This document shows, piece by piece, positions 1 to 61,072 of a DNA stretch of 61,072 bases (position 1 is the stretch's first letter; each line of letters opens with the position of its first letter). Under the pieces are notes generated by a model. The model was not told the origin of the DNA. It saw only the letters and a list, made by a program, of their open reading frames with translations, and did not search any database. Location of the stretch: positions 1-61,072 of the forward strand of contig JACPLR010000004.1 of NCBI GenBank assembly GCA_016186425.1, written 5' to 3'. The translations under genes were made by a program, and so were the position numbers. Origin of the DNA: Candidatus Pacearchaeota archaeon (lineage in GTDB: Archaea > Nanobdellota > Nanobdellia > Pacearchaeales > GW2011-AR1).

Positions 1-218
1 GTTTTATCTTCTTTGATTGCTAAACCATTTATTTTTACTTTTTTTTCATTTAATATTTTTTTTAATTCCTTTCTCGTTTTAACAATTCCAAGAATTTCTC
101 TCATAATAATTAATAATGGTATGGAATCATTATTTCCACGGCTTGGAACAACTAAATATTTTGTGCCTTTTCTTGGTATCGGCCATCTTTTGCTGGTATT
201 ATGTCTTGTTATATGCAT
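1..218 (-). CDS. rps4e: Ribosomal protein eS4 (N-terminal part; runs off the window)
   Basis: Small-subunit ribosomal protein found only in archaea and eukaryotes. The visible N-terminal 72 residues start MHITRHNTSKRWPIPRKGTK and continue with a PSRGNNDSIPLLIIMREILG stretch and KTRKELKKIL, the expected opening of eS4 leading into its S4-type RNA-binding domain. The ATG at 218-216 lies 1 nt after the stop of the small upstream orphan, so the two are probably co-transcribed. The 3' part is outside the window. Position directly after uL24 is the standard archaeal order. Confidence 0.93.
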   Translation of the reverse strand, partial: MHITRHNTSKRWPIPRKGTKYLVVPSRGNNDSIPLLIIMREILGIVKTRKELKKILNEKKVKINGLAIKEDK

Positions 219-219
219 T

Positions 220-405
220 TTATTTTCTTATTTCTCCATTTAAAAATAATTTACTTGCTAATTCTTGAGAGTATAACTCTGATGTATCAACTTTTTCTCT
301 TAATAATTCTAATCCATATCCACAAGTGCATATTCCATCTCTTGGATTGTTATTAGCTAAAACTGAATATATTGTGCAATCTCCATCATGGTCTGTTTTT
401 ATCAT
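220..405 (-). CDS. Small orphan protein (61 aa) embedded between uL24 and eS4
   Basis: Not a recognised ribosomal protein. It begins MIKTDHDGDCTIYSVLANNN and contains a CTCGYG motif, giving three cysteines in the N-terminal half, then a charged helical C-terminal half. It follows uL24 by 1 nt and precedes eS4 by 1 nt, so spacing is operon-like and the frame is very probably translated. The GDCTIY...GICTCGYG pattern could bind a metal, but that is a guess. No function is assigned. Confidence 0.7.
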   Translation of the reverse strand: MIKTDHDGDCTIYSVLANNNPRDGICTCGYGLELLREKVDTSELYSQELASKLFLNGEIRK

Positions 406-406
406 T

Positions 407-817
407 TTATTTTTTCTCCTTTTCTTTTAGTTTATTATTTGATTTTCTTTTGATCATTTCAAGCCTTTTTTTATCATCCAAATTTAATGCCTGGATCTGA
501 AGGTTTGAGGGGTTAAACCAGACATTTAATTTTGCTCCGTCTTTCTTTTTTCTTTGTATTCCTTCAATTGCAACCCTTTTATTTTTAAAATCAACAATAT
601 TTATCTTTCCGGTTTTTTTCTTAAATTCCCCCACCATAATTTTTATTTCATCCCCATTTCTTATGGGGATATTTCTTTTTCCATATTCTTTTCTTAAGCT
701 CTTGCTTAGATTAGCACTCATTAGTTTTCTAACGTTAATTGGAGCATTTGCTAGGTATTTTCTCTGCTTTCTTGCTTGCTTGCTTCCTTTCCATGAAGCT
801 GAAAATTTTTGTTTCAT
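407..817 (-). CDS. rpl24: Ribosomal protein uL24
   Basis: Large-subunit protein that starts 50S assembly. The 136-residue sequence has the archaeal N-terminal basic region (SKQARKQRKYLANAP) followed by the KOW motif region (IRNGDEIKIMVGEFKKKTGKI) that contacts 23S rRNA, and ends in a Lys/Glu-rich tail. It sits between uL14 and eS4 as in other archaea, with a 61-aa orphan inserted just downstream. Confidence 0.95.
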   Translation of the reverse strand: MKQKFSASWKGSKQARKQRKYLANAPINVRKLMSANLSKSLRKEYGKRNIPIRNGDEIKIMVGEFKKKTGKINIVDFKNKRVAIEGIQRKKKDGAKLNVWFNPSNLQIQALNLDDKKRLEMIKRKSNNKLKEKEKK

Positions 818-839
818 TTTTTATTTTAATTATTTTTAT

Positions 840-1241
840 TTAAACAATTACCCTCGCAATTTTAGCTACGCTTGGCCATCTTTCCAAAACTTCTCTTGCA
901 ATAGGACCTTTAATCTGAGTTCCTTTAGGATTTCCTTTCTCATCTTTTAATAAAGCAACTGCATTATCACTAAAGGCTATTCTTTCTCCGGTTTTTCTTA
1001 CCCATGGCTTTTTCTGCCTTAAAACAACTGCATCAAATACCTGCCCTTTAATCTCTGGCTTGCCGACTCTTACACTTACCTTAACCCAGTCAGCAACTTT
1101 TGCAAACTGCTGTCTTTTTTTTGTTGTTTTTCCTTTTTTCACTCCCACAATCCTGACTATCTGCGCTCCGCTGTTATCTGCTGCAGTGAGCATGCTTCCA
1201 ATATTCAATCCACGTGTTACTTTTGCAGATATTGCTTTCAT
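840..1241 (-). CDS. rpl14: Ribosomal protein uL14
   Basis: Large-subunit protein at the subunit interface. The 133-residue sequence carries the family signature around GSMLTAADNSGAQIVRIVGV and VVLRQKKPWVRKTGERIAFSDNAV. Its ATG overlaps the stop of the upstream 127-aa orphan by 4 nt, which suggests translational coupling. Length and content are normal for archaeal uL14. Confidence 0.97.
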   Translation of the reverse strand: MKAISAKVTRGLNIGSMLTAADNSGAQIVRIVGVKKGKTTKKRQQFAKVADWVKVSVRVGKPEIKGQVFDAVVLRQKKPWVRKTGERIAFSDNAVALLKDEKGNPKGTQIKGPIAREVLERWPSVAKIARVIV

Positions 1242-1621
1242 TGTGAAACTCCATAAAATTCTAAAAATTTTCTATAATTATTATATTCCTCGCAAGAACT
1301 ATCAAATGCACAGCTACATCTTTCTCTACAAATTGGACCATTAGCATGATAAAATCTATTTTTTAAGATACTTTTTTTAGAATCAAATCTCTCTTCTTTG
1401 ATAAATGTAAAAATTGTTACTTTGGATGAACTCCATAAATTAAGCTTATCTATTTCAGACATTACAAATATTCCCTCATAAAAATGCCATCGACTATCAT
1501 TATCTATATATTCTAATCTCACTCTTTCTCCAGGTCTTATGTCTTCCAATTCTTCTCTAGTTCTTGCTAATTTCATAGTAGGATTAGTAGTTTCAATTAA
1601 TCTTTGTCTTGTGACATTCAT
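1238..1621 (-). CDS. Orphan protein (127 aa) inserted between uS17 and uL14
   Basis: Unrecognised soluble protein. It overlaps the stop codon of uS17 and the start codon of uL14 by 4 nt each, so it is integrated into the operon rather than a chance frame. The middle reads as beta-rich (RPGERVRLEYIDNDSRWHFY), followed by a cysteine cluster (CRERCSCAF, then SSC) and an ending YNNYRKFLEFYGV. The ending resembles the FRKFLGL ending of the 92-aa orphan at 5001-5279, and both begin with a G-E/K-R/Y-hydrophobic strand. They may be distant relatives. Function unknown. Confidence 0.75.
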   Translation of the reverse strand: MNVTRQRLIETTNPTMKLARTREELEDIRPGERVRLEYIDNDSRWHFYEGIFVMSEIDKLNLWSSSKVTIFTFIKEERFDSKKSILKNRFYHANGPICRERCSCAFDSSCEEYNNYRKFLEFYGVSQ

Positions 1622-2013
1622 TTTCTCTTCCCCATTGCCTGTTTAATTTCCTGCATTTTCTTTTTCATTTTATCATCAGCTTCCCTTATTTTTTTAACAG
1701 CAACAAAATGTATTATCTTGCTTAATGGCCGGCATTCCATTATCTGTATATAATCTCCAAGATTAATTTCATTTTTTAGAAATTCAGGAAGCCTTGCATG
1801 AAGTTTTGTTTTTGTTTTCAAGTATCTTTCATATTTTTTGACAAATTTTATTCTTTCGAATTCTATAGTAACTCTTTTATCAAATTTCCTTATAACATAT
1901 CCTTCAAATTTTCTTCCCCTAAATGAATATTCTTGAATTTTTTCTTGATTGGGAGTTTCAACTAAGCTTTTCATTTTTCCATCTTTCCCTTTAACTTTAC
2001 TATTTTTTTCCAT
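1618..2013 (-). CDS. rps17: Ribosomal protein uS17
   Basis: Small-subunit OB-fold protein that binds 16S rRNA. The 131-residue protein has the archaeal type N-terminal extension (Lys-rich, then EYSFRGRKFEGYVIRKFDKR) and the OB-fold core with YLKTKTKLHARLPEFL and GDYIQIMECRPLSK. An archaeal rnp1 gene is commonly found beside this point in the operon, but I see none between aIF1 and uS17. The downstream orphan overlaps it by 4 nt. Confidence 0.93.
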   Translation of the reverse strand: MEKNSKVKGKDGKMKSLVETPNQEKIQEYSFRGRKFEGYVIRKFDKRVTIEFERIKFVKKYERYLKTKTKLHARLPEFLKNEINLGDYIQIMECRPLSKIIHFVAVKKIREADDKMKKKMQEIKQAMGKRK

Positions 2014-2033
2014 TTTGTTTTTTTGTGTGAGGT

Positions 2034-2333
2034 TTATATTATTATTGTATTTTCTGAAAATCCAAGCGAAACCAGGATCGGCTTTATTTTTCTTCTGTGA
2101 TCTCCCTGAAGTTCAATTACATTGTCTTTTATTGTTCCTCCGCATCCTAGCTGTTCTTTTAACTCTCTTGCTATTTTCTTGATGTCAATTCCTTTTTCTA
2201 TTCCTGACACCATTGTTACAATCTTTCCAAATTTTTTCTTTATGGTTGTAACTTGGATTCTTTGTTCACTTTTTGCGATTTCTTCGCACACACATGCCTG
2301 CTTTGGCAGGCCGCATTTTGGACATATATCCAT
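2034..2333 (-). CDS. Translation initiation factor aIF1 (SUI1 family)
   Basis: Factor that promotes start-codon fidelity on the 30S subunit. The 99-residue sequence has the archaeal Cys-rich N terminus (C4, C7, C14, C16 in MDICPKCGLPKQACVCEE) and a complete SUI1 core with the conserved LKEQLGCGGTIKDNVIELQG block. Placement between uL29 and uS17 is the usual archaeal arrangement. Confidence 0.96.
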   Translation of the reverse strand: MDICPKCGLPKQACVCEEIAKSEQRIQVTTIKKKFGKIVTMVSGIEKGIDIKKIARELKEQLGCGGTIKDNVIELQGDHRRKIKPILVSLGFSENTIII

Positions 2334-2334
2334 A

Positions 2335-2532
2335 TTATGATTTTTTAATCATGTTTGTTTTTTGTTTCTGGATCATTAACAATTTTGATAATGTTTTTTT
2401 AATATCTCTTATCTTTACTTTTCCGCCTTTCTTTGCAGCAACTCTGGCTTTTATAAGTTCTATTTTTATTTCATCTATTTCATTGTTTACTTCATCTTTT
2501 GTCAGCTTTGACAGCTCTTTAAACTTTGTCAT
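2335..2532 (-). CDS. rpl29: Ribosomal protein uL29
   Basis: Small two-helix protein at the polypeptide exit tunnel. The 65-residue sequence has the helix-turn-helix coiled hairpin and ends with the typical KIRDIKKTLSKLLMIQKQK block. Its start overlaps the end of uS3 by 4 nt and its stop lies 1 nt before aIF1, so the three genes are tightly coupled. Confidence 0.93.
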   Translation of the reverse strand: MTKFKELSKLTKDEVNNEIDEIKIELIKARVAAKKGGKVKIRDIKKTLSKLLMIQKQKTNMIKKS

Positions 2533-3140
2533 TTTTTATTTTCATCAATTTTTACCAATTTAATTTGATCATGTATCTTTGCATCTGGATGAAGAATACT
2601 TACGCTAATTCCAACAGTTCCGGGCCTTGTTCTTGCAACAGCAGAAGCTCTATCAACAACCTTTGCACTATCTCCAACTTTTTTCAAATATCCCTTCTTA
2701 AATCTCCATGTTTTTGCCCTTTCGCTTGGGAGTTTTCCAGCAAGTTTTATTTCAGCCCCTAATGCCCCGGCATTAATTATTTCCTGCAATAACTTATATG
2801 CTACTATTTTGAATTTTATAGGCCCTGTATTTTCAAGGCTTATTGCAATTTCATCTGCAACCGCCTGTGCATCAAGATTTCTGTCTTTTATTTCTTGAAT
2901 TTCAATATGGGGGTTTTCTAAATTAAATCTCTTCTTTAAAACTTCAGTAAGCTTCTCAATTTTCTCTCCTCCACGCCCGATTATTAATCCAGGCTTGCTT
3001 GTAAGCATAACAACCTTTTCTCCAACTGGTGTGTACTCAATATTAACCTTGCTTACTTTTCCTTTTCCCAAATACAATTTTACAAATTCTTTTACTTTAA
3101 ATTCATCTTTCTTAAATGTGACAAATTTTCTTTCTTCCAT
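2529..3140 (-). CDS. rps3: Ribosomal protein uS3
   Basis: Small-subunit head protein with a KH domain. GLIIGRGGEKIEKLTE is the KH GxxG loop, followed by HIEIQEIKDRNLDAQAVADEIA and the C-terminal S3 domain up to RPGTVGISVSIL. I choose the ATG at 3140 (MEERKFVTF) over an earlier ATG at 3155, because 3155 lies inside the upstream hairpin element. The start is preceded by one nucleotide and then the CCTTGG hairpin that fills the uL22-uS3 junction. Length is about 203 residues. Confidence 0.95.
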   Translation of the reverse strand: MEERKFVTFKKDEFKVKEFVKLYLGKGKVSKVNIEYTPVGEKVVMLTSKPGLIIGRGGEKIEKLTEVLKKRFNLENPHIEIQEIKDRNLDAQAVADEIAISLENTGPIKFKIVAYKLLQEIINAGALGAEIKLAGKLPSERAKTWRFKKGYLKKVGDSAKVVDRASAVARTRPGTVGISVSILHPDAKIHDQIKLVKIDENKK

Positions 3141-3177
3141 TATAAAAGACACCAAGGTTTCTTTTATGAAGCTTCCT
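3138..3177 (-). repeat. CCTTGG hairpin element at the uL22-uS3 junction
   Basis: On the minus strand the hairpin spans 3167-3142: arm ATAAAAGA, AACC, TTGGTG, arm TCTTTTAT, with 26 nt and one A-G mismatch. The upstream AAGGAAGCTTC encodes the last residues of uL22 (KEAS), and the uL22 stop TAA lies within the 5' arm. The uS3 ATG follows after one A. If the stem folds, the AAGGA motif is brought to about 7 nt from the ATG. This is the only minus-strand copy in the window and the only one inside the S10 operon. Confidence 0.85.
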
Positions 3178-3790
3178 TCATTACCTTAGTTGCTACCTCC
3201 CGAGCTTTTATTAAAACATGAGTTCGTTTGAATTTAGTGTTTCCAAACCTATGATGCTGTACTGGCGCTTTATTCGGAATAGTTTCATAGATTATTGTTT
3301 TATCCAAGTCCATGCCATTAACATTGCTGTTTGCAGAAAGAGTTTTTAGCAGATTTATAAATTCCTTTGAAGCATTGACATGGTATTTTCCAGACATCAT
3401 CCCCTTTCCTCTTCTATGGGCCATTTCTCCCACTACTGGAACAGCCATTTTTTTCTTTATGACCTTCTCTAAGTCAGAAATTGCGGAAGAAATTTTTTTA
3501 TTTCGGATAAATTTGCCTATTGCAACACTATGCCTTAAGGATATTGGCAAATTTCTTCCATAAATAGTTGCTTCTGTTCTCTTTATTTTCTTTTCATCTT
3601 TTTTCTTGACTTGTTCTTTTGCTTCTTCAGATTTACTTTCCCCTGTTTTATCAATTTTTTTATCATCAATATTTTCCCTTTCTGATTTTGCAGCAGTTTT
3701 TGAAGCTTGAGCTATATATTCCTTATTTTTTATTTCTTTTCCTGCTTTCTCCTTAGGAATTCTTTGCTGTTTTAATTGTTCATCTGCCAT
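3164..3790 (-). CDS. rpl22: Ribosomal protein uL22 with long basic N-terminal extension
   Basis: Large-subunit protein lining the exit tunnel. The uL22 core starts near residue 75 (IYGRNLPISLRHSVAIGKFI) and includes the tunnel beta-hairpin region AHRRGKGMMSGKYHVNASKEF and the C-terminal APVQHHRFGNTKFKRTHV block. The first 70 residues are a Lys/Glu-rich low-complexity extension unusual for this family. The last codons and the stop overlap the CCTTGG hairpin element preceding uS3. Confidence 0.93.
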   Translation of the reverse strand: MADEQLKQQRIPKEKAGKEIKNKEYIAQASKTAAKSERENIDDKKIDKTGESKSEEAKEQVKKKDEKKIKRTEATIYGRNLPISLRHSVAIGKFIRNKKISSAISDLEKVIKKKMAVPVVGEMAHRRGKGMMSGKYHVNASKEFINLLKTLSANSNVNGMDLDKTIIYETIPNKAPVQHHRFGNTKFKRTHVLIKAREVATKVMKEAS

Positions 3791-3811
3791 TTTGTTTTTA
3801 TATGATTTTGG

Positions 3812-3857
3812 GAACCTTTAAAACCGATAGGTTTTTTGCTTGTCTTTTTAAAGGTTC
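3812..3857 (-). repeat. Intercistronic hairpin GAACCTTT/AAAGGTTC between uS19 and uL22
   Basis: Perfect 12-nt arms GAACCTTTAAAA (3812-3823) and TTTTAAAGGTTC (3846-3857) enclose a smaller stem AAACC/GGTTT. On the mRNA strand it lies just after the uS19 stop and about 20 nt before the uL22 ATG, followed by CCCAAAAT. Similar hairpins lie before uL4 (6926-6946) and before the site-2 protease (20641-20665). Confidence 0.8.
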
Positions 3858-3861
3858 ATTA

Positions 3862-4269
3862 TTATTTTACTGATCTTGAAGCAGAGCTTCTTGTTGCTCC
3901 AATGCCTGCTGCCCCATGCTTGACTGATTTTCTCGTTTGTGTAAATTCTCCAAGCCTATGGCCAAGCATTTCCGGAACTACTTTTACTGGCTCAAAAACT
4001 CTTCCGTTATGGACATATATTGTTAAATTAGCCATTTCAGGGACAATTATTATTTCTCTTTTGTGTGTTCTTATATTCTTGCCGTTTTCAGTGTACTTTT
4101 TGCATTTTGCAACAAACCTTTCAATTAGGTCGCTATTTCTTAATATAGTTCTCCTTTCTCTTGAAGGAAGCAATTTAGCAAATTCTCTTACATCTAGCTT
4201 TTTCAATTCTTCAAGGTTTTTTCCCCTGTATATAAATTCCTTTTTCTTTTCAATTATATCTTCTGCCAT
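3862..4269 (-). CDS. rps19: Ribosomal protein uS19
   Basis: Small-subunit head protein. The 135-residue sequence has the archaeal N-terminal extension with YRGKNLEELKKLDVREFAKLL and the conserved core IIVPEMANLTIYVHNGRVFEP, followed by PEMLGHRLGEFTQTRK. It starts 1 nt after uL2, consistent with translational coupling. Confidence 0.96.
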   Translation of the reverse strand: MAEDIIEKKKEFIYRGKNLEELKKLDVREFAKLLPSRERRTILRNSDLIERFVAKCKKYTENGKNIRTHKREIIIVPEMANLTIYVHNGRVFEPVKVVPEMLGHRLGEFTQTRKSVKHGAAGIGATRSSASRSVK

Positions 4270-4270
4270 A

Positions 4271-4999
4271 TTATTTTCCTCCTCCTTTCTTAACTCCAGT
4301 TCTTCTTGCTCTTATGCTTCCGACATTTGCTCCTGGAGGTGCATTTCTTTTAGGTATCTTTCCAAGGCCACCATGAGCTAAGTTCTTTCCTCTTCCAGAT
4401 CCAAATGGATGATCTATTGCATTCACTTTAACAGCAGATGTTCTAGGCCATAATTTGCTTTTTGTTCTCTTAATATAAAACATTTTGCCAGCTTTTAATA
4501 CAGGTTTATCTTTTCTTCCGCTACCGGCAATTACTCCTATTGTTGCCCTGCATTCATCATTAAATGTTTTCTCTTGTTTTGAAGGCATTAAAATAGTAAC
4601 ACTCCCAAAATCTTTTTTAGTAACCATCGCCGATCCTCCAGCAGTTCTTATAAACCTTCCTCCATCTCCAGACCTGGATTCAATATTAAACACTTGGGAT
4701 TTAGTAGGTATATCTTTAAGTTTCAAAATGCTTCCAGTTTTGGCTTCAGGATCATTATCAACTAAAATTTTTTGGCCCTCATATAAACCTTGAGCAGAAG
4801 GGTTATAAAATACTTCATTTCCTAATTTTATTTTTGCTAATGGAGATGAATGGCCTCCAGAATGAATAAGCTTTAATACTTCTCCTTCTCCACTTATTCC
4901 TTGCTTTGGATAGCCTATTTGGTATGAAAATGCTTTCCTTCTAACTCTGTATGTTAGGCTTCCATGCCCTCGTGCCTGTTGTATTATTGTTTTTCCCAT
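4271..4999 (-). CDS. rpl2: Ribosomal protein uL2
   Basis: Peptidyl-transferase centre protein. The 242-residue sequence starts MGKTIIQQARGHGSLTYRVR and carries the C-terminal signature block VNAIDHPFGSGRGKNLAHGG with the nearby IPKRNAPPGANVGSIRARRTG. It lies between the 92-aa orphan and uS19, each 1 nt away. Full length for archaeal uL2. Confidence 0.98.
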   Translation of the reverse strand: MGKTIIQQARGHGSLTYRVRRKAFSYQIGYPKQGISGEGEVLKLIHSGGHSSPLAKIKLGNEVFYNPSAQGLYEGQKILVDNDPEAKTGSILKLKDIPTKSQVFNIESRSGDGGRFIRTAGGSAMVTKKDFGSVTILMPSKQEKTFNDECRATIGVIAGSGRKDKPVLKAGKMFYIKRTKSKLWPRTSAVKVNAIDHPFGSGRGKNLAHGGLGKIPKRNAPPGANVGSIRARRTGVKKGGGK

Positions 5000-5000
5000 T

Positions 5001-5279
5001 TTAAGCTGTTAATCCTAAAAATTTTCTAAATGCTTCCTCATTAAAATCTCCAAATTGTACTGGTGCTGATGAAAAAGGAGAATGTGTTATAATACCTTCT
5101 TCATTTTGAATCATAAAATGTGAGTTAACAAAACAATTAGAAGAGTTATCATCATTAACAAATATATAATAACTGCCAATTTTTTTATAATATTTTGCAC
5201 TAACAATATCTTTTTTAGGAAATAATTCTATTCTATATTCTTTTCCTTCTTCTAATTTAATTTGTTTTAATCTTTCCAT
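5001..5279 (-). CDS. Orphan protein (92 aa) inserted between uL23 and uL2
   Basis: Unrecognised small protein placed 1 nt from both uL23 and uL2, so co-translated with them. Predicted beta-rich (EGKEYRIELF, YYKKIGSYYIFVNDD) with a short helical C terminus EEAFRKFLGL. It has two cysteines at most and no obvious catalytic motif. The C-terminal RKFLG and the N-terminal L-x-x-G-x-x-Y/V-R pattern are shared weakly with the 127-aa orphan at 1238-1621. Function unknown. Confidence 0.75.
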   Translation of the reverse strand: MERLKQIKLEEGKEYRIELFPKKDIVSAKYYKKIGSYYIFVNDDNSSNCFVNSHFMIQNEEGIITHSPFSSAPVQFGDFNEEAFRKFLGLTA

Positions 5280-5280
5280 T

Positions 5281-5523
5281 TTAAATCATGCCTAATTTAG
5301 TTGCAATATCAATTGCAGGATTTTTCCTGTTTAATTTAACATAAGCAATTTTATTTGGCCCTTTATTTAAGATATTAACTTTTTCTACTTTGACATTGAA
5401 TATTTTTTCAACTTCTTTTTTTATTTTTGTTCTAGTATCTTTAGAATCAACTTGGAATACAATTACATTTTCAAGTTCAATAAGCCTTATTGCCTTTTCA
5501 GTTGTCAGTGGTTTCTTTATCAT
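5281..5523 (-). CDS. rpl23: Ribosomal protein uL23
   Basis: Exit-tunnel protein that docks SRP and other targeting factors. The compact 80-residue sequence has the family start KPLTTEKAIRLIELENVIVF and VEKIFNVKVEKVNILNKGPNK, without the long basic extension of eukaryotic homologues. It follows the exonuclease gene by 1 nt. Confidence 0.95.
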   Translation of the reverse strand: MIKKPLTTEKAIRLIELENVIVFQVDSKDTRTKIKKEVEKIFNVKVEKVNILNKGPNKIAYVKLNRKNPAIDIATKLGMI

Positions 5524-5524
5524 T

Positions 5525-6151
5525 TTATTTTTTATTTGTAATATTTAAGTGTGAAGGAATTTTAAATTGAGTATATTCCGGAAATAGATTTTTTCCATCA
5601 ATTAATCTTGAAAAGCATTCTCCGCCAAGTTTGGCATCTTCTAAAGCATTATGCGCTTTTCTATTATCTTCCATACCACAGAGGTTGAGAACATTCTTTA
5701 AATCCATTTTACTATACCCTTCACTAAATAAAAATTTCCCATTTATATTATGATAAATAGTCTGTGCAATTGAATGCAAATCAAAAGCTCTGTAATGAAA
5801 AGGCATTTTTAGTCCATATTTCCTTGATTTTAAAGTTATCATTGCAACATCAAATTGCGGGTTTTGTGAAGCTAAATTTTTCATATCTACTTTATCAAAC
5901 CATTTAAAAAATTTTGATAATAGTTCTTTCTGAGGCTGTTTTTTATTATCTCTCAATTCTAATTCTGTCTTGCCAATAACTTCTAGAACAGGCTTATTTC
6001 CAGCATTTATAATTTCATCTTCATCATCTATTCTTGATTCTTCTAAGAAGTAATTTTTAGGGTTGTTAAGATCAATAGCACCAATCTGCCAAATGCCACA
6101 TCTTACGAGATCAACGCCGCTAGTTTCTATATCTATAAATACAGGTTTCAT
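5525..6151 (-). CDS. DEDDh 3'-5' exonuclease (DnaQ/RNase T-like) inside the ribosomal operon
   Basis: A complete DEDDh exonuclease fold of 208 residues: D7 and E9 in FIDIETSG, D101 in SQNPQFD, and H167/D172 in AHNALEDA. All catalytic acids and the histidine are present, so it should be active on single-stranded nucleic acid ends. Its ATG overlaps the uL4 stop by 4 nt and its stop lies 1 nt before uL23, so it is expressed with ribosomal proteins. A role in RNA trimming or in DNA proofreading cannot be told from sequence alone. This is an unusual place for this family. Confidence 0.9.
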   Translation of the reverse strand: MKPVFIDIETSGVDLVRCGIWQIGAIDLNNPKNYFLEESRIDDEDEIINAGNKPVLEVIGKTELELRDNKKQPQKELLSKFFKWFDKVDMKNLASQNPQFDVAMITLKSRKYGLKMPFHYRAFDLHSIAQTIYHNINGKFLFSEGYSKMDLKNVLNLCGMEDNRKAHNALEDAKLGGECFSRLIDGKNLFPEYTQFKIPSHLNITNKK

Positions 6152-6900
6152 TTCCCTTTCTCCTTAACGCTTATTTTATTTAAATTTTCCAAGTCTTTAA
6201 TGGCATTTTCAGTGTAAACTGTTAACCTTCCAAGCGGATAAAGATCTTTGAGTTCAATATCATCAACTTTTTTGCTTTCAACGAATTTTGTTTTTATCTT
6301 TTCATTATTTCCTGTAATAATCAGGAGTTTCAAGGATGATAAATTGCCAAGAATCTTTTTTAAGCTTGCATTTAACTGCCCGGTTTTTAATTCAGTTATT
6401 TTTGATTCAACAACAATTGGAAGCTTTCCTATTTCTATTTTAGAATTATCTGAAATTCTTTTATATCTTCTTTTTACCAAATCCTCTTTAGCTGTTGAAG
6501 AAATAGCCGAGGTTAAAGCAATATTATACTCTTTTTTGTTTATTTTTTTATTTTTTAGAAAATGTGCTATTTTTGGTGGATGAGCTCTTCTTCCGCCTCT
6601 TGTCCCAGAAACTTCAGCGCCAATCCAGTAAAACTGCGTTCCTCTTCTCCACATTGTTTTTCTTGGTATTCTTGAAATGCCCCTTCCATAATGGCTTCTC
6701 CATTTATGCCTTATATGCCTTATAACTCCCGATGCTGAATGTTTTTTTCCAGCTTCAAGCTCAGGTGAATATGGCTGTATTATTTTTTCAGCTTCAAATG
6801 TTTTCTGTACAATATCTTCCCTTATTTTTTCAGAGAACAAGCTGGGTAAGTCAATGTCTTTAATTTTCTTTCCATCAATTGATAATATTTCTGTTTTCAT
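6148..6900 (-). CDS. rpl4: Ribosomal protein uL4
   Basis: Exit-tunnel protein of the large subunit, 250 residues. The signature tunnel loop is visible as HKWRSHYGRGISRIPRKTMW with RGTQFYWIGAEVSGTRGGRRAHPP. The C-terminal part matches the archaeal L4e domain (LYPLGRLTVYTENAIKDLENL). It is separated from uL3 by a hairpin and a 25-nt A/T-rich spacer without an obvious Shine-Dalgarno. Confidence 0.96.
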   Translation of the reverse strand: MKTEILSIDGKKIKDIDLPSLFSEKIREDIVQKTFEAEKIIQPYSPELEAGKKHSASGVIRHIRHKWRSHYGRGISRIPRKTMWRRGTQFYWIGAEVSGTRGGRRAHPPKIAHFLKNKKINKKEYNIALTSAISSTAKEDLVKRRYKRISDNSKIEIGKLPIVVESKITELKTGQLNASLKKILGNLSSLKLLIITGNNEKIKTKFVESKKVDDIELKDLYPLGRLTVYTENAIKDLENLNKISVKEKGK

Positions 6901-6925
6901 TTTGTTTATTTTTTATATTTTTTGG

Positions 6926-6946
6926 GAACCTTTTTTTAAAAGGTTC
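6926..6946 (-). repeat. Intercistronic hairpin between uL3 and uL4
   Basis: Arms GAACCTTTT (6926-6934) and AAAAGGTTC (6938-6946) pair perfectly around a 3-nt loop. On the mRNA strand the uL3 stop codon TGA is part of the 5' arm, and the hairpin is followed by CCCAAAAAATAT and the uL4 ATG. Same family as the hairpins at 3812-3857 and 20641-20665. Confidence 0.8.
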
Positions 6947-7916
6947 ACCTTAATTCAATTAGATCAAAATTCTTCTTCTCCTGATATTTAGTTTTTCTTA
7001 AAGTATGGGTTATAATAATTGGCCTTTTTACAACTCCATGCACACTGCCTCTTAAAACAATGTAATCTGTTTTTATATTTCCAAAATGCTTGAACCCGCT
7101 TGAAGGATTTATATTTTTTTCAGAAATATTTCCAAAGTCTATAATTTTATTGTTGTAAGCAACTCTTGTAAAAAATCCTAATTGCCCAGATTGGGGCGTT
7201 CTGAAGGTAACTCTTGCAGGATGCCATGGCCCAAGGCTTCCAGGCCTCCTTACTCCTTTTTCAGCTTTATGTTGCCTTAATCCTATTCCAAATCTTTTCA
7301 CCGCTCCCTGATAACCCTTTCCTTTTGTTACAGCATGTATATCAACCATCTGCATTTTTCCAAATACTTCAGAAATTTTTATTTCTTTGTTAAGATGCTC
7401 TTTAACAAATATTAATTTTTCATCTAAATTTCCACTAATAGCGAGTTCAATAACATCTGGCTTATGTTTTAATCCAGTTTTACTGATTGTTGAATATACA
7501 ATAATTCTTATGTCATCATAATCTTTTATAGTGTCTAATTTTTTTTGAGTTTTATTATCAGTTTTTGAAATTTTAACAAGTTTTTTTACTTCTTTGTCTA
7601 CATAAATATTTGAAGAAAGAATTTCAGTAAGTGTTTTTTTATTTTTATAAAATCTTACAGAAAAAATCTTTAAAGGAGGGCATTCAAGAATTGTTACGGG
7701 AAAAACAATTCTTTTATTTTTTGTCATAGAATCAGGAGTATTGTCTTTTGCATAGGCGCTCATCATGCCGACTTTATAGCAAATAAAACCAAGGATTTTT
7801 TTGTCCTGATTTTTTAAAGAAATAGCCTCCCAGTTCACACTAGGAATAATTTTTTTTGCCCGCTTTCGCGGCCAGTATTGCAGACTTCCTCTACGAGGTC
7901 TCGATAATTTTGCCAT
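6945..7916 (-). CDS. rpl3: Ribosomal protein uL3
   Basis: First gene of the S10-type operon here, 323 residues. Archaeal uL3 features include the N terminus SRPRRGSLQYWPRKRAKKI, the central VTKGKGYQGAVKRFGI and LGPWHPARVTFRTPQSGQLGF, and the C-terminal FKHFGNIKTDYIVLRGSV. The upstream region carries a TATA box and a strong leader inverted repeat. Confidence 0.97.
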   Translation of the reverse strand: MAKLSRPRRGSLQYWPRKRAKKIIPSVNWEAISLKNQDKKILGFICYKVGMMSAYAKDNTPDSMTKNKRIVFPVTILECPPLKIFSVRFYKNKKTLTEILSSNIYVDKEVKKLVKISKTDNKTQKKLDTIKDYDDIRIIVYSTISKTGLKHKPDVIELAISGNLDEKLIFVKEHLNKEIKISEVFGKMQMVDIHAVTKGKGYQGAVKRFGIGLRQHKAEKGVRRPGSLGPWHPARVTFRTPQSGQLGFFTRVAYNNKIIDFGNISEKNINPSSGFKHFGNIKTDYIVLRGSVHGVVKRPIIITHTLRKTKYQEKKNFDLIELR

Positions 7917-7969
7917 TTTTTAAATACAAAGGTATTCATTACCATTTTATCTCCCTTTAACTAAGGATC

Positions 7970-7998
7970 ACTATAAAAACTTGTTGCATTTTTATAGT
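7970..7998 (-). promoter_or_regulatory. Inverted repeat in the 5' leader of the uL3 operon
   Basis: Perfect 10-nt arms ACTATAAAAA (7970-7979) and TTTTTATAGT (7989-7998) with a 9-nt loop. Given a TATA box at 8021-8031, the transcript should start near 8000, so this hairpin would form the extreme 5' end of the ribosomal-protein mRNA or act as a DNA operator at the start site. Confidence 0.65.
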
Positions 7999-8020
7999 AT
8001 AATTTATTCAGAAAAAATGC

Positions 8021-8031
8021 GTTTATAAAGG
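8021..8031 (-). promoter_or_regulatory. TATA box for the ribosomal-protein operon
   Basis: Minus-strand ACCTTTATAAACGC, a canonical archaeal BRE/TATA combination, about 105-115 nt upstream of the uL3 ATG. It leaves a leader of roughly 80 nt that contains the inverted repeat at 7970-7998. Confidence 0.6.
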
Positions 8032-8067
8032 TTGTCTTTTGCATGTTTTTATGAAGAACATGGTCGA

Positions 8068-8784
8068 TTAGGCTTCAAATTTTATTTCCTTTAATGTTTC
8101 CCTGCCGTCAATGTCTATTTTCCTTATAATCTTCCCTTTTCTTATTGCCATTTCTCTCATTTTCGCAGGATCTTTTTCATTTTTTGGAATATCAATATCA
8201 GTTATAATAAAATCATGCCTTATGAATATTTTTTTAATACTTTCAAAATTCGTAACATCAAAAAGAAGATCCCTCACTAATTCTATATCTAAGGTTTTTA
8301 GTTTGCAAAAATCTGCTGAAGGAGCTTTATCTGAAGAGGTGCTTGGCTTTGCAGACTTTGGAGCTTTTGCCTTTATTTTCAATTCAGTATCTCCAGCAGA
8401 AAAAGATAATCCAATAAAAGAAGTTGAGAATTTATCACAAATTCCCAAAATTTCCTCCTTGCTTAATTCATGATTAATTATATACTGTTTCACTCCCATA
8501 AACTGCTTTATATTATCAAATTCTAACTGGCCCTTTAGGTCTCTTGTAGATACAATAACTCCTGTAACTTTAGTTTTCTCTCCATTTTTAAGTTTTTCAG
8601 CCGCACTTCTTACAAGCTCATTGGCATATTCATAAGTTGTCCCTATAGAAAATCTATTGCCGATTTTATTTACAGAAACCAATGCCTTGTCTCTGAATTC
8701 GCCTTTGCTGAATTTTTGAAATTGCATATGAACGAGATTGTCAGTTTTTCCATCAAAAACCTTTTTTATAAATGAATCCATCAT
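8068..8784 (-). CDS. Conserved-looking protein of unknown function (238 aa)
   Basis: Not recognised. The N-terminal half (KVFDGKTDNLVHMQFQKFSK, then RFSIGTTYEYANELVRSAAEKL) looks alpha/beta. A flexible Lys/Ala/Pro/Ser linker lies near residues 150-165 (KAPKSAKPSTSSDKAP), followed by a C-terminal domain ending KIIRKIDIDGRETLKEIKFEA. No signal peptide or membrane segment. It is upstream of and in the same direction as the uL3 operon, but the TATA box at 8021 suggests the operon has its own promoter. Either of two adjacent ATGs could start it. Confidence 0.8.
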   Translation of the reverse strand: MMDSFIKKVFDGKTDNLVHMQFQKFSKGEFRDKALVSVNKIGNRFSIGTTYEYANELVRSAAEKLKNGEKTKVTGVIVSTRDLKGQLEFDNIKQFMGVKQYIINHELSKEEILGICDKFSTSFIGLSFSAGDTELKIKAKAPKSAKPSTSSDKAPSADFCKLKTLDIELVRDLLFDVTNFESIKKIFIRHDFIITDIDIPKNEKDPAKMREMAIRKGKIIRKIDIDGRETLKEIKFEA

Positions 8785-8870
8785 TATAATCTTGAATTTA
8801 GATTTATAAATATTTGGTAAGAGTTATTTTAGATATTATAGAATTAAGATGGTTAAGTATGATAAATGTA

Positions 8871-8892
8871 AAATTTTTCATGCGAAAAATTT
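8871..8892. repeat. AAATTTTTC/GAAAAATTT intergenic palindrome
   Basis: Perfect 9-nt arms around ATGC. On the complementary strand the flanks resemble the TTGAATCA-TACAATA lead-in and the trailing ACAT motif of other copies. One of about nine dispersed copies of this intergenic repeat in the window. Confidence 0.7.
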
Positions 8893-9038
8893 ATTATTGT
8901 GCAATTTTCAAAATAAAGTAATCTAAATTAGTGTAAAATATAAGATTTTAAAGGCATTATTCCCGGTTTATGCAGGTTTATTTATAAGTTTATTTTTAAT
9001 ATTAAAAGTCAGTAAGTTATAAGCAAAACATTACAAAG

Positions 9039-9050
9039 TTTTATATATAT
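9039..9050 (+). promoter_or_regulatory. TATA box for the AI-2E family permease
   Basis: GTTTTATATATATC centred about 25 nt upstream of the ATG at 9069, the geometry of a leaderless archaeal transcript. Confidence 0.6.
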
Positions 9051-9068
9051 CACAGTATACATAAAGTT

Positions 9069-10094
9069 ATGGTTGATGAAAAGCTTGTAAAACAATTTAT
9101 TGCCGGAATTTTTATATTAATTCTATTAGTATTTACTTTTTTGATTATAAGGCCGATATTTATGTCAATAATTTTAGGCCTTATTTTGGCATATGCTTGT
9201 TATCCAATTCATAAGAGATTATCATTAAAAATAAAAAATAAAACTCTCTCTGCTGCAATAACTGGAATAATGGTATTAGGTGTTTTATTGGGTATTCTAT
9301 GGTTTTCAATTCCTCCTTTGATTAACCAGATTTTTGATGCATATGTCGGATTGCAGACATTTGATACTCTAGGATTATTGAAAAAATTATTCCCCCCATT
9401 TTTTTCTTCGCCGCAAGTGTCAGCTAATTTTGCTGCAGCATATAACAATTTTGTCTCAAATTCAGCTAAGATTAGCTTAGAAAAACTTACAAATATTCTG
9501 GTTAATCTTCCTTCACTTGCATTAAAAGCACTTGTTGTGCTAATAACCTTTTTCTATGGATTAAGAGATGGAGATAAGCTGATAAATCTCTTGAAAGACT
9601 CGCTTCCCTTTAATAAATCCACAACAAATAGATTTATTCAAAAATCAAAAGATGTTACTTTCTCAGTTGTTTATGGCCGGGTTGTTATTGGGATAGCTGT
9701 AGGTATCCTTGCAGGAATAGGATTTTTTATTGCAGGTGTAAAGAGCGCTTTGCTTCTTTCTTTCTTGGCAATTATTGCTAGTATTATTCCAATGATTGGT
9801 CCTTGGGCAATCTGGATTCCAGTTGTAGTAAGTTTGTTTGTTGCAGGACATACAACTTCAGCCATATTTCTTTTATTTTACTCAATCATATTTGTAACTG
9901 TTTTTGAGAATATTGCAACTCCACTTCTTGTTTCAAAAAGATCAAAACTTCCAACATCTTTAACACTTTTAGGCATTATTGGAGGAATAATAGTATTTGG
10001 CATTTTTGGTATCTTGCTTGGTCCGCTTGTTGTTGCTTATCTTGTAGTTTTATTTGAGATCTATTTGGAGGAAAGTGTTAATAAAAGCCAATAA
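9069..10094 (+). CDS. AI-2E transporter family (PerM-like) membrane protein
   Basis: Polytopic membrane protein of 341 residues with about eight hydrophobic segments. Family hallmarks are the central FYGLRDGDKLINLLKDSLPF segment and IIPMIGPWAIWIPVVVSLFVAG, followed by a last transmembrane pair. Bacterial relatives export small molecules or act as Na+/H+ antiporters. The substrate here is unknown. The gene is monocistronic or co-transcribed with the downstream AMP phosphorylase, which has its own TATA-like sequence at about 10107-10118. Confidence 0.9.
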   Translation: MVDEKLVKQFIAGIFILILLVFTFLIIRPIFMSIILGLILAYACYPIHKRLSLKIKNKTLSAAITGIMVLGVLLGILWFSIPPLINQIFDAYVGLQTFDTLGLLKKLFPPFFSSPQVSANFAAAYNNFVSNSAKISLEKLTNILVNLPSLALKALVVLITFFYGLRDGDKLINLLKDSLPFNKSTTNRFIQKSKDVTFSVVYGRVVIGIAVGILAGIGFFIAGVKSALLLSFLAIIASIIPMIGPWAIWIPVVVSLFVAGHTTSAIFLLFYSIIFVTVFENIATPLLVSKRSKLPTSLTLLGIIGGIIVFGIFGILLGPLVVAYLVVLFEIYLEESVNKSQ

Positions 10095-10169
10095 GATTAT
10101 AAACAACTTATAAAAACCCTTATTTCTTCTTCTACATAATAAATTCATTATTGATTGTTATAAAAAGAG

Positions 10170-11657
10170 ATGAAGCTTAAAGTAAAATCCTCCGGATTAT
10201 CAGCAGGAAGGCCTATTGCTATAATTAATGAAACCGATGCTAAAATTCTTGGTGTGAGGGTAGATGAGAGAATAATTATTAATTCCAGGCATGGGAAACT
10301 TATTTCTCTTTTTGATTTATCTTCTAACATAGCTGAGAAAGGGCATATTGTTCTTTCAAAAGAAATAATTGATTTTCTTAAGATAAAGAATAATGAGTTT
10401 GTTGAAATTTCTCTAGCTAAGGCGACACAAAGCGACAATCAGATTATTAATAAAAAACTTCTTGGAGAGAAATTAAATGAAAAGGAGATTTATCAGATAG
10501 TGAAAGATATTGTTGATAATGCGCTTCCAGAAACTGAAATTGCATTTTTCATTTCAGCCATATATGAACGAGGAATGGATATAAATGAGATAACTTGGCT
10601 GACAAAAGCAATATTTAATACAGGGAAAAAATTGAATCTTAATTTAAAAAATAAGTTAATTGTAGATAAACACAGCATTGGAGGCATTGCGGGAAACAGA
10701 ACAACTCCAATTGTTGTCTCAATATGTGCTGCAGCAGGACTAATCATGCCAAAAACATCTTCAAGGGCAATTACTTCTGCAGCCGGAACAGCTGATGTTA
10801 TAGAGGCCATTTGCAAAGTTAACTTTACTAAAGAGGAAATTGAAAAAATAGTCAGAAAAACAAATGCCTGTATGGTCTGGGGAGGGGCTTTGGGTTTTGC
10901 TCCTGCAGATGATAAAATAATCCGAGTTGAAAACCTTATTAGTATTGATCCCGAGCCAAATTTAATTGCATCAATACTTGCAAAAAAACTTTCAGTGGGC
11001 AGTAAGTATGTTTTGATAGATATTCCATACGGAAAATATGCAAAAGTCAATAAAAAACAGGCGCTTAACTTAAAAGATAAATTCGAGACAATTGGGAAAA
11101 GATTTAATCTTAAAATTAAGTGCGTTATAACTAACGGCTCTCAACCTATAGGCCATGGAATAGGGCCGATATTGGAATTAAGAGACATTATTTCTATTTT
11201 GAAAAACCAAATAGACCGCCCTAAAGATTTGAGGAAAAAAGCAGTTTTTCTTGCTGGAGAAATTTTAGAATTATGCAATAAAGCTAAGAAAGGCAATGGC
11301 TATAAACTGGCTGAAGAAATATTAAATTCAGGTAAGGCATTTGATAAATTTAAGGAGATTGTTGAAGCGCAGAAAGGAAGTATTTCAAAAAATAAGTTAA
11401 CTCTAGCCAAGTTTTCTCATATAATTTATGCAGAAAAAAATGCAAAAATTATGGAAATAGACAATAAAAGAATAAATCTTCTTGCAAGAGTTGCCGGCTC
11501 TCCGAATGATAAGAAGGCAGGCCTTTATCTTTTTAAGCATCTTGGAGAAAAAATAAAAAAGGGAGAGAAGATATTGACAATTTATTCATCATCAGATAAA
11601 AAGCTGAAAGATGCTGTTGATTTTTACAAGAAGAATAAAGTTATAATTGTGAAATAG
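10170..11657 (+). CDS. AMP phosphorylase (archaeal thymidine-phosphorylase family)
   Basis: Phosphorolyses nucleoside 5'-monophosphates such as AMP to ribose 1,5-bisphosphate and free base. This is the entry step of the archaeal pentose-bisphosphate pathway that continues through R15P isomerase and type III RuBisCO. The 495-residue length includes the archaeal N-terminal domain of about 85 residues. Conserved phosphate/nucleotide motifs are KHSIGGIAGNRTTPIVVSIC and TSSRAITSAAGTADVIEA. Neither of the other two pathway enzymes is in the window, so AMP scavenging is inferred from family knowledge only. Confidence 0.93.
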   Translation: MKLKVKSSGLSAGRPIAIINETDAKILGVRVDERIIINSRHGKLISLFDLSSNIAEKGHIVLSKEIIDFLKIKNNEFVEISLAKATQSDNQIINKKLLGEKLNEKEIYQIVKDIVDNALPETEIAFFISAIYERGMDINEITWLTKAIFNTGKKLNLNLKNKLIVDKHSIGGIAGNRTTPIVVSICAAAGLIMPKTSSRAITSAAGTADVIEAICKVNFTKEEIEKIVRKTNACMVWGGALGFAPADDKIIRVENLISIDPEPNLIASILAKKLSVGSKYVLIDIPYGKYAKVNKKQALNLKDKFETIGKRFNLKIKCVITNGSQPIGHGIGPILELRDIISILKNQIDRPKDLRKKAVFLAGEILELCNKAKKGNGYKLAEEILNSGKAFDKFKEIVEAQKGSISKNKLTLAKFSHIIYAEKNAKIMEIDNKRINLLARVAGSPNDKKAGLYLFKHLGEKIKKGEKILTIYSSSDKKLKDAVDFYKKNKVIIVK

Positions 11658-11756
11658 GCAAATTATATGGAATTTAATGGCGATAATTATAATAAATTTT
11701 AAATTTAATTGACACCTATAAAAAATTAGGCTGAGTTATGGTATGATTTCAGAATT

Positions 11757-11832
11757 AAAGGAAGATTCATAAAAGAAAACCTTGGCATTTAAAAGGAAGT
11801 TATTATAGAAGAAACCTTGGTGTCTTCTATTC
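11757..11832 (+). repeat. CCTTGG hairpin element, two units
   Basis: Unit 1 (11757-11790) has only the 5' arm and CCTTGG. Unit 2 (11791-11832) has a full hairpin at 11805-11830 with arms ATAGAAGA/TCTTCTAT. No start codon follows. It lies in the 3' intergenic region of the AMP phosphorylase gene. Confidence 0.8.
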
Positions 11833-11833
11833 T

Positions 11834-11880
11834 TGAATCACTACAATAATAAATTTTTCTATGTGAAAAATTTAACATAA
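11834..11880 (+). repeat. AAATTTTTC/GAAAAATTT intergenic palindrome with TTGAATCA lead
   Basis: Contains CTTGAATCACTACAATAA followed by arms at 11851-11859 and 11865-11873 and the trailing TTTAACATAA. This is the most complete plus-strand copy of the family. Confidence 0.75.
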
Positions 11881-12028
11881 CTTTTAATGAGCATTATGTA
11901 AGTTTGGTTAATTAATTATATTTTATCAATGAATATCAATCGCTTACTCCATATAAATTAAGCAAAGTTATGGCATGATTTCAAAATAATTTTATAGAAT
12001 ATTAATATACAGATATTTGAAAAAAATA

Positions 12029-13753
12029 TTAATTTTTTTCATTCCCATTATACATATAATAATGTATCTCTTTCAAAAAATCAACTTCCCTTTTTTTTAT
12101 CCCCTTTCTATCTTTTTTAACTTTATCTATTAGCGCTCCTACTTGCATCCCACTCACTACCTTTGGCAGGATAACATAATCCGCGCCTCTTTTGTATAAT
12201 TCCAAGGCTTCATGAATCCTGTCTGCAACAACAATAATTATTGCCTTAGAGTTTATTTTCTTAATTTTTTCTATTAAATTCATATTATCTTCCATGTCAG
12301 GTATAGTGCTTATAATTATTTCCGGCTTCATCATTGATAGTTTTTTTATAATTTCAGGATTTGCATAATCTCCGTACATGCACGGTATCTTTTTCTGAAT
12401 CAATGAATGAATTATTTCAGGATTAAAATCAATAATTAAAAGTTCATTTTTAATTGAAGAGAATTTCTTAAGAATCATTGTTCCCATTCTATGGCATCCG
12501 AAGATAATTATTTTTTTTCTGTCAATAATCCCGTAATTTAATTCCTCTTTCCTTGCTGGAAGCCTATCAAATATTTTTGCAGGAACTGAAAATATTTTAT
12601 ACAATCTTGATTCATACTTGACAAAATAACCTGTCAAAGACATAGTTATTATTGTTACAAATACAAGAATGCTGAATATATTCTGGCTTATTTGGTTTAA
12701 TACAAGGGCTTGCGTTAGGAGTATTAATGCAAATTCACTTGACTGTCCTAAATAATTTCCTGACAGGAAAGCAGTTCTATTAGTATACCCAAAAATTCTA
12801 ATAAGCATTATAATAATTAATGGTTTTATTACCATAATTAAAAAGATTAAAATTGCAAATAACCATACATAGGATTTTGAGATCCATACTAACTGCATAC
12901 CCAAAGAAACAAAAAGTATTGCCCCAAAGAAATCTCTTAAGGGATTTATTCTTCCTTTAATATCTGTTTTAAATTCAGTATTTGCAAGAACAACTCCTGC
13001 GAAAAAACTGCCAATTACCAAAGACAAACCAAATGAATAAGCTGCAATTGAGAAAATGAATAGAAATCCCAGGGAAATGATAAGAATTAACTCGCTTGAT
13101 TTAGCAGATATTTTTAATATTGGTTTGGAAATTTTTGCAAGTATTAATGCAAAAACAACAAATAATATTGCTTTCAAAAGAGATAAGCTTATTGTTGTTA
13201 AAGTAAGGCTTGTGGTCATAACTGTAAGAGCAATTATTGCTGCAACATCCTGGATAAGAAGAATTCCAACAATAAGTCTTCCATGAAGGGAATTAATTTC
13301 TTCTTTATCAGCAAGCAATTTTATTACAACCATTGTGCTGCTGAAAGCAACAACAAGCGAAGCATAAATAAGCTCAGTACTCTTTAGTTTCCATGAGAGA
13401 AATATTGCTACTGCAATAATTGAAACAATAATCATCTGCCATATTCCGGCAAATATGGCTGTTTTTCCAACCTTCTTCAGATTTCTGAAATCAATGTCTA
13501 ATCCTGCAAAAAATAATAAGAAAGCAACTCCAATCTCAGAGAGAGCTAATACAACGTCACTGCTTTTAATTAATCCCAAAGCCAGTGGCCCTAAAATAAT
13601 GCCTGCAATTACATAAGCAGGAATTCTTGGCTGTCTAATAATTCTGAAGATAAATGCAAGTATGCCAGCAACAATAATCATTATGCCTATTTCAAAAAGT
13701 ATAAGCAGGTTCCCAGGAGTATTTGGCAACAAAGTCTCTATTAAAAACACCAT
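12029..13753 (-). CDS. CPA2-family cation:proton antiporter with RCK/TrkA-N domain
   Basis: KefB/KefC-like protein of 574 residues. About 12 hydrophobic segments cover residues 15-385, with family motifs IPAYVIAGIILGPLALG, GVAFLLFFAGLDID and SSTMVVIKLLADK. A C-terminal Rossmann TrkA-N domain starts near residue 413 (KIIIFGCHRMGTMILKK), binding NAD(H) or another nucleotide and gating transport. Likely exchanges K+ or Na+ for protons at the cytoplasmic membrane. Convergent with AMP phosphorylase. Confidence 0.93.
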   Translation of the reverse strand: MVFLIETLLPNTPGNLLILFEIGIMIIVAGILAFIFRIIRQPRIPAYVIAGIILGPLALGLIKSSDVVLALSEIGVAFLLFFAGLDIDFRNLKKVGKTAIFAGIWQMIIVSIIAVAIFLSWKLKSTELIYASLVVAFSSTMVVIKLLADKEEINSLHGRLIVGILLIQDVAAIIALTVMTTSLTLTTISLSLLKAILFVVFALILAKISKPILKISAKSSELILIISLGFLFIFSIAAYSFGLSLVIGSFFAGVVLANTEFKTDIKGRINPLRDFFGAILFVSLGMQLVWISKSYVWLFAILIFLIMVIKPLIIIMLIRIFGYTNRTAFLSGNYLGQSSEFALILLTQALVLNQISQNIFSILVFVTIITMSLTGYFVKYESRLYKIFSVPAKIFDRLPARKEELNYGIIDRKKIIIFGCHRMGTMILKKFSSIKNELLIIDFNPEIIHSLIQKKIPCMYGDYANPEIIKKLSMMKPEIIISTIPDMEDNMNLIEKIKKINSKAIIIVVADRIHEALELYKRGADYVILPKVVSGMQVGALIDKVKKDRKGIKKREVDFLKEIHYYMYNGNEKN

Positions 13754-13927
13754 CTAGTTATTTCATCTCTTTTAATTTTGATTAATATATTGATTAAAAA
13801 TATAGCTTTTCTGGATATAAAAATCTATTGTAGAATAAATTATCTCATCTAAGAAAATACGCCGACACCCAGCCCCCGAAGAAAGTCATGAACTGGTTTA
13901 TTTGTCAGGCACACAACTTTTTCTATA

Positions 13928-14036
13928 CGCCGACGCCCGGAATCGAACCGGGAAACCCGTAAGGGTCCCGCTTGCTTAGTCTTATTTCTTTAAAAAAGAA
14001 CTCAAGGCGGGTCGAGTACCATTGTCGCACGTCGGC
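13928..14036 (-). tRNA. tRNA-Ser (anticodon TGA) with an intron in the anticodon loop
   Basis: The acceptor stem GCCGACG/CGTCGGC is perfect. The T arm is CCCGG-TTCGATT-CCGGG, a long type II variable arm (ACCC...GGGT) is present, and the discriminator is G, all typical of tRNA-Ser. The anticodon stem CCCGC/GCGGG is separated by about 35 nt instead of 7. Taking CTTGAG as loop positions 32-37 gives anticodon TGA and an intron of about 28 nt at the canonical 37/38 position. CTTG/CAAG pairing across the junction could form the bulge-helix-bulge recognised by the archaeal splicing endonuclease. CCA is not encoded. Confidence 0.85.
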
Positions 14037-14294
14037 ATGATTATTTAATACTTTAAGACTTTTTAAAGATTAATACTTTAACTGGAGTTGCCGACTTTTG
14101 CTTATAAATACCACAATTTGCCTTATTATTCGAGGCTAAAAACGCTACAAAATAATACAAAATTGGATGAAAAGTTCGTATAAATGTTCATAAAGTCTAA
14201 ATTTTCTTAATTTTATAGACGATAGATTTTATTTAAAAGGATTTCTCAGCAACTCTACTACTTTAAGTTATTTATAGTCGAAATAGGCAATACC

Positions 14295-14444
14295 TTATTC
14301 AAAATAATTAAAGGAATATGATGATAATAAGTATTGTAGGGTAGTTGTTGCTGACACGAGAAGAATAATGCCTATAAATAGACTTAGTACTACTAGGAAA
14401 ATTATTTTTCTCTTTTCGTGTTTTTGTGAATTTTGGTATTTCAT
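14295..14444 (-). CDS. Small single-pass membrane protein (49 aa)
   Basis: A short frame starting MKYQNSQKHEKRKIIFLVVL with a basic N terminus and one hydrophobic helix (IIFLVVLSLFIGIILLVSA), ending SYSFNYFE. It starts 3 nt after the stop of the 136-aa membrane protein upstream, suggesting a two-gene unit. Function unknown. Confidence 0.5.
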   Translation of the reverse strand: MKYQNSQKHEKRKIIFLVVLSLFIGIILLVSATTTLQYLLSSYSFNYFE

Positions 14445-14447
14445 TAG

Positions 14448-14858
14448 TTAAATAGTTAGACGAGTAACAAATATTGTAAATATGTATAAAATTAGAGTAA
14501 AAAGAATTATTAATAAGAATGAAATTATATAAAATATTTTAACTAATATTATTGCTTTTTTCTTATATATATAATTTATTATAAAATCAAAAATTATACC
14601 AGATATAAAGTATATTAAAAAAACAAAAAATATTTCTTTATAAAATGTAATAAAAAATCTCTTCTCGTCTGTTATTAAAATAATTAAAGCTATATATGTT
14701 AAAAAAAGTATTATATTAGCCATAATATAATAAAATTTATCTTTATAATTTTTTCTTTTTGTATTTTTTGATAATTTTTTTTTGTTATTCATTTTAAATT
14801 TGAATTTGGGAGGTGATATCATGCCACCAAGTCTCAATTGACGAGTAACTTTAATCAT
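14448..14858 (-). CDS. Membrane protein of unknown function (up to 136 aa)
   Basis: Four hydrophobic helices follow a very basic N terminus (MNNKKKLSKNTKRKNYKDKF). The first ATG of the frame is at 14858, but the hydrophobic architecture would also fit the internal ATG at 14792, giving 114 residues. Very Lys/Ile/Phe-rich with no family motif. Co-directional with the 49-aa membrane protein 3 nt downstream. Confidence 0.55.
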   Translation of the reverse strand: MIKVTRQLRLGGMISPPKFKFKMNNKKKLSKNTKRKNYKDKFYYIMANIILFLTYIALIILITDEKRFFITFYKEIFFVFLIYFISGIIFDFIINYIYKKKAIILVKIFYIISFLLIILFTLILYIFTIFVTRLTI

Positions 14859-14985
14859 TTAGAAATTTACTTAATGACAGATTATAAGCTTTATTGTAAT
14901 TTTAGAATTAGCATTAAAAAATGTCAGCTTAGCTATCACTATCAGAAGTTTATCGTTTATTTAGATAAAATATAAAAATCTAAAA

Positions 14986-15282
14986 TCATCCAAATAGTGA
15001 CGATAAACCTTCAGCCGCAGCTGACATTTTTTCTTCTTCTTTCTTTTCTTCTTTCTTATGCTCTCCTGTCTGCCCTGAGACTCCAGGTGATGGAGCTGCT
15101 GCCATTAAAGTAGCGCTTTCCAGTTCCTTGTCTATATCCACTCCATTAAGGCTTGCAACAAGAACTTTTACCTTCCCGTCGTCAACACTTGCTCCAGTAG
15201 CTGAAACTACTTTTTTCAAGTTAGCTTCATTAACTTCCTGGTGGAGTTTGTGCAATAACAAAGCTCCGTATATATATTCCAT
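14986..15282 (-). CDS. rpl12: Ribosomal stalk protein L12 (archaeal P1/P2 type)
   Basis: Stalk protein recruiting translation GTPases. N-terminal dimerisation domain MEYIYGALLLHKLHQEVNEA and TGASVDDGKVKVLVASLNGVDI, then an Ala/Pro hinge and a charged KKEEKKEEEKMSAAAEGLSSLFG tail. The conserved C-terminal LFG that contacts elongation factors is present. Last gene of the uL1-uL10-L12 operon, 1 nt after uL10. Confidence 0.97.
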   Translation of the reverse strand: MEYIYGALLLHKLHQEVNEANLKKVVSATGASVDDGKVKVLVASLNGVDIDKELESATLMAAAPSPGVSGQTGEHKKEEKKEEEKMSAAAEGLSSLFG

Positions 15283-15283
15283 T

Positions 15284-16138
15284 TTATTCTTTTGTTTCCT
15301 CTGATTTAGTTTCTGTTTGAGGAATATTAACTATAGATTCTAAAACTCTTTCATGGCTTGCAGCTTTTGCAAGCAAGAACCCAATAGTATCTTCTGAAAT
15401 ATAGTTTATTGAAACAGCAAAAGCCTTTGCTTTTGCAAAATAATTCTTTAATATATTTAGAGTCTCTTTTTTGTCAATTACAAGAGATGTGTAAATCTTA
15501 TTTGACTGAGAATCATAAGCAACCAAAGGTATAAAGCCTACTGAAAAAGGCAGGATATTTAATTTTCCCATGATATTTGTTGCAGCCTCGCTAATTGCCT
15601 GGCCTTTTTTAACAATAGTCTTTGCCTCTTTAATTTCAATCTTTCCGCTCTTAATTTCAATTTTTAATCCTAATGCTCCAAGCTCGCTTACAACAGGTCC
15701 TGCAACTAATTCTGTCGGTCCTGGCTCAATGTTAATATCCATTTCAGCAATCTGCCCAACTTTTGCTTTTACAGGGCTTTTGCTTTCTGCTAGCTTTCCT
15801 GCCAGATCAAAAGTATCCATTTGTGAGATTAAAATAGCATTGTCTTCTTTAATATGGTCTTTTAACTGATGAATCTCCTGTTTTTTTGAAAATTCTATAG
15901 CTCTTGTTGTGATATTTTTCTTGGCAACAATGAAAAATACTTCTTTTTCAAGACTTTTTTTTATTTTTTGAAATTGTTTTGTTGGCAGGCCTTTAATAGA
16001 AGCAAACATTATTGTTTTATTATTATCTACCAACTCTGCTAGTTTTTTTACCTGTTGCAATTTGTATTTTGCAGGAGCTCTCTTTGCAGCCTCTTTACTA
16101 TTTGACTTTGAATTTTTTTTGCTTGCCATTTTTATCAT
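15284..16138 (-). CDS. rpl10: Ribosomal stalk base protein uL10 (P0 type)
   Basis: Anchors L12 dimers to 23S rRNA. Conserved KYKLQQVKKLAELVDNNKTI and the GPTELVAGPVVSELGALGLK block are present. The C-terminal helical spine for L12 dimers is short (ends ESIVNIPQTETKSEETKE), and the charged LFG-type tail found in many archaeal uL10 proteins is lacking. The frame's first ATG overlaps the uL1 stop. A second ATG three codons later (MASKKNSK) is equally plausible. Confidence 0.94.
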   Translation of the reverse strand: MIKMASKKNSKSNSKEAAKRAPAKYKLQQVKKLAELVDNNKTIMFASIKGLPTKQFQKIKKSLEKEVFFIVAKKNITTRAIEFSKKQEIHQLKDHIKEDNAILISQMDTFDLAGKLAESKSPVKAKVGQIAEMDINIEPGPTELVAGPVVSELGALGLKIEIKSGKIEIKEAKTIVKKGQAISEAATNIMGKLNILPFSVGFIPLVAYDSQSNKIYTSLVIDKKETLNILKNYFAKAKAFAVSINYISEDTIGFLLAKAASHERVLESIVNIPQTETKSEETKE

Positions 16139-16752
16139 TACATCTCCACCTTTACAGGCTTTCCCATTGTTAATTTAATCATAACTGATCTTATCTGCTC
16201 TTTTTTATTTGGCAGTTCATTCAATACTGCCTGATAAATTGATTTTATATTTTCTATAATATCTCCATCTTTCATATTTTCCTTGCCGACAATAATTTTT
16301 ATAGAAGGTTCCTTTGCCTGAACCCTTGTGACATTATTTATTTTTTCAATAAGACTGCTGATATCTTTTTCATTTTCACTAACAAGTATTCCAAGTTTTG
16401 GCGACGGCATTTTTCCTGCCGGTCCTAAAACTCTTCCAAAAGTTGTAGCTACTGAGGGCATATTTGGAGCAGAAGCAATAAAAAAGTCATAGTCTTTAAT
16501 CAACTTTTTTAATTTTTTCTTGTCATTATACCTTGAGAATTCTGCTTTTGGAATTGTATTTATTAAATTTGTTTTTGATTCAATAAACCCGCATATTCTC
16601 TTGTCTTTTATTCTATGGGGCAATGTTGCAAAGAGGTTAATTGTATTCTTTTTAACATCAAATTTTTTTAGATTTATAATCAAGTCTATGCTTTGCTCAA
16701 ATTTTCTTTTCTCTTGTTTTCTAATCTCTAATAAAGCTTCTTCAAGTTTCAT
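16138..16752 (-). CDS. rpl1: Ribosomal protein uL1
   Basis: L1-stalk protein. The 204-residue sequence has KKFDVKKNTINLFATLPHRI, the central GRVLGPAGKMPSPKLGILV signature, and a KLTMGKPVKVEM C terminus. In methanogenic archaea uL1 autoregulates its operon by binding an rRNA-mimicking site in its own mRNA. I did not identify such a site here. The leader of about 100 nt ends in AAAGGAAACAAGG before the ATG. Confidence 0.96.
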   Translation of the reverse strand: MKLEEALLEIRKQEKRKFEQSIDLIINLKKFDVKKNTINLFATLPHRIKDKRICGFIESKTNLINTIPKAEFSRYNDKKKLKKLIKDYDFFIASAPNMPSVATTFGRVLGPAGKMPSPKLGILVSENEKDISSLIEKINNVTRVQAKEPSIKIIVGKENMKDGDIIENIKSIYQAVLNELPNKKEQIRSVMIKLTMGKPVKVEM

Positions 16753-16936
16753 TTTTTAACCTTGTTTCCTTTATATCTTCTACCTATGCATTATATGTTC
16801 AGAAAATGAACAATAATGATGTAGTGTGATAATAAAATTCTATAGAAATGTGGTTTAAAAATCTATTGTTTTTCTGGGATTTTTGCACAAACACTTGATA
16901 TTAAATATAAATAAGGAACATGATAAAAATAAGAAA

Positions 16937-16946
16937 GTTTAAATAT
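16937..16946 (+). promoter_or_regulatory. TATA box for the 116-aa membrane protein
   Basis: GTTTAAATAT about 25 nt upstream of the ATG at 16967, consistent with a leaderless message. Confidence 0.5.
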
Positions 16947-16966
16947 TAATATCTTTCTTAGATTTT

Positions 16967-17317
16967 ATGGAAAATGCAGAAAAACCAGTTAAGAGAAGAT
17001 TTAATCTAACTTCGATTCTTGTAGGGGTAGCTATAGGTATTGTAGGCACAAATATTGGGAGCTATGTGTCTACATATAAACTAGAACAACCTAAAGTAAC
17101 AAAAACTATCTATCAAGATTATCAAGTTCAAATTAATAAATATCCATACAGAACTGTCGTAATAATGGAAAATACTAAAACTCCAGTTAAAATTCATGGA
17201 GAAGATCGGGGTAATAATGGTTCAATAGATTTTGCTGAGAATATTATGGGTTTTCCTGGCACAGGTTCTGATCAAAAAGTTTTACAAGAAACTTATGATG
17301 CCCTAAGGAAAAAGTAA
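16967..17317 (+). CDS. Single-pass membrane protein of unknown function (116 aa)
   Basis: Basic cytoplasmic N terminus (EKPVKRRFN), one transmembrane helix (TSILVGVAIGIVGTNIGSYV, residues 15-34), then an extracytoplasmic domain with a YQVQINKYPYRTVVIME strand and a helical C terminus. No known family recognised. Convergent with the cupin gene, 2 nt apart. Confidence 0.8.
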   Translation: MENAEKPVKRRFNLTSILVGVAIGIVGTNIGSYVSTYKLEQPKVTKTIYQDYQVQINKYPYRTVVIMENTKTPVKIHGEDRGNNGSIDFAENIMGFPGTGSDQKVLQETYDALRKK

Positions 17318-17319
17318 TT

Positions 17320-17724
17320 TTATTTAAACGCTTCATAAGGTGATACAAATATATCTGCTACAAAAATACCTTCTCCAGATAATACATTTGCACTATGTCT
17401 TAATCCTTTGGGAATATAGACACTTGCGGGAGACTTAACAATATAAACTTCATCTTCTATTTGTATACGATAAACTAACTTTCCTCTTTCAGATAGAATT
17501 AAATTTATCTCATCATATTTATGCTTATGTAATTCTGTGTAATTTCTAAATTTTTTAGGAATCTTTTTAATAATATGGGCGGTAATTTTAACACCTTTCT
17601 GGTTTATTTTTCTTTTTTCAAACATCTCCCATCTTTTTAATGGCGCCTTTTCTTTATTATGGAAGGCTACATTTTGTAGTGGTTTTGCAACCCCTTTATT
17701 TATTAAATATGAATATTTTTTCAT
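17320..17724 (-). CDS. Cupin-domain protein (134 aa)
   Basis: The N-terminal 50 residues are of unknown fold. The C-terminal cupin barrel shows the first metal-binding motif HKHKYDEINLIL and the second IPKGLRHSANVL. The histidines and glutamate expected to hold a metal are present. Small cupins include isomerases, dioxygenases and binding proteins, and the substrate cannot be inferred. It lies 4 nt after the winged-helix gene, so the two are probably one operon. Confidence 0.75.
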   Translation of the reverse strand: MKKYSYLINKGVAKPLQNVAFHNKEKAPLKRWEMFEKRKINQKGVKITAHIIKKIPKKFRNYTELHKHKYDEINLILSERGKLVYRIQIEDEVYIVKSPASVYIPKGLRHSANVLSGEGIFVADIFVSPYEAFK

Positions 17725-17728
17725 TTTT

Positions 17729-18178
17729 CTAATTTTTTTCCAGTTCCTTCAAATATTCCTTAACTCTTTCTATGCTTGGCTGGACAAGAAGTTTTTCAAT
17801 TTTCTGCTCAAATAAAGTATGCAATGGCTCAAATTCAGAAATATAATACAAGTTATTCTGCTTGTCGATTATCATTATATCTCTAAGTCTTTTTAACTGT
17901 CTCCTTATATTGCTTTCCGCAATTCCTTTTAACTCTAAATTATGGCTTTTTCTTAGCTCTTCAACTTTCTCTTTTACTTGATCAGAATTCAGCTTATTTT
18001 TCTTCTCTCTTTCATTTATCAGCACCATTAGCACATCAACAACAACATCTCTTGAATCTCCGGGTTGCAATAAACCAAGAGATAGGCAGATTTTCTTAAC
18101 AAGCTGCCTTTTATCAATATTATACGGCTTTTCGTATTTTCTTAAAATAATTTCGCTTAACGGAATATCTTTTGCCAT
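17729..18178 (-). CDS. Putative winged-helix DNA-binding regulator (149 aa)
   Basis: All-alpha N-terminal part (LILRKYEKPYNIDKRQLVKKICLSLGLL), then a helix-turn-helix-like segment with KGIAESNIRRQLKRLRDIMIIDKQNNLYYISEF, resembling the recognition helix and wing of archaeal winged-helix regulators. Divergent from the CARF-like gene at 18363 across a shared 180-nt region that contains a CCTTGG hairpin array. Function inferred from fold pattern only. Confidence 0.65.
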   Translation of the reverse strand: MAKDIPLSEIILRKYEKPYNIDKRQLVKKICLSLGLLQPGDSRDVVVDVLMVLINEREKKNKLNSDQVKEKVEELRKSHNLELKGIAESNIRRQLKRLRDIMIIDKQNNLYYISEFEPLHTLFEQKIEKLLVQPSIERVKEYLKELEKN

Positions 18179-18249
18179 TATTAGTATATAGTTTAATAGA
18201 TATAAAACCTTATAAATATAATCATTCAGTTAAATATATGAATATTTTG

Positions 18250-18362
18250 AAAAGGAGAGTTCATAAAGAGAAACCTTGGTTATTTAAGGAAGTTATTATA
18301 GAAGAAAACTTGGTGTCTTCTATGTTTGATAAAGAAAACCTTGGTTGTCTTTATTTTTTATA
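18250..18362 (+). repeat. CCTTGG hairpin element, three units, in front of the CARF-like gene
   Basis: Unit 1 (18250-18285) carries GGAGAGTTCATAAAGAG and CCTTGG without the 3' arm. Unit 2 has a full hairpin at 18298-18323 (ATAGAAGA/TCTTCTAT). Unit 3 has a full hairpin at 18329-18354 (ATAAAGA/TCTTTAT) followed by a T-run and then ATG at 18363. Three different arm subtypes are therefore present side by side. Confidence 0.85.
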
Positions 18363-18713
18363 ATGGAATTGGTAGCATTATTAAGCTCTGGAAAAGGAAC
18401 ATGGGCTCAGGTCTCTGGCTTGATTAAATATGGTGAATGGGATAAGATAATTGTTATTGGCGGAGATTTTGCCAAGGAATTTAAGGCAGATAAAAAATTT
18501 GAATTTATAAAAATTAATCAGGATAGCAAGCTTCTTGAACTAAAAAAAGAAATTTCCGATAAGCTAAAAGGAAAAATAAATGGCACTGAGGCAGCATTAA
18601 GCATTGCTTCTGGAGATGGCAAGGAACATATGGCTTTGATTTCAGCATTATTATCTTTGCCTGTAGGAGTTAGATTCGTTGCTTTAACCAAAGACGGAAT
18701 AGTTTATCTGTAA
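18363..18713 (+). CDS. Small CARF/Rossmann-like protein (116 aa)
   Basis: I start at 18363 (MELVALLSSGKGTWAQVSGL), because earlier start codons fall inside the hairpin element. The fold pattern is Rossmann-like: an N-terminal strand with LSSGKGTW, strand KIIVIGG, and a C-terminal IASGDGKEHMALISALLSLP followed by a final strand. The G-D-G-K-x-x-M-A-L motif after a strand recalls the ligand loop of CARF domains, but no effector domain is attached. No CRISPR array is in the window. Assignment is tentative. Confidence 0.6.
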   Translation: MELVALLSSGKGTWAQVSGLIKYGEWDKIIVIGGDFAKEFKADKKFEFIKINQDSKLLELKKEISDKLKGKINGTEAALSIASGDGKEHMALISALLSLPVGVRFVALTKDGIVYL

Positions 18714-18839
18714 AATAATATATTAAAGTAAAAATAAAATAATAAAAATAGAATAAGAAAGTTAAATTATAAAATAAAAAAATAAAAATCACTTAGAATA
18801 TTTATCTCTTTTTTTTCTTTTTTGCCATTGTTTAGTTTT

Positions 18840-18868
18840 AGACTGTTTTGCCAGTCTTCCTCTTTTTT
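18840..18868 (+). terminator. Hairpin followed by T-tract
   Basis: AGACTG (18840-18845) pairs with CAGTCT (18852-18857) around TTTTGC, followed by TCCTCTTTTTT. It lies 127 nt after the CARF-like gene and could end its transcript. Confidence 0.35.
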
Positions 18869-19046
18869 AATTTATTATATTAATCAGTAAATATGATTTA
18901 TATACCTTTCTATTTTTATAAATTTCTATGAAAAATAAATATTTTAGAAGTTTAATTTACAAAAAATAAATGGATAATTAAGGAGATTATATTAAAATTT
19001 TATTATTATAATTTAACCATATAATAAATCAATACTAAATCATGCC

Positions 19047-19088
19047 AAATTTTTCTTTAATGAAAAATTTTTATTGTAGTGATTCAAG
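19047..19088 (-). repeat. AAATTTTTC/GAAAAATTT intergenic palindrome (minus orientation)
   Basis: Read on the minus strand it starts CTTGAATCACTACAATAA and continues into arms at 19062-19070 and 19047-19055. It matches the copy at 11834-11880 closely in the opposite direction. Confidence 0.75.
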
Positions 19089-19188
19089 ATTTTTTTGAAA
19101 TAATGTAATATTTCTTCCTAATTTTTACGTTATAACTACTAGTTTTAAAATATTTTTATTTATGTCCATTGGAAATTTATATCATAAG

Positions 19189-20616
19189 TTAAAAAGTTGA
19201 GAAAAACCAGAATATCATTATCACTCCCAATGCAAGAAGAAGAATCCATGTAACAAACTTAAATGCTTTTTGTGCTTTATCATCTGATTTTGTAAAGTGC
19301 AGCACAGTTAGGTAAAATACTCTTCCTCCGTCGAATAATCCCAATGGAAGCATATTAACAAGGGCAACACTAATATTAATAAAAATCATCCACCATAACA
19401 AATCATAAATAAAATCTGTTAAATCTGTATTAAATCTGCTTTCATAATAAGTTCCAGGCTCTTTAATTATATTCAGAACATAATATATTTTTCCTTTTAT
19501 TCCGCTTGTGCTCGGATTTAATAGTAACACTCCAATAGCTGGTTCTCCCCTCTGGTTTTGTACAAGAGTTAAACTATATTCTTTTATAACTTTATTTTGA
19601 TCTTTAGTTTTTATAGTTATTTTATCTCCTGGCTTATATTTTAGAAGTTCCTCTCTAAAATCAGCTATATTGCTTATCTTTTGCCCGTTAAATTCAATAA
19701 TTGCCCCGCTTAATCCCGCGTTTACTGCAGGAAGATCATCATAAACCCTTACAATAGAATCAATTTTATCAATATTTGCTGCAAAAAAAACATTATTCAA
19801 AAGATAACTTTTATGGCCAATATATATTTTTGTCAGGTTATTCTCGTTTGTTGTATTCAAATTTGCCAATATCCCTTGTGAATTTAGATTACTAACTTCT
19901 TTTCCATTTACCATAGTTACTTGAGACAAATTAATATCTGAAAATGGATATGCATTGAATATAGCTCCTGAAGGCACAAAGACCAGGTAAGAAAAAATAA
20001 AGAAAATAAATACAAATAAGATAGCAACTATTACATTTGCAAAAGTTCCAGCGGATAAAACAGCTAGTTGCTCTTTTATTGATTTTTTTTGCATTTGCTT
20101 TTCATCTGGCTCAACAAATGCTGCTAAAAAAGGGCCAAGAAAGCCAAATCCTGTTGATTTTACCTTAATTTTATGAAACCTTGCAAATATTCCGTGAGCA
20201 AATTCATGGCTTATTGCAACAACTGCTAATATTACAATCCAGTATGTAAAATAAAATGGCGGAAGAAAGTCAAGCTTGAAAATTTCCGGCAGATAAGGAA
20301 CAAGAGGTATTACGGGAGGCACTTTTACAGTTCTAACAATGCTAGGATATTTAATGTATATATAGACAATCTGAAAAAATAAAAAAAGCATAACTGCCAT
20401 AAGGGTATATCCACAGGCAATAGACACGTATTGCAACCAGTTAAGAGATTTTTTATATTTGACGCTAACTTTGTCAATAGCCATCATGCCAAATTTAGTT
20501 CTGTATAAATATAAAAGCCCCTCTCTCTTTAGGTTATGCTTTCTTGTATAAAGAAACCAAGCTACAAATGATGTGAATACTACTAAAAAAACTATATCGT
20601 ATAATAAAAAACTCAT
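19189..20616 (-). CDS. Site-2 protease family intramembrane zinc metalloprotease with PDZ domain
   Basis: Peptidase M50 family, 475 residues. The zinc motif is H137-E138-x-x-H141 in ISHEFAHG, and the second zinc ligand motif NMLPLGLFDGG lies in a late transmembrane segment near residue 430. A PDZ-like domain lies between (DDLPAVNAGLSGAIIEFNGQ and IADFREELLKYKPGDKITI). About six membrane helices. It likely cleaves membrane-bound regulators or signal-peptide remnants. It follows eL40 with an intercistronic hairpin between them. Confidence 0.93.
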   Translation of the reverse strand: MSFLLYDIVFLVVFTSFVAWFLYTRKHNLKREGLLYLYRTKFGMMAIDKVSVKYKKSLNWLQYVSIACGYTLMAVMLFLFFQIVYIYIKYPSIVRTVKVPPVIPLVPYLPEIFKLDFLPPFYFTYWIVILAVVAISHEFAHGIFARFHKIKVKSTGFGFLGPFLAAFVEPDEKQMQKKSIKEQLAVLSAGTFANVIVAILFVFIFFIFSYLVFVPSGAIFNAYPFSDINLSQVTMVNGKEVSNLNSQGILANLNTTNENNLTKIYIGHKSYLLNNVFFAANIDKIDSIVRVYDDLPAVNAGLSGAIIEFNGQKISNIADFREELLKYKPGDKITIKTKDQNKVIKEYSLTLVQNQRGEPAIGVLLLNPSTSGIKGKIYYVLNIIKEPGTYYESRFNTDLTDFIYDLLWWMIFINISVALVNMLPLGLFDGGRVFYLTVLHFTKSDDKAQKAFKFVTWILLLALGVIMIFWFFSTF

Positions 20617-20640
20617 TTTATTAGGTTAAATTAATTTTGG

Positions 20641-20665
20641 GAACCTTTTTGTTTCTAACAGGTTC
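20641..20665 (-). repeat. Intercistronic hairpin GAACCT/AGGTTC between eL40 and the site-2 protease
   Basis: Arms GAACCT (20641-20646) and AGGTTC (20660-20665). On the mRNA strand it is followed by CCCAAAAT and then about 20 nt to the protease ATG, exactly the arrangement seen before uL4 and uL22. Confidence 0.7.
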
Positions 20666-20715
20666 ATTTTTATCTGTCTTATTAAAGTAGGTTATTTTAT
20701 AAAAGTTTGGAAAGA

Positions 20716-20880
20716 TTACTTCTCTTTCTTAATTGCTCTAAATGCTTTTTTTCTGCACCTTCTACATCTTACTTTGCCTTCCAATATTTTTTTCGGCTCG
20801 ACTTTAATTCTTGCTCCGCAGTTTTTGCATAAAAAAACATTCTTGAAAAGCCTGTTTTGTGCTGCTGGTAATTTTGCCAT
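20716..20880 (-). CDS. rpl40e: Ribosomal protein eL40
   Basis: A 54-residue zinc-ribbon ribosomal protein, MAKLPAAQNRLFKNVFLCKN onwards. Four cysteines (18, 21, 39, 42) form the zinc site, with GARIKVEPKKILEGKVRCRR between. Homologues occur in archaea and, as a ubiquitin fusion, in eukaryotes. First gene of a two-gene unit with the site-2 protease. Confidence 0.93.
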   Translation of the reverse strand: MAKLPAAQNRLFKNVFLCKNCGARIKVEPKKILEGKVRCRRCRKKAFRAIKKEK

Positions 20881-21081
20881 TTTTTGTTTTTATATGTTTA
20901 TTTCGTTTATGAATATGCCAATATAATTGTTAATTAATAGTTTATCAGTAACTTTCTCATTTAAATTAGGTAAAGATATGGTGTGTTTAGCCGAATATAA
21001 ATAATTTCTTTTTAGTTTTATTATTTTAAATAAGTTCATTTTATCTTTTAAAATTTTTATATCTTTATTTTGTTTAAGAGA

Positions 21082-21477
21082 TTAAAGTATTCTTTTAATT
21101 ACCTTAACATTCTCAATAACCCAATATTCTACTTGTATTCCTTCTTTTAAACCATCTGTTACTTCAAGTTCTATAGGTTTTAGAAGATCTATTGTTTCAA
21201 AACTTTCTAGATCCATTACATTAACATTTTTCTCTCCAACTGATAAAACCTGTGCTTTTCTTTTTTCAATCATTGGGACTTCAAATCTTTCATGACCCGG
21301 GCAGGCCATTACTCTTTTCTTGCCGTCGACAATTCCAACAGCTTCTAATCTAACTTTAGACGCCCCGTGTTTTCCTGTCTTGCTAATATCAATACTTTTT
21401 ACAACACAAGCCTCTCCTTCAATCATTATTGTTGTTCCAATTCTTACAGCAGTAGCATCAATTAATTTATAAGCCAT
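21082..21477 (-). CDS. Translation factor aIF5A
   Basis: Relieves ribosome stalling after hypusination or deoxyhypusination. The modified lysine is K36 in SKTGKHGASK, inside the N-terminal SH3-like domain, followed by the OB-fold C-terminal domain. I take MAYKLIDATAVRIG (ATG at 21477) as the start rather than an ATG three codons earlier, because the archaeal family normally begins there. Divergent from the FKBP gene. Confidence 0.95.
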   Translation of the reverse strand: MAYKLIDATAVRIGTTIMIEGEACVVKSIDISKTGKHGASKVRLEAVGIVDGKKRVMACPGHERFEVPMIEKRKAQVLSVGEKNVNVMDLESFETIDLLKPIELEVTDGLKEGIQVEYWVIENVKVIKRIL

Positions 21478-21537
21478 TATAAGCAAGAGAAAAATAGATT
21501 TATAAATCTTGGGTTTTATCAGATGTTGGTGTGAGTT

Positions 21538-22239
21538 ATGTCAAACAATAATTTAATTACAGAGAAGAACAATTTTGTTGAGCTGGAATTTATAGGCAGA
21601 GTAAAAGACGGAGAAGTTTTTGATACAAATATAAATGAAGAAGCTAAAAAAATAGGCTTGGAAATAGAAAATAAACCATTTATTGTTTGTATTGGGCAAA
21701 AAATGGTTATTGAAGGGTTAGATAATGCTTTAGAAGATAAAGAGGTAAATAAAAAATATTCTATTGAATTGCAGCCAGAAGAAGCATTTGGTGAGAGAAA
21801 TCCAAGTTTAATAAAATTGATGCCGATAAAATTATTCAAGGAAAAAAATATGAATGTTTATCCGGGATTAACTCTGTCGTTTGACAATATGATTGCAAAA
21901 GTAATTAGTGTTTCCGGAGGAAGAGTTTTAGTTGATTTTAACAATCCGGTAGCAGGAAAGGTAGTGATATATGAATTTACAATAAAAAGAAAAATAGAAG
22001 AGGTTAATGAAAAAATTAATGCGATTATTGATTATTTTCTAAGAAATAAGTTTGAATTTGAAATAAAAAATGATGAAAAAAAAGCAGTAATAATGTGTGA
22101 GAAAATGTTTGAATCTGTAATTCAAATGCTTAATAATCAGTTCAAGGATATTCTGGGATTGGAAATGGTTGTTAGTGAGAAAAAAGAGGAAACAGAAGAG
22201 AAAAAGGCAGAGAATAAAAGTGAGAATATTAAAAATTAA
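21538..22239 (+). CDS. FKBP-type peptidyl-prolyl isomerase (SlyD-like) with C-terminal extension
   Basis: The FKBP domain opens with NFVELEFIGRVKDGEVFDTN and continues MVIEGLDNALEDKEVNKKYS and LQPEEAFGERNPSLI. An insert-in-flap domain follows (LTLSFDNMIAKVISVSGGRVLVDFNNPVAGK), which gives chaperone activity in this family. Residues about 155-233 form an additional helical, then Lys/Glu-rich tail. Cytosolic. Divergent from aIF5A across 51 nt. Confidence 0.92.
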   Translation: MSNNNLITEKNNFVELEFIGRVKDGEVFDTNINEEAKKIGLEIENKPFIVCIGQKMVIEGLDNALEDKEVNKKYSIELQPEEAFGERNPSLIKLMPIKLFKEKNMNVYPGLTLSFDNMIAKVISVSGGRVLVDFNNPVAGKVVIYEFTIKRKIEEVNEKINAIIDYFLRNKFEFEIKNDEKKAVIMCEKMFESVIQMLNNQFKDILGLEMVVSEKKEETEEKKAENKSENIKN

Positions 22240-22282
22240 ATGTAAAAATAAAGAGATTATCTTTAAGTAATAAATAAGGTTA

Positions 22283-22304
22283 AAATTTTTCTTGAGAAAA
22301 ATTT
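22283..22304. repeat. AAATTTTTC/GAAAAATTT intergenic palindrome
   Basis: Arms at 22283-22291 and 22296-22304, followed by ATTATGGTGTTATTTCAGAA, the second motif that accompanies several copies. It lies in the FKBP-FtsZ intergenic region. Confidence 0.65.
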
Positions 22305-22425
22305 ATTATGGTGTTATTTCAGAATTATTTAAATATTAAGATTAATTATAGACATTATGTAAGTTTAACATAAAATTTTCATCTTTTATCAACCCAAGTT
22401 TTGTTGCTAAAATACCACAACAAAC

Positions 22426-22433
22426 CTTATAAA
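22426..22433 (+). promoter_or_regulatory. TATA box for ftsZ
   Basis: CTTATAAA centred about 26 nt before the ATG at 22455, so the ftsZ message should be nearly leaderless. Confidence 0.6.
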
Positions 22434-22454
22434 TCAATTTCTTGTCTTTAAATT

Positions 22455-23567
22455 ATGGCTGCAGTCATTCAAAAAGTTGGTGAGGGTTACTCTGGAGAAG
22501 TTGACCCGGAATTGCTCGAGATTGATCGCGAATTAGAAGAGCTTCTTAAAAAGCAGACAGCTAAAATTAAAGTCATTGGCGTCGGTGGTGGAGGGAATAA
22601 TACTTTGTCAAGGATCCATGAGATAGGTGTTAAAGGCGGTGAAATGATAGCGGTTAATACAGATGCTCAAGATTTACTTTATACTAATGCGGACAAAAAA
22701 ATTCTTATAGGCAAAGAATTAACTCGTGGGATGGGTGCTGGAAGTAATCCTCAAATTGGTGAGGAAGCTGCTAAAGAAACAGAGCATGAGATAAAAAAGA
22801 GGCTAGAAAATTCTGATATGGTATTTATTACATGCGGGTTAGGAGGAGGGACTGGAACAGGTGCAGCCCCTGTAATAGCAGATCTTGCAAAAAGAGCAGG
22901 AGCTTTAGTTATAGGTGTTGTAACAATGCCGTTTACAATTGAAGGGGCAAAAAGAATCGAGAACGCAGTTAATGGCTTGGAAAAAATGGAAAGCATTGTT
23001 GATACTTTGATAGTTATTCCTAACGACAAGCTTCTTGAAATTGTTCCAGACTTGCCATTGCAGACGGCATTTAAAGTTGCTGATGAAATTTTAACTAATG
23101 CAGTTAAAGGAGTTGCAGAGCTGGTTACTAAAGCCGGGTTAGTTAATCTGGATTTTGCAGATGTTAAGACTATTATGTCTAATGGAGGAGTTTCTTTAAT
23201 TGGAGTTGGCGAATCTGACTCTGCCCAGAGAGCTTATGAATCTGTTGAAAGAGCTTTGAATAATCCATTATTAGATGTAGATATTTCAAATGCTACAGGA
23301 GCTTTAGTAAATATTATCGGTGGTCCTGATTTAAGTCTTGAAGAATCAAAAGTAGTTATAGAAGAAATTGGAAAGCATTTAGGAGATAGTGCAAGGTTAA
23401 TATGGGGAGCGCAAATTTCTCCAGATATGGAAAAAACAATGAGAGTTATGGTTATTGTTACAGGAGTAAGAAGCCCCCAAATTCTTGGAAGCGAAGTCAA
23501 ACAGACAAAAGAAGAGAAAGTTCAAGGAGAGCTCTCAAATGAGCTTGGGATAAAATTTTTCCGATAA
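22455..23567 (+). CDS. ftsZ: Cell division GTPase FtsZ
   Basis: Tubulin-family ring protein of 370 residues. The N-terminal nucleotide loop GVGGGGNNTLSR lies near residue 43 and the GTP signature GGGTGTGAAP near residue 130. The T7 synergy loop region follows as NLDFADVKTIMSNGGVSLIG. A C-terminal tail EQ-poor but ending NELGIKFFR may be the peptide that binds partners such as SepF, whose gene is 4.7 kb downstream on the same strand. Full length. Confidence 0.97.
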   Translation: MAAVIQKVGEGYSGEVDPELLEIDRELEELLKKQTAKIKVIGVGGGGNNTLSRIHEIGVKGGEMIAVNTDAQDLLYTNADKKILIGKELTRGMGAGSNPQIGEEAAKETEHEIKKRLENSDMVFITCGLGGGTGTGAAPVIADLAKRAGALVIGVVTMPFTIEGAKRIENAVNGLEKMESIVDTLIVIPNDKLLEIVPDLPLQTAFKVADEILTNAVKGVAELVTKAGLVNLDFADVKTIMSNGGVSLIGVGESDSAQRAYESVERALNNPLLDVDISNATGALVNIIGGPDLSLEESKVVIEEIGKHLGDSARLIWGAQISPDMEKTMRVMVIVTGVRSPQILGSEVKQTKEEKVQGELSNELGIKFFR

Positions 23568-23632
23568 TTTCTTAAAAATCAGTAAAACTTTTCTCGTCGG
23601 CAAATTATTAAATTTTTTTCAAAAGGAAAAGC

Positions 23633-23643
23633 CTTTTAAATAG
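23633..23643 (+). promoter_or_regulatory. TATA box for the arginine decarboxylase gene
   Basis: CTTTTAAATAG about 25 nt upstream of the ATG at 23663, giving a leaderless transcript. Confidence 0.6.
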
Positions 23644-23662
23644 TTTTTTATTAATTTAAAAC

Positions 23663-24208
23663 ATGGACGTACCTACAAAATTATTTTTGACAAAAGGAGT
23701 TGGAGTTCATAAAGATAGATTAGCATCATTTGAGCTCGCATTAAGAAATGCAGGTATAGAAAAATGTAATTTAGTTTACGTTTCTTCTATTCTGCCGCCA
23801 AATGTTAAAATGGTTTCAAGAGAAGAAGGAATGAAATCTCTAAAACCCGGTCAGATTACTTACTGTGTTATGGCAAGAAATGAAACCAATGAGCCAAATA
23901 GATTGATCAGTTCAGCAATAGGAATTGCAGTTCCAAAAGACAATGACCAGTATGGATATATTTCAGAACATCATAGCTATGGAGAAACTGCAAAAAAAGC
24001 AGGAGAGTATGCAGAAGACCTTGCAGCAACAATGCTTGCATCGACTCTTGGAATAGAATTTGATCCGGACAAAGCATGGGAAGAAAGAGAGCAGATTTAC
24101 AAAGCAAGCGGTCATATATTCAAGACGACAAATAATGTCCAGTCTGCTGAAGGAAATAAAGACGGATTATGGACAACAACTATTTCAGTAGTTGTTTTCT
24201 GTGAGTAG
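23663..24208 (+). CDS. pdaD: Pyruvoyl-dependent arginine decarboxylase
   Basis: Makes agmatine from arginine, the first step of archaeal polyamine synthesis and of agmatidine modification of tRNA-Ile2. The 181-residue proenzyme contains the self-cleavage site Ser41-Ser42 in [10 protein letters not shown]. Cleavage leaves a pyruvoyl group on the new N terminus. [20 protein letters not shown] and the C-terminal [13 protein letters not shown] are typical. Agmatine may also feed hypusine precursor supply for aIF5A, encoded 2 kb away, but this is inference. Confidence 0.95.
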
Positions 24209-24333
24209 AATTTTTCTGAAACTCAGTTAAATAAATTTAAATTTAAGTATATAATCTATAGAAAAATAGATTAAAACTCAGAAGTTATAGTGTGAAAATG
24301 AGATAAAAATATTTAATGAATCTATACAATACT

Positions 24334-24372
24334 AAATTTCTTTTTTGAGAAGAAATTTAACATAATTTAAAG
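24334..24372 (+). repeat. AAATTTC/GAAATTT intergenic palindrome
   Basis: Preceded by AATGAATCTATACAATACT and followed by AACATAATTTAAAGC. It is an intact version of the copy that the CCTTGG array interrupts at 28854-29096. Confidence 0.65.
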
Positions 24373-24694
24373 CAAGTGATAATTATTTAAATTAAAAAAA
24401 GATTTATGGGTGATTATCAACAGGATGTTTGGTAACTTGAATTAATATCTATAAAAAATAGGAAGAGAGGAGGCATGTTTTCAGAACAATTTTGAAAATC
24501 TTGAATTATTACAATAACTTTCCATGATTTATTCGCTTGAGATAATTGATTATTAAATTATAATCAGACACTTTCATATAATAAGTTAGGTAAGGTTATT
24601 GTATGTTTTCAAAATGTTTAGCTAATATTGCAATATCTTTCCCTTATTTATATGGGTAATCGCTCTAGATTAATTTTTTGATTTCTAATCACAA

Positions 24695-24705
24695 CTTTTA
24701 AATAC
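24695..24705 (+). promoter_or_regulatory. TATA box for secE
   Basis: CTTTTAAATAC about 26 nt before the ATG at 24726. Confidence 0.55.
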
Positions 24706-24725
24706 ACTCCAATTTTATCTAAATT

Positions 24726-24941
24726 ATGGAAGAAAAAACAAGTAGCAAGTTTGGATTAAGCAATATTAAAGAGAAATCTGTTGGTTTCTTCAATAAATGT
24801 GTAAGGGTATGGCATGTTTTGAAAAAGCCAAGCAGAGAAGAATTTTTAACAGTTGCAAAAATTTCAGCATTGGGAATTTTAGCTATAGGCTTGGTTGGAT
24901 TTTTAATTTCTTTGATTATGAAGCTTACTGTGAATAGATAA
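24726..24941 (+). CDS. secE: Protein translocase subunit SecE (Sec61 gamma)
   Basis: The 71-residue protein has an amphipathic helix (KCVRVWHVLKKPSREEFLTVAK) and one C-terminal transmembrane helix, the standard SecE/Sss1 plan. The KKPSREEF motif is diagnostic. The secE-spt5-rpl11 order is conserved in archaea. Confidence 0.95.
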   Translation: MEEKTSSKFGLSNIKEKSVGFFNKCVRVWHVLKKPSREEFLTVAKISALGILAIGLVGFLISLIMKLTVNR

Positions 24942-25081
24942 AATCTAATTAACTTTCTGCATAGCCAATTAAGTTTTCCCAACCAAAAACTTAATAAACC
25001 ATCAGTTACATTTAAAAATACTACTTCTTGGAGTATTAGAGGTAGCGAGAGATTTTATAAAAAAATAAAAACTAAAATAAA

Positions 25082-25555
25082 ATGATATTTGTTATAAAAG
25101 TCACGACGAACAAAGAAGAAAAAGTAATGGATATGATCTCAGATCATATTGTTAAGAAAGGAATTAACATTTATGCAGTTGCAAAACCGCAGGGTTTAAG
25201 GGGATATATTATTCTGGAAGCCGCTGACAGAGATTCTGCTGAAGATGCTTGTTTTAATTTGCCTTATGTTAAAGGAATAATCGGGAAAACAATTTCTTAT
25301 GATGAAGTAAAAAATATGCTTGAGCCGAATATAGAGGCAATTAATATTGAAAAAGAAGATATTGTTGAAATTCTTTCAGAGCCATTTAAAAAAGAAAAAG
25401 CGAAAGTTTTAAGAGTAGACAAACAGAAAGGAGAAGTAGTTGTTAGCTTGCTTGGAGCTGTTGTACAGATTCCGGTAACAATTAAAATAGAAAATGTTAA
25501 GGTTGTCAGAAGAGGAAAAGATGAAGAAAATGCAGGGGAGGAAACTGATGAGTAA
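25082..25555 (+). CDS. spt5: Transcription elongation factor Spt5 (NusG family)
   Basis: Clamps RNA polymerase during elongation. The NGN domain covers residues 1-85 (IFVIKVTTNKEEKVMDMI, PQGLRGYIILEAADR, YVKGIIGKTISYDEV) and a KOW domain residues 95-145 (VRRGK after LGAVVQIPVTI). 157 residues is the usual archaeal length. It lies upstream of uL11 with a CCTTGG hairpin array between them. A 6-bp hairpin AATACT/AGTATT precedes the gene. Confidence 0.95.
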   Translation: MIFVIKVTTNKEEKVMDMISDHIVKKGINIYAVAKPQGLRGYIILEAADRDSAEDACFNLPYVKGIIGKTISYDEVKNMLEPNIEAINIEKEDIVEILSEPFKKEKAKVLRVDKQKGEVVVSLLGAVVQIPVTIKIENVKVVRRGKDEENAGEETDE

Positions 25556-25598
25556 AATGAAAAATGATAATTTGGTTGCTGGATGCCTAAAATTAAAT

Positions 25599-25681
25599 GA
25601 AAGGAGAGTTCATAAAGAGAAACCTTGGTTATTAAAAGGAAAGTTTGATAAAGAAAACCTTGGTTGTCTTTATTTTTTATA
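25599..25681 (+). repeat. CCTTGG hairpin element, two units, in front of uL11
   Basis: Unit 1 (25599-25633) is the GGAGAGTTCATAAAGAG subtype without a 3' arm. Unit 2 has a full hairpin at 25648-25673 (ATAAAGA/TCTTTAT), then TTTTTATA and the uL11 ATG at 25682. The final unit is nearly identical to the one preceding the CARF-like gene. Confidence 0.85.
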
Positions 25682-26413
25682 ATGAAAGTAGGATTACTAG
25701 TTGACGGCGGAGCAATGGCTCCCGGGCCGGCTTTGGCGCAAAAACTAGGCCCTTTAGGAATTGATATTGGGAAAGTTATTGCTGATGTAAATAAAGCAAC
25801 AATGTCTTTCAAAGGCACTAAAGTTCCGGTTGAATTAGATGTTGATATTTCTAAAAAAACATATATAATATCTGTTTCAACTCCTCCGATTCCGGAATTG
25901 CTGAAAAAAGAACTAGGTGCTGAAAAAGGCTCTGGAGATCATAAAAATAATCAAATTGGAAACCTGGCTATTGAGCAGGTGATTAAAGTCGCAAAAACAA
26001 AACTTCCGGGAATGCTTGAAAAAAATCTTAAAAATGCTGTGAAAACAGTTGTTGGAAGTTGTGTTAGTATTGGAGTATTAATTGAGAATAAACCTGCTAA
26101 ACAAGTAGCTATTGAAGTTCAAGAAGGTATTTATGATAAAGAAATAGCTGGAGAAAAAACAGAAGTTTCTCCTGAAAAAAGAAAAGCTTTGGATAAATAT
26201 TTCTCCGATATAAAATCAAAGCAGGAAGCATTGAAGAAAAAAGCTGAAGAAGAGAAAGCTCTTGCAGAGCAGGAAAAAACAAAAGAAGCTGCAGCAAAGC
26301 CTGCAGAAGCTGAAACAAAAGAAGCTAAAGATGCTGGAGCAAAACCAGCTGCAGGAAAAGAAGCTGCAAAGACCGCGGCTAAACCTGCTGCAAAAAAGGA
26401 AGCGAAGAAATAA
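25682..26413 (+). CDS. rpl11: Ribosomal protein uL11 with long Ala/Lys-rich C-terminal extension
   Basis: Stalk-base protein at the GTPase centre. The uL11 core spans residues 1-155: GAMAPGPALAQKLGPLGIDI, then STPPIPELLKKELGAEKGSG and ENLKNAVKTVVGSCVSIG. Residues about 160-243 form a low-complexity tail of Ala, Lys and Glu (AEAETKEAKDAGAKPAAGKE), absent from ordinary uL11 and comparable to tails on uL22 and the FKBP here. The start at 25682 is fixed by the hairpin element. Confidence 0.94.
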   Translation: MKVGLLVDGGAMAPGPALAQKLGPLGIDIGKVIADVNKATMSFKGTKVPVELDVDISKKTYIISVSTPPIPELLKKELGAEKGSGDHKNNQIGNLAIEQVIKVAKTKLPGMLEKNLKNAVKTVVGSCVSIGVLIENKPAKQVAIEVQEGIYDKEIAGEKTEVSPEKRKALDKYFSDIKSKQEALKKKAEEEKALAEQEKTKEAAAKPAEAETKEAKDAGAKPAAGKEAAKTAAKPAAKKEAKK

Positions 26414-26475
26414 TTCTATAGATGTTATTTTATATTGCAAAGATTTATTAAACAAGTTTTTATTGTTTTTTGTAA

Positions 26476-26548
26476 GGGGTCGTGGGCCAACCTGGTAAGC
26501 TTCCTGCTTTGGGAGCAGGCGATCTGAGTTCAAATCTCAGCGACCCCA
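26476..26548 (+). tRNA. tRNA-Pro (anticodon TGG)
   Basis: The acceptor GGGGTCG/CGACCCC is perfect, the anticodon stem is CCTGC/GCAGG with loop TTTGGGA, the T arm is CTGAG-TTCAAAT-CTCAG and the discriminator is A. No intron, no encoded CCA. A broken homing endonuclease gene starts 5 nt after its 3' end. Confidence 0.95.
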
Positions 26549-26553
26549 TTTAT

Positions 26554-27237
26554 ATGAATAAAAAAGAGATTTTAGCTAAACTTCATGCATATGTTTCATC
26601 AGATGGAATTATTGACACTTGGAAGTCTAAAGATCTGCATGGTAAAAAAATAAGAATAAGAAAGATGTTTAGAGTTAGATTTTATAATAATGAAAAGACT
26701 TTAATTAATGATTTTATTGATCTGGTAAAGAAAGTTTATTCCGATTCAAAACATATAAGATATTCTGAAAAAAGATATGAAGTCGAAGTCAGGGGACAAA
26801 TAATTTCTAAGAATATCTTAAGTTTAGGGAGAGTTGGGACTAAAGATTGGGAATTTCCAATATGTCTTACAAATAAACAAAAAATGTTATAGATAAGGTC
26901 ATTTGCTGATTGTGATGGGACTGTTAATAACTCAAACTATGATAGATATGTTGCAATAGATTCTATAAATTTTGATGGTTTAAAACAAATATCCGATAAA
27001 TTAAATGAATTTGGAATTTTTAATCGTATTTATAAAGTTCAATATAAAGAGCGTAATTCATATAGATTGAAGATATCAAAAAGAGAAAATTTGCTTAAAT
27101 TTAATAATTTAATAGGTTTTAGCCACCCATTAAAACAAGAGAAATTAAATATTGCCTTAATCCTCTTACAAATAGAATACTTTAAAAACGCTCTTTTTCA
27201 CATAATTAGTATAAAGATTAAATTTATAAAATCGTAA
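26554..27237 (+). pseudogene. LAGLIDADG homing endonuclease interrupted by one in-frame TAG
   Basis: The frame starts MNKKEILAKLHAYVSSDGII (first LAGLIDADG-type motif) and runs to a TAG at 26890-26892. In the same frame it continues IRSFADCDGTVNNSNYD (second motif) and then KISKRENLLKFNNLIGFSHP to a TAA at 27235. The full frame is 227 codons, the normal size of a two-motif enzyme that cuts DNA as a monomer. One substitution, for example TGG to TAG, would explain the break. It lies directly behind tRNA-Pro and its stop overlaps the CCTTGG element of eL43. Confidence 0.8.
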
Positions 27238-27282
27238 AGGAGAGTTCATAAAGAGAACCATGGGTTCTTTTTATTTTTTATA
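27236..27282 (+). repeat. CCTTGG hairpin element (CCATGGG variant) in front of eL43
   Basis: AAAGGAGAGTTC is followed by a hairpin at 27248-27274 with arms ATAAAGAGAACC and GGTTCTTTTTAT and a 3-nt ATG loop, then TTTTTATA and the ATG at 27283. The start of the element overlaps the TAA of the homing endonuclease frame. Confidence 0.85.
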
Positions 27283-27498
27283 ATGCCACGAACAAAAAAA
27301 GTAAAGCATGCAGGAAGATTTGGAGCAGGATACGGGACAAATGTAAGAAGAAAATTTGTAGCTGTTGAATCAAAACAGAGGAAAAAACAAATATGCATTT
27401 TTTGCAAAAAACCCGGGGTAAAGAGAAAATCTGCAGGAATATGGAAATGTAATAAATGCGGAAAAACTTTCGCAGGAAATGCTTATCATCTTAAATAA
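27283..27498 (+). CDS. rpl37ae: Ribosomal protein eL43 (L37Ae)
   Basis: Zinc-binding large-subunit protein, 71 residues. RTKKVKHAGRFGAGYGTNVR is the family N terminus. Four cysteines (38, 41, 56, 59) form the zinc finger, followed by GKTFAGNAYHL. It precedes rpoP as in many archaea. Confidence 0.96.
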   Translation: MPRTKKVKHAGRFGAGYGTNVRRKFVAVESKQRKKQICIFCKKPGVKRKSAGIWKCNKCGKTFAGNAYHLK

Positions 27499-27583
27499 AT
27501 CAAACTAAAGATATTTAAACAATAAAAATAATATAAATAATATAAATAAATTAAATAATAAATCAAGGTTATGATATTTCTAT

Positions 27584-27623
27584 TTAAGGAGATGTCATAA
27601 GAAGAGCCTTGGTTCTTTTTATA
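27584..27623 (+). repeat. CCTTGG hairpin element in front of rpoP
   Basis: TTAAGGAGATGTC is followed by a hairpin at 27597-27622 (ATAAGAAGAGCC/GGTTCTTTTTAT), one A, and the rpoP ATG. AAGGAG lies 5 nt before the stem, so with the stem folded the effective spacing to the ATG is 6 nt. Copies at 41785 and 53043 are nearly identical. Confidence 0.88.
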
Positions 27624-27761
27624 ATGGCCGGATATAAATGCTTTAAATGCGGAAAAGAAATTTCAAGTAAGAAACTGGACAAGAGATTTACTTGCCCTCA
27701 TTGCAACTCACGGATTTTTTACAAGCCAAGAGTTGCATCTGTAAAAATTAAAACAAATTAA
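27624..27761 (+). CDS. rpoP: DNA-directed RNA polymerase subunit P (Rpb12)
   Basis: A 45-residue zinc-ribbon subunit, MAGYKCFKCGKEIS onwards. Cysteines 6, 9, 24 and 27 coordinate zinc, and CPHCNSRIFYKPR is diagnostic. Translation start is fixed by the hairpin ending 1 nt upstream. Confidence 0.95.
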   Translation: MAGYKCFKCGKEISSKKLDKRFTCPHCNSRIFYKPRVASVKIKTN

Positions 27762-27773
27762 AAAATTAAAAAG

Positions 27774-28106
27774 ATGGATATTGATCAGGAAACAGGACAG
27801 AAAATACAGGATTTGCAGATTCTTGAACAGAATTTTCAGAATATTTCAATGCAAAAACAGGCTTTTCAGCTTGAACTTAATGAAACTTCTACTGCTTTAG
27901 AGGAAGTTGGAAAAGCAAAGGGTGATGTTTTTAGGGTTTTAGGCCAGGTAATGGTTAAATCTGATAAATCTGAGCTTAAAAAAGAGCTTAAGGAGAAAAA
28001 AGACCTTTTAGAGCTAAGAATTAAAGCTGTTGAAAAGCAAGATCTCGGTTTAAGAGAGAGCATTGAACGACTTAGGGGAGAGATTGTCAGCAAGATTCAC
28101 GATTAG
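27774..28106 (+). CDS. pfdB: Prefoldin beta subunit
   Basis: Co-chaperone subunit that hands unfolded proteins to the thermosome. The 110-residue coiled-coil protein has two long helices and a beta hairpin around KAKGDVFRVLGQVMVKSDKS, the family signature. It follows rpoP by 12 nt, the normal archaeal gene order. Confidence 0.94.
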   Translation: MDIDQETGQKIQDLQILEQNFQNISMQKQAFQLELNETSTALEEVGKAKGDVFRVLGQVMVKSDKSELKKELKEKKDLLELRIKAVEKQDLGLRESIERLRGEIVSKIHD

Positions 28107-28277
28107 TTTATAAAAAATAAAGGTTTAATAGCCATAGTGAATAAATTAAGAAAGTTATGGCATATTTTGAATCATTACCCTGCCTTATAATAATGGTTAA
28201 GTTGATTTTTAAGCAATAGATACTAGATGGAGATTATAAAGTTCTTTTTATCGACGACATTTCTTTTAGCATAGAAA

Positions 28278-28288
28278 TATTTATAAAC
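28278..28288 (+). promoter_or_regulatory. TATA box for sepF
   Basis: TATTTATAAACC about 26 nt before the ATG at 28309, suggesting a leaderless message. Confidence 0.55.
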
Positions 28289-28308
28289 CAGTTCATTTTA
28301 AGTTTCAT

Positions 28309-28710
28309 ATGGTGTTAAATAAGATAAAAAGAGGATTTTCCAGTGTTCTTGGAGGAGACTCTTCAACAGATGACTACATGGAAATTGATCTTGGTTTGGA
28401 AGAAAAAAAACCAAAAGTAAACATAAAGCCATTTATTCTAAGAAAATTTGAAGATGTTAATGATGTTCTAAATTCTTTAAGAGAAGGGTATACAATAGCG
28501 GTAATCGATATAGCTACTCTAAGAAAAAAAGATGTTATAGAGCTTAAAAGAGCAGTGGCTAAGATAAAAAAGACAACAGAGGCATTGGAAGGCAGCATCA
28601 CAGGATTTGGAGAGAACATTGTTATTGCAACTCCTCAATTTGCAGAAATTACAGCTCCAACAATATCTGAAGACCCGCAGCGCCAGAAAAATAAGTTTGA
28701 GATGTATTAA
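28309..28710 (+). CDS. sepF: SepF-like FtsZ membrane anchor
   Basis: Archaeal SepF tethers FtsZ to the membrane. The N-terminal ATG is followed by VLNKIKRGFSSVLGG, a candidate amphipathic membrane-targeting helix, then an acidic linker. The SepF core starts near residue 40 (KPFILRKFEDVNDVLNSLREG) and includes IAVIDIATLRKKDVIELKRA and GSITGFGENIVIATP. 133 residues. FtsZ is encoded 4.7 kb upstream on the same strand. Confidence 0.9.
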   Translation: MVLNKIKRGFSSVLGGDSSTDDYMEIDLGLEEKKPKVNIKPFILRKFEDVNDVLNSLREGYTIAVIDIATLRKKDVIELKRAVAKIKKTTEALEGSITGFGENIVIATPQFAEITAPTISEDPQRQKNKFEMY

Positions 28711-28853
28711 TTCTAGCAAAATTTAACAGCTATTATATATAAGGGATATTTGTTTATTAAAATTTAATTAATTCCTTTAATTTAAATTATAATCAGGCAC
28801 TTATGATATCTTGGGTAGTTTTACACATTAAAATCTTGAATCATTATGATACT

Positions 28854-29096
28854 AAATTTCTTTTTAAGGAGATGTCATAAGAAGAACCTTGACACTTAAA
28901 AGGAGAGTTCATAAAGAGAACCTTGGCATTTTAAGAGGAAGCTTCATAAAAAAAACCTTGGCTATTAAAAGGAAAGTTTCATAAAAAAAACCTTGGCTAT
29001 TAAAAGGAAAGTTTCATAAAGAAAACCTTGGCTATTAAAAGGAAAGTTTCATAAAGAAAACCATTGGTTGTCTTTATTATTTAACATAATTTATTA
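28854..29096 (+). repeat. AAATTTC palindrome interrupted by a CCTTGG array
   Basis: The left half (CTTGAATCATTATGATACTA, AAATTTC at 28854-28860) and the right half (ATTTAACATAATTTATTAG, 29079-29096) match the intact copy at 24334-24372. The six-unit CCTTGG array sits exactly in the loop between them, which implies insertion or expansion within the palindrome. Confidence 0.7.
28865..29078 (+). repeat. CCTTGG hairpin array, six tandem units
   Basis: Units of 33-36 nt follow one another. The first is the GGAGATGTCATAAG subtype, the second GGAGAGTTCATAAAGAG, and the next four GGAAGCTTC or GGAAAGTTTC subtypes. Only the last unit keeps the 3' arm, giving one complete hairpin at 29051-29077 (ATAAAGAAAACC/GGTTGTCTTTAT). 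No start codon follows, and the next gene is on the minus strand. Unit order and the missing 3' arms suggest slippage or stepwise insertion. Confidence 0.88.
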
Positions 29097-29164
29097 GTTA
29101 TTTAATGAATATAATATCATAAGTCCCAGCTATTATATATACACTATAAGAAGAAAGTTAAATC

Positions 29165-29431
29165 TTAGTAAATTATCTGACTCTTAAACCAGATACCTAT
29201 AATTGATAATAGAATAAATATAATTAAAGATATAATTAAACTTTTTATTACATACTTTTTAGTTTCAAATTCAATCTTTCTAATCTTGGAATAAATGAAA
29301 TATGAGCTAAAACCAATTAATAATGAAATTGCAATTATCCATAAATAATTTTGATATTCAATTCCAAAAAAAGCAATGCATTCTCTAGATTTCATTGGCC
29401 CATATGGGCAACTCGTGGTTATTATATTCAT
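29165..29431 (-). CDS. Small membrane protein of unknown function (88 aa)
   Basis: Starts MNIITTSCPYGPMKSRECIA with two cysteines likely outside the membrane, then two hydrophobic helices (LWIIAISLLIGFSSYFIYSK and SLIISLIIFILLSIIGIWF). No recognisable family. Located between the repeat array and another small membrane protein, both minus strand. Confidence 0.6.
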   Translation of the reverse strand: MNIITTSCPYGPMKSRECIAFFGIEYQNYLWIIAISLLIGFSSYFIYSKIRKIEFETKKYVIKSLIISLIIFILLSIIGIWFKSQIIY

Positions 29432-29515
29432 ATTTTATTAGATAAGTTCATTGCTTAAAAACCTTGTGATAACTTCAATTCAATTTGGATATTATATATA
29501 ACACATAAAGCAGTT

Positions 29516-29884
29516 TTACTTCAAGCTAGCCACTGAGAAAACTGTTTTAATTGAAACAATTATTGTTGCAGGTATAAACATAACAAGCAGCGCATTTAGC
29601 ACAACAGCAATAAAATCTCCAACATTGCCAACTGTTTTTAATGCAGTATTTCCCATATAACTCACAATTACTAAAGAAACAGTAGCCATAAGGAAAGTCG
29701 TTGCATCTTTATAATCATCCCTCACACTAGCTAATCCTATTATTACTCCAAGAACTGCAAGAACAGCATATATCCATATTGTATCTTCTTTTAAAAGTGT
29801 TTTTTGAGAAATTCCAAGAATTATTGCAACAATAATCCCAAGAAGAACAGCCCACGCGCTTAATAGATTTTCTCTTGATTTCAT
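29516..29884 (-). CDS. Four-helix membrane protein of unknown function (122 aa)
   Basis: Four hydrophobic segments: AWAVLLGIIVAIILGI, IWIYAVLAVLGVIIGLA, FLMATVSLVIVSYMGN and ALLVMFIPATIIVSIKTV. A conserved-looking cytoplasmic loop SVRDDYKDATTF joins the second and third. No family assignment. Divergent from the surface protein gene at 30002. Confidence 0.7.
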   Translation of the reverse strand: MKSRENLLSAWAVLLGIIVAIILGISQKTLLKEDTIWIYAVLAVLGVIIGLASVRDDYKDATTFLMATVSLVIVSYMGNTALKTVGNVGDFIAVVLNALLVMFIPATIIVSIKTVFSVASLK

Positions 29885-29961
29885 CCATTATCTATAGTAC
29901 AATAAAGATTATAAACTTTTTTAAATCACAATTTTCAATAATAAATTGCCAAAACCGAAAC

Positions 29962-29972
29962 ATTTATAAACC
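29962..29972 (+). promoter_or_regulatory. TATA box for the CARDB-like surface protein
   Basis: ATTTATAAACC, about 35 nt upstream of the first ATG at 30002, leaving a leader of under 15 nt. Confidence 0.55.
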
Positions 29973-30001
29973 AGTGTAACTCAGGAATTACAACAAATAA
30001 A

Positions 30002-31618
30002 ATGATGAATAAATATTCAAAATTGTTTAGTGTTGTTTTATTAACAATTTTTCTAGTGGCATTTGCAAGCGCTGTAGCTTATACAGTCTCGCCTTCAACA
30101 CTAACTTTTACTCCTTCAATTAATAACGCTACATTTACAGTTTCAAATTCAAATTCTTCAACTCTTTTAAATGTAAATGTTCCATCACAGTTACAGATAA
30201 CTGGAGAAAATGGATATATTGCAGTATTCAGTATTTCTGGAACTCAAACTAATATAAATGCTTCAAATCCTAGTATATTTACAATTACTCCACAAAATAT
30301 TGATTTTTCAAGGTTCGCATTAGATAAAACTTATTCTGCTAATCTTATAATAAATGAACAAGGCACAAGCACTAACAGCAAAACAATTCAAGTTAATATT
30401 AATGACCAGTTTTGTAAAGCAGGTATAAGAGGAGATTTAGAAGTTGATCTTGATATTACAAATAAAGGAGATTTTGGAGATGAAGATTTATTTTATCCAT
30501 TTGAAGATATAGAAGTAGAAGCAACTGTTAAAAATAACGGGAATGATGATGTTGATGATGTAATAGTCTCATGGGGGCTTTTTAATAAGAGAACAGGCGA
30601 ATTTATAATTGATGATGATGAAAAAAGTGTTGATATAAACGATGATGATGAAGAAATCGTCACTTTTACATTTACAATTGATCCTGCAGACCTTGATGCA
30701 GATGACAGCGAAAGTGATTTCTCATTATTCGTGAAAGCATACAGTGATGATGAGGGTGAAGAAAATCAGTGTGACTTTTTTAGAAAAGATGTAAAAGTTG
30801 CTAGAGATGATCATTTATTAATTGTGGGAGATATTGAAGTTCCAAGCGAAGCACAATGCGGAGAAACTATAACTGCAAGAGCAAAAGTATGGAATATAGG
30901 AGATGATGATGAAAAAGATACTTATCTTGTAGTTTCAAACAGGAAACTTGGATTAAACAAAAGAATTGATGTTGGAGATTTAGATATTTTAGAAGATAAA
31001 AAACTCTCATTTGACCTTAATCTTCCTAAAAACCTTACAGACAAGTCATATACTCTAGAATTCAGGACTTATGATGAAGATGATGATATTTTTGAAACAG
31101 ATGATGGAGACGAAGCTCTTGCTACTGAAACAATAACAATTGCTGATGGAACTTGTGATCTTCCTAAATCAGTTGATCTTGTTGCTGTTCTTGCAGAAGA
31201 TTCAGCTTCAAAAGCAGGAAGTGATTTAATTGTTAAAGCAACACTAAAAAATACTGGTTCAAGCGATACAATATATCAGATAGAACCAACAGGATATGAA
31301 TCATGGGCTTCATTAAAGAATATTCAGCCAACAAGCCTTAATTTGAAAGCTGGAGAAAGCAAAGATGTTCTTATTACATTGCTTCCAAATACTGATATTG
31401 AAGGTGCTCAGGAATTCACAGTTAAAACAACTTTCACAGGTGGACAGGCAACTAAGAAATTAGTTGTTGAAATCCAACCTTCTAGCAAATTTGGATTAAC
31501 AGGATTTTCAATAAGCAATCTTACAAGCGGCAGCGGATTTATCTGGGCAATCGCTTTAATCAATGTAATACTTGTTGTTATAATAATTATTATCGCAGTT
31601 AGAATTGCGAGAAAGTAA
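30002..31618 (+). CDS. Secreted surface protein with CARDB-like domains and a C-terminal sorting anchor
   Basis: 538 residues. The signal peptide LFSVVLLTIFLVAFASAVAY is followed by an N-terminal beta-sandwich domain (TVSPSTLTFTPSINNATFTV). Two or three Asp-rich CARDB-like beta-sandwich domains come next (VEATVKNNGNDDVDDVIVSW, ITARAKVWNIGDDDEKDTYL, IVKATLKNTGSSDTIYQ). The C terminus has a FGLTGFSISNLTSG motif, then a transmembrane helix and ARK, a tripartite signal like those processed by archaeosortases. The archaeosortase gene is 57 nt downstream. Acidic stretches may bind calcium. Confidence 0.85.
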   Translation: MMNKYSKLFSVVLLTIFLVAFASAVAYTVSPSTLTFTPSINNATFTVSNSNSSTLLNVNVPSQLQITGENGYIAVFSISGTQTNINASNPSIFTITPQNIDFSRFALDKTYSANLIINEQGTSTNSKTIQVNINDQFCKAGIRGDLEVDLDITNKGDFGDEDLFYPFEDIEVEATVKNNGNDDVDDVIVSWGLFNKRTGEFIIDDDEKSVDINDDDEEIVTFTFTIDPADLDADDSESDFSLFVKAYSDDEGEENQCDFFRKDVKVARDDHLLIVGDIEVPSEAQCGETITARAKVWNIGDDDEKDTYLVVSNRKLGLNKRIDVGDLDILEDKKLSFDLNLPKNLTDKSYTLEFRTYDEDDDIFETDDGDEALATETITIADGTCDLPKSVDLVAVLAEDSASKAGSDLIVKATLKNTGSSDTIYQIEPTGYESWASLKNIQPTSLNLKAGESKDVLITLLPNTDIEGAQEFTVKTTFTGGQATKKLVVEIQPSSKFGLTGFSISNLTSGSGFIWAIALINVILVVIIIIIAVRIARK

Positions 31619-31645
31619 GCAATTCTAACATTGTTTTTTAGCTAA

Positions 31646-31655
31646 TTATTTAAAC
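31646..31655 (+). promoter_or_regulatory. TATA-like box for the archaeosortase gene
   Basis: TTATTTAAAC about 25 nt upstream of the ATG at 31676, so the gene may have its own promoter besides readthrough from the surface protein gene. Confidence 0.45.
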
Positions 31656-31675
31656 ACTATTTTCCTGTTTTATTT

Positions 31676-32242
31676 ATGCTAAAAAAGAGAGCAAAAAGAG
31701 CTAAACCTAATAATAAAACTAAGTTTAGTATTGTTAGTTTTGCTATTCGTTATATATTACTAATATTATTTGGCATTGGTAATCTTTTTATTATATACTT
31801 TATCCTCACTCCATTAACCATTTACCCTGTTTATTGGATACTGGATTTATTTTACAAGGTAATTTTCAACCCATTTTCAAAAACGATTTTTATAGGTAAA
31901 TATCAGATAGAATTGATTAATGCATGTATTGCCGGAGCTGCTTATTATCTGCTTTTAATTCTTAATCTTTCAACTAAAATGAATGCAAGAAAAAGAATTT
32001 ATTCTTTAATCTATTCAATTTTAGCGCTATTAATTTTAAATATCCTAAGAGTTATTATTCTTTCAGTGCTCTTTGTAAATGATTTTTTATTTTTTGATTT
32101 CACTCACAAAGTATTTTGGTACGCTTTAAGTATTGTTTTTGTTATAGCCATATGGTTTTCATCAGTTTACTTATTTAGGATAAGAAACATTCCAATTTAT
32201 TCAGATTTTAAAAATTTGATTCAATTAATAAGAAGAAAATAA
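31676..32242 (+). CDS. Archaeosortase/exosortase family transpeptidase
   Basis: Polytopic membrane cysteine transpeptidase that removes C-terminal sorting signals and attaches proteins to a membrane lipid. The catalytic triad is visible: C84 in LINACIAGAAYY, R125 in LNILRVIILS and H144 in DFTHKVFWY. About six transmembrane helices. It is directly downstream of a secreted protein with a C-terminal anchor, so that protein is the likely substrate. Confidence 0.92.
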   Translation: MLKKRAKRAKPNNKTKFSIVSFAIRYILLILFGIGNLFIIYFILTPLTIYPVYWILDLFYKVIFNPFSKTIFIGKYQIELINACIAGAAYYLLLILNLSTKMNARKRIYSLIYSILALLILNILRVIILSVLFVNDFLFFDFTHKVFWYALSIVFVIAIWFSSVYLFRIRNIPIYSDFKNLIQLIRRK

Positions 32243-32267
32243 ATATACTACATTAATGATATTTAAA

Positions 32268-33245
32268 TTATGAAATTGAGATCTTATTTTCATCAAAGAA
32301 TAAAGCTCCTTTTATATCTTCATACACTTCTGCACTCCAATGATCCTCTGGAAATACTAAAGAAACTCCATTTCTCTTAGCCCGTTTAATTTCATCTTCA
32401 ATCTCTGTTTTTTTCATTCTTTCTTGCCTGTTTACATGAACAATAGCAACAGAAGGGATTTCCGCCTCAATTGCATAATTAACAACATCTTTTACAGAAG
32501 CATGATTTGTCCCGTAAGAATCTTTTAATATGTCAAATCCTTCATGAATAAGCAAGTCTACTTCTTGAAATAATTTTTGACTTTCATCTGTTAAAGACCC
32601 ATCTCCCGAGATTGCAAAATTTCCTTCTTTATCAAATCTATATGCCATATTTGGTGCTCCGTGTTTTGTTGGAGCCGCAGCTATATTAATTCTTGAGCGT
32701 CGGTCTTCTCCAATGAAATCTCCGTTGGGATTTAACATTCTGTAAGATAAAGTTGGCCCTTGAGCTTTAAATCTTTCAAAAAAGCCTTCATAATCTTCTT
32801 CCATAGAAAGCCAGGTCATTCTTTCAAGAGGATCTTCCAGCTTTGTAACTTGTTTAACCATTTCGTCAATATGTTTTGGCAGAATTCTTTGGTTAGCACT
32901 TACAACTTCTAATTTTCTTTCTTTTCCTTTTTTATCAGATCCAACAATACCATTTATTTCTTCCCATATTTTCATTAACAATGCTGGAAAACCGCCATAA
33001 TGGTCTCCGTGGCCGTGAGTTAGAAGAAATACATCTGGAACATTTGCAAATGTTCCGCCTTGATTTGCCAGTAATGATGATAGTGATGCTACAGCAGAAT
33101 AACCCGCATCTACCATTATAGATTTACTGCCAGGATAATGAGGTTCAATTAGATAAGAAGTTGTTGATTTTCCTCTTCCATATTTTCCAGTATCTATAGA
33201 AGGAGCAAATGCCTCTCCTGTTCCTAAAAAAGTTATTTTTGTCAT
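32268..33245 (-). CDS. Metallo-beta-lactamase fold hydrolase (RNase Z-like/Lactamase_B_2)
   Basis: The metal site shows FLGTGEAF at the N terminus and H77-x-H79-x-D81-H82 in LLTHGHGDHYGG. Later ligands are visible in ISGDGSL and HEGFDIL, with a terminal IVHVNRQE region. 325 residues. It could be a phosphodiesterase, nuclease or phosphonate-type hydrolase. Cytosolic. Shares a divergent promoter with the ParB-like gene. Confidence 0.85.
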   Translation of the reverse strand: MTKITFLGTGEAFAPSIDTGKYGRGKSTTSYLIEPHYPGSKSIMVDAGYSAVASLSSLLANQGGTFANVPDVFLLTHGHGDHYGGFPALLMKIWEEINGIVGSDKKGKERKLEVVSANQRILPKHIDEMVKQVTKLEDPLERMTWLSMEEDYEGFFERFKAQGPTLSYRMLNPNGDFIGEDRRSRINIAAAPTKHGAPNMAYRFDKEGNFAISGDGSLTDESQKLFQEVDLLIHEGFDILKDSYGTNHASVKDVVNYAIEAEIPSVAIVHVNRQERMKKTEIEDEIKRAKRNGVSLVFPEDHWSAEVYEDIKGALFFDENKISIS

Positions 33246-33271
33246 AAATAACTTGTTAATTTAATGTATAA

Positions 33272-33286
33272 AAATATTTATATAGT
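33272..33286. promoter_or_regulatory. Divergent TATA region between the MBL hydrolase and ParB-like genes
   Basis: AAATATTTATATAGT, about 25 nt from each of the two start codons (33245 minus, 33306 plus), so it could serve leaderless transcripts in both directions. Confidence 0.5.
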
Positions 33287-33305
33287 ACAAAAATACCTTT
33301 AGAAT

Positions 33306-33665
33306 ATGGGACTTAGAATTTTTCAACCATCAGAACTAGATCAAATTCATACTTGGGAGTGTGAAGATTCAGAAAAATTAAAGAGTCTAGAAAGAGCAGT
33401 TAAAGAGGGAAGATGGGATAATATACCTCCGATTTGGATTGAAAAACCTGGTTTTGTTAAATATATTTTAAATCAGATGATTCTTTTGAATCACCCACCA
33501 TATTTATCTTCTAAACCTTTTATCATTTATAATGGACATAGTAGATTATTTACTGCGAGAAAATATTCTCTTACATTAAAGGCTTTTATTATCGGAGAAA
33601 AAGGCACTCCGCGCATACCTAAAGAGGAGAAACTACGTCGTGAGAGAGAGTATATTAGTTATTAG
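33306..33665 (+). CDS. ParB/sulfiredoxin-like small protein (119 aa)
   Basis: The sequence PPIWIEKPGFV...FIIYNGHSRLFTARKYSL resembles the ParB-nuclease fold, where a D/N-G-H-x-R-x-x-A loop binds nucleotide. No DNA-binding domain is attached. Function unclear. Its 3' end overlaps the convergent GDPD gene by 11 nt. Confidence 0.5.
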   Translation: MGLRIFQPSELDQIHTWECEDSEKLKSLERAVKEGRWDNIPPIWIEKPGFVKYILNQMILLNHPPYLSSKPFIIYNGHSRLFTARKYSLTLKAFIIGEKGTPRIPKEEKLRREREYISY

Positions 33666-34530
33666 TTTCTATCATTGCTTTAACTTCCTCAGGCCAGTCA
33701 GTGCATACAGCATCCGGGTTTAATGATAATATTTCTTTTATTCTTTCAAATAATTTTTCTTTTGTTTGAGCATCTTTATGAGACTCTCCTCCAAGCAATC
33801 CTGGAGAAGTTCCGTGAAGTTCGGGAGTTACTAATGCAATTTTATATCCCACATTTTTTAGCATATTAAAAACTTCTTCAGTATAAAACTTTTTTTCTCC
33901 ATTATTTCTGTCTTTTGTATCCCATTCATCAAGCCAGGCCCATTCATATAAATTTTCTTCTTTGTATTTTATTGCATCTTCAGCGGAAATTAGTGTTTCA
34001 CTTACTGCATTATTATATCTTTCAATATCATATTCGTGTGCAACGCTCAATGCCAGCTTTATTTGAGGCATTTTGCTTTTAATGTATCTTGCAGTTTCAG
34101 GCTTTACATCAAAAATAATAATTTTATTAATGCAATCGGGATTGTTTTTTATTTCACTCAACAATACATCTATTTTTTCATGTGTCTGGTTAATGCCTTT
34201 TAAATGCAGGGCATTAAGACTTGAAGCATTATCAGAAATTAGCTTAAGCACTTCACTAAAACTGGCTATTCTGCCTGTTTTTTCTTTTCCATATCTAAGT
34301 TGTTTCAATTCTTCTATAGAAACTTCTGAAAAATCTCTAGTATCTAAATTATTTGTAATTTTACTCAAGTTTTTATCATGAATTGTTATAATTCCATCCT
34401 TACAAAAAGCAGGGTCAAACTCAATTCCGAAACCTCTAGATAATTGATTAGAGAATGCCTCATAGCTGCTTTCAGGGTAGAACTCTTTTTTTGATGGCTC
34501 TAAACCTCGGTGTGTTAATACTAAAGTCAT
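33655..34530 (-). CDS. Glycerophosphodiester phosphodiesterase family protein
   Basis: TIM-barrel enzyme that splits glycerophosphodiesters. Catalytic pattern: HRGLEPSKKEFYPESSYEAF near the N terminus, GIEFDPAFCKDGIITIHD with the metal ligands E-x-D and the second histidine, and a C-terminal GYKIALVTPELHG and CTDWPEEV. No signal peptide, so cytosolic. 291 residues, full length. Confidence 0.9.
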   Translation of the reverse strand: MTLVLTHRGLEPSKKEFYPESSYEAFSNQLSRGFGIEFDPAFCKDGIITIHDKNLSKITNNLDTRDFSEVSIEELKQLRYGKEKTGRIASFSEVLKLISDNASSLNALHLKGINQTHEKIDVLLSEIKNNPDCINKIIIFDVKPETARYIKSKMPQIKLALSVAHEYDIERYNNAVSETLISAEDAIKYKEENLYEWAWLDEWDTKDRNNGEKKFYTEEVFNMLKNVGYKIALVTPELHGTSPGLLGGESHKDAQTKEKLFERIKEILSLNPDAVCTDWPEEVKAMIETNN

Positions 34531-34671
34531 ATAATTTTTATATTGATTATATTTATAAGTATTTGGATATAAATTGTATTGAAGAAATTAAATTAAAAAT
34601 CAGTAACTTTCTCATTTAAATTAGGGAGAGGGATAGTAATTATTCAAAATATTTTGAAAATGTATAATAAT

Positions 34672-34694
34672 AAATTTTTCTTCTATGAAAAATT
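34672..34694. repeat. AAATTTTTC/GAAAAATT intergenic palindrome
   Basis: Arms at 34672-34680 and 34687-34694, followed by AGCATAATTTATAGC. Upstream is CAGTAACTTTCTCATTTAAATTAGG, a motif also near 20947 and, inverted, near 45400. Confidence 0.7.
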
Positions 34695-34767
34695 AGCATA
34701 ATTTATAGCTGTTTTAAGTTAGTTGCTGGATTAAATAGATTAATTTGTATAATTTTAATTTATTGTA

Positions 34768-35481
34768 TTAACCGTCGTATCCCTCAAAATCTTCATCACT
34801 TGCTTCTGCAGTAACTGTTATCTCAAATTTTTCAATAACTCGCATTATTTCACAATTACTGACTGCAAGAATATAACAATTTGAGTTGTTTTTGTATTGA
34901 TATATTCTTGACTCATTTTCTGCAGTAAGCAAAAATACAGTATTGTTTTTTTTGTTTTCACAATTTACCAGCGTTCTATTTGATTCTAGAGAGGCGTTTT
35001 TAGAAGTAAATGCAGATTTGATATCAAATTTCATGTTGTTCATAAAAATGCCTAATGAAGAAAGGGCAATGTTTGCATCTTCACATTCAAGAACTCCAGA
35101 TTCTTTGTCAAGAGTTACATAAGTAGTATTGCTTGAAATAAACTTTAATTTATTTTCTACAGGGATACTTAACTCTCTTGGGTCATTTCTTAAAACTAGC
35201 TTGAAATTTACAGGCCAGCCAGTAATAGCCCTACCTATATATTCAGCAGAGTAAATAGGTATGTTTCCAAATTTTTCTTTTTTAAATGTCAATCCAATAT
35301 AGTCATATTTGTTTGCTTCTGAAAGAATCCAAATAGTTGCAAAAAATGAGATTAGAATGGTTGATAAAGCAACTATAAGCCATATTGCCTGGTAATTTAC
35401 TTTTTTGTAGTCAAAAGGTTTTTCATTTTCTTCAGTTTGCCCTTCTTTTTCACTAGATTTGTTTGTTATTTTTTTAGCCAT
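34768..35481 (-). CDS. Single-pass exported protein of unknown function (237 aa)
   Basis: Lys/Glu-rich cytoplasmic N terminus, one transmembrane helix (IWLIVALSTILISFFATIWI, residues 33-52), then a large external domain with NCENKKNNTVFLLTAENESRIYQYKNNSNCYILAVSNCE. Several cysteines and N-glycosylation sequons. The last third resembles the neighbouring gene at 35532-36143, so the two are probably paralogues encoded in one operon. Confidence 0.7.
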   Translation of the reverse strand: MAKKITNKSSEKEGQTEENEKPFDYKKVNYQAIWLIVALSTILISFFATIWILSEANKYDYIGLTFKKEKFGNIPIYSAEYIGRAITGWPVNFKLVLRNDPRELSIPVENKLKFISSNTTYVTLDKESGVLECEDANIALSSLGIFMNNMKFDIKSAFTSKNASLESNRTLVNCENKKNNTVFLLTAENESRIYQYKNNSNCYILAVSNCEIMRVIEKFEITVTAEASDEDFEGYDG

Positions 35482-35531
35482 TTTTATTATAATTTTTGTT
35501 TTATTTTAAAGGTTTCCAAAAGTTCATTATT

Positions 35532-36143
35532 CTACTGAATGCCAAGAATTTTAAACACAACTCTATCACTTGCCTTTGTTTGCTCGCTGTATTCTGTTTC
35601 TATAAATACACAATTATCGGTTTTATAAATATTTGTTTTATTCCCTCCAACTATATTCCGGAATACAAAAATATTGCTTGTGCAGTTTTTAACAACAAGG
35701 TCAGAAGTGCAGTTTTGCCATGCCTTTGCTTCCTGTAAACAAATTTCTTGCGATCTTTCAGAATATCTTCCTATGTTTCTGTCTATCTCTCCTGCAGCTT
35801 CAGGGTTACTTAGTGCATAATATAGCGGCTTATTGGAATAATCATTAATTGCACCTACAAAATTTGCTTCAATATCCTTTGTGTCTTCCGGATTGTAAAT
35901 TGTTGTAAATGCCTGGCCTTGTATGATAAATTCCCATAATCCATTTTGATTTATTTTAAATTCCAAGCCATTATAAGTTATTTTTTCAGCATCCTGATTG
36001 CCTGTTGGATTTGTATCAGGGCTGCTGAAAAATGCGAATCCTGCTGTGCTTACTACCATAATTAGAATTAAAACTCCACTAACAAGTAGCTGATTTCTTT
36101 TTTTTCTTTTAGCAATTTCTTCTGCTGTTTCTATTTTTCTCAT
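35532..36143 (-). CDS. Single-pass exported protein of unknown function (203 aa), paralogue of its neighbour
   Basis: Starts MRKIETAEEIAKRKKRNQLL (ATG at 36143; ten codons of frame upstream are unlikely to be used). One transmembrane helix follows (LLVSGVLILIMVVSTAGFAF), then an external domain. VVKNCTSNIFVFRNIVGGNK and TNIYKTDNCVFIETEYSEQ match the NCENKKN...ENESRIYQYKNNSNCYIL part of the 237-aa neighbour. Upstream of that gene by 50 nt with a degenerate AACC/GGTT hairpin between. Confidence 0.7.
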   Translation of the reverse strand: MRKIETAEEIAKRKKRNQLLVSGVLILIMVVSTAGFAFFSSPDTNPTGNQDAEKITYNGLEFKINQNGLWEFIIQGQAFTTIYNPEDTKDIEANFVGAINDYSNKPLYYALSNPEAAGEIDRNIGRYSERSQEICLQEAKAWQNCTSDLVVKNCTSNIFVFRNIVGGNKTNIYKTDNCVFIETEYSEQTKASDRVVFKILGIQ

Positions 36144-36271
36144 TTTATTATATGTTATTAATAAATTCTGCAATTAAAAAGCTTTTGAATTTTAAATCTA
36201 CAAAATGAAAAATAATATATAGAGATTCCCTAACTAGCGGATTTTTATTAAAATATAAGCAATCGGGTTAG

Positions 36272-36325
36272 GTAAGAAAGTAAGAAATAGAAAGATTTAT
36301 ATACCAATTAATCTTACTTTCTTAC
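36272..36325 (+). promoter_or_regulatory. Operator of the AbrB-PIN toxin-antitoxin operon
   Basis: A perfect 13-bp inverted repeat GTAAGAAAGTAAG (36272-36284) and CTTACTTTCTTAC (36313-36325). The TATA box TTTATATA (36297-36304) lies between the arms and the second arm touches the start codon. This is the layout expected for autorepression by the AbrB-type antitoxin. Confidence 0.75.
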
Positions 36326-36580
36326 ATGGTAAGGATAACTAAAATAAGCTCAAAGGGGCAGGTTGTAATCCCTTTTGAAATAAGAGAGAAGATGGATTTG
36401 GAGGAGGGGAACTTGCTTATTGTTTCAGATAGCGGAGACTCTATTTGTTTAAAGAAAATTGAACTGCCAAAAATAAAAAGCTGGAAGGAAGCAACCAGAC
36501 CATTCAGGGAATCTGCCAGAAAATCCGGATTTACAAGAGAGGATTTGGACATGGTTATCGAGGAATCTAAAATAAGTTAA
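36326..36580 (+). CDS. AbrB/MazE-fold antitoxin
   Basis: The N-terminal swapped-hairpin DNA-binding domain opens MVRITKISSKGQVVIPFEIR, with LEEGNLLIVSDSGDSICLKK. The C-terminal 35 residues (WKEATRPFRESARKSGFTRE) would wrap the toxin. 84 residues. The stop lies 1 nt before the PIN gene. A perfect inverted repeat flanks its TATA box. Confidence 0.9.
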   Translation: MVRITKISSKGQVVIPFEIREKMDLEEGNLLIVSDSGDSICLKKIELPKIKSWKEATRPFRESARKSGFTREDLDMVIEESKIS

Positions 36581-36581
36581 A

Positions 36582-36998
36582 ATGAAGATTGTCCTTGACA
36601 CAAATATATGGCTTTCTGCGATATTCTGGAAAGGCGAAGCAAATAAGTTAGTTGAAAACCTAATTAATAAAAAAATTTATATTATAATAACTGAAAATAT
36701 TCTTTCTGAAATAATCGAAGTTTTAAATAGAGAAGAAAAATTTCAGAAATTTATTGAGAATAGAAAACAAAAAATAGAAGATTTAATCAGAACGATATTG
36801 TCATTTTCCACTTTAATTAAGACTAAAAGCAGGTTTGATTTAATAAAAGAGCATCCTAAAGACAATATAATACTTGAAGCTGCTTTTGACGGAAAAGCTA
36901 ATTTTATTATTTCCTACGATAATCATATATTAAATATGATTGAATTTAAGGGAATAAAAATCCTAAAACCAGATGAATTCTTGAAATTAACTTTCTGA
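36582..36998 (+). CDS. PIN-domain toxin (VapC-like ribonuclease)
   Basis: 138-residue PIN nuclease. Acidic residues lie at MKIVLDTNIWLSAIF (D6), ENILSEIIEVLNR (E), PKDNIILEAAFDGKANFIIS (D) and YDNHIL (D), forming the Mg-dependent RNase site. Translationally coupled to the AbrB-type antitoxin 1 nt upstream, so a type II toxin-antitoxin pair. Confidence 0.9.
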   Translation: MKIVLDTNIWLSAIFWKGEANKLVENLINKKIYIIITENILSEIIEVLNREEKFQKFIENRKQKIEDLIRTILSFSTLIKTKSRFDLIKEHPKDNIILEAAFDGKANFIISYDNHILNMIEFKGIKILKPDEFLKLTF

Positions 36999-37274
36999 AA
37001 ATATCGCAATATTTTACCTGGTTTATATGGGTAATCTACTTGCTTAGATTTAATTAAATATTAGTATATAACTTATACCACAATTAATCCGCCCGCCATC
37101 CCCCATCCACCTCCCGAAAGTAGCGAGCGCAGAGAACTAACTCGTTAGGTGATTAGCATTATAATTTATAGTATATATTTTATGGAAAATAACTAGAGAC
37201 CAATAATTCTAGCGAATAAAGTAGGGAAAGGTATTGCAGTATTTCAAAAACATTCTTGAATCTATACAAACACT

Positions 37275-37298
37275 AAATTTCTCATTTAGGAGAAATTT
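37275..37298 (+). repeat. AAATTTCTC/GAGAAATTT intergenic palindrome
   Basis: Perfect 9-nt arms, preceded by TTCTTGAATCTATACAAACAC and followed by ATCCTGATTTATAGTTG. The change TTC to CTC on one arm is matched by GAG on the other, so the stem is conserved by compensatory change. Confidence 0.75.
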
Positions 37299-37358
37299 AT
37301 CCTGATTTATAGTTGTTTAAATAAAGCTCTTTAATATTGATGAAATAGTTTTAATTTA

Positions 37359-37556
37359 ATGGCAACAATAGCCGTGCCCGACCGAAGGGCATTAAATCGA
37401 CAAGTTATAAAAGGAAAGTTTCATAAAGAAAAACATTGGCTATTAAAAGGAAGTTTCATAAAAGAAACCCTAGGTCTATTAAAAGGAAGTTTCATAAAAG
37501 AAACCTTGGTGTCTTTTATTCTTTATTATAGTTCTCACAAGAAGTTAAAAAAATAA
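37359..37556 (+). other. Short frame running into the CCTTGG array (not a confident gene)
   Basis: ATG at 37359 opens MATIAVPDRRALNRQV, whose first 17 codons contain the hairpin TGCCC/GGGCA, then the frame reads through all three CCTTGG units (FHKEKHWLLKGSFIKET). The repeat-derived residues argue against a real protein. The first codons may be a remnant of a gene that the array invaded. Confidence 0.25.
37409..37530 (+). repeat. CCTTGG hairpin array, three units
   Basis: Units of 34-36 nt: GGAAAGTTTCATAAAGAA, then two GGAAGTTTCATAAAAGAA subtypes. The last unit has a full hairpin at 37494-37519 with arms ATAAAAGA/TCTTTTAT, then CTTTATTATA. It lies 65 nt from the 3' end of the convergent S-layer gene. 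Confidence 0.85.
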
Positions 37557-37594
37557 AAAGAAAAGAATAAGAAAATTTTTGTTTTTTGTTCTGA

Positions 37595-40198
37595 TTAAGC
37601 AGCCGTTAAAGCTCCTTCAGCAGTTGTTCCCTTGTATTTCTTTCCAGCAGTTGTATCTACAGTATTTGACTTAGATACTAATGCCTTTGCAGCATTTGTT
37701 GTGTCTGCTGCCTCATATCCTGCAACTAGTGTTGCCACTTTGTCCGCAGCATATGGTGATCCGAAAGTTTCTATAAGGAATTCTCCTGCTCCAACAGTTG
37801 TTTTAGCAGTAAAGTCAGCTCCGCATAACTGTGCAACATTTCCTGTTAACAACTTTGCAGCAACTGTATTAATACAGCTTCCTCCAACAACAATTAAGTT
37901 CTTAGTTGTTGTAGAATCCACTTCACTATCCTTCATAGGAACAATTGAAGTAGCGCCTCCAGCTGAAACAATAGCTTCTTTCGAAGATACATAAATCTGC
38001 GCATAGATTTGTTCATCAGGGTAGCTTATTGTTACTTTCTTCTGGTCTGAATCGCCAGTGTCTGAAAATATAACACTTCCCCACAAATCTACTCCTTTAG
38101 CTTTTTTACTATCACTTGCATAAGTGTAGTCTGTTGCTGTAGCATCAGTATTCCATGTTCTCTGAACATCGTTAACTCCAATACCATCATCACTAGTTGT
38201 TCCATCTTCAATTGTAACAATCAATGCTTCATAGTCATTATCATCATCTTTTTCTTCAAAAATGACAATTGCGGGCTGGGCTATATTTCCTCCATTTACA
38301 TTTGTAAGATATATTACAGTATTGTTATCATTTACATCATATCCTCCTCCTGTACCTGTGAAGTTATAAGTAAGTCTTCCTATAGTGCCTGTTTGAGTAG
38401 TTGATTGATTAACTCTTGTTGTGGTGGAACCTATAGTAAGAGTATAGTTACTTGTATTACCTATTACAATGGTTGCATCAGTGTATCCGTCTCCGTCAGG
38501 GAATCTTAAACCAGCAACATCAGCGCCTGCACCATCCCAATCACTTAAGGAAATGTTTATTGGTTTGTAAAAGAACAACGCAGCTCCTTTTGATGTGTCA
38601 ATTGTTGGGAAAACTACTAAGTTATTGCCACTGCTATCTGGGTAGTTTAATCTAACTGCGATAGTATCTGAATTTGTTGAAGCTCCTCTATATGTGACAG
38701 CGTAATCTTTTCCTCCAATACTAATTGTAGATGAACCTTCTGTTGTAGTTGAAGCACTTGTATAAGTTGTGTCTGTAAATACATCTCTCAATTCAACTTT
38801 ATCTCCATCTCCAGCAGTGCTTGAAGAGCTATTTGTAACAGTAATTAGTTTTAACAAATAGCCTTGGTCTTCATTACCAACAACAACATAGTCACTTTTA
38901 TACATAGCAGCTCCCTCAAAAACAGTTATATTATGTCCTGAATCATCTACAGCTAGATCCATTCTAGTGCCATTCTTTGCAAATCTCACAGTTCTCGCTT
39001 CATTAGCATTGTGTGTCTTGAAATTGATTTCCATCTTGTCATCACCATTGTTTCTGACAATTATATCTTCTCTATCACTGCTTGTATCAGCTATATTTAA
39101 TCCGCCAAAATCCAGTTTTATTGTTCCAAATACAGGATCAACAAGAGAATTTCCTGGAAATACAGCGTCTTTGTCAGAATCTTTAGCAGCAAATGTGACT
39201 TTTATAGAACTTGCAGATGTTGGTCCGTTATCAAATACTACATTAGTTCCATCAAGAGTTGTATCATCTTCTCCATACTTGATCGCAGTATTATTTGTTA
39301 AAGTTACTTTATCAGCGCCAGCAATTATAGATGCAGCTAATTTTAAGTTTGTTTCATCAGCAGTATTAACTGCTATTGTGACTCCGTTAATTTTTTTAGA
39401 GGCAGCTTCACTGACTTCTTTCTGCTCACTTGCTCCTGCTTCATTTGTTACTTTGATTGTCGCAGCAGTATCTGATGCAGAAATTAATTCTATAGTGTAT
39501 TTCTTGCTTCCAATAGTTACATCCTGTGACGGCGAGGTAGTGTCAAGACTTACCTTTGTTGCAGCCTTTAATAATACTAAATCTGTACCGCTTGTTGCAG
39601 CAGCTATTGTAAACTTCTGGCCGAAAAGAACTATTTCCTGGCCCTCGCTATCAGCATGAGTTAAGTTTACCGCTTTGCTGAAAGATGTTGTAAGATTAAG
39701 AACTGGCTGAGTTACTCCACTCGTTCCAATAGATAATCCAAATCTTGGGTCATCCGAACTTGTTGGCATTTTATCCAAAGTTATAATTGGATGATGCCCT
39801 ACTTGAATTGTGCTTGTAACTTTCGCATCTACATTACCACTAAAGGTAGTATCTGCTAGAGTTGTAGGCAAATTAGTTTTTGTAATAACAGTTTTTACAG
39901 CATCTAAACTATCATTAAAATATAGTTTAGTACCTCCAAATAATGGAGCTGTTTCTCCTGTTGTTGTTACTTTTCCTCCTGTTGTAGTTGAACTTGTTCC
40001 AAGCGCAGCATTTAAGTTAGAGCTTATATCTAATGCAGCAGCTTTATCTAAGTCTCCTCCAAAAACAACCGCAACATCTGAACTGCTTCCAGACACGAAT
40101 GGTGCTGGGTAAGCAGCAGCTGCAGCAATTCCTATTGTAGAACCTAGCATAACCGCACTAGCTAAAACCGAACTAATTTTTCTAAAATTTAATTTCAT
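37595..40198 (-). CDS. S-layer protein
   Basis: 867-residue surface-layer protein. N-terminal signal peptide SSVLASAVMLGSTIGIAAAA ending at AAAYPAPF, then the archaeal S-layer N-terminal domain (FVSGSSSDVAVVFGGDLDKA, AALDISSNLN). Long beta-rich Thr/Asp/Ser-rich repeats follow to the C terminus, where the N-terminal theme returns (GSPYAADKVATLVAGYEAAD). No transmembrane anchor. A strong Shine-Dalgarno GGAGG precedes the ATG. The leader is about 160 nt long and highly structured. Likely the most abundant protein in the window. Confidence 0.93.
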   Translation of the reverse strand: MKLNFRKISSVLASAVMLGSTIGIAAAAAYPAPFVSGSSSDVAVVFGGDLDKAAALDISSNLNAALGTSSTTTGGKVTTTGETAPLFGGTKLYFNDSLDAVKTVITKTNLPTTLADTTFSGNVDAKVTSTIQVGHHPIITLDKMPTSSDDPRFGLSIGTSGVTQPVLNLTTSFSKAVNLTHADSEGQEIVLFGQKFTIAAATSGTDLVLLKAATKVSLDTTSPSQDVTIGSKKYTIELISASDTAATIKVTNEAGASEQKEVSEAASKKINGVTIAVNTADETNLKLAASIIAGADKVTLTNNTAIKYGEDDTTLDGTNVVFDNGPTSASSIKVTFAAKDSDKDAVFPGNSLVDPVFGTIKLDFGGLNIADTSSDREDIIVRNNGDDKMEINFKTHNANEARTVRFAKNGTRMDLAVDDSGHNITVFEGAAMYKSDYVVVGNEDQGYLLKLITVTNSSSSTAGDGDKVELRDVFTDTTYTSASTTTEGSSTISIGGKDYAVTYRGASTNSDTIAVRLNYPDSSGNNLVVFPTIDTSKGAALFFYKPINISLSDWDGAGADVAGLRFPDGDGYTDATIVIGNTSNYTLTIGSTTTRVNQSTTQTGTIGRLTYNFTGTGGGYDVNDNNTVIYLTNVNGGNIAQPAIVIFEEKDDDNDYEALIVTIEDGTTSDDGIGVNDVQRTWNTDATATDYTYASDSKKAKGVDLWGSVIFSDTGDSDQKKVTISYPDEQIYAQIYVSSKEAIVSAGGATSIVPMKDSEVDSTTTKNLIVVGGSCINTVAAKLLTGNVAQLCGADFTAKTTVGAGEFLIETFGSPYAADKVATLVAGYEAADTTNAAKALVSKSNTVDTTAGKKYKGTTAEGALTAA

Positions 40199-40204
40199 TT
40201 TTTA

Positions 40205-40213
40205 AACCTCCTT
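40205..40213 (-). promoter_or_regulatory. Shine-Dalgarno of the S-layer gene
   Basis: On the mRNA strand AAAGGAGG lies about 8 nt before the ATG at 40198. It is the best ribosome-binding site in the window and shows that this organism uses anti-Shine-Dalgarno pairing. Confidence 0.8.
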
Positions 40214-40255
40214 TCACCTTTTTCATATTTTTGATACCTCTTTTGATATCGGCAC

Positions 40256-40326
40256 GTCAATCGAGACAACTAGGGGAGATTTATCCCTAATTGACAGTTT
40301 TTGTAGTCCCCTATAGAACTACTGTC
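40256..40326 (-). promoter_or_regulatory. Structured 5' leader of the S-layer mRNA with mutually exclusive stems
   Basis: On the mRNA strand, GACAGT (40326-40321) can pair with ACTGTC (40298-40293). The overlapping GTCAAT (40295-40290) can instead pair with ATTGAC (40261-40256). The three bases GTC are shared, so the stems exclude each other. A further stem CAATTAGGG/CCCTAGTTG (40293-40267) lies between. This layout suggests leader-based control or stability elements. Confidence 0.6.
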
Positions 40327-40381
40327 ATCGGCCATTATGCTTGTCTTATAATAACAAACATAAATTACTAGAGTTTTTTTA

Positions 40382-40393
40382 CCTTTATAAAGC
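40382..40393 (-). promoter_or_regulatory. TATA box of the S-layer gene
   Basis: Minus-strand GCTTTATAAAGG, about 190 nt before the ATG at 40198. It places the start of transcription near 40358 and a structured leader of about 160 nt behind it. Confidence 0.6.
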
Positions 40394-40624
40394 TTTCGTT
40401 GTTTTGTAACCATTCATGAATAAAAATAAACAAAAATAGAAAGATTTATTAATATATAGGTATTAAGTAAACATATATATTAATGTCTAACATATAATTA
40501 TAATATATATAATAGACATATATTATAGAGAAAAACATATATTATCTACGTCGATAACAAAAATAGGGAATTAAATCCAATAAAATAGAAAAATATTAAA
40601 AGTTAACAATAGTTAATTAAATCT

Positions 40625-40687
40625 AAAAAAGGAAAGTTTGCAATTTAAAGGGAGAGTTCATAAAGAGAACCGTAGGTGCTTTTTATT
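40625..40687 (+). repeat. CCTTGG hairpin element (CCGTAGG variant) in front of the winged-helix gene
   Basis: A partial unit AAAAAAGGAAAGTTTG (40625-40639) precedes a full one. AAAGGGAGAGTTC is followed by a hairpin at 40660-40686 (ATAAAGAGAACC/GGTGCTTTTTAT, GTA loop), one T, and the ATG at 40688. AAGGGAG ends 5 nt before the stem, so the effective spacing to the ATG is 6 nt when folded. Confidence 0.82.
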
Positions 40688-41053
40688 ATGGCTGAGAAAA
40701 CAAGAATAATAGATATTTATGAAAAATCCGGCGCTTTTAGCATGGCTTCTGTATTCAGAAAATTCACAGGCAAGAAGGAAGATTATAATTACGGGGATTT
40801 AAGGATTTTAAGGCAGCTTTTAAGCAATGAAAAAGCCCGACTCTTGCACACTGTTAAGACTAAAAAACCAGTGTCTATTTATGCCTTAGCCAAGGTTCTT
40901 GGGAGGGATTTTAAAAGCGTTAGAGATGACATAATTCTGCTTAAGAAGTTCGGTTTCATAGATCTTATTGCAGAAAAAGGCGGAAAAGGCAAGAGAATAA
41001 GGCACAGGCCTATTATAACTAGTTCAACAATTAATGTTGTTATAAGGATCTAA
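40688..41053 (+). CDS. Winged-helix transcriptional regulator (121 aa)
   Basis: MAEKTRIIDIYEKSGAFSMA starts at the ATG after the hairpin; a GTG inside the hairpin is not used. The helix-turn-helix core is VKTKKPVSIYALAKVLGRDFKSVRDDIILLKKFGFIDLI with a wing rich in Lys/Arg/Gly (EKGGKGKRIRHRPI), an MarR/GntR-like archaeal regulator pattern. Divergent from the S-layer gene with 490 nt between, so it could control the S-layer gene, but that is inference. Confidence 0.8.
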   Translation: MAEKTRIIDIYEKSGAFSMASVFRKFTGKKEDYNYGDLRILRQLLSNEKARLLHTVKTKKPVSIYALAKVLGRDFKSVRDDIILLKKFGFIDLIAEKGGKGKRIRHRPIITSSTINVVIRI

Positions 41054-41182
41054 GTTTATTATTAAATTTTGAAATTATAAGAACAAATTAATCATGTTAA
41101 ATAGCTTAAGTTAATCAATTAATCTCAATTATTTTAACATTAAAATCAGGGAAAAATATAGCATGATTTCAAAACCATTGAC

Positions 41183-41227
41183 TATTAAAGGAAGTTATTA
41201 TAGAAGAAAACTTGGTGTCTTTTATTA
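41183..41227 (+). repeat. CCTTGG hairpin element overlapping the 3' end of a pilin-like gene
   Basis: Full hairpin at 41200-41225 (ATAGAAGA/TCTTTTAT, one G-T wobble) directly preceded by GGAAGTT. Its 3' end touches the stop codon of the minus-strand gene 41225-41770. No plus-strand gene follows. Upstream is the motif AGCATGATTTCAAAACC. Confidence 0.75.
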
Positions 41228-41770
41228 TTTATAACAGATTTCTAATCTAAAACTTGCCAACCCAGAGCTTGTGCTTATTGAATAATCACTGAAGAATTTA
41301 TTGTTACATGTTTCTGCATTCCCATTGATTATTGGCCGGATAATATCCTGGCTAAAATTGCCAGAACCTTTAACAATTTGAGCTTTGTAATACTTAACAT
41401 TGTTTGTATTTGCCACATTATAACTAGCATTCATTATATCTTTTAGAGTTGAGCTCAGAACTTCACAATAAGCTATCCCATTTTCACAAACTCCTCCTCT
41501 GTCAGCACAATCACTTGTTAACTCACTTACTGTTCTAAATCCCCTGCCAGAAATCTCGCATTCAGTTGTATAACTTGCCACACTTTTTGTAAAACTATCT
41601 AATTCGCTACTTTGGCTTGCTTCCTGGCTTCGCGGAGTTCTTATCATTATTCCGAGTAAAACAAGAGCAATAACTGCAACTAAAACAATTATCAAAGCAA
41701 ACCCAACCATTTCTTCCTGAGCTTTTTTACCTATTATTTTATTATTTAGTTTCATTTTTATATTATTCAT
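41225..41770 (-). CDS. Type IV pilin-like protein (181 aa)
   Basis: Class III signal peptide: basic N terminus with GKKAQEEMVGFALIIVLVAV, where cleavage by the archaeal prepilin peptidase would precede the AQEEM-type hydrophobic helix. The exposed domain has six or more cysteines (TECEISGRG, CADRGGVCENGIAYCEVL, ETCNNKFF, EICYK). Probably disulfide-stabilised. One of four such proteins between 41225 and 45315, all minus strand. Confidence 0.8.
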   Translation of the reverse strand: MNNIKMKLNNKIIGKKAQEEMVGFALIIVLVAVIALVLLGIMIRTPRSQEASQSSELDSFTKSVASYTTECEISGRGFRTVSELTSDCADRGGVCENGIAYCEVLSSTLKDIMNASYNVANTNNVKYYKAQIVKGSGNFSQDIIRPIINGNAETCNNKFFSDYSISTSSGLASFRLEICYK

Positions 41771-41784
41771 TTTTTCTTTTTCCC

Positions 41785-41824
41785 TTAAGGAGATGTCATA
41801 AGAAGAACCTTGGTTCTTTTTATT
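41785..41824 (+). repeat. CCTTGG hairpin element between two pilin-like genes
   Basis: TTAAGGAGATGTC then a hairpin at 41798-41823 (ATAAGAAGAACC/GGTTCTTTTTAT). The stop codon of the minus-strand gene 41820-42362 lies inside the 3' arm. About 39 bases are identical to the copy at 53043-53081, 11 kb away. Confidence 0.88.
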
Positions 41825-42362
41825 CTCCTATTTTCTCCTTCAAATCTAGCATTAAAACAGCCAGCTCACACTTATCATACACTCCATTTTCATTATTCTG
41901 TTTTCTGCATAAAGCAACATATGATTTAACAGGAGCAATGCTTTTATCTGTGAAAACCTTAATTATATTGCATTCCGGATAATTTGATGACTTGCATTCA
42001 ACCTCGCTTTTAAGAGTATTGGGATAAATTTTCCTGACAATCAACCCATTAACATTCCATAATTCTTTGTATTTTCTTTCGCTTTTCAAAACCATCAGCT
42101 TATCAGCATCAATGCTATTTGGCCTGTTTTCAAATATCAATTCAGGACTGGAAGCAAGTTTTACAACCATTGCCTCTGCTTTTTGTATTTCAAGCTCTCT
42201 TGCAGTTTTTCCAACATCATTCAAACTAAACCTGAAAAAGAGCAGTAAAACTAAAGAAAAAAATAAGAAAACAGCCACTAGCATAAAAGCCATTTGCTGA
42301 ATCTTAAGCTGTGCTTTATTATTTTTTCTTATCTTTTTATTATAGTTGTTTTTATTACTCAT
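41820..42362 (-). CDS. Type IV pilin-like protein (180 aa)
   Basis: Class III signal: KNNKAQLKIQQMAFMLVAVF with hydrophobic core LFFSLVLLLFFRF, then an exposed domain with C-x-n-C pairs (VECKSSNYPECNII, CRKQNNENGVYDKCEL). No catalytic motif. Likely a minor pilin or pseudopilin of a surface filament or adhesion complex. Confidence 0.75.
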   Translation of the reverse strand: MSNKNNYNKKIRKNNKAQLKIQQMAFMLVAVFLFFSLVLLLFFRFSLNDVGKTARELEIQKAEAMVVKLASSPELIFENRPNSIDADKLMVLKSERKYKELWNVNGLIVRKIYPNTLKSEVECKSSNYPECNIIKVFTDKSIAPVKSYVALCRKQNNENGVYDKCELAVLMLDLKEKIGE

Positions 42363-42387
42363 TTTTATTTTTTCTTATTTTCTTTAT

Positions 42388-43416
42388 CTAAAAAAGCTGG
42401 CAGATTAAATTCTCCGGCTTGTTTTTATCTTCAATTACCCTTGCCTGCAATTCAATCAACGGCAATTGCGATTCAATTTTTTTAATATCAAGCTTGTTAG
42501 TTAATTGAATAAGAGTTGCAATGTCTGCATTCAACCCGGTATTGCATCCTTTGCCTGAAACAAAAGCAGCCTTATCCAAATAGACTTTACTTAATTCATT
42601 TAGTCTTTTAATTATCCTCTGGACATTGCATTCATAATTTTCTTTTGAGCTGAAAATTGCTCCATAAACAAGAGAACTTGTAAAATATAATCCTTCATTA
42701 TTTTCATTACCAAGTTTTTTAACATAACCATTATTACATTCAAAATTATTGCAAGAGACTATTATCTCGCAACTAGTTTGAACTTGATTACTATTAAAAC
42801 AAACCTTGACACTTTGTTCATCACAGATGCTTAAGCTATTTTTCAGCTCAATATTTGTCTTATTATCCTTAAAATTCAAAGCATTTATTTCATCTTCAAT
42901 GATTTCTGGAGGAGAAACAAAGCAGTATTTTTCAGTATACATTGATATAATATCAGCTGTCTTGAAAGGCATGTCCAGCTTTTTGACAATAAAATAAACT
43001 ACCTTACCATTATTCTCACTTGTTTCTATCTCATTTTCAGCAAAAATATAATTTTTAGAAGAAATATCTCCCCCTCTTTCCGTCCATTTTTTATTGAAAC
43101 CGCTTCTTTCAGATATCTCAAGCCGATTTTCACCAAATTCATCATTTAAATTACAGCTAGTGTATAATTTGGTATCACTAACAAGTGTGAGAGAATCAGA
43201 TTTTATTTCTTCAACACTTGTTTGCAATGGCTCTAGAGCATTTGTAATTTGCTTGGCTGTTTCAGTATTAACTCTATATTGTCCGCCAGGAATAATAAAT
43301 TTTCCAGCAATATAAATAGCGCTTATAATAATAATTGCCCCAACTATAATTGCAAAAATCCATGCAAAACTCATTTCCAAAGCTCTTTTGTTTTTAAAGC
43401 TTATCTTTTTCATCAT
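42388..43416 (-). CDS. Type IV pilin-like protein (342 aa)
   Basis: N terminus KNKRALEMSFAWIFAIIVGA with a hydrophobic helix, again a class III type signal. The extracellular region of about 290 residues contains many cysteines (YTSCNLND, KYCFVSPP, SICDEQSVKVCFN, TSCEIIVSCNNFECNNGY, ENYECNVQR, GKGCNTGL). Larger than usual for a pilin, so it may be a minor pilin that caps a filament. Confidence 0.75.
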   Translation of the reverse strand: MMKKISFKNKRALEMSFAWIFAIIVGAIIIISAIYIAGKFIIPGGQYRVNTETAKQITNALEPLQTSVEEIKSDSLTLVSDTKLYTSCNLNDEFGENRLEISERSGFNKKWTERGGDISSKNYIFAENEIETSENNGKVVYFIVKKLDMPFKTADIISMYTEKYCFVSPPEIIEDEINALNFKDNKTNIELKNSLSICDEQSVKVCFNSNQVQTSCEIIVSCNNFECNNGYVKKLGNENNEGLYFTSSLVYGAIFSSKENYECNVQRIIKRLNELSKVYLDKAAFVSGKGCNTGLNADIATLIQLTNKLDIKKIESQLPLIELQARVIEDKNKPENLICQLF

Positions 43417-43621
43417 CTTTTATTTATCTTAGTTAATAAAATATAGTATATAAATTATTTCAGGAGAAAGTTATACCTACATTTTTGTAATATGGTCTAT
43501 TTTGTAGGTATAACTGATAATTATAACTTTATAAAAATAAAAGAGATAGTAGCCCGCCCATATAATGTATATGGAAATATTGCGTATTAATTCAAGATGT
43601 TTTTGAATCACTACAATAAAT

Positions 43622-43643
43622 AAATTTTCATTCAAGAAAATTT
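43622..43643 (+). repeat. AAATTTTC/GAAAATTT intergenic palindrome overlapping a gene end
   Basis: Preceded by TTTTGAATCACTACAATAAA. The right arm lies inside the last codons of the minus-strand gene 43632-44750, so the repeat supplies its stop region. Confidence 0.65.
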
Positions 43644-44750
43644 ATGCAAGCTACTAGATAAATTAATACATCTATCTTTTGCAGTAATGCTAGTATTAAT
43701 AGTATTACAAATAGAACTATTTTGTTGAACTAAAGCCTGCCTTGTAAAACATAAAGTTTTAAGATCTTGATCTAAAATGTCTGAGCAAAAATATTCCCCA
43801 TTAGGTATACTAACATCAAATTTAACAACATATTTGTAACACTCCTCTTTTGAACTTACAGGATAATACCCTCCTATTATCTGCTTATCTCTTAAAGATA
43901 ATATACTAATAGTACTACAAATAGAATTATCTATAGGCTTAACTGCCAATTTAATTTCTAAAACTCTATAACACGAAGATTTAAAAAAATTTGGTTTTCC
44001 AAGCAAGTCACACATAACACTAAAATCTCTTCCGATAATTCTATCTTTATAACATGAGATATAATAACTCAAACTTGTAGTTGTATTGGGAATATTATCA
44101 CAGTCTGACTGTTCTAAAGGATAACCACTTTTATATATAATAGAAAATTCTTTATACCAACCGTAATAATTCATTACAAAAAAGATTAATGAAAAAACTA
44201 ATAATAGTATAAGAAAAATATATTCTATCTTCTTTGCTATATTCTTAATAAAATAATCTTTTCCCTTAATTTTTTCTACAATACGACTTATACTGGCACC
44301 TATCATAAATGGAGGTAAAATTATAATGAGGTATAAATGAAGTTTGTTAGCAACAATTGGGAAAATATATCTGGAATGTAAAGTATTTTGTAAAAACGCC
44401 CAGAAAATAAAAGAAATCAAAATCCCAAATACTCCCCATTTAAACCAATTAAGATTTTTCTTTTCCAAAAAACCAATCAATAATCCAATTAAAAAATAAA
44501 AAAGGCTTATTGTTAATATAAAAATGGGTTGTATTAAAAGAACACCAAGTAAGGTATAACGAAGAAACATTTCAAAAGTAATTGAAAAAATTGATATTTT
44601 ATTACAAAAAGACGTATCGAAACTACCAAAAAAATTTAAAAAATGACATCCGCCCGTAAAATTTAAAATCCCTATCAATAATCCAAATAATAACCCATAA
44701 ACACCCCACCTAAAAGTTACACTGGATTGCCACTTCTCTTTTAAATTCAT
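43632..44750 (-). CDS. Membrane protein with C-terminal cysteine repeats (372 aa)
   Basis: N-terminal half has about five transmembrane helices (VYGLLFGLLIGILNFTGGCH onwards). The C-terminal half carries repeated C-x-n-I/L-C-Y patterns (SDCDNIPNTTTSLSYYISCY, SVMCDLLGKPNFFKSSCY, NSICSTISILSLRDKQII, SKEECYKYV, YFCSDILDQDLKTLCF, SSICNTINTSITAKDRC). The same repeat type fills the plus-strand gene 46358-47479. No function known. Confidence 0.75.
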   Translation of the reverse strand: MNLKEKWQSSVTFRWGVYGLLFGLLIGILNFTGGCHFLNFFGSFDTSFCNKISIFSITFEMFLRYTLLGVLLIQPIFILTISLFYFLIGLLIGFLEKKNLNWFKWGVFGILISFIFWAFLQNTLHSRYIFPIVANKLHLYLIIILPPFMIGASISRIVEKIKGKDYFIKNIAKKIEYIFLILLLVFSLIFFVMNYYGWYKEFSIIYKSGYPLEQSDCDNIPNTTTSLSYYISCYKDRIIGRDFSVMCDLLGKPNFFKSSCYRVLEIKLAVKPIDNSICSTISILSLRDKQIIGGYYPVSSKEECYKYVVKFDVSIPNGEYFCSDILDQDLKTLCFTRQALVQQNSSICNTINTSITAKDRCINLSSSLHKFS

Positions 44751-44784
44751 ATTATAATTAAAAGAATTTAGTTTATATATCTTT

Positions 44785-45315
44785 TTAATTTCTTTTTATT
44801 TTTACAAGAGTCTCTCCAGAAAACTGATCCTTGCTTAACCTCATTTTTACCTTTCCATTTTCTGCTTTTATGCAATACGGATTTTCGCTAAAAGACTCCA
44901 TATTTACATAATTTATTTTTACAGACTTAAGGTCAGCTTTTTTCTGGGGATAGAAATATAAATTATCCTCAGAATTCAAGCCAAAATTACTGAAATCCTC
45001 ATACTCTTCTTTAAATTTGCCTTTTTGATCTTCGTCATAAATTAGAAAACAAACTTCCTCTATTTTACATGAATTTCCAACACCATTTCCTAAACTACTT
45101 TCAAATAAAACATCCTGCCCACTTTCCACCCATATTCTTTCAACTTTCTTTCTTAATTCATCAATAAACTGCCCGTTAGATGCTGTGCATGATATTTTTA
45201 AGAAAGCATTGATTGCAATTATTGCCACAACAATAAACACAGCTATTAAGATTATAGAAAAAATCATGCCAAAACTGATTTGAAACTGCGCCTTTCTACT
45301 TCTTTCATTAATCAT
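44785..45315 (-). CDS. Type IV pilin-like protein (176 aa)
   Basis: Class III signal RSRKAQFQISFGMIFSIILI followed by a hydrophobic helix and an extracytoplasmic domain with four cysteines (ISCTASNG, NSCKIEEVCF, NPYCIKAE). Same architecture as the other three pilin-like genes nearby. 45-residue hydrophobic N-terminal segment would form the filament core. Confidence 0.75.
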   Translation of the reverse strand: MINERSRKAQFQISFGMIFSIILIAVFIVVAIIAINAFLKISCTASNGQFIDELRKKVERIWVESGQDVLFESSLGNGVGNSCKIEEVCFLIYDEDQKGKFKEEYEDFSNFGLNSEDNLYFYPQKKADLKSVKINYVNMESFSENPYCIKAENGKVKMRLSKDQFSGETLVKIKRN

Positions 45316-45473
45316 AATTAATTTAATAGAAGTTGATTATTAAAGGTTACGAATTTATTTAAAGAAATGTTCTGAAAATACTGCAATATCTCTGCCTAAT
45401 TTAAATGAGAAAGTTTCTGAGTTAAATCACCATAAATTAATCTCTTAGCTTAATAAATAAATCATATTAAATT

Positions 45474-45824
45474 TTATTCAGCAGAAACTGCAATAAACTT
45501 AGTTTTCTTGCTCTCTGCTTTTTTTACCAAAGAATTATCCAACGCTTTTCCAATAAGCACGCTTTCAAGCTCCAGCAATTTTTTTACAATAGAATTGTTT
45601 ATGTTTATCTTGTAAAGCTTTGTTTTTCCGAATTTCCTAGTTACTAGAACAATTTCCTGCGATTCAAGCTGCTTCCAGCATTTGAATAAAGATGCCCTTG
45701 AAATTCCAGCTCCCCCTATAATTTGTTTTTTTGTTACATCAATACCTTTATTTTCAATCAGGAAATCTATAATTATGAATGTGGGGTTTTCTCCAAGAAA
45801 CTTTATTAAAAGAGATTTTTCCAT
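45474..45824 (-). CDS. Winged-helix regulator (about 116 aa)
   Basis: I start at MEKSLLIKFLGENPTFIIID (ATG at 45824). The helix-turn-helix is VTKKQIIGGAGISRASLFKCWKQLESQEIVLVTRKFGKTKLYKIN, with wing residues VTRKFGKTKLYKI. Situated upstream of the pilin-like genes on the same strand, so it may regulate them. Confidence 0.75.
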   Translation of the reverse strand: MEKSLLIKFLGENPTFIIIDFLIENKGIDVTKKQIIGGAGISRASLFKCWKQLESQEIVLVTRKFGKTKLYKININNSIVKKLLELESVLIGKALDNSLVKKAESKKTKFIAVSAE

Positions 45825-45912
45825 AAAAGTTATATAATAGAAAAGTATATAAATATTACTATTCAAAGTATATAAAAATAGACTTTTAATTTTAGGATAT
45901 TTTCAATTAAAA

Positions 45913-46185
45913 ATGGAAAATTGGAGTGATGAAGAAATAAAGGGGAAGATATTGCATAAGCTCACTCGTTTAGGAAAATTTAAACATAGCCACACATCAA
46001 TAGATAATCTTCCAAAAGGTTTTCCTCCAGAGATAAGAAAAAGAGCTAAAGATATGTCTAAAGAACTGAAAAAAGAAGGAATACTTTTTAGCAAGCCAAC
46101 TCCTTACGGAGAAGAAGTTTCTATAGATCCAACAAATAGGGAAAAAATAATTTATTATATTAATAAATTTTTAGAAATGAGCTGA
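45913..46185 (+). CDS. Small helical protein of unknown function (90 aa)
   Basis: MENWSDEEIKGKILHKLTRL and a basic mid-section (KFKHSHTSIDNLPKGFPPEI), then KDMSKELKKEGILFSKPTPYGEEVSIDP. The last part resembles the recognition helix and wing of a small winged-helix domain. Otherwise unassigned. Confidence 0.6.
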   Translation: MENWSDEEIKGKILHKLTRLGKFKHSHTSIDNLPKGFPPEIRKRAKDMSKELKKEGILFSKPTPYGEEVSIDPTNREKIIYYINKFLEMS

Positions 46186-46357
46186 TTTTGAAATAATATA
46201 ATATCTTCTAATAATTTTCACATCTTAAATTACTGGTTTAAAATATAATATATCAACCAACTTAATAGTTTGTTTGTTATGTTTTCAGAATAATTTAATA
46301 ACTACTTAGCAGGCAATTTAAAGTAATATTTATAAGCTTAAGATCCATATTGGAATT

Positions 46358-47479
46358 ATGTATTTGATTAATCTTTTAAAAAAGAGGTCTATTGGTTTTT
46401 ATCTATGTCTTATATATTTAATTATCTCTTTATTGAGTTTTATTTTAGGTATTATTTCACTTACTATTGGAAGATGTGCTACTCCTTACGCTTCGATGGT
46501 TGCTTTATGTGTCTTACCTCTTTTAATTCCCTTTTTACCATGGTTGCCATATGTTTCCATATTAGTTCCATTTTTTCTAATACCTTTCATCATTGGATTT
46601 ATCCTTAATTTATTTATTTTATATGCAATTGGATGGGCAAGTGAACGTTTCTTTAGATCTAAAAAAGCTAAAATAATTGTTGCCATATGTTTTGTTTTAG
46701 GTTTTGTCTTTATTTCGTTCTTTTTGACAAGATATTATTTAACTTCTAATGTAAATTGCATTAATTCTCTTGATAAAAACAGTTGCTATTATGCTTCTGG
46801 AGTAAATAAAGGAGATTTTTCTAGTTGTGATAAAATAAAGGTTTTATTTACTAAAGGAGTATGCTATGGAGAGATTGCAGTAAAAACAAAAAATTACGGG
46901 TCATGTGACAAATTAATTTCAATCTATGATAAAGAGGCTTGTTATTTTGAGGTAGCCATTGCGACTAATAATTTGGAATGGTGTGATAAGATAATTGGGA
47001 CCAGTTCTACATCATTACAATATACTAAGGCAACCTGCTACCGCTTTATAATTGCTGCTGGCTCAGATCCTTCAAAATGTGAAAACCTTGAGGTAAAATA
47101 CAGGGATGGATGTTACAGCAGTATTGGAAAAAAAACAGGTAATGAATCTTTATGTGATAAAATTTCTAATTCCTCAGTTGCAGATAAAGGAGATTGTTAT
47201 TTTTCTGCAGCAATTGCCACTAATAATTCTGAATTATGCAAAAAAGTTACTTTTTATTCTGAAATGAACAATTGTTATTGGAGAATTGGGCTGGCTACAA
47301 GAAATCCAAACATTTGTTTATTGGCATCCAATATTGGGACAAGAAATTTTTGCTTATATCAAGTTGCCGGAGAAACTAAAAACTCCTCCATATGTAATTT
47401 AACTTCGGCAGATGTTGGAGAGACCACAGAGAAATTAAATGAGAAAAAGAATTATTGTTTAAGTTTCATTACTACTTAA
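46358..47479 (+). CDS. Membrane protein with C-terminal cysteine repeats (373 aa), paralogue of 43632-44750
   Basis: Four or five transmembrane helices in residues 10-135, then seven or more repeats of about 30-40 residues with the theme S-x-C-x-K/D-I ... C-Y-x-x-A/V-x-x-T-x-N, for example FSSCDKIKVLFTKGVCYGEI, YGSCDKLISIYDKEACYFEV and ELCKKVTFYSEMNNCYWRIG. The same organisation with fewer intact repeats is seen at 43632-44750. The repeat is likely disulfide-bonded and extracellular. Function unknown. Confidence 0.78.
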   Translation: MYLINLLKKRSIGFYLCLIYLIISLLSFILGIISLTIGRCATPYASMVALCVLPLLIPFLPWLPYVSILVPFFLIPFIIGFILNLFILYAIGWASERFFRSKKAKIIVAICFVLGFVFISFFLTRYYLTSNVNCINSLDKNSCYYASGVNKGDFSSCDKIKVLFTKGVCYGEIAVKTKNYGSCDKLISIYDKEACYFEVAIATNNLEWCDKIIGTSSTSLQYTKATCYRFIIAAGSDPSKCENLEVKYRDGCYSSIGKKTGNESLCDKISNSSVADKGDCYFSAAIATNNSELCKKVTFYSEMNNCYWRIGLATRNPNICLLASNIGTRNFCLYQVAGETKNSSICNLTSADVGETTEKLNEKKNYCLSFITT

Positions 47480-47499
47480 TTATTTCTAAAATTATCTTT

Positions 47500-50208
47500 T
47501 TATTCTACATTTATCTCAGTCGGTCTCACAGTTATAGAGCATTGTGTTGGCGATGGCTGCTTGCCATTAACATCCTTGCACTTAATGTAATAAGTTTCTT
47601 TCAAATCCCAAGGTGCAAAATGTTCTTTTTTATTATTGTTTGTTTCGTGAGGCATTAAATTAATTCCCTCATTAGTTAGTTCATAATTGCATTTTGTATT
47701 GTCATTGTTAGTGTAATAACAATCAGCATCTTCATCTGTCTGTATTTTCAGCTTGTCATTGTCAAATAAAACCCTTACAACATTTGGCTCTTTTGTATCA
47801 ACAAATATTGTAAATGTTGTGTTAGTTGTATCCTGATTTCCGCCGAGGTCAATGCATTTGAAGTAATAAGTATAAGTTCCGGCTGTTAAATCTTGTTGCT
47901 GGCTGTGCTTGAAAGTGTTTGTATTTAACATTTCAATGTAATTATCGCCAGTATTGACGCTGTAATAACAAGTTGCCTCTCCGTCTTTATATCCGTGTTC
48001 TGTTTCAAGCGTTAAATTTATTGGAATTGTTGTTGTCGCTCCTGTAATTGTTTCATTGCTTGGCTTTACAGAATTTTTAACAATATTTAATGGCTGGGTG
48101 CCTTTCAATGTTAAAATATGGCTGCTTGTCATCTTGTTTCTCTCGTTTTTTGGCTTCCACGGCTGGTCTTCACATTTGAAATAATAAGTATTATCTTTTC
48201 TGTCTTCAATATTTGTTAGCTCTCCACTGCAGGCATATAATAAATTAGACTGCATTTGCATAGGATTATTGGCGCAGGACATATTATTTTCCATTTTGTC
48301 AAATATTAAATTAGTCCTTGACCACCTGCAGTTAGCAGGTTCGTTTGTATAAACAACAATTGGAACTTTATCAACTTCAAACTGCACTGGCTGGTTATTT
48401 CTTATGCTTGTTTCTAAAATTTGCGGAGCTTGAGTGTCAGGGCCTTTATCAACGCAGAACTGAATTTCATACGGATCAATATTCCAGAATCCATTTCCGC
48501 TTCTGCATCTCGCATATAATTTGTATCTTCCATCATTTTGAATTGTCAGGCCTCCTGTCTCGCTCTGGTTTGTGCTAGCTGCATAAGAATTTATTGCTTC
48601 AGGGCTTGGCAAGTTTAGATTTTGTGTATGAGAATAACCATATAAATTAGATTCTCCGAAATAAAACTGCATGTCATCATAAGTTGCTGTTTTATTAAAA
48701 TCAATTTTACATTGAGAGGGTTTGTTTGTATTAATTCCAAAACTTATCGGAGTGAAAGCTGCAATGCATCCGTCTTTGCTTCGTGTTTTTACAATAAATG
48801 TTCCCCAGCTTGGAGGCCTTGGTTTTGTATTTGTGTATTCATAACCATCTGTTAAAACACTTTCATTTGGAGTTATCATCGGGCTTGAAACATCTTTTGG
48901 ATTTGCCCAGTAACATTTTTCTTCATTTGTCCCCTCATTAAGCAGTTCGCAAGCCTGTCCAAGACTTTTGCACCTGTATCTTGAGCATGTTTGTATTTCA
49001 TCATTGCACTTCTCGCAATCATTTCCTCCAACAGGAGCTTCCCATGGCAAACACGTAAAGCTTATTGTTTTATATTCAACTTTTTTATATGTTAGGATGA
49101 AAACTACAATGCCAATGCCTATACCTGCAATCGCTGGAAAACTAGAGCTTGCAAAAAATCCACTATTTCCTTCTAATAAACTACTTGCTTGCAGTGCTTC
49201 AGCAGCATTATAAGCAAATAATCCAGAGCTTACAGCATATTGCAAAGCTTTAGTTGTTTCAGGTTCTAATCCTAATAAATCACCAATAAATGGAATTGCA
49301 AAATAAGCAACAGCTGCCCATTGAAGTCCTTGAACAAGATTTCCCATCACAGGATTTTTTATTCCTAATATTTTTGCTAGTTTGCCGTAGTTTCCCTCGC
49401 TTCCAGCAGCTGTTAGTTCTCCTGTTTTAAGGTCACCTTTTAATTGAAGATTAGCTTTTGATAATTCTTCTGCGCTAACTCCCTCAAAGCTTCCGCCTTT
49501 ACCAATAACTGTGAATTTACCCCCTTCTTGAGGAATTATTTTAGTTATGCCAGTTACTGTTTTTTCTCCAATAGTTAATGAACCTCCTTTTGCAACAAGT
49601 ATTTCTTTTCCAGCTAATCCTTTTATTCCAGAAATTTCTGTTAATGTTGTTCCAGAAAGTGTAGTTCCTTTTCCAATAACTTTCGGAATAAATTGTGCTG
49701 ATGAGGCTGCTCCAGCAGCACTATCTAATCCTTCGGTAGGATCTTGATCTTCAAATCTGTTTACTAACCCAGAAGGCTTGTCAACTTCAAAATCAGATCC
49801 GACACTCACTCCTGTTCCAGCTTGTGCTGCAACAGGAGCTACTGAAGGAGATTTTTTAGTAGAAGTAGGACTTGCTGTTGGAGGGGTATCAAAATGAGAT
49901 CCAAACGTTTGTCTAAAATAATTTTCTGGCACAGTAGTTGTATACGGATCCGGATCATTACTACCACGAGTTACTCTATATATTATTTTTTCTTCTTGTT
50001 TATTAACCCCCGTAACTTCATAATTTAAATCCCCTATTGTAAATTTCATTCCTTTATTTATCTCATGTTCCTCTGCTCCATCTCCACTCACTCTCTCACT
50101 TTCCAATCCAATCATAAAAGCAATTGCTAAAATTGAAATTAGTAAATTAGCAATTATAAAAATTGATTCTCTTTTTTTTCTCATCTCTTTTTTATTTTTT
50201 TCTTTCAT
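47500..50208 (-). CDS. Large Cys-rich exported protein (902 aa), homologous to the C-terminal half of the 1428-aa protein
   Basis: N-terminal transmembrane/signal helix (FIIANLLISILAIAFMIGLE) and a Gly/Ala/Ser-rich region with internal hydrophobic helices near residues 295-385. From about residue 393 (FTCLPWEAPVGGNDCEKCND, CSRYRCKSLGQACELLNEG, CIAAFTPISFGINTNKPSQC) it matches the corresponding segment of the 1428-aa protein (YNCQPWQRPSGGG, CTRYRCESLGARCKLINEG). It ends in Ig/Fn3-like beta domains (LTLETEHGYKDGEATCYYSV, GTYTYYFKCIDLGGNQDTTN). Same strand as and 117 nt downstream of the 755-aa gene. Confidence 0.8.
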   Translation of the reverse strand: MKEKNKKEMRKKRESIFIIANLLISILAIAFMIGLESERVSGDGAEEHEINKGMKFTIGDLNYEVTGVNKQEEKIIYRVTRGSNDPDPYTTTVPENYFRQTFGSHFDTPPTASPTSTKKSPSVAPVAAQAGTGVSVGSDFEVDKPSGLVNRFEDQDPTEGLDSAAGAASSAQFIPKVIGKGTTLSGTTLTEISGIKGLAGKEILVAKGGSLTIGEKTVTGITKIIPQEGGKFTVIGKGGSFEGVSAEELSKANLQLKGDLKTGELTAAGSEGNYGKLAKILGIKNPVMGNLVQGLQWAAVAYFAIPFIGDLLGLEPETTKALQYAVSSGLFAYNAAEALQASSLLEGNSGFFASSSFPAIAGIGIGIVVFILTYKKVEYKTISFTCLPWEAPVGGNDCEKCNDEIQTCSRYRCKSLGQACELLNEGTNEEKCYWANPKDVSSPMITPNESVLTDGYEYTNTKPRPPSWGTFIVKTRSKDGCIAAFTPISFGINTNKPSQCKIDFNKTATYDDMQFYFGESNLYGYSHTQNLNLPSPEAINSYAASTNQSETGGLTIQNDGRYKLYARCRSGNGFWNIDPYEIQFCVDKGPDTQAPQILETSIRNNQPVQFEVDKVPIVVYTNEPANCRWSRTNLIFDKMENNMSCANNPMQMQSNLLYACSGELTNIEDRKDNTYYFKCEDQPWKPKNERNKMTSSHILTLKGTQPLNIVKNSVKPSNETITGATTTIPINLTLETEHGYKDGEATCYYSVNTGDNYIEMLNTNTFKHSQQQDLTAGTYTYYFKCIDLGGNQDTTNTTFTIFVDTKEPNVVRVLFDNDKLKIQTDEDADCYYTNNDNTKCNYELTNEGINLMPHETNNNKKEHFAPWDLKETYYIKCKDVNGKQPSPTQCSITVRPTEINVE

Positions 50209-50324
50209 CTCTTTTTTATCTAATTAAATAATTAATTATCTTTATTTTCTGTTCTATTTTTGTGAACAAATGTTCTAATTTCTTGAATAAATTTTTCTAG
50301 CTTTTATTCTTTATTCATTTCTTT

Positions 50325-52592
50325 TTATTCCACCCCCGCAATTTTATTATAAGTCCTTACGACAAGCCCTTGAATTACATTCCCGCTTCCTGTTCCTCCT
50401 GGCTGTGCAGCTCCTCCAAATGTTTGTCCTTGCCTGCCATCAAATGTTTGTCCTGCTGCTACTGTTGGAGGTTGTGTTTGTTGTGCCGCTCCCGGTTGAG
50501 CCGAGCCACCTTGATTTGGCTCTTTTTCTTCTTTTCCTTGTTTATTTACTGATATTTTGTAACCAGCATTTACAAATTTCCCAATATAATTTTGTTTTGC
50601 CCCGCAATCTCCTAATGCATTGCAAATTTGGTTTGCCTTTAGCTTTGCAGCTTCTGTTAAGCACTCGCAATTTTCAACACATTTTTTTCCTCCAACTATT
50701 CTTTTCTCATATTTAACAACACAACTCTGGCTTCCTAGCTTGCATTGTGCCTCAGAACTCGCATCCCAAAACTCCAATCCTGGCGCAATATCTGGAACAC
50801 ATCTTCCTTTTTCTTCAGTATCTCTGCTTACTCTCGCTCTTACTCTGCTTTCAGCTTCTTCTTTTAGCTGTTCAGCAGTTATTGCTAGTGAAACCCATTT
50901 ACAATCTCTTTTATCAGTATTTTCACAATCCTGGCTTGAATTTTGCAAAATACAATCCTGCCATCTGTTGACAACGCAACCAGCTTGTGAAAATCCTCCA
51001 CTTGTTCCTTCACTTTCAATTGTATTCTCAACACAAACCTGATTTCTGAAATCCTCGCACGGCTCTACAATTTCCTCACCCATAAAACATAAATGCCTGA
51101 AATATCTGCTTCCCACACTGTCAACATCTTTTTTTCCTTGATCATACACACACCACGACTCTCCATTTTTGTAATCTTTTCCATTGCTTGTGCCTTCACA
51201 ATTTATATCCCGGCAAATATAATCTCCATATTTTGGTTTCTCTCCCCTGCTAGATTTAGCACAAATGCTTCCGCCAAGATAATCACAATTTCCGCAGCTT
51301 TTTGAATCAGCATTTCCACTGCTACTGCCAACGCCGCAACTCTCTTCTGGTTTTTTAACCTTTGTCCAGTATTCTACGACATCTTTATTTCCTTTATTTC
51401 TTTCAAATATTTTTGAAGCATCATAAAGATTTGCAGCATTGCCACAGCTGTCTAAAAAATAAACTCCATCCTTTCCATCTGCGCAAGTTGTTTTTTCAGT
51501 TGGCTGGCAGTTAGCTCCCAACTCTGGAGCTGTGCATAAATAATCTTTATAAAATTTAACGCTTGTTGAATTGCTCACGCTTCCTAAATTTCCTGCCTGG
51601 CATTCTCCTCTTGTTGTAAATTTACATGTTGAAGTAAATTCAGATTCATAAATGCAAGCACCTATATCTTGCGCATTTGCCAAGGCAATGCAGGATAATT
51701 CATCAGGAATTCCCAATCTAAAATCAGTCTGCAAGCCATAAAGTGCAGAAAGTTTCTTGCACCTCACTAAAGGCACATAAGCTGCCTGAGTTCCTAAAAC
51801 ACAACAGCCTAAATTACATTGTGCAATTTGGCATGTTGGACTATCACTCCACACCCCGTTATTTGCTTTGCATGCTTCTCTCGGCGTATTCTCAGCGCAA
51901 ATTCCTTCATTGCTGTCATAACAACATCCTTTCTTGCAATAAGATGTTGATTCGCATGACGTCGGAGAAACTGAATATGACTCTCCATTACTTTTTGGAC
52001 TTCTATCACACTGCTCTAAAGGAGCGTTCTGGCAATAAGCCCCGCTTAAAGTTTTCTCACAGCAATAACTTACTTGAGAAGTATCTGTTGAAGTTGTTGT
52101 TGATTGAGCTGATATTGAAGTTATTGAAAATATTGTTAAAACAGATAGTAAGAAAATAAGCATAAAAAATAATCTTGAATTAATGCAAACGCTGGTTAAA
52201 TTAATCTTCTTATTTAACTTGTTATCAAGATTATACTTGCTAGTTAAGTTGTTCTTTACATTTCCAGATTTATTATGATTTTTACTACTATCTAAATTAT
52301 TAATAGGTTTATTATGTTTTAAATTATCACTACCAATTATAGCATTAAGTTTATTTGATTTATTGTTATATCCCTCCTGCTTACTAATTAAGCTGTTTTC
52401 TATATTCAAAAGTTTATATGATTTTTTTCTTACATTTTCAGACTTGATATTAATTAAATTATTAGAATTATAACTAACTTCATCATTAAACCCAATCAAC
52501 TTAGGCTTATTTATTTTCTTATTTTCAAAATTATTAAATAATTTCCCAACTATTTTTTTATTCAATTTCTTTTCCTCTTTTTTGTTTTCCAT
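50325..52592 (-). CDS. Large Cys-rich exported protein (755 aa), homologous to the N-terminal half of the 1428-aa protein
   Basis: N-terminal Asn/Lys/Ser-rich repeat region of about 140 residues (SYKLLNIENSLISKQ, NHNKSGNVKNNLTSKYNLDN) followed by a transmembrane helix (LFFMLIFLLSVLTIFSITSI) and SAQ. The exported part repeats blocks such as CCYDSNEGICAENTPREACK, NLGCCVLGTQAAYVPLVRCK and SWCVYDQGKKDVDSVGSRYF with dozens of cysteines. These align with CCYDTNEGLCDPNSLKQQCE, KGCCVLGLNAQFVTEQRCRR and SWCVYDGQIGG in the 1428-aa protein. Confidence 0.82.
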   Translation of the reverse strand: MENKKEEKKLNKKIVGKLFNNFENKKINKPKLIGFNDEVSYNSNNLINIKSENVRKKSYKLLNIENSLISKQEGYNNKSNKLNAIIGSDNLKHNKPINNLDSSKNHNKSGNVKNNLTSKYNLDNKLNKKINLTSVCINSRLFFMLIFLLSVLTIFSITSISAQSTTTSTDTSQVSYCCEKTLSGAYCQNAPLEQCDRSPKSNGESYSVSPTSCESTSYCKKGCCYDSNEGICAENTPREACKANNGVWSDSPTCQIAQCNLGCCVLGTQAAYVPLVRCKKLSALYGLQTDFRLGIPDELSCIALANAQDIGACIYESEFTSTCKFTTRGECQAGNLGSVSNSTSVKFYKDYLCTAPELGANCQPTEKTTCADGKDGVYFLDSCGNAANLYDASKIFERNKGNKDVVEYWTKVKKPEESCGVGSSSGNADSKSCGNCDYLGGSICAKSSRGEKPKYGDYICRDINCEGTSNGKDYKNGESWCVYDQGKKDVDSVGSRYFRHLCFMGEEIVEPCEDFRNQVCVENTIESEGTSGGFSQAGCVVNRWQDCILQNSSQDCENTDKRDCKWVSLAITAEQLKEEAESRVRARVSRDTEEKGRCVPDIAPGLEFWDASSEAQCKLGSQSCVVKYEKRIVGGKKCVENCECLTEAAKLKANQICNALGDCGAKQNYIGKFVNAGYKISVNKQGKEEKEPNQGGSAQPGAAQQTQPPTVAAGQTFDGRQGQTFGGAAQPGGTGSGNVIQGLVVRTYNKIAGVE

Positions 52593-52660
52593 TTTTTATC
52601 TTAATTTATCTGAAAAAGTTTAAATATAAGATATCCATTTGATTATTGACGTTTCGCTGT

Positions 52661-52676
52661 GTAGCCATTATGCTAC
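52661..52676 (-). repeat. tRNA D-arm fragment (copy B)
   Basis: GTAGCCATTATGCTAC, read on the minus strand as GTAGCATAATGGCTAC, matches the D-arm of the tRNA at 52737-52808 almost exactly. It is followed on the plus strand by the same CTCTTTCTTTTTTT flank that follows copy A. Confidence 0.6.
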
Positions 52677-52736
52677 TCTTTCTTTTTTTGTTTTCCTCTT
52701 TTTTCTTTCTCATTTCTTATTTTTAAATCGTCGCGT

Positions 52737-52808
52737 TGGACTGGCGGGGAATCGAACTCCGATGTTCTCGGCGACGACGAGACGCATTAGCCATTATGCT
52801 ACCAGCCC
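52737..52808 (-). tRNA. tRNA-like gene, tentative anticodon GTC (Asp), with irregular features
   Basis: The acceptor stem GGGCTGG/CCAGTCC has one G-T wobble, the D arm is GCAT/ATGC, the anticodon stem is TCTCG/CGAGA and the T arm CGGAG-TTCGATT-CCCCG has one A-C mismatch. The 7-nt anticodon loop TCGTCGC puts a C at position 33 instead of the near-universal T, and the discriminator base is A. Overall fold is tRNA, but the C33, the mismatch and the discriminator leave the identity and activity open. It lies between two Cys-rich protein cassettes. Confidence 0.6.
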
Positions 52809-52875
52809 AAATGTTAATTTTAGCCCTATTATTATAAATAGAAAGATTTAAATATAAGTTTTGATTATCATTTAA

Positions 52876-52904
52876 GACGACGAGATGCATTGCCTTTCTG
52901 CTAC
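52876..52904 (-). repeat. tRNA 5'-half fragment (copy A)
   Basis: On the minus strand GTAGCAGAAAGGCAATGCAT followed by CTCGTCGTC. This aligns with the D-arm, the anticodon 5' stem and the anticodon GTC of the tRNA at 52737-52808, then stops exactly at position 36. The break coincides with the canonical archaeal tRNA intron position (37/38). Confidence 0.6.
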
Positions 52905-52946
52905 TTTTTCTTTTTTTATTTACTATTTTATTTATCACCATTATTA

Positions 52947-52994
52947 TACTGCTTACTAATTAAGTTGTTCTTTACATTTCCAAATTTATTATAT
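52947..52994. repeat. Non-coding copy of the Asn-rich N-terminal coding repeat
   Basis: TACTGCTTACTAATTAAG, then TTGTTCTTTACATTTCCAAA, is nearly identical to stretches inside the 5' parts of the 755-aa gene (near 52230) and the 1428-aa gene (near 58025 and 58160), but here lies between genes. It looks like a relic of a duplicated gene start or a mobile copy of that repeat. Confidence 0.6.
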
Positions 52995-53042
52995 AGTTTT
53001 TTTCTTTCATTTCTTTTTTCTTTCTCATTTTTTATTTTCTCG

Positions 53043-53081
53043 TTAAGGAGATGTCATAAGAAGAACCTTGGTTCTTTTTAT
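53043..53081 (+). repeat. CCTTGG hairpin element at the 3' end of the 266-aa pilin-like gene
   Basis: Same sequence as the element at 41785-41824: TTAAGGAGATGTC and a hairpin at 53056-53081 (ATAAGAAGAACC/GGTTCTTTTTAT). The stop codon of the minus-strand gene 53078-53878 is inside the 3' arm. Confidence 0.88.
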
Positions 53082-53878
53082 AACTTATACCCCGGCGGCC
53101 AGGCCAAGCTTCTGCTTGCAAACATAAATACTTCACTAGTATCTCGGTCTGATAAAATATATACTTTGCTGCTGTCGCTTCTTTTTTGCTTTTCAACTCT
53201 CACACTCGGATATAAAGTCATGTATAATGCAGGATCACTATCTCCGTATCTTGCCTCAAAATTTAATATTGACGTGCTTAGCATTACTAACTGGTATAGT
53301 CCGCTATTCTTTTTAATTGAAAACTGGTTAAATGTCTGTGTTCCTGTTTTTGTTATGGTCATTGGAGTATTAATGTTAAACACTAAATTGTCTGGAATAA
53401 TATCTAAAGAAAAATTTATTCTTCCCATATTTACTTGGTAACCTCTGCTTTCCAAAGATTGTTTTTCTTTTGCAAAACAATCCTCAACATTAACTTTTAT
53501 AGAATTCTGTAGCTCTTGATTAATATGTTGCAATAATAACGGCTGTTGCATATAGCAAGTTTTCAAATATTCATTGCTATAACACAAATACTCAACTTTG
53601 GAATTATTATAAAGAATATAATTTTCAGGATTAGCACTTCCTCCTTGACTTGTTATTAAAGCAATTTTATTATTTATCTCTTCACTATTTTCAACGCAGT
53701 TTGTTATCTCTCCAACAACATCTAAAGTTGCTTCAGAACCTGTAACTTGCTGAACAAGGTCTTTACCTTGCTGGGTTAAAGTAAAAAATAAAATCACAGC
53801 AGCAATTATAACAATTGCAATTATCACAAATATTGTTACCTGACCTCGTTTACCAACTCTTTTTTTGCTAAAATTCAT
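53078..53878 (-). CDS. Pilin-like membrane-anchored protein (266 aa), partner of the split cassette
   Basis: Class III type N terminus KKRVGKRGQVTIFVIIAIVI followed by a hydrophobic helix. The exported domain contains ITNCVENSEEINNKIALIT, YLCYSNEYLKTCYMQQPLLL and VEDCFAKEKQSLESRGYQVN, ending in MFASRSLAWPPGYKL. These align with NMEQCAGIG, YLCYTPNNYARCIPQEPVII and VSDCFAKLKQELESQGYKV of the 277-aa protein at 58249-59082. The pair belongs to two duplicated cassettes. Confidence 0.82.
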   Translation of the reverse strand: MNFSKKRVGKRGQVTIFVIIAIVIIAAVILFFTLTQQGKDLVQQVTGSEATLDVVGEITNCVENSEEINNKIALITSQGGSANPENYILYNNSKVEYLCYSNEYLKTCYMQQPLLLQHINQELQNSIKVNVEDCFAKEKQSLESRGYQVNMGRINFSLDIIPDNLVFNINTPMTITKTGTQTFNQFSIKKNSGLYQLVMLSTSILNFEARYGDSDPALYMTLYPSVRVEKQKRSDSSKVYILSDRDTSEVFMFASRSLAWPPGYKL

Positions 53879-53953
53879 ATTTCAATTTTAACGACGTTTT
53901 CATTTATAAATATATTGTAGTTGTTATTCATTTTACATTTTTTCATATATCTT

Positions 53954-56900
53954 TTATCTGACTCCTGCAACATTATTTGGTTTTGCAATTATTGAGCAGC
54001 TTCCTGGCTTGTTTCCCCATATGTCAGCGCATTTTATATAAAATGTGCTGTTAGTATCCCAAGAAACATCATGGTATTGTGTATTGCCATTCATTTTCAA
54101 GGCACTAGCAAAATCATAACTGCAGGTTGTTGAATTATTATCATTGCTATTGCTATAAACACAGGTAGAATCTTCGTCAGTTAAAACAGCCAAGCTTCCA
54201 CTGCTGTAATAAATCCTTGTAACACTCGGATATTGAGTGTCTAGCATTAAATTAAAACTTGTTGAATTTTCTGCATAATTTCCAGCATTATCTAAACATT
54301 TAACATTAATTGTATAATTGCCCCTCATCATTTGATTGAGTAAATATTTATGTGAAGTTGCTGTTTCAGGAAAATTATCTCCCCAAGTATTTCCATTTTG
54401 ATCCCTCCCTTCAAACTCGCAACTACTTACTCCCTTATATCCTCCTCCAGCTGTTGTTGCTTCCAACTCAATGCTTATTGGTTCTGCTCCTCTTGTTATT
54501 ATCCCGCTAGGAGAAATTGAATTTATTTTTAATTCACTCGGACTTCTTTGTAATTTATATTCATAAATTCCTCCATCTTTTGCTCCGAAATTTCTTTTTG
54601 TTTCATTTTCAGTTCCAGCAAGCCAAGGCTGGTCTCTACATAAAATATAAAATTTGCTTTCATTGCCTGTTGCAAATGGCAGAGTTACATTGCACGGAAA
54701 ACCTAGAAGTGTTCCCGCAAAAACATCTGTTTCACAACTCATTGAATTGCTTAAATTAAAGTAAGCATCTTGCATATTTGTTGATGTTGGTTTTATCACA
54801 TCCCATTTACATTCACTAGGCTCATTAATAAAAAATACAGCTTCTTGCTGTGTTGCATTTAAAGCAACAATTGAATTTTCAGGAGGAGCTGTTTCATATA
54901 TAACAGGAGGTGTTAAATCAGGGCCAGGCTTGACACATAAATTAATTCTGTAGTCTTGTGCATTTGTCTGTCCATCAATATTTGAACATTTAACATGAAT
55001 ATTCAAATCTCCAATCTGATTTAGTATTGGATTGTAAATATCTGGATTTGCAATTGCATTTTGGAATTCTTCAGAATTTCCTGTCTCGCTGGCAATAATA
55101 CTTTCAACACTTGGTAAAATACTGATTAATGAATGATTTTTAGTAAAGAGATTCTGTTCTAAAAATGGCATCATTTCATCAAATTCTGTTGCATTTACAT
55201 CAACACTCCATCTGCACTGAGAATAAACATCTGTTTTTACTCCAAATGATAAAATAGTAAATGCTTCAATACATTCATTGCCCGCTGTTCTAACTCTAAA
55301 TCCATTATTACTCACATCTTGATAACTAAATAAAGTATTATTCAAAATCTCATTCCACGGAGTTATTATAGGAATTCCAGTTGCTTGATCATCAGTTATG
55401 CAAGTATCTTGTCCTGTTCCTTCATTTATTAATTTACATCTCGCTCCTAAACTCTCGCAACGATATCTTGTGCAAGGTTTTAACTTATCATTATTACAAA
55501 ACTCGCACCCCCTCTTGCCACCAAGTTTTCCAAAAACATTTTCATGTTCTTTTGTAAACTTTTCAAGTAGCCCTCCGCCTCCACTTGGCCTTTGCCAAGG
55601 TTGGCAATTATATTTTATTTCAACTTGTTCTATTTTTCCGCAACCTGAAAGAGCCCCTAATGCTACCACAATTACAACTGCGACTAAAACATATGGATTT
55701 GCAACGCAAGAAAATCCAGATGCAATACAAGCTTGGATTATCCCTACTCCAGGAAGGCCTACTGTGAGAGATGCAGTATATGCAATAGTTCCAGCTAATG
55801 CTCCAATACCAACCCCTGTTAAAGTATTCCCTAATTGTCCACTTCCAAATGGTCCTCCTCCGGAAATACTTGCTCTCGTCCTTGCATAACCATCTCCGAA
55901 AATATTTCCAATACCATGACTTCCGAGACTGGAAATATCTGGAATTTTTTTGAAAAAACCTCCATCAGCTTTTTGATTTGCAGTTGCTTTTGCAAAAATA
56001 ATAAACAACGGAGCAAGAATAAATGGTTGAGGAGGCAAATGTCCCTTTGAACCTTTTTTAGTTATATAAGCTCCACCAAAACTCGGAACTCCTGCAATAT
56101 TTGCTTTAACTCCACAATCTCCTAAACTTGCACATAAATTTGTCATTTGTGTTGTGAATCCAGCTTCCATGCACGCACAATTTCCAACACACTCCCATTT
56201 ACATACAGGAGGGATTCCAACTTTTTGATAAGTTACAGTGCATGTTTGCGATGCCAATCCGCAAATTTGTGATGCATCTGTTCCTTTATTTCCTAATTGC
56301 CCACTTAAACTACTTGCAACATCTCCTAATCCTCCAAGTTGATCACTTATTTGCGAACCAATTGCTCCCTGAGCTAAACTTGAAATTCCACTTGTTGAAC
56401 TTAAATCAAATCCAGGAGGATATTTTGGAACGCACGCATTAAATTTAAAATCCTTGCCTACAAAAACAGGAAAAACTCTGCAGTCAGGATTCTGAGGGCA
56501 TTTTGCCAGGCAAGCTCCCTCACAGCCTTTCTGTCCATTAAGTGAAATACACTGTTCCCACATATTTACTCTGCATATTGCATCACTAATTTTTTTGCCA
56601 TTACTTAACGTTTTATCATTCTCAACACAAATCTCTTTTCTGTAATCAGCACACGGCTCACTTACAACTTCACCATTTTCACAAACATACCTAAAATGCC
56701 TGCTACCAACAACATCCTTGCTTGGCAATGGAACTAAATTCTGCCCTCCAATCTGCCCATCATAAACACACCATGATTCTCCATTTAATCTATTCTTCTT
56801 TGTGTTTGCATTATCAGGAGCATTCTTGCAATTTAAATCCCTGCATGTATAACCCTCTAAATTTCCATCGTCAATTCCAGGTCTGAATTTTCCGCAAATG

Positions 56901-58240
56901 CTTCCTAAATTATAATCACAGTTTCCGCATGTTGAACTTCCAGCATTATTTGAATTAGGATTGCAGCTTTGGCTTTCACTTAACACTAATCCATTATTCC
57001 AAGCTCTTTGCTTGTCAGAAGAATAAATATTTTCAGCATTGCCACAAGAATCAAACCAATAAATTTCATCTCTACCTTCTACACAATTTGTAGACTTTTG
57101 TTTTTCGCAGACAGTATTTAATGCAGTATTTGAACAGAGTTTGCCTTCATTAAATTCTCCAGGAATTAAATCACATTCTTCCTTTGTAGTAAATTTGCAG
57201 TTTCTTTTATTATCTTCTTCAGCTATTTCCTCGCCATAAACACAAGCTCCTGTTTTTTCAGCATTTGCAATTCCCAAGCAACTTAACTCATCAGTAATTT
57301 CAGGCTTGAAATTCGTTGTTAAACCCTCTAACTGCGATAATCTTCTGCATCTTTGTTCTGTTACAAATTGTGCATTTAATCCTAAAACACAACAACCCTT
57401 AACACACTCTCTTGCTTCGCATAAAGGCGAATCAGCCCAAACTCCATTATCTTTTTCCTCACACTGCTGTTTTAAACTATTTGGATCACACAATCCTTCA
57501 TTAGTATCATAACAACATCCGGGTTTGCATTGTGTTGTTTCACCACAGCTTGTTGGCAAGCAAGTTCCATCACACTCAATTCCGCATTGCGAACTCGGAA
57601 ATTCTCTACAAGAATTGCCAGATTGAGAATTCACGCAACAACTCACACTTGTTGATATTGCGGTTGTTGATTGCGCTGAAACACTTGGAATAATATCTAT
57701 AAAATTAAAAATATTATTAATTAAATCCCTAAAAATATTTTTATTTGAATTATTATTCGGTAAATTGGTATTATTATAATCATTAACATTTCCAATAATC
57801 CATGAAAATGAGAATATAGTTAACACTAATAGTGTTATTTCAAAAATTGAGATTGTTTTCTTGTATTTTGAATTGCTAGAAACACTGGCTAAATTAGATA
57901 ATTTTAAACCATTACTAACATCTATTAACTTAACTTTATTATCGCAACTTAGTTTAGGATTGTTGGTTAATGAATTGCTAGAAACACTGGTTAAATTGAG
58001 TTTATCTGATTTATTATAATCATATTGCTTACTATTTAGGCTGTTTTTTATATTTCCAGATTTATTATGATTTCTATTGCTGGCTAAATTATAATTAATT
58101 TTTTTATTATATTTTGAATTATTCCTACTAAGATTATTCAACTTGTTATTATGATTATACTTACTAATTAAGTCGTTTTCTATATTCAAAATTTTATATG
58201 ATTTCCCAGCTATTTTATTATTTTTTATTACTTTTTCCAT
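53954..58240 (-). CDS. Giant Cys-rich exported protein (1428 aa)
   Basis: Asn/Lys/Ser-rich N terminus of about 130 residues with repeats (KSYKILNIENDLISKYNHNN, NHNKSGNIKNSLNSKQYDYN), then a transmembrane helix (FEITLLVLTIFSFSWIIGNV) and SVSAQS. Many Cys-rich blocks follow, a hydrophobic mid-section near residues 770-900 (PLFIIFAKATANQK, IIQACIASGFSCVANPYVLV) and C-terminal beta-domains with Cys-x-n-Cys (ISIELEATTAGGGYKGVSSC, FYIKCADIWGNKPGSCSI). Its two halves match the 755-aa and 902-aa proteins encoded next door. Probably a surface adhesin or part of an attachment structure. Confidence 0.82.
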   Translation of the reverse strand: MEKVIKNNKIAGKSYKILNIENDLISKYNHNNKLNNLSRNNSKYNKKINYNLASNRNHNKSGNIKNSLNSKQYDYNKSDKLNLTSVSSNSLTNNPKLSCDNKVKLIDVSNGLKLSNLASVSSNSKYKKTISIFEITLLVLTIFSFSWIIGNVNDYNNTNLPNNNSNKNIFRDLINNIFNFIDIIPSVSAQSTTAISTSVSCCVNSQSGNSCREFPSSQCGIECDGTCLPTSCGETTQCKPGCCYDTNEGLCDPNSLKQQCEEKDNGVWADSPLCEARECVKGCCVLGLNAQFVTEQRCRRLSQLEGLTTNFKPEITDELSCLGIANAEKTGACVYGEEIAEEDNKRNCKFTTKEECDLIPGEFNEGKLCSNTALNTVCEKQKSTNCVEGRDEIYWFDSCGNAENIYSSDKQRAWNNGLVLSESQSCNPNSNNAGSSTCGNCDYNLGSICGKFRPGIDDGNLEGYTCRDLNCKNAPDNANTKKNRLNGESWCVYDGQIGGQNLVPLPSKDVVGSRHFRYVCENGEVVSEPCADYRKEICVENDKTLSNGKKISDAICRVNMWEQCISLNGQKGCEGACLAKCPQNPDCRVFPVFVGKDFKFNACVPKYPPGFDLSSTSGISSLAQGAIGSQISDQLGGLGDVASSLSGQLGNKGTDASQICGLASQTCTVTYQKVGIPPVCKWECVGNCACMEAGFTTQMTNLCASLGDCGVKANIAGVPSFGGAYITKKGSKGHLPPQPFILAPLFIIFAKATANQKADGGFFKKIPDISSLGSHGIGNIFGDGYARTRASISGGGPFGSGQLGNTLTGVGIGALAGTIAYTASLTVGLPGVGIIQACIASGFSCVANPYVLVAVVIVVALGALSGCGKIEQVEIKYNCQPWQRPSGGGGLLEKFTKEHENVFGKLGGKRGCEFCNNDKLKPCTRYRCESLGARCKLINEGTGQDTCITDDQATGIPIITPWNEILNNTLFSYQDVSNNGFRVRTAGNECIEAFTILSFGVKTDVYSQCRWSVDVNATEFDEMMPFLEQNLFTKNHSLISILPSVESIIASETGNSEEFQNAIANPDIYNPILNQIGDLNIHVKCSNIDGQTNAQDYRINLCVKPGPDLTPPVIYETAPPENSIVALNATQQEAVFFINEPSECKWDVIKPTSTNMQDAYFNLSNSMSCETDVFAGTLLGFPCNVTLPFATGNESKFYILCRDQPWLAGTENETKRNFGAKDGGIYEYKLQRSPSELKINSISPSGIITRGAEPISIELEATTAGGGYKGVSSCEFEGRDQNGNTWGDNFPETATSHKYLLNQMMRGNYTINVKCLDNAGNYAENSTSFNLMLDTQYPSVTRIYYSSGSLAVLTDEDSTCVYSNSNDNNSTTCSYDFASALKMNGNTQYHDVSWDTNSTFYIKCADIWGNKPGSCSIIAKPNNVAGVR

Positions 58241-58248
58241 TTTTCATT

Positions 58249-59082
58249 TTAACTCGGAGTATTTAACACACATCCTCTGACAGCAAACCTCCATAGCTTG
58301 CCAGAGTTTAGATGCTTTACGCTGTAAATTTTATTATCATCGCCTGTCTGGAATTTTTTTATTTCAATATCCGGATTTTCTCTTATAATTAAGATATAAT
58401 CTGAATTGCAATATTTTGCTTCCTGCTCAATTATTTTTTGTGTTGCAACAGCCATTTCATATAAAGGACTTTCAACACTTGAAATAAATTCGCTGAATTT
58501 TCTTGGCTGGCCTGCTTTTTCAGCAGTCACTTTTCTTTTTATTATTGTTTTAATTGCTCCCGGAATTAAATCCACTGAAAAATTCATCTCGTTTTCAATT
58601 GTAACTTTGTAACCCTGGCTTTCTAATTCTTGTTTTAATTTTGCAAAACAATCACTTACTTTTTTGTCAATATAGCTATGAATCTGGTCTTCTAAATGCT
58701 CAATAATTACCGGCTCTTGCGGAATGCATCTGGCATAGTTATTTGGCGTGTAGCATAAATATGTGTAATTTTTATAAGGTATTTCATCTTTTTCTCCAAG
58801 ATGATAACCGAATGCTTTGCTAATTCTTGCATCTTCTAAATTAATATAGCCTGTATTGTCAATTAGCTTTTCAGCAGCTTCCTCAACTCCAATTCCAGCA
58901 CACTGCTCCATATTTTGATTTGGCTCTTTAACTTCTTTTTCAATATAAGTTTTTATCGGCCCTCTGTAAAGTGTGAAAAGCAAGATTATTGCAACAACAA
59001 TAAGTATTGCAAGCATGATGAATATTGTTACCTGGCCCTGCTTATTCCAACTTTGATTTTTTAACATTATCTTGCTATCCAT
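58249..59082 (-). CDS. Pilin-like membrane-anchored protein (277 aa), partner of the 1428-aa protein
   Basis: N-terminal NKQGQVTIFIMLAILIVVAI class III type signal. The exported domain resembles the 266-aa protein (C-A-G near residue 61, YTYLCYTPNNYARCIPQEPV, VSDCFAKLKQELESQGYKV, then WRFAVRGCVLNTPS). Encoded directly upstream of the 1428-aa gene with 8 nt between, so the two are one operon. A small winged-helix gene overlaps its start by 16 nt. Confidence 0.82.
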   Translation of the reverse strand: MDSKIMLKNQSWNKQGQVTIFIMLAILIVVAIILLFTLYRGPIKTYIEKEVKEPNQNMEQCAGIGVEEAAEKLIDNTGYINLEDARISKAFGYHLGEKDEIPYKNYTYLCYTPNNYARCIPQEPVIIEHLEDQIHSYIDKKVSDCFAKLKQELESQGYKVTIENEMNFSVDLIPGAIKTIIKRKVTAEKAGQPRKFSEFISSVESPLYEMAVATQKIIEQEAKYCNSDYILIIRENPDIEIKKFQTGDDNKIYSVKHLNSGKLWRFAVRGCVLNTPS

Positions 59083-59258
59083 AAATTTACCCCCTCTTTT
59101 TTTATTCTTTCAACTTTATTCTCTACAACTAACTCTAAAAGATATTTATCCGCAGTATTCCATGAAATTTTAAAGTATTTGGCAACTTCAGAACTAGTAA
59201 CTACTTTATTCTTCCTTACAAATTCTAATAATTTATTTGTTTTGGTCGCAGGATGCAT
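59067..59258 (-). CDS. Mini winged-helix DNA-binding protein (63 aa)
   Basis: MHPATKTNKLLEFVRKNKVV followed by TSSEVAKYFKISWNTADKYLLELVVENKVERIKKEGV, a compact winged helix-turn-helix. It starts just upstream of the 277-aa/1428-aa operon and overlaps the 277-aa start by 16 nt, so it may regulate the surface-protein operon. Confidence 0.8.
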   Translation of the reverse strand: MHPATKTNKLLEFVRKNKVVTSSEVAKYFKISWNTADKYLLELVVENKVERIKKEGVNLWIAR

Positions 59259-59415
59259 AGAAACCTCGCTGGTGCCTTTTATTTATGAATATTCATATTA
59301 AATTACATATTAATATTACTACTTAATATCATATGTATAATAATAATCACTATTTAAATTTAACTTCTTCCATTACTAAAATACTTGTAACCCCCATTAA
59401 ATAACAACAAAGAGA

Positions 59416-59428
59416 AAGATTTAAATAT
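59416..59428 (+). promoter_or_regulatory. TATA box for the Tat-signal protein
   Basis: GATTTAAATATTAT about 25 nt before the ATG at 59447, giving a leaderless transcript. Confidence 0.5.
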
Positions 59429-59446
59429 TATAAAACCCCTATTAAA

Positions 59447-60349
59447 ATGATTAAAATGAACGTATCAAGAAGAGAATTTTTAGAAGCAATAGCAGCAGGG
59501 CTAGCTGGATTTTTACTGTCTGGAATAGCTGTTGCATCTCCAAAAAAACAGCCCAAAATCCTCAATAATAAATATGAAGAATCTGTTCATTGTTGGACTG
59601 TATTGGAAGGAGATAAGTGGAGAGTTGAACATGAAATCCCAATGTCTGGAGAATATTGTGGTCCAGAAATAAAAATTACAAACTACAAAACATTTTCACC
59701 AACTAAGAAAGAACAACCTTTAAGGAAAAAGGTTCATTTATATTCTACTACGTTTTTTTCAGAAGGAGGATTAGAAGAAGCTATTGAAATAGGAGAAATA
59801 AATCCAAATTCCGGAACTTATTTTGCAGGAGAGTTATATCTAGTTTTAACACCATCAGGAACATATTGCCGATTTTATAATACTATCGGAAGGCGTGGAT
59901 TTAATGATGATCGAGGAGTAGAAACATATGATAAATCTTATTTGGATGTCCATACCGAAGTTTTAAACGACTGGCAAAGAGTTCTTTATAACGAAATTCA
60001 TTTAACAAATTCTGATATTGAAAATATAAAAAAGTTCAGGCAGAAAAGATTTGAGAAATGGAAATCAATGTTTGATAGTTTAACTCCAGGAGAGATATCA
60101 CAACTATCAAAAGATCATCCATTGCTTGAGCAGATATTTTATGTTTCTAGAAATAAGGAAAAATTGGGGATTACGTTATTTGATAGAGAATTTGAAACAG
60201 TTAAAGGAGAAAAAAATTATGATAAATTTGCGCAAATTTCAAAAAGATTGTCAGAAAGAACTACAGAAGATGAATTTGATGTTATGATTAATAATCTAGC
60301 AAATAGATTTTGCTGGCCAAATCATAATAGCAGGGATATGGATAAATAA
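59447..60349 (+). CDS. Secreted protein with twin-arginine signal (300 aa)
   Basis: MIKMNVSRREFLEAIAAGLA gives an S-R-R-E-F-L twin-arginine motif, followed by a hydrophobic helix (LAGFLLSGIAVAS), typical of Tat export. The mature domain is soluble with HCWTVLEGDKWRVEHEIPMS and a CRFYNTIGRRGFNDDRG region, a central LYLVLTPSG strand and a helical C terminus. No family recognised. Confidence 0.7.
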   Translation: MIKMNVSRREFLEAIAAGLAGFLLSGIAVASPKKQPKILNNKYEESVHCWTVLEGDKWRVEHEIPMSGEYCGPEIKITNYKTFSPTKKEQPLRKKVHLYSTTFFSEGGLEEAIEIGEINPNSGTYFAGELYLVLTPSGTYCRFYNTIGRRGFNDDRGVETYDKSYLDVHTEVLNDWQRVLYNEIHLTNSDIENIKKFRQKRFEKWKSMFDSLTPGEISQLSKDHPLLEQIFYVSRNKEKLGITLFDREFETVKGEKNYDKFAQISKRLSERTTEDEFDVMINNLANRFCWPNHNSRDMDK

Positions 60350-60351
60350 TT

Positions 60352-61072
60352 CTAGTTATAATCATTACAAGCCTTTTTCTGAGCTTCCCAAGTTCCCTCT
60401 TTTCCATCATCACTTATCCACTTTTTATTTAACATAAGTTCGAAATGTAAATGTGGCCCCATGCTATTGCTTCCACACCGATATGAAGTAAGGGAACCAA
60501 TTTTATCTCCTGTATTTACATGATCTCCATTATTTATACTAGGTTTAATATGGCATAAAACTACTTTATTATCTATTTCATTGTCAATTATAACACAAGA
60601 TCCATAACTTAAACTAAACACTTCAATAACTTTTCCACTAATAGGAGAATAAACATCAATACCTTTTTTTGTTTGTTCGTATGAATCTTGACAATCAACT
60701 CCAGGCCCTAAATCAACAGCACAAAAACCGCTTCCACACCTTACATATCCGTGCCCTGACCCTGGTTTTCCATGAACTTCAGAATTATAACTTTTAGGGT
60801 TATAAATTATAGGTAAAACGCATTTTTTATTTTCACTTCCCCCTCCTCCAGGTGGTACACATGTCTCATCAGCAGCAGATTTTGCAAATCCTGCTGGACA
60901 AGTAGGCTCTGTTGGCTGCAAAATCGGTATCTTACAGCAAGCTTTTGGTCGTGGAAAAAATAAACCTACTGTCCCACATCCGGTTCTTCCATCAATTTTT
61001 TGTCCACTTGTGCATCTTGTAGTTTGCGAACAGCTTAATGAATAAGTTATTCCATTTTCTATTATATTTCCA
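60352..61072 (-). CDS. Secreted Cys-rich M23 (LytM-type) metallopeptidase, 5' end beyond the window
   Basis: The frame is open to the window edge; no start is visible, so the protein is longer than 240 residues. Before the peptidase is a Cys-rich stretch (CSQTTRCTSGQKIDGRTGCG, then AACC-type pairs). The M23 domain shows GSGHGYVRCGSGFCAVDLGP, VYSPISGKVIEVF, NKVVLCHIKPSINNGDHVNTG and the catalytic GPHLHFEL. Bacterial relatives cut peptidoglycan or other glycine-linked peptides. It may act on surface proteins or on bacterial walls. Confidence 0.85.
   Translation of the reverse strand, partial: GNIIENGITYSLSCSQTTRCTSGQKIDGRTGCGTVGLFFPRPKACCKIPILQPTEPTCPAGFAKSAADETCVPPGGGGSENKKCVLPIIYNPKSYNSEVHGKPGSGHGYVRCGSGFCAVDLGPGVDCQDSYEQTKKGIDVYSPISGKVIEVFSLSYGSCVIIDNEIDNKVVLCHIKPSINNGDHVNTGDKIGSLTSYRCGSNSMGPHLHFELMLNKKWISDDGKEGTWEAQKKACNDYN

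Follow-up and report, generated by a model that had tools for sequence, protein, structure and literature searches.

A ribosome binding site that is split by an RNA stem has been described in phage T4, where folding of the stem shortens the distance between the Shine-Dalgarno (SD) sequence and the AUG from 22 nt to 5 nt in gene 38, and from 27 nt to 11 nt in gene 25 (PMC3014915). Modular interspersed repeats are exemplified by the BOX elements of Streptococcus pneumoniae, which vary in unit number, reach ~125 copies per genome and are scarce in related species; they form a folded RNA if transcribed, form ORFs and occur in 5′ leaders (PMC3049150). The locus analysed here is a stretch of 61,072 nt (the window), i.e. 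contig 21 of a draft Pacearchaeota genome of 868,632 bases, and it resembles both systems. Three of its start codons (27624, 3140 and 40688) follow an AAGGAG-like motif and a 26–27 nt stem-loop by 1 nt, exactly as a sequence-only reading of this DNA had described, with a linear SD–ATG distance of about 32 nt (32 nt at rpoP). That reading had proposed an SD bridged to the start codon by the hairpin, and the T4 precedent that it invoked is real (genes 38/25). We assign a probability of about 45% to the reading that a mobile repeat serves as 5′ leader, with a bridged SD that recruits the 30S subunit.

A palindromic repeat of modular build in one Pacearchaeota genus

The repeat unit comprises a AAAAGGAG/AAGGAAAG-like motif, 5–7 nt of spacer and then a 12-bp hairpin, whose arms read ATAARARRRACC (5′) and GGTNNYTTTTAT (3′) around a loop of 2–3 nt. 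Its 34–35 nt run through (CTATT)AAAAGGA, a G/A-rich stretch, a TCATAA-type arm, ACC and the loop. Units occur singly or in tandem, with 1–6 of them per array; the matching 3′ arm, GGT...TTTAT, is present solely in the last unit, while in the inner units CCTTGG runs straight into the following unit. Several sub-families were distinguished, which differ in both arms jointly. The window copies are listed in Table 1, and three further window starts (18363, 25682 of uL11 and 27283 of eL43) have the hairpin 7–8 nt upstream.

Table 1. Coordinates of the repeat copies and adjoining genes in the window
Feature	Coordinates	Strand	Remark
SD-like AAGGAG before rpoP	27586–27591	+	repeat copy
Hairpin before rpoP	27597–27622	+	then A, ATG 27624
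rpoP, RNA polymerase 7-kDa zinc-ribbon subunit	27624–27761	+	Pfam PF03604, E 3.9e-5, just under cut-off
SD-like AAGGAA before uS3	3173–3178	-	within 3′ end of uL22
Hairpin before uS3	3142–3167	-	then A, ATG 3140; uL22 TAA stop in hairpin base
uS3 (rpsC)	2529–3140	-	
SD-like GGGAG before winged-helix gene	40650–40654	+	
Hairpin before winged-helix gene	40660–40686	+	then T, ATG 40688; AGGTG in loop/3′ arm
Winged-helix gene, HVO_A0114 family	40688–41053	+	Pfam PF25212
Hairpin copy before eL43	27248–27274	+	8 nt 5′ of ATG (27283)
Two-unit copy before uL11	25595–25673	+	hairpin 25648–25673; ATG 25682
Three-unit array before gene at 18363	18250–18354	+	terminal hairpin 18329–18354
Six-unit tandem array	28864–29077	+	34–35 nt units, 3′ arm in last only
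Three-unit array	37406–37519	+	last-unit hairpin 37494–37519
Two-unit copy	11757–11830	+	inside another interspersed repeat
Single copy	41187–41225	+	3′ of winged-helix gene
Single copy	41786–41823	+	antisense between two minus-strand genes; gives one its stop codon
Single copy	53043–53081	+	antisense to minus-strand gene's 3′ end

By pattern search with up to 3 mismatches, 56 matches were found in the genome versus 1 for the reversed control, and a covariance model built on 12 window copies retrieved at least 118 copies in this 0.87-Mb genome, a count from a single model that may miss divergent copies. Contigs C9, C11, C15 and C17 of the draft (G000) end or begin in or near repeat copies, so its copy number is probably underestimated. 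The sister species (G001), covered solely in the stretches surrounding its copies, yielded 96 copies when stricter filters were applied. Within the genus the remaining genomes carry 0–12 copies each, with none detected in G002, and genomes of other genera have no more than a few. Together with filled and empty sites between relatives, these counts bore out that the arrangement sits on a mobile-looking repeat. Both the family, a mobile palindromic repeat of modular build that belongs to one Pacearchaeota genus, and its structure are nearly certain. No account of it in Pacearchaeota was found in the open-access literature searched, and Rfam recognised no family in the window apart from tRNA.

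No partner enzyme for the repeat was found in the genome. The single Y1_Tnp gene (C19:42477) is not flanked by the palindrome, as a REP/RAYT system would have it; it is an IS200-type gene with own ends unrelated to the repeat, and was thus rejected as mobiliser. As for MITE features, one clean insertion of 48 nt lacks a clear target duplication, clean empty sites being few. Orientation along the replication strand, as in ssDNA transposition, was set aside, as some contigs are one-sided and others mixed. The idea that the copies serve mainly to encode a repeat peptide (KGKFDKENLG...) was rejected, given that the frames vary and most copies contain stops. A reverse-transcriptase-like ORF with a YVDD motif recognised by eye (L103:6624-7805; G000:C19:44623-45804, minus strand) lies beside a possible diversity-generating target ORF and adjoins an IS200-type element.

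Two other recurrent elements were observed. A second interspersed family (ATTTAAATTAGGNAAAGATATGGCATGATTTCAAAA ... TTGAATCACTACAATAATAAATTTTTC...GAAAAATTTANCATAA), which often has hairpin units inside, occupies window sites 11717-11886, 19037-19157, 20944-20982, 24440-24660, 34597-34707, 37208-37300, 41124-41179, 43586-43656 and 45366-45423. A different leader, AAACCTTAAGGTTTTAAAGGTTCCCAAAA, bears a small palindrome and recurs ~20–50 nt 5′ of start codons (window 3790, the uL22 start, 6900 and 20616; also L058, L073, L131 and L132); it could be a regulatory leader.

Stem conservation, placement and insertion history

The predicted RNA folds reach -9.4 (rpoP), -9.1 (uS3) and -7.2 kcal/mol (winged-helix gene), with single-sequence z-scores of -1.5, -1.9 and -0.6, respectively; such modest scores do not place the fold energy alone above chance, so the case for the stem is built on recurrence and covariation. 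In a 23-row alignment, 94.9% of the stem cells are paired and 7 of the 12 stem pairs have changed on both sides, a level attained by none of 500 shuffles, and sliding the pairing partner in the alignment abolishes the covariation signal. More than 20 cells are G-U pairs on the SD-bearing strand, and an A-G mismatch is conserved. As each such G-U is an A-C mismatch on the other strand, a single-stranded fold of the SD strand is favoured; the same one-strand pairs and the mismatch led us to reject a DNA operator palindrome. One large RNA fold of the tandem array was rejected too, 28864-29082 being no more stable than its shuffles.

Most copies are intergenic, and others lie antisense to genes, at gene ends, in tRNA introns or before start codons. 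At gene ends, ATAA of an antisense hairpin provides the stop codon, and for ~30 antisense ORFs the stop is no more than 7 nt from a hairpin edge. The sequence-only reading had missed the tandem arrays as well as the copies remote from starts, on the antisense side of genes or within tRNA introns. Three tRNA introns hold a copy antisense to the tRNA (L063:2437-2588, L090:6648-6802 and L115:1159-1295), with the Rfam tRNA call spanning the copy in each; L063 and L115, which belong to two species, apparently have the same intron occupied. In relatives, hairpins also directly abut tRNA 5′ ends, where no ribosome site is required. One copy directly follows the 3′ end of 16S rRNA (L155/L108, G020).

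Among 181 copies examined in two genomes, an ATG lies 0–1 nt past the hairpin in 22 and 5–8 nt past it in 9. This placement is strand-specific, which supports the sequence-only reading: when ORFs of at least 100 aa (simple ORF calls) were considered, their first ATG was located within 12 nt of a hairpin 21 times in sense, i.e. on the SD strand, versus 0 times in antisense. The adjoining genes are mainly informational or housekeeping, such as those for uS3, uL11, eL43, RpoP, RpoL, CDC48, FttA and SMC, as well as ThrRS, prefoldin, an Mre11-like protein, SecD/F and STT3.

Comparison of orthologous sites between the sister species revealed filled and empty states, e.g. at uL11, the winged-helix gene and G001 L132:15874. 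The uL11 and winged-helix sites are empty in G001, against which the uL11 copy is a clean insertion, and the prefoldin site is empty in the window genome. Where both sister species have a copy at an orthologous start, the sub-family usually differs while the order of motif, hairpin and ATG is kept; in G001 the sub-family has changed at uS3, rpoP, FttA, a zinc-ribbon gene and the gene at 18363. The window uS3 is 98% identical to that of the Pacearchaeota genome JAGVWP01, and uS3 matches were obtained in ten relatives; of these, only the sister species has the hairpin before the gene, and in most other relatives examined a plain SD stands 8–14 nt 5′ of the ATG. Orthologs of rpoP were found in 11 of 11 relatives searched. 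The gene appears leaderless in some of them (in L172, L177 and L179 the predicted TSS coincides with the ATG; others were judged by eye), and in L173 it has a strong plain SD. In G003 (L170), ~45 nt 5′ of rpoP, a decayed copy remains whose arm now reads TTTATAAA and scores 8.4 bits as a promoter, with a predicted TSS at -1, a possible conversion of repeat to promoter.

These distributions also bear on a selfish or neutral repeat of the REP, BOX or MITE kind, for which start positions would be tolerated or targeted insertions with no role in initiation. The majority of copies away from starts, those inside tRNA introns or at the ends of genes in antisense, and the blank in G002 all accord with it, but it is very unlikely as an account of the start copies in view of the strand asymmetry, the promoters upstream of start copies (see below) and the persistence at orthologous starts through changes of sub-family.

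Leader placement and the start signal

Native promoters in these genomes read AAgaTTTATAAAtt, beginning at -33 with the TATA box at -29 to -22, which implies that most first genes are leaderless. A native-type promoter with its TSS, predicted by a matrix trained on these genomes, 8–60 nt before the hairpin was identified for 11 of 31 start copies versus 9 of 147 other copies; scanning of the opposite strand gave 7 of 180 (p = 5e-5). Such predicted promoters place the SD-like motif and the hairpin in the leader of these genes. Transcripts beginning downstream of the hairpin, i.e. leaderless mRNAs, would speak against bridging, and in many cases the predicted TSS instead lies upstream of both elements. 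A leader function at starts is thus likely under these predictions, and the SD-like motif is probably part of the mRNA at start copies, in a genome otherwise mostly leaderless.

Alternatively, the copy itself could be a leaderless promoter, with the purine-rich box as BRE, the arm start TTYATAAA as a TATA box at about -30 and the ATG at +1. Most native genes are leaderless, the arm lies nearly at the native TATA position, the decayed copy at the G003 rpoP is predicted to act in this way, and hairpins abut tRNA 5′ ends in relatives; start copies also score slightly above others (p = 0.02, a post hoc statistic on related, non-independent copies). Nevertheless, no more than 2 of the 22 start copies score as high as 6 bits compared with a native upper quartile of ~8, one third of the start copies have a better promoter farther upstream, uS3 lies within an operon, and the covariation and one-strand G-U pairs of the stem are left unexplained, all of which makes a promoter role quite unlikely.

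Turning to the bridged SD, the effective SD–ATG spacing with the stem folded is 6–8 nt where the ATG follows 0–1 nt on (22 copies), including about 6–7 nt at rpoP as had been proposed, and 11–14 nt in the 9 copies with ATG 5–8 nt on; for the class at 7–8 nt it amounts to a poor 13–14 nt. All 31 start copies allow 5–7 nt of pairing to the 16S tail when G-U is permitted. The anti-SD, GGATCACCTCCT, was located in the 16S rRNA of same-genus G003, which confirms an anti-SD within the genus, while the 16S of the window genome itself is missing from the assembly. The supposed use of SD in this organism was not supported among ordinary genes: SD words precede ordinary ATGs at 23.5% versus 23.5% in the control, and genes are mostly leaderless. 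Moreover, the SD-like motif and hairpin are present in every copy whatever its site, tRNA introns and antisense positions included, and the motif is equally strong in start copies and in those far from starts, so the motif alone is no proof of translational use.

A competing start signal is offered by the hairpin itself, with AGGTG or AGGGG in the loop or 3′ arm as the working SD at a linear 9–11 nt, displayed by the stem or reached when the ribosome melts it, and the repeat still acting as leader. Such a word was found in 11 of the 22 start copies with ATG at 0–1 nt versus 12 of 159 others (p = 3.6e-6, post hoc, the test having been devised after the pattern was seen, and on related copies that are non-independent and may share descent). 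In three sub-families without the word by descent, 9 of 16 start copies have it versus 0 of 107, and in one sub-family all 4 start copies carry GGTGC for GGTTC despite the broken stem pair. Roughly one in two start copies of the 0/1-nt class thus has an SD word at ordinary linear distance, and bridging is unnecessary there. The word is, however, absent from the other half, the window rpoP included, and within these loops TAG doubles as an in-frame stop, which offers another reason for the word; overall, we consider a loop SD unlikely as the general explanation.

Translational coupling would require neither SD, as an upstream ORF running through the element would end on or across the start codon (TAATG or ATGA), with the hairpin passive there. 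At C5:14353 (Mre11-like), and likewise at the counterpart of this site in G001, a leaderless upstream ORF reads through the element and extends over the start; TAATG-ending ORFs precede uL11 and, in G001, uS3, and the uL22 stop falls at the base of the window uS3 hairpin. Yet most 0/1-nt starts have no ATG-led ORF across the hairpin, and the upstream peptides are a consequence of the repeat sequence itself, so coupling is improbable as the common mode.

On balance, spacing, strand placement and the anti-SD in the genus argue for the hairpin-bridged SD, and the SD in all copies, the loop SD words and the coupled upstream ORFs weaken it. For the 0/1-nt class, bridging across the stem is plausibly the single most likely mechanism, at no better than even odds. 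A copy inserted immediately before a start codon, in SD orientation, would become the 5′ leader and replace the gene's own start signal, be it an ordinary SD or, in leaderless genes, none. The 30S subunit would then most likely be recruited by the purine-rich SD-like motif, which the folded hairpin would bring up to a distance of 6–8 nt from the AUG, in the manner of T4 genes 38 and 25. Beside the computed repeat nature, insertion, orientation, structure conservation and anti-SD of the genus, it is this ribosomal use of the upstream motif across a folded stem that we infer. Judged from sequence, start copies are probably an imported ribosome landing site with two halves joined by an RNA hairpin. 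The wider proposition, that a DPANN repeat carries a complete split ribosome binding site (SD, hairpin and AUG) from place to place and converts leaderless or plain-SD essential genes, with the fold and not the sequence kept as sub-families swap, is more tentative and falls somewhat short of an even chance.

Significance and comparison with known systems

If this reading is true, genes for the ribosome and for RNA polymerase in a reduced archaeal genome take their start signal from a parasitic-looking repeat, and the split ribosome binding site is a recurrent cellular mechanism beyond a phage curiosity. The same genes in close relatives form a natural replacement series (no leader, plain SD, hairpin leader and promoter), which is useful for asking how a gene passes from leaderless to SD-led initiation or back.

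The likeness to T4 genes 38 and 25 is the stem between SD and AUG, which in the Pacearchaeota repeat would shorten ~32 nt to 6–8 nt. The T4 cases are two single phage genes tested by reporters and probing, whereas the archaeal arrangement, known from sequence alone, involves many chromosomal genes, a mobile repeat and a mostly leaderless genome. Resemblance to REP/RAYT systems lies in short extragenic palindromes at more than 100 copies, but the only Y1 transposase here is of the IS200 type, with ends unrelated to the repeat. With BOX, as with RUP and SPRITE, the repeat shares a modular, interspersed and folded nature, including the variable unit number. Compared with BOX by description and not by module sequence, it differs in its 34–35 nt units with one terminal hairpin; and unlike BOX, RUP and SPRITE, it carries an SD-like motif and sits flush against start codons. 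Neither inverted repeats at its termini nor a duplicated target was evident at the sites compared here.
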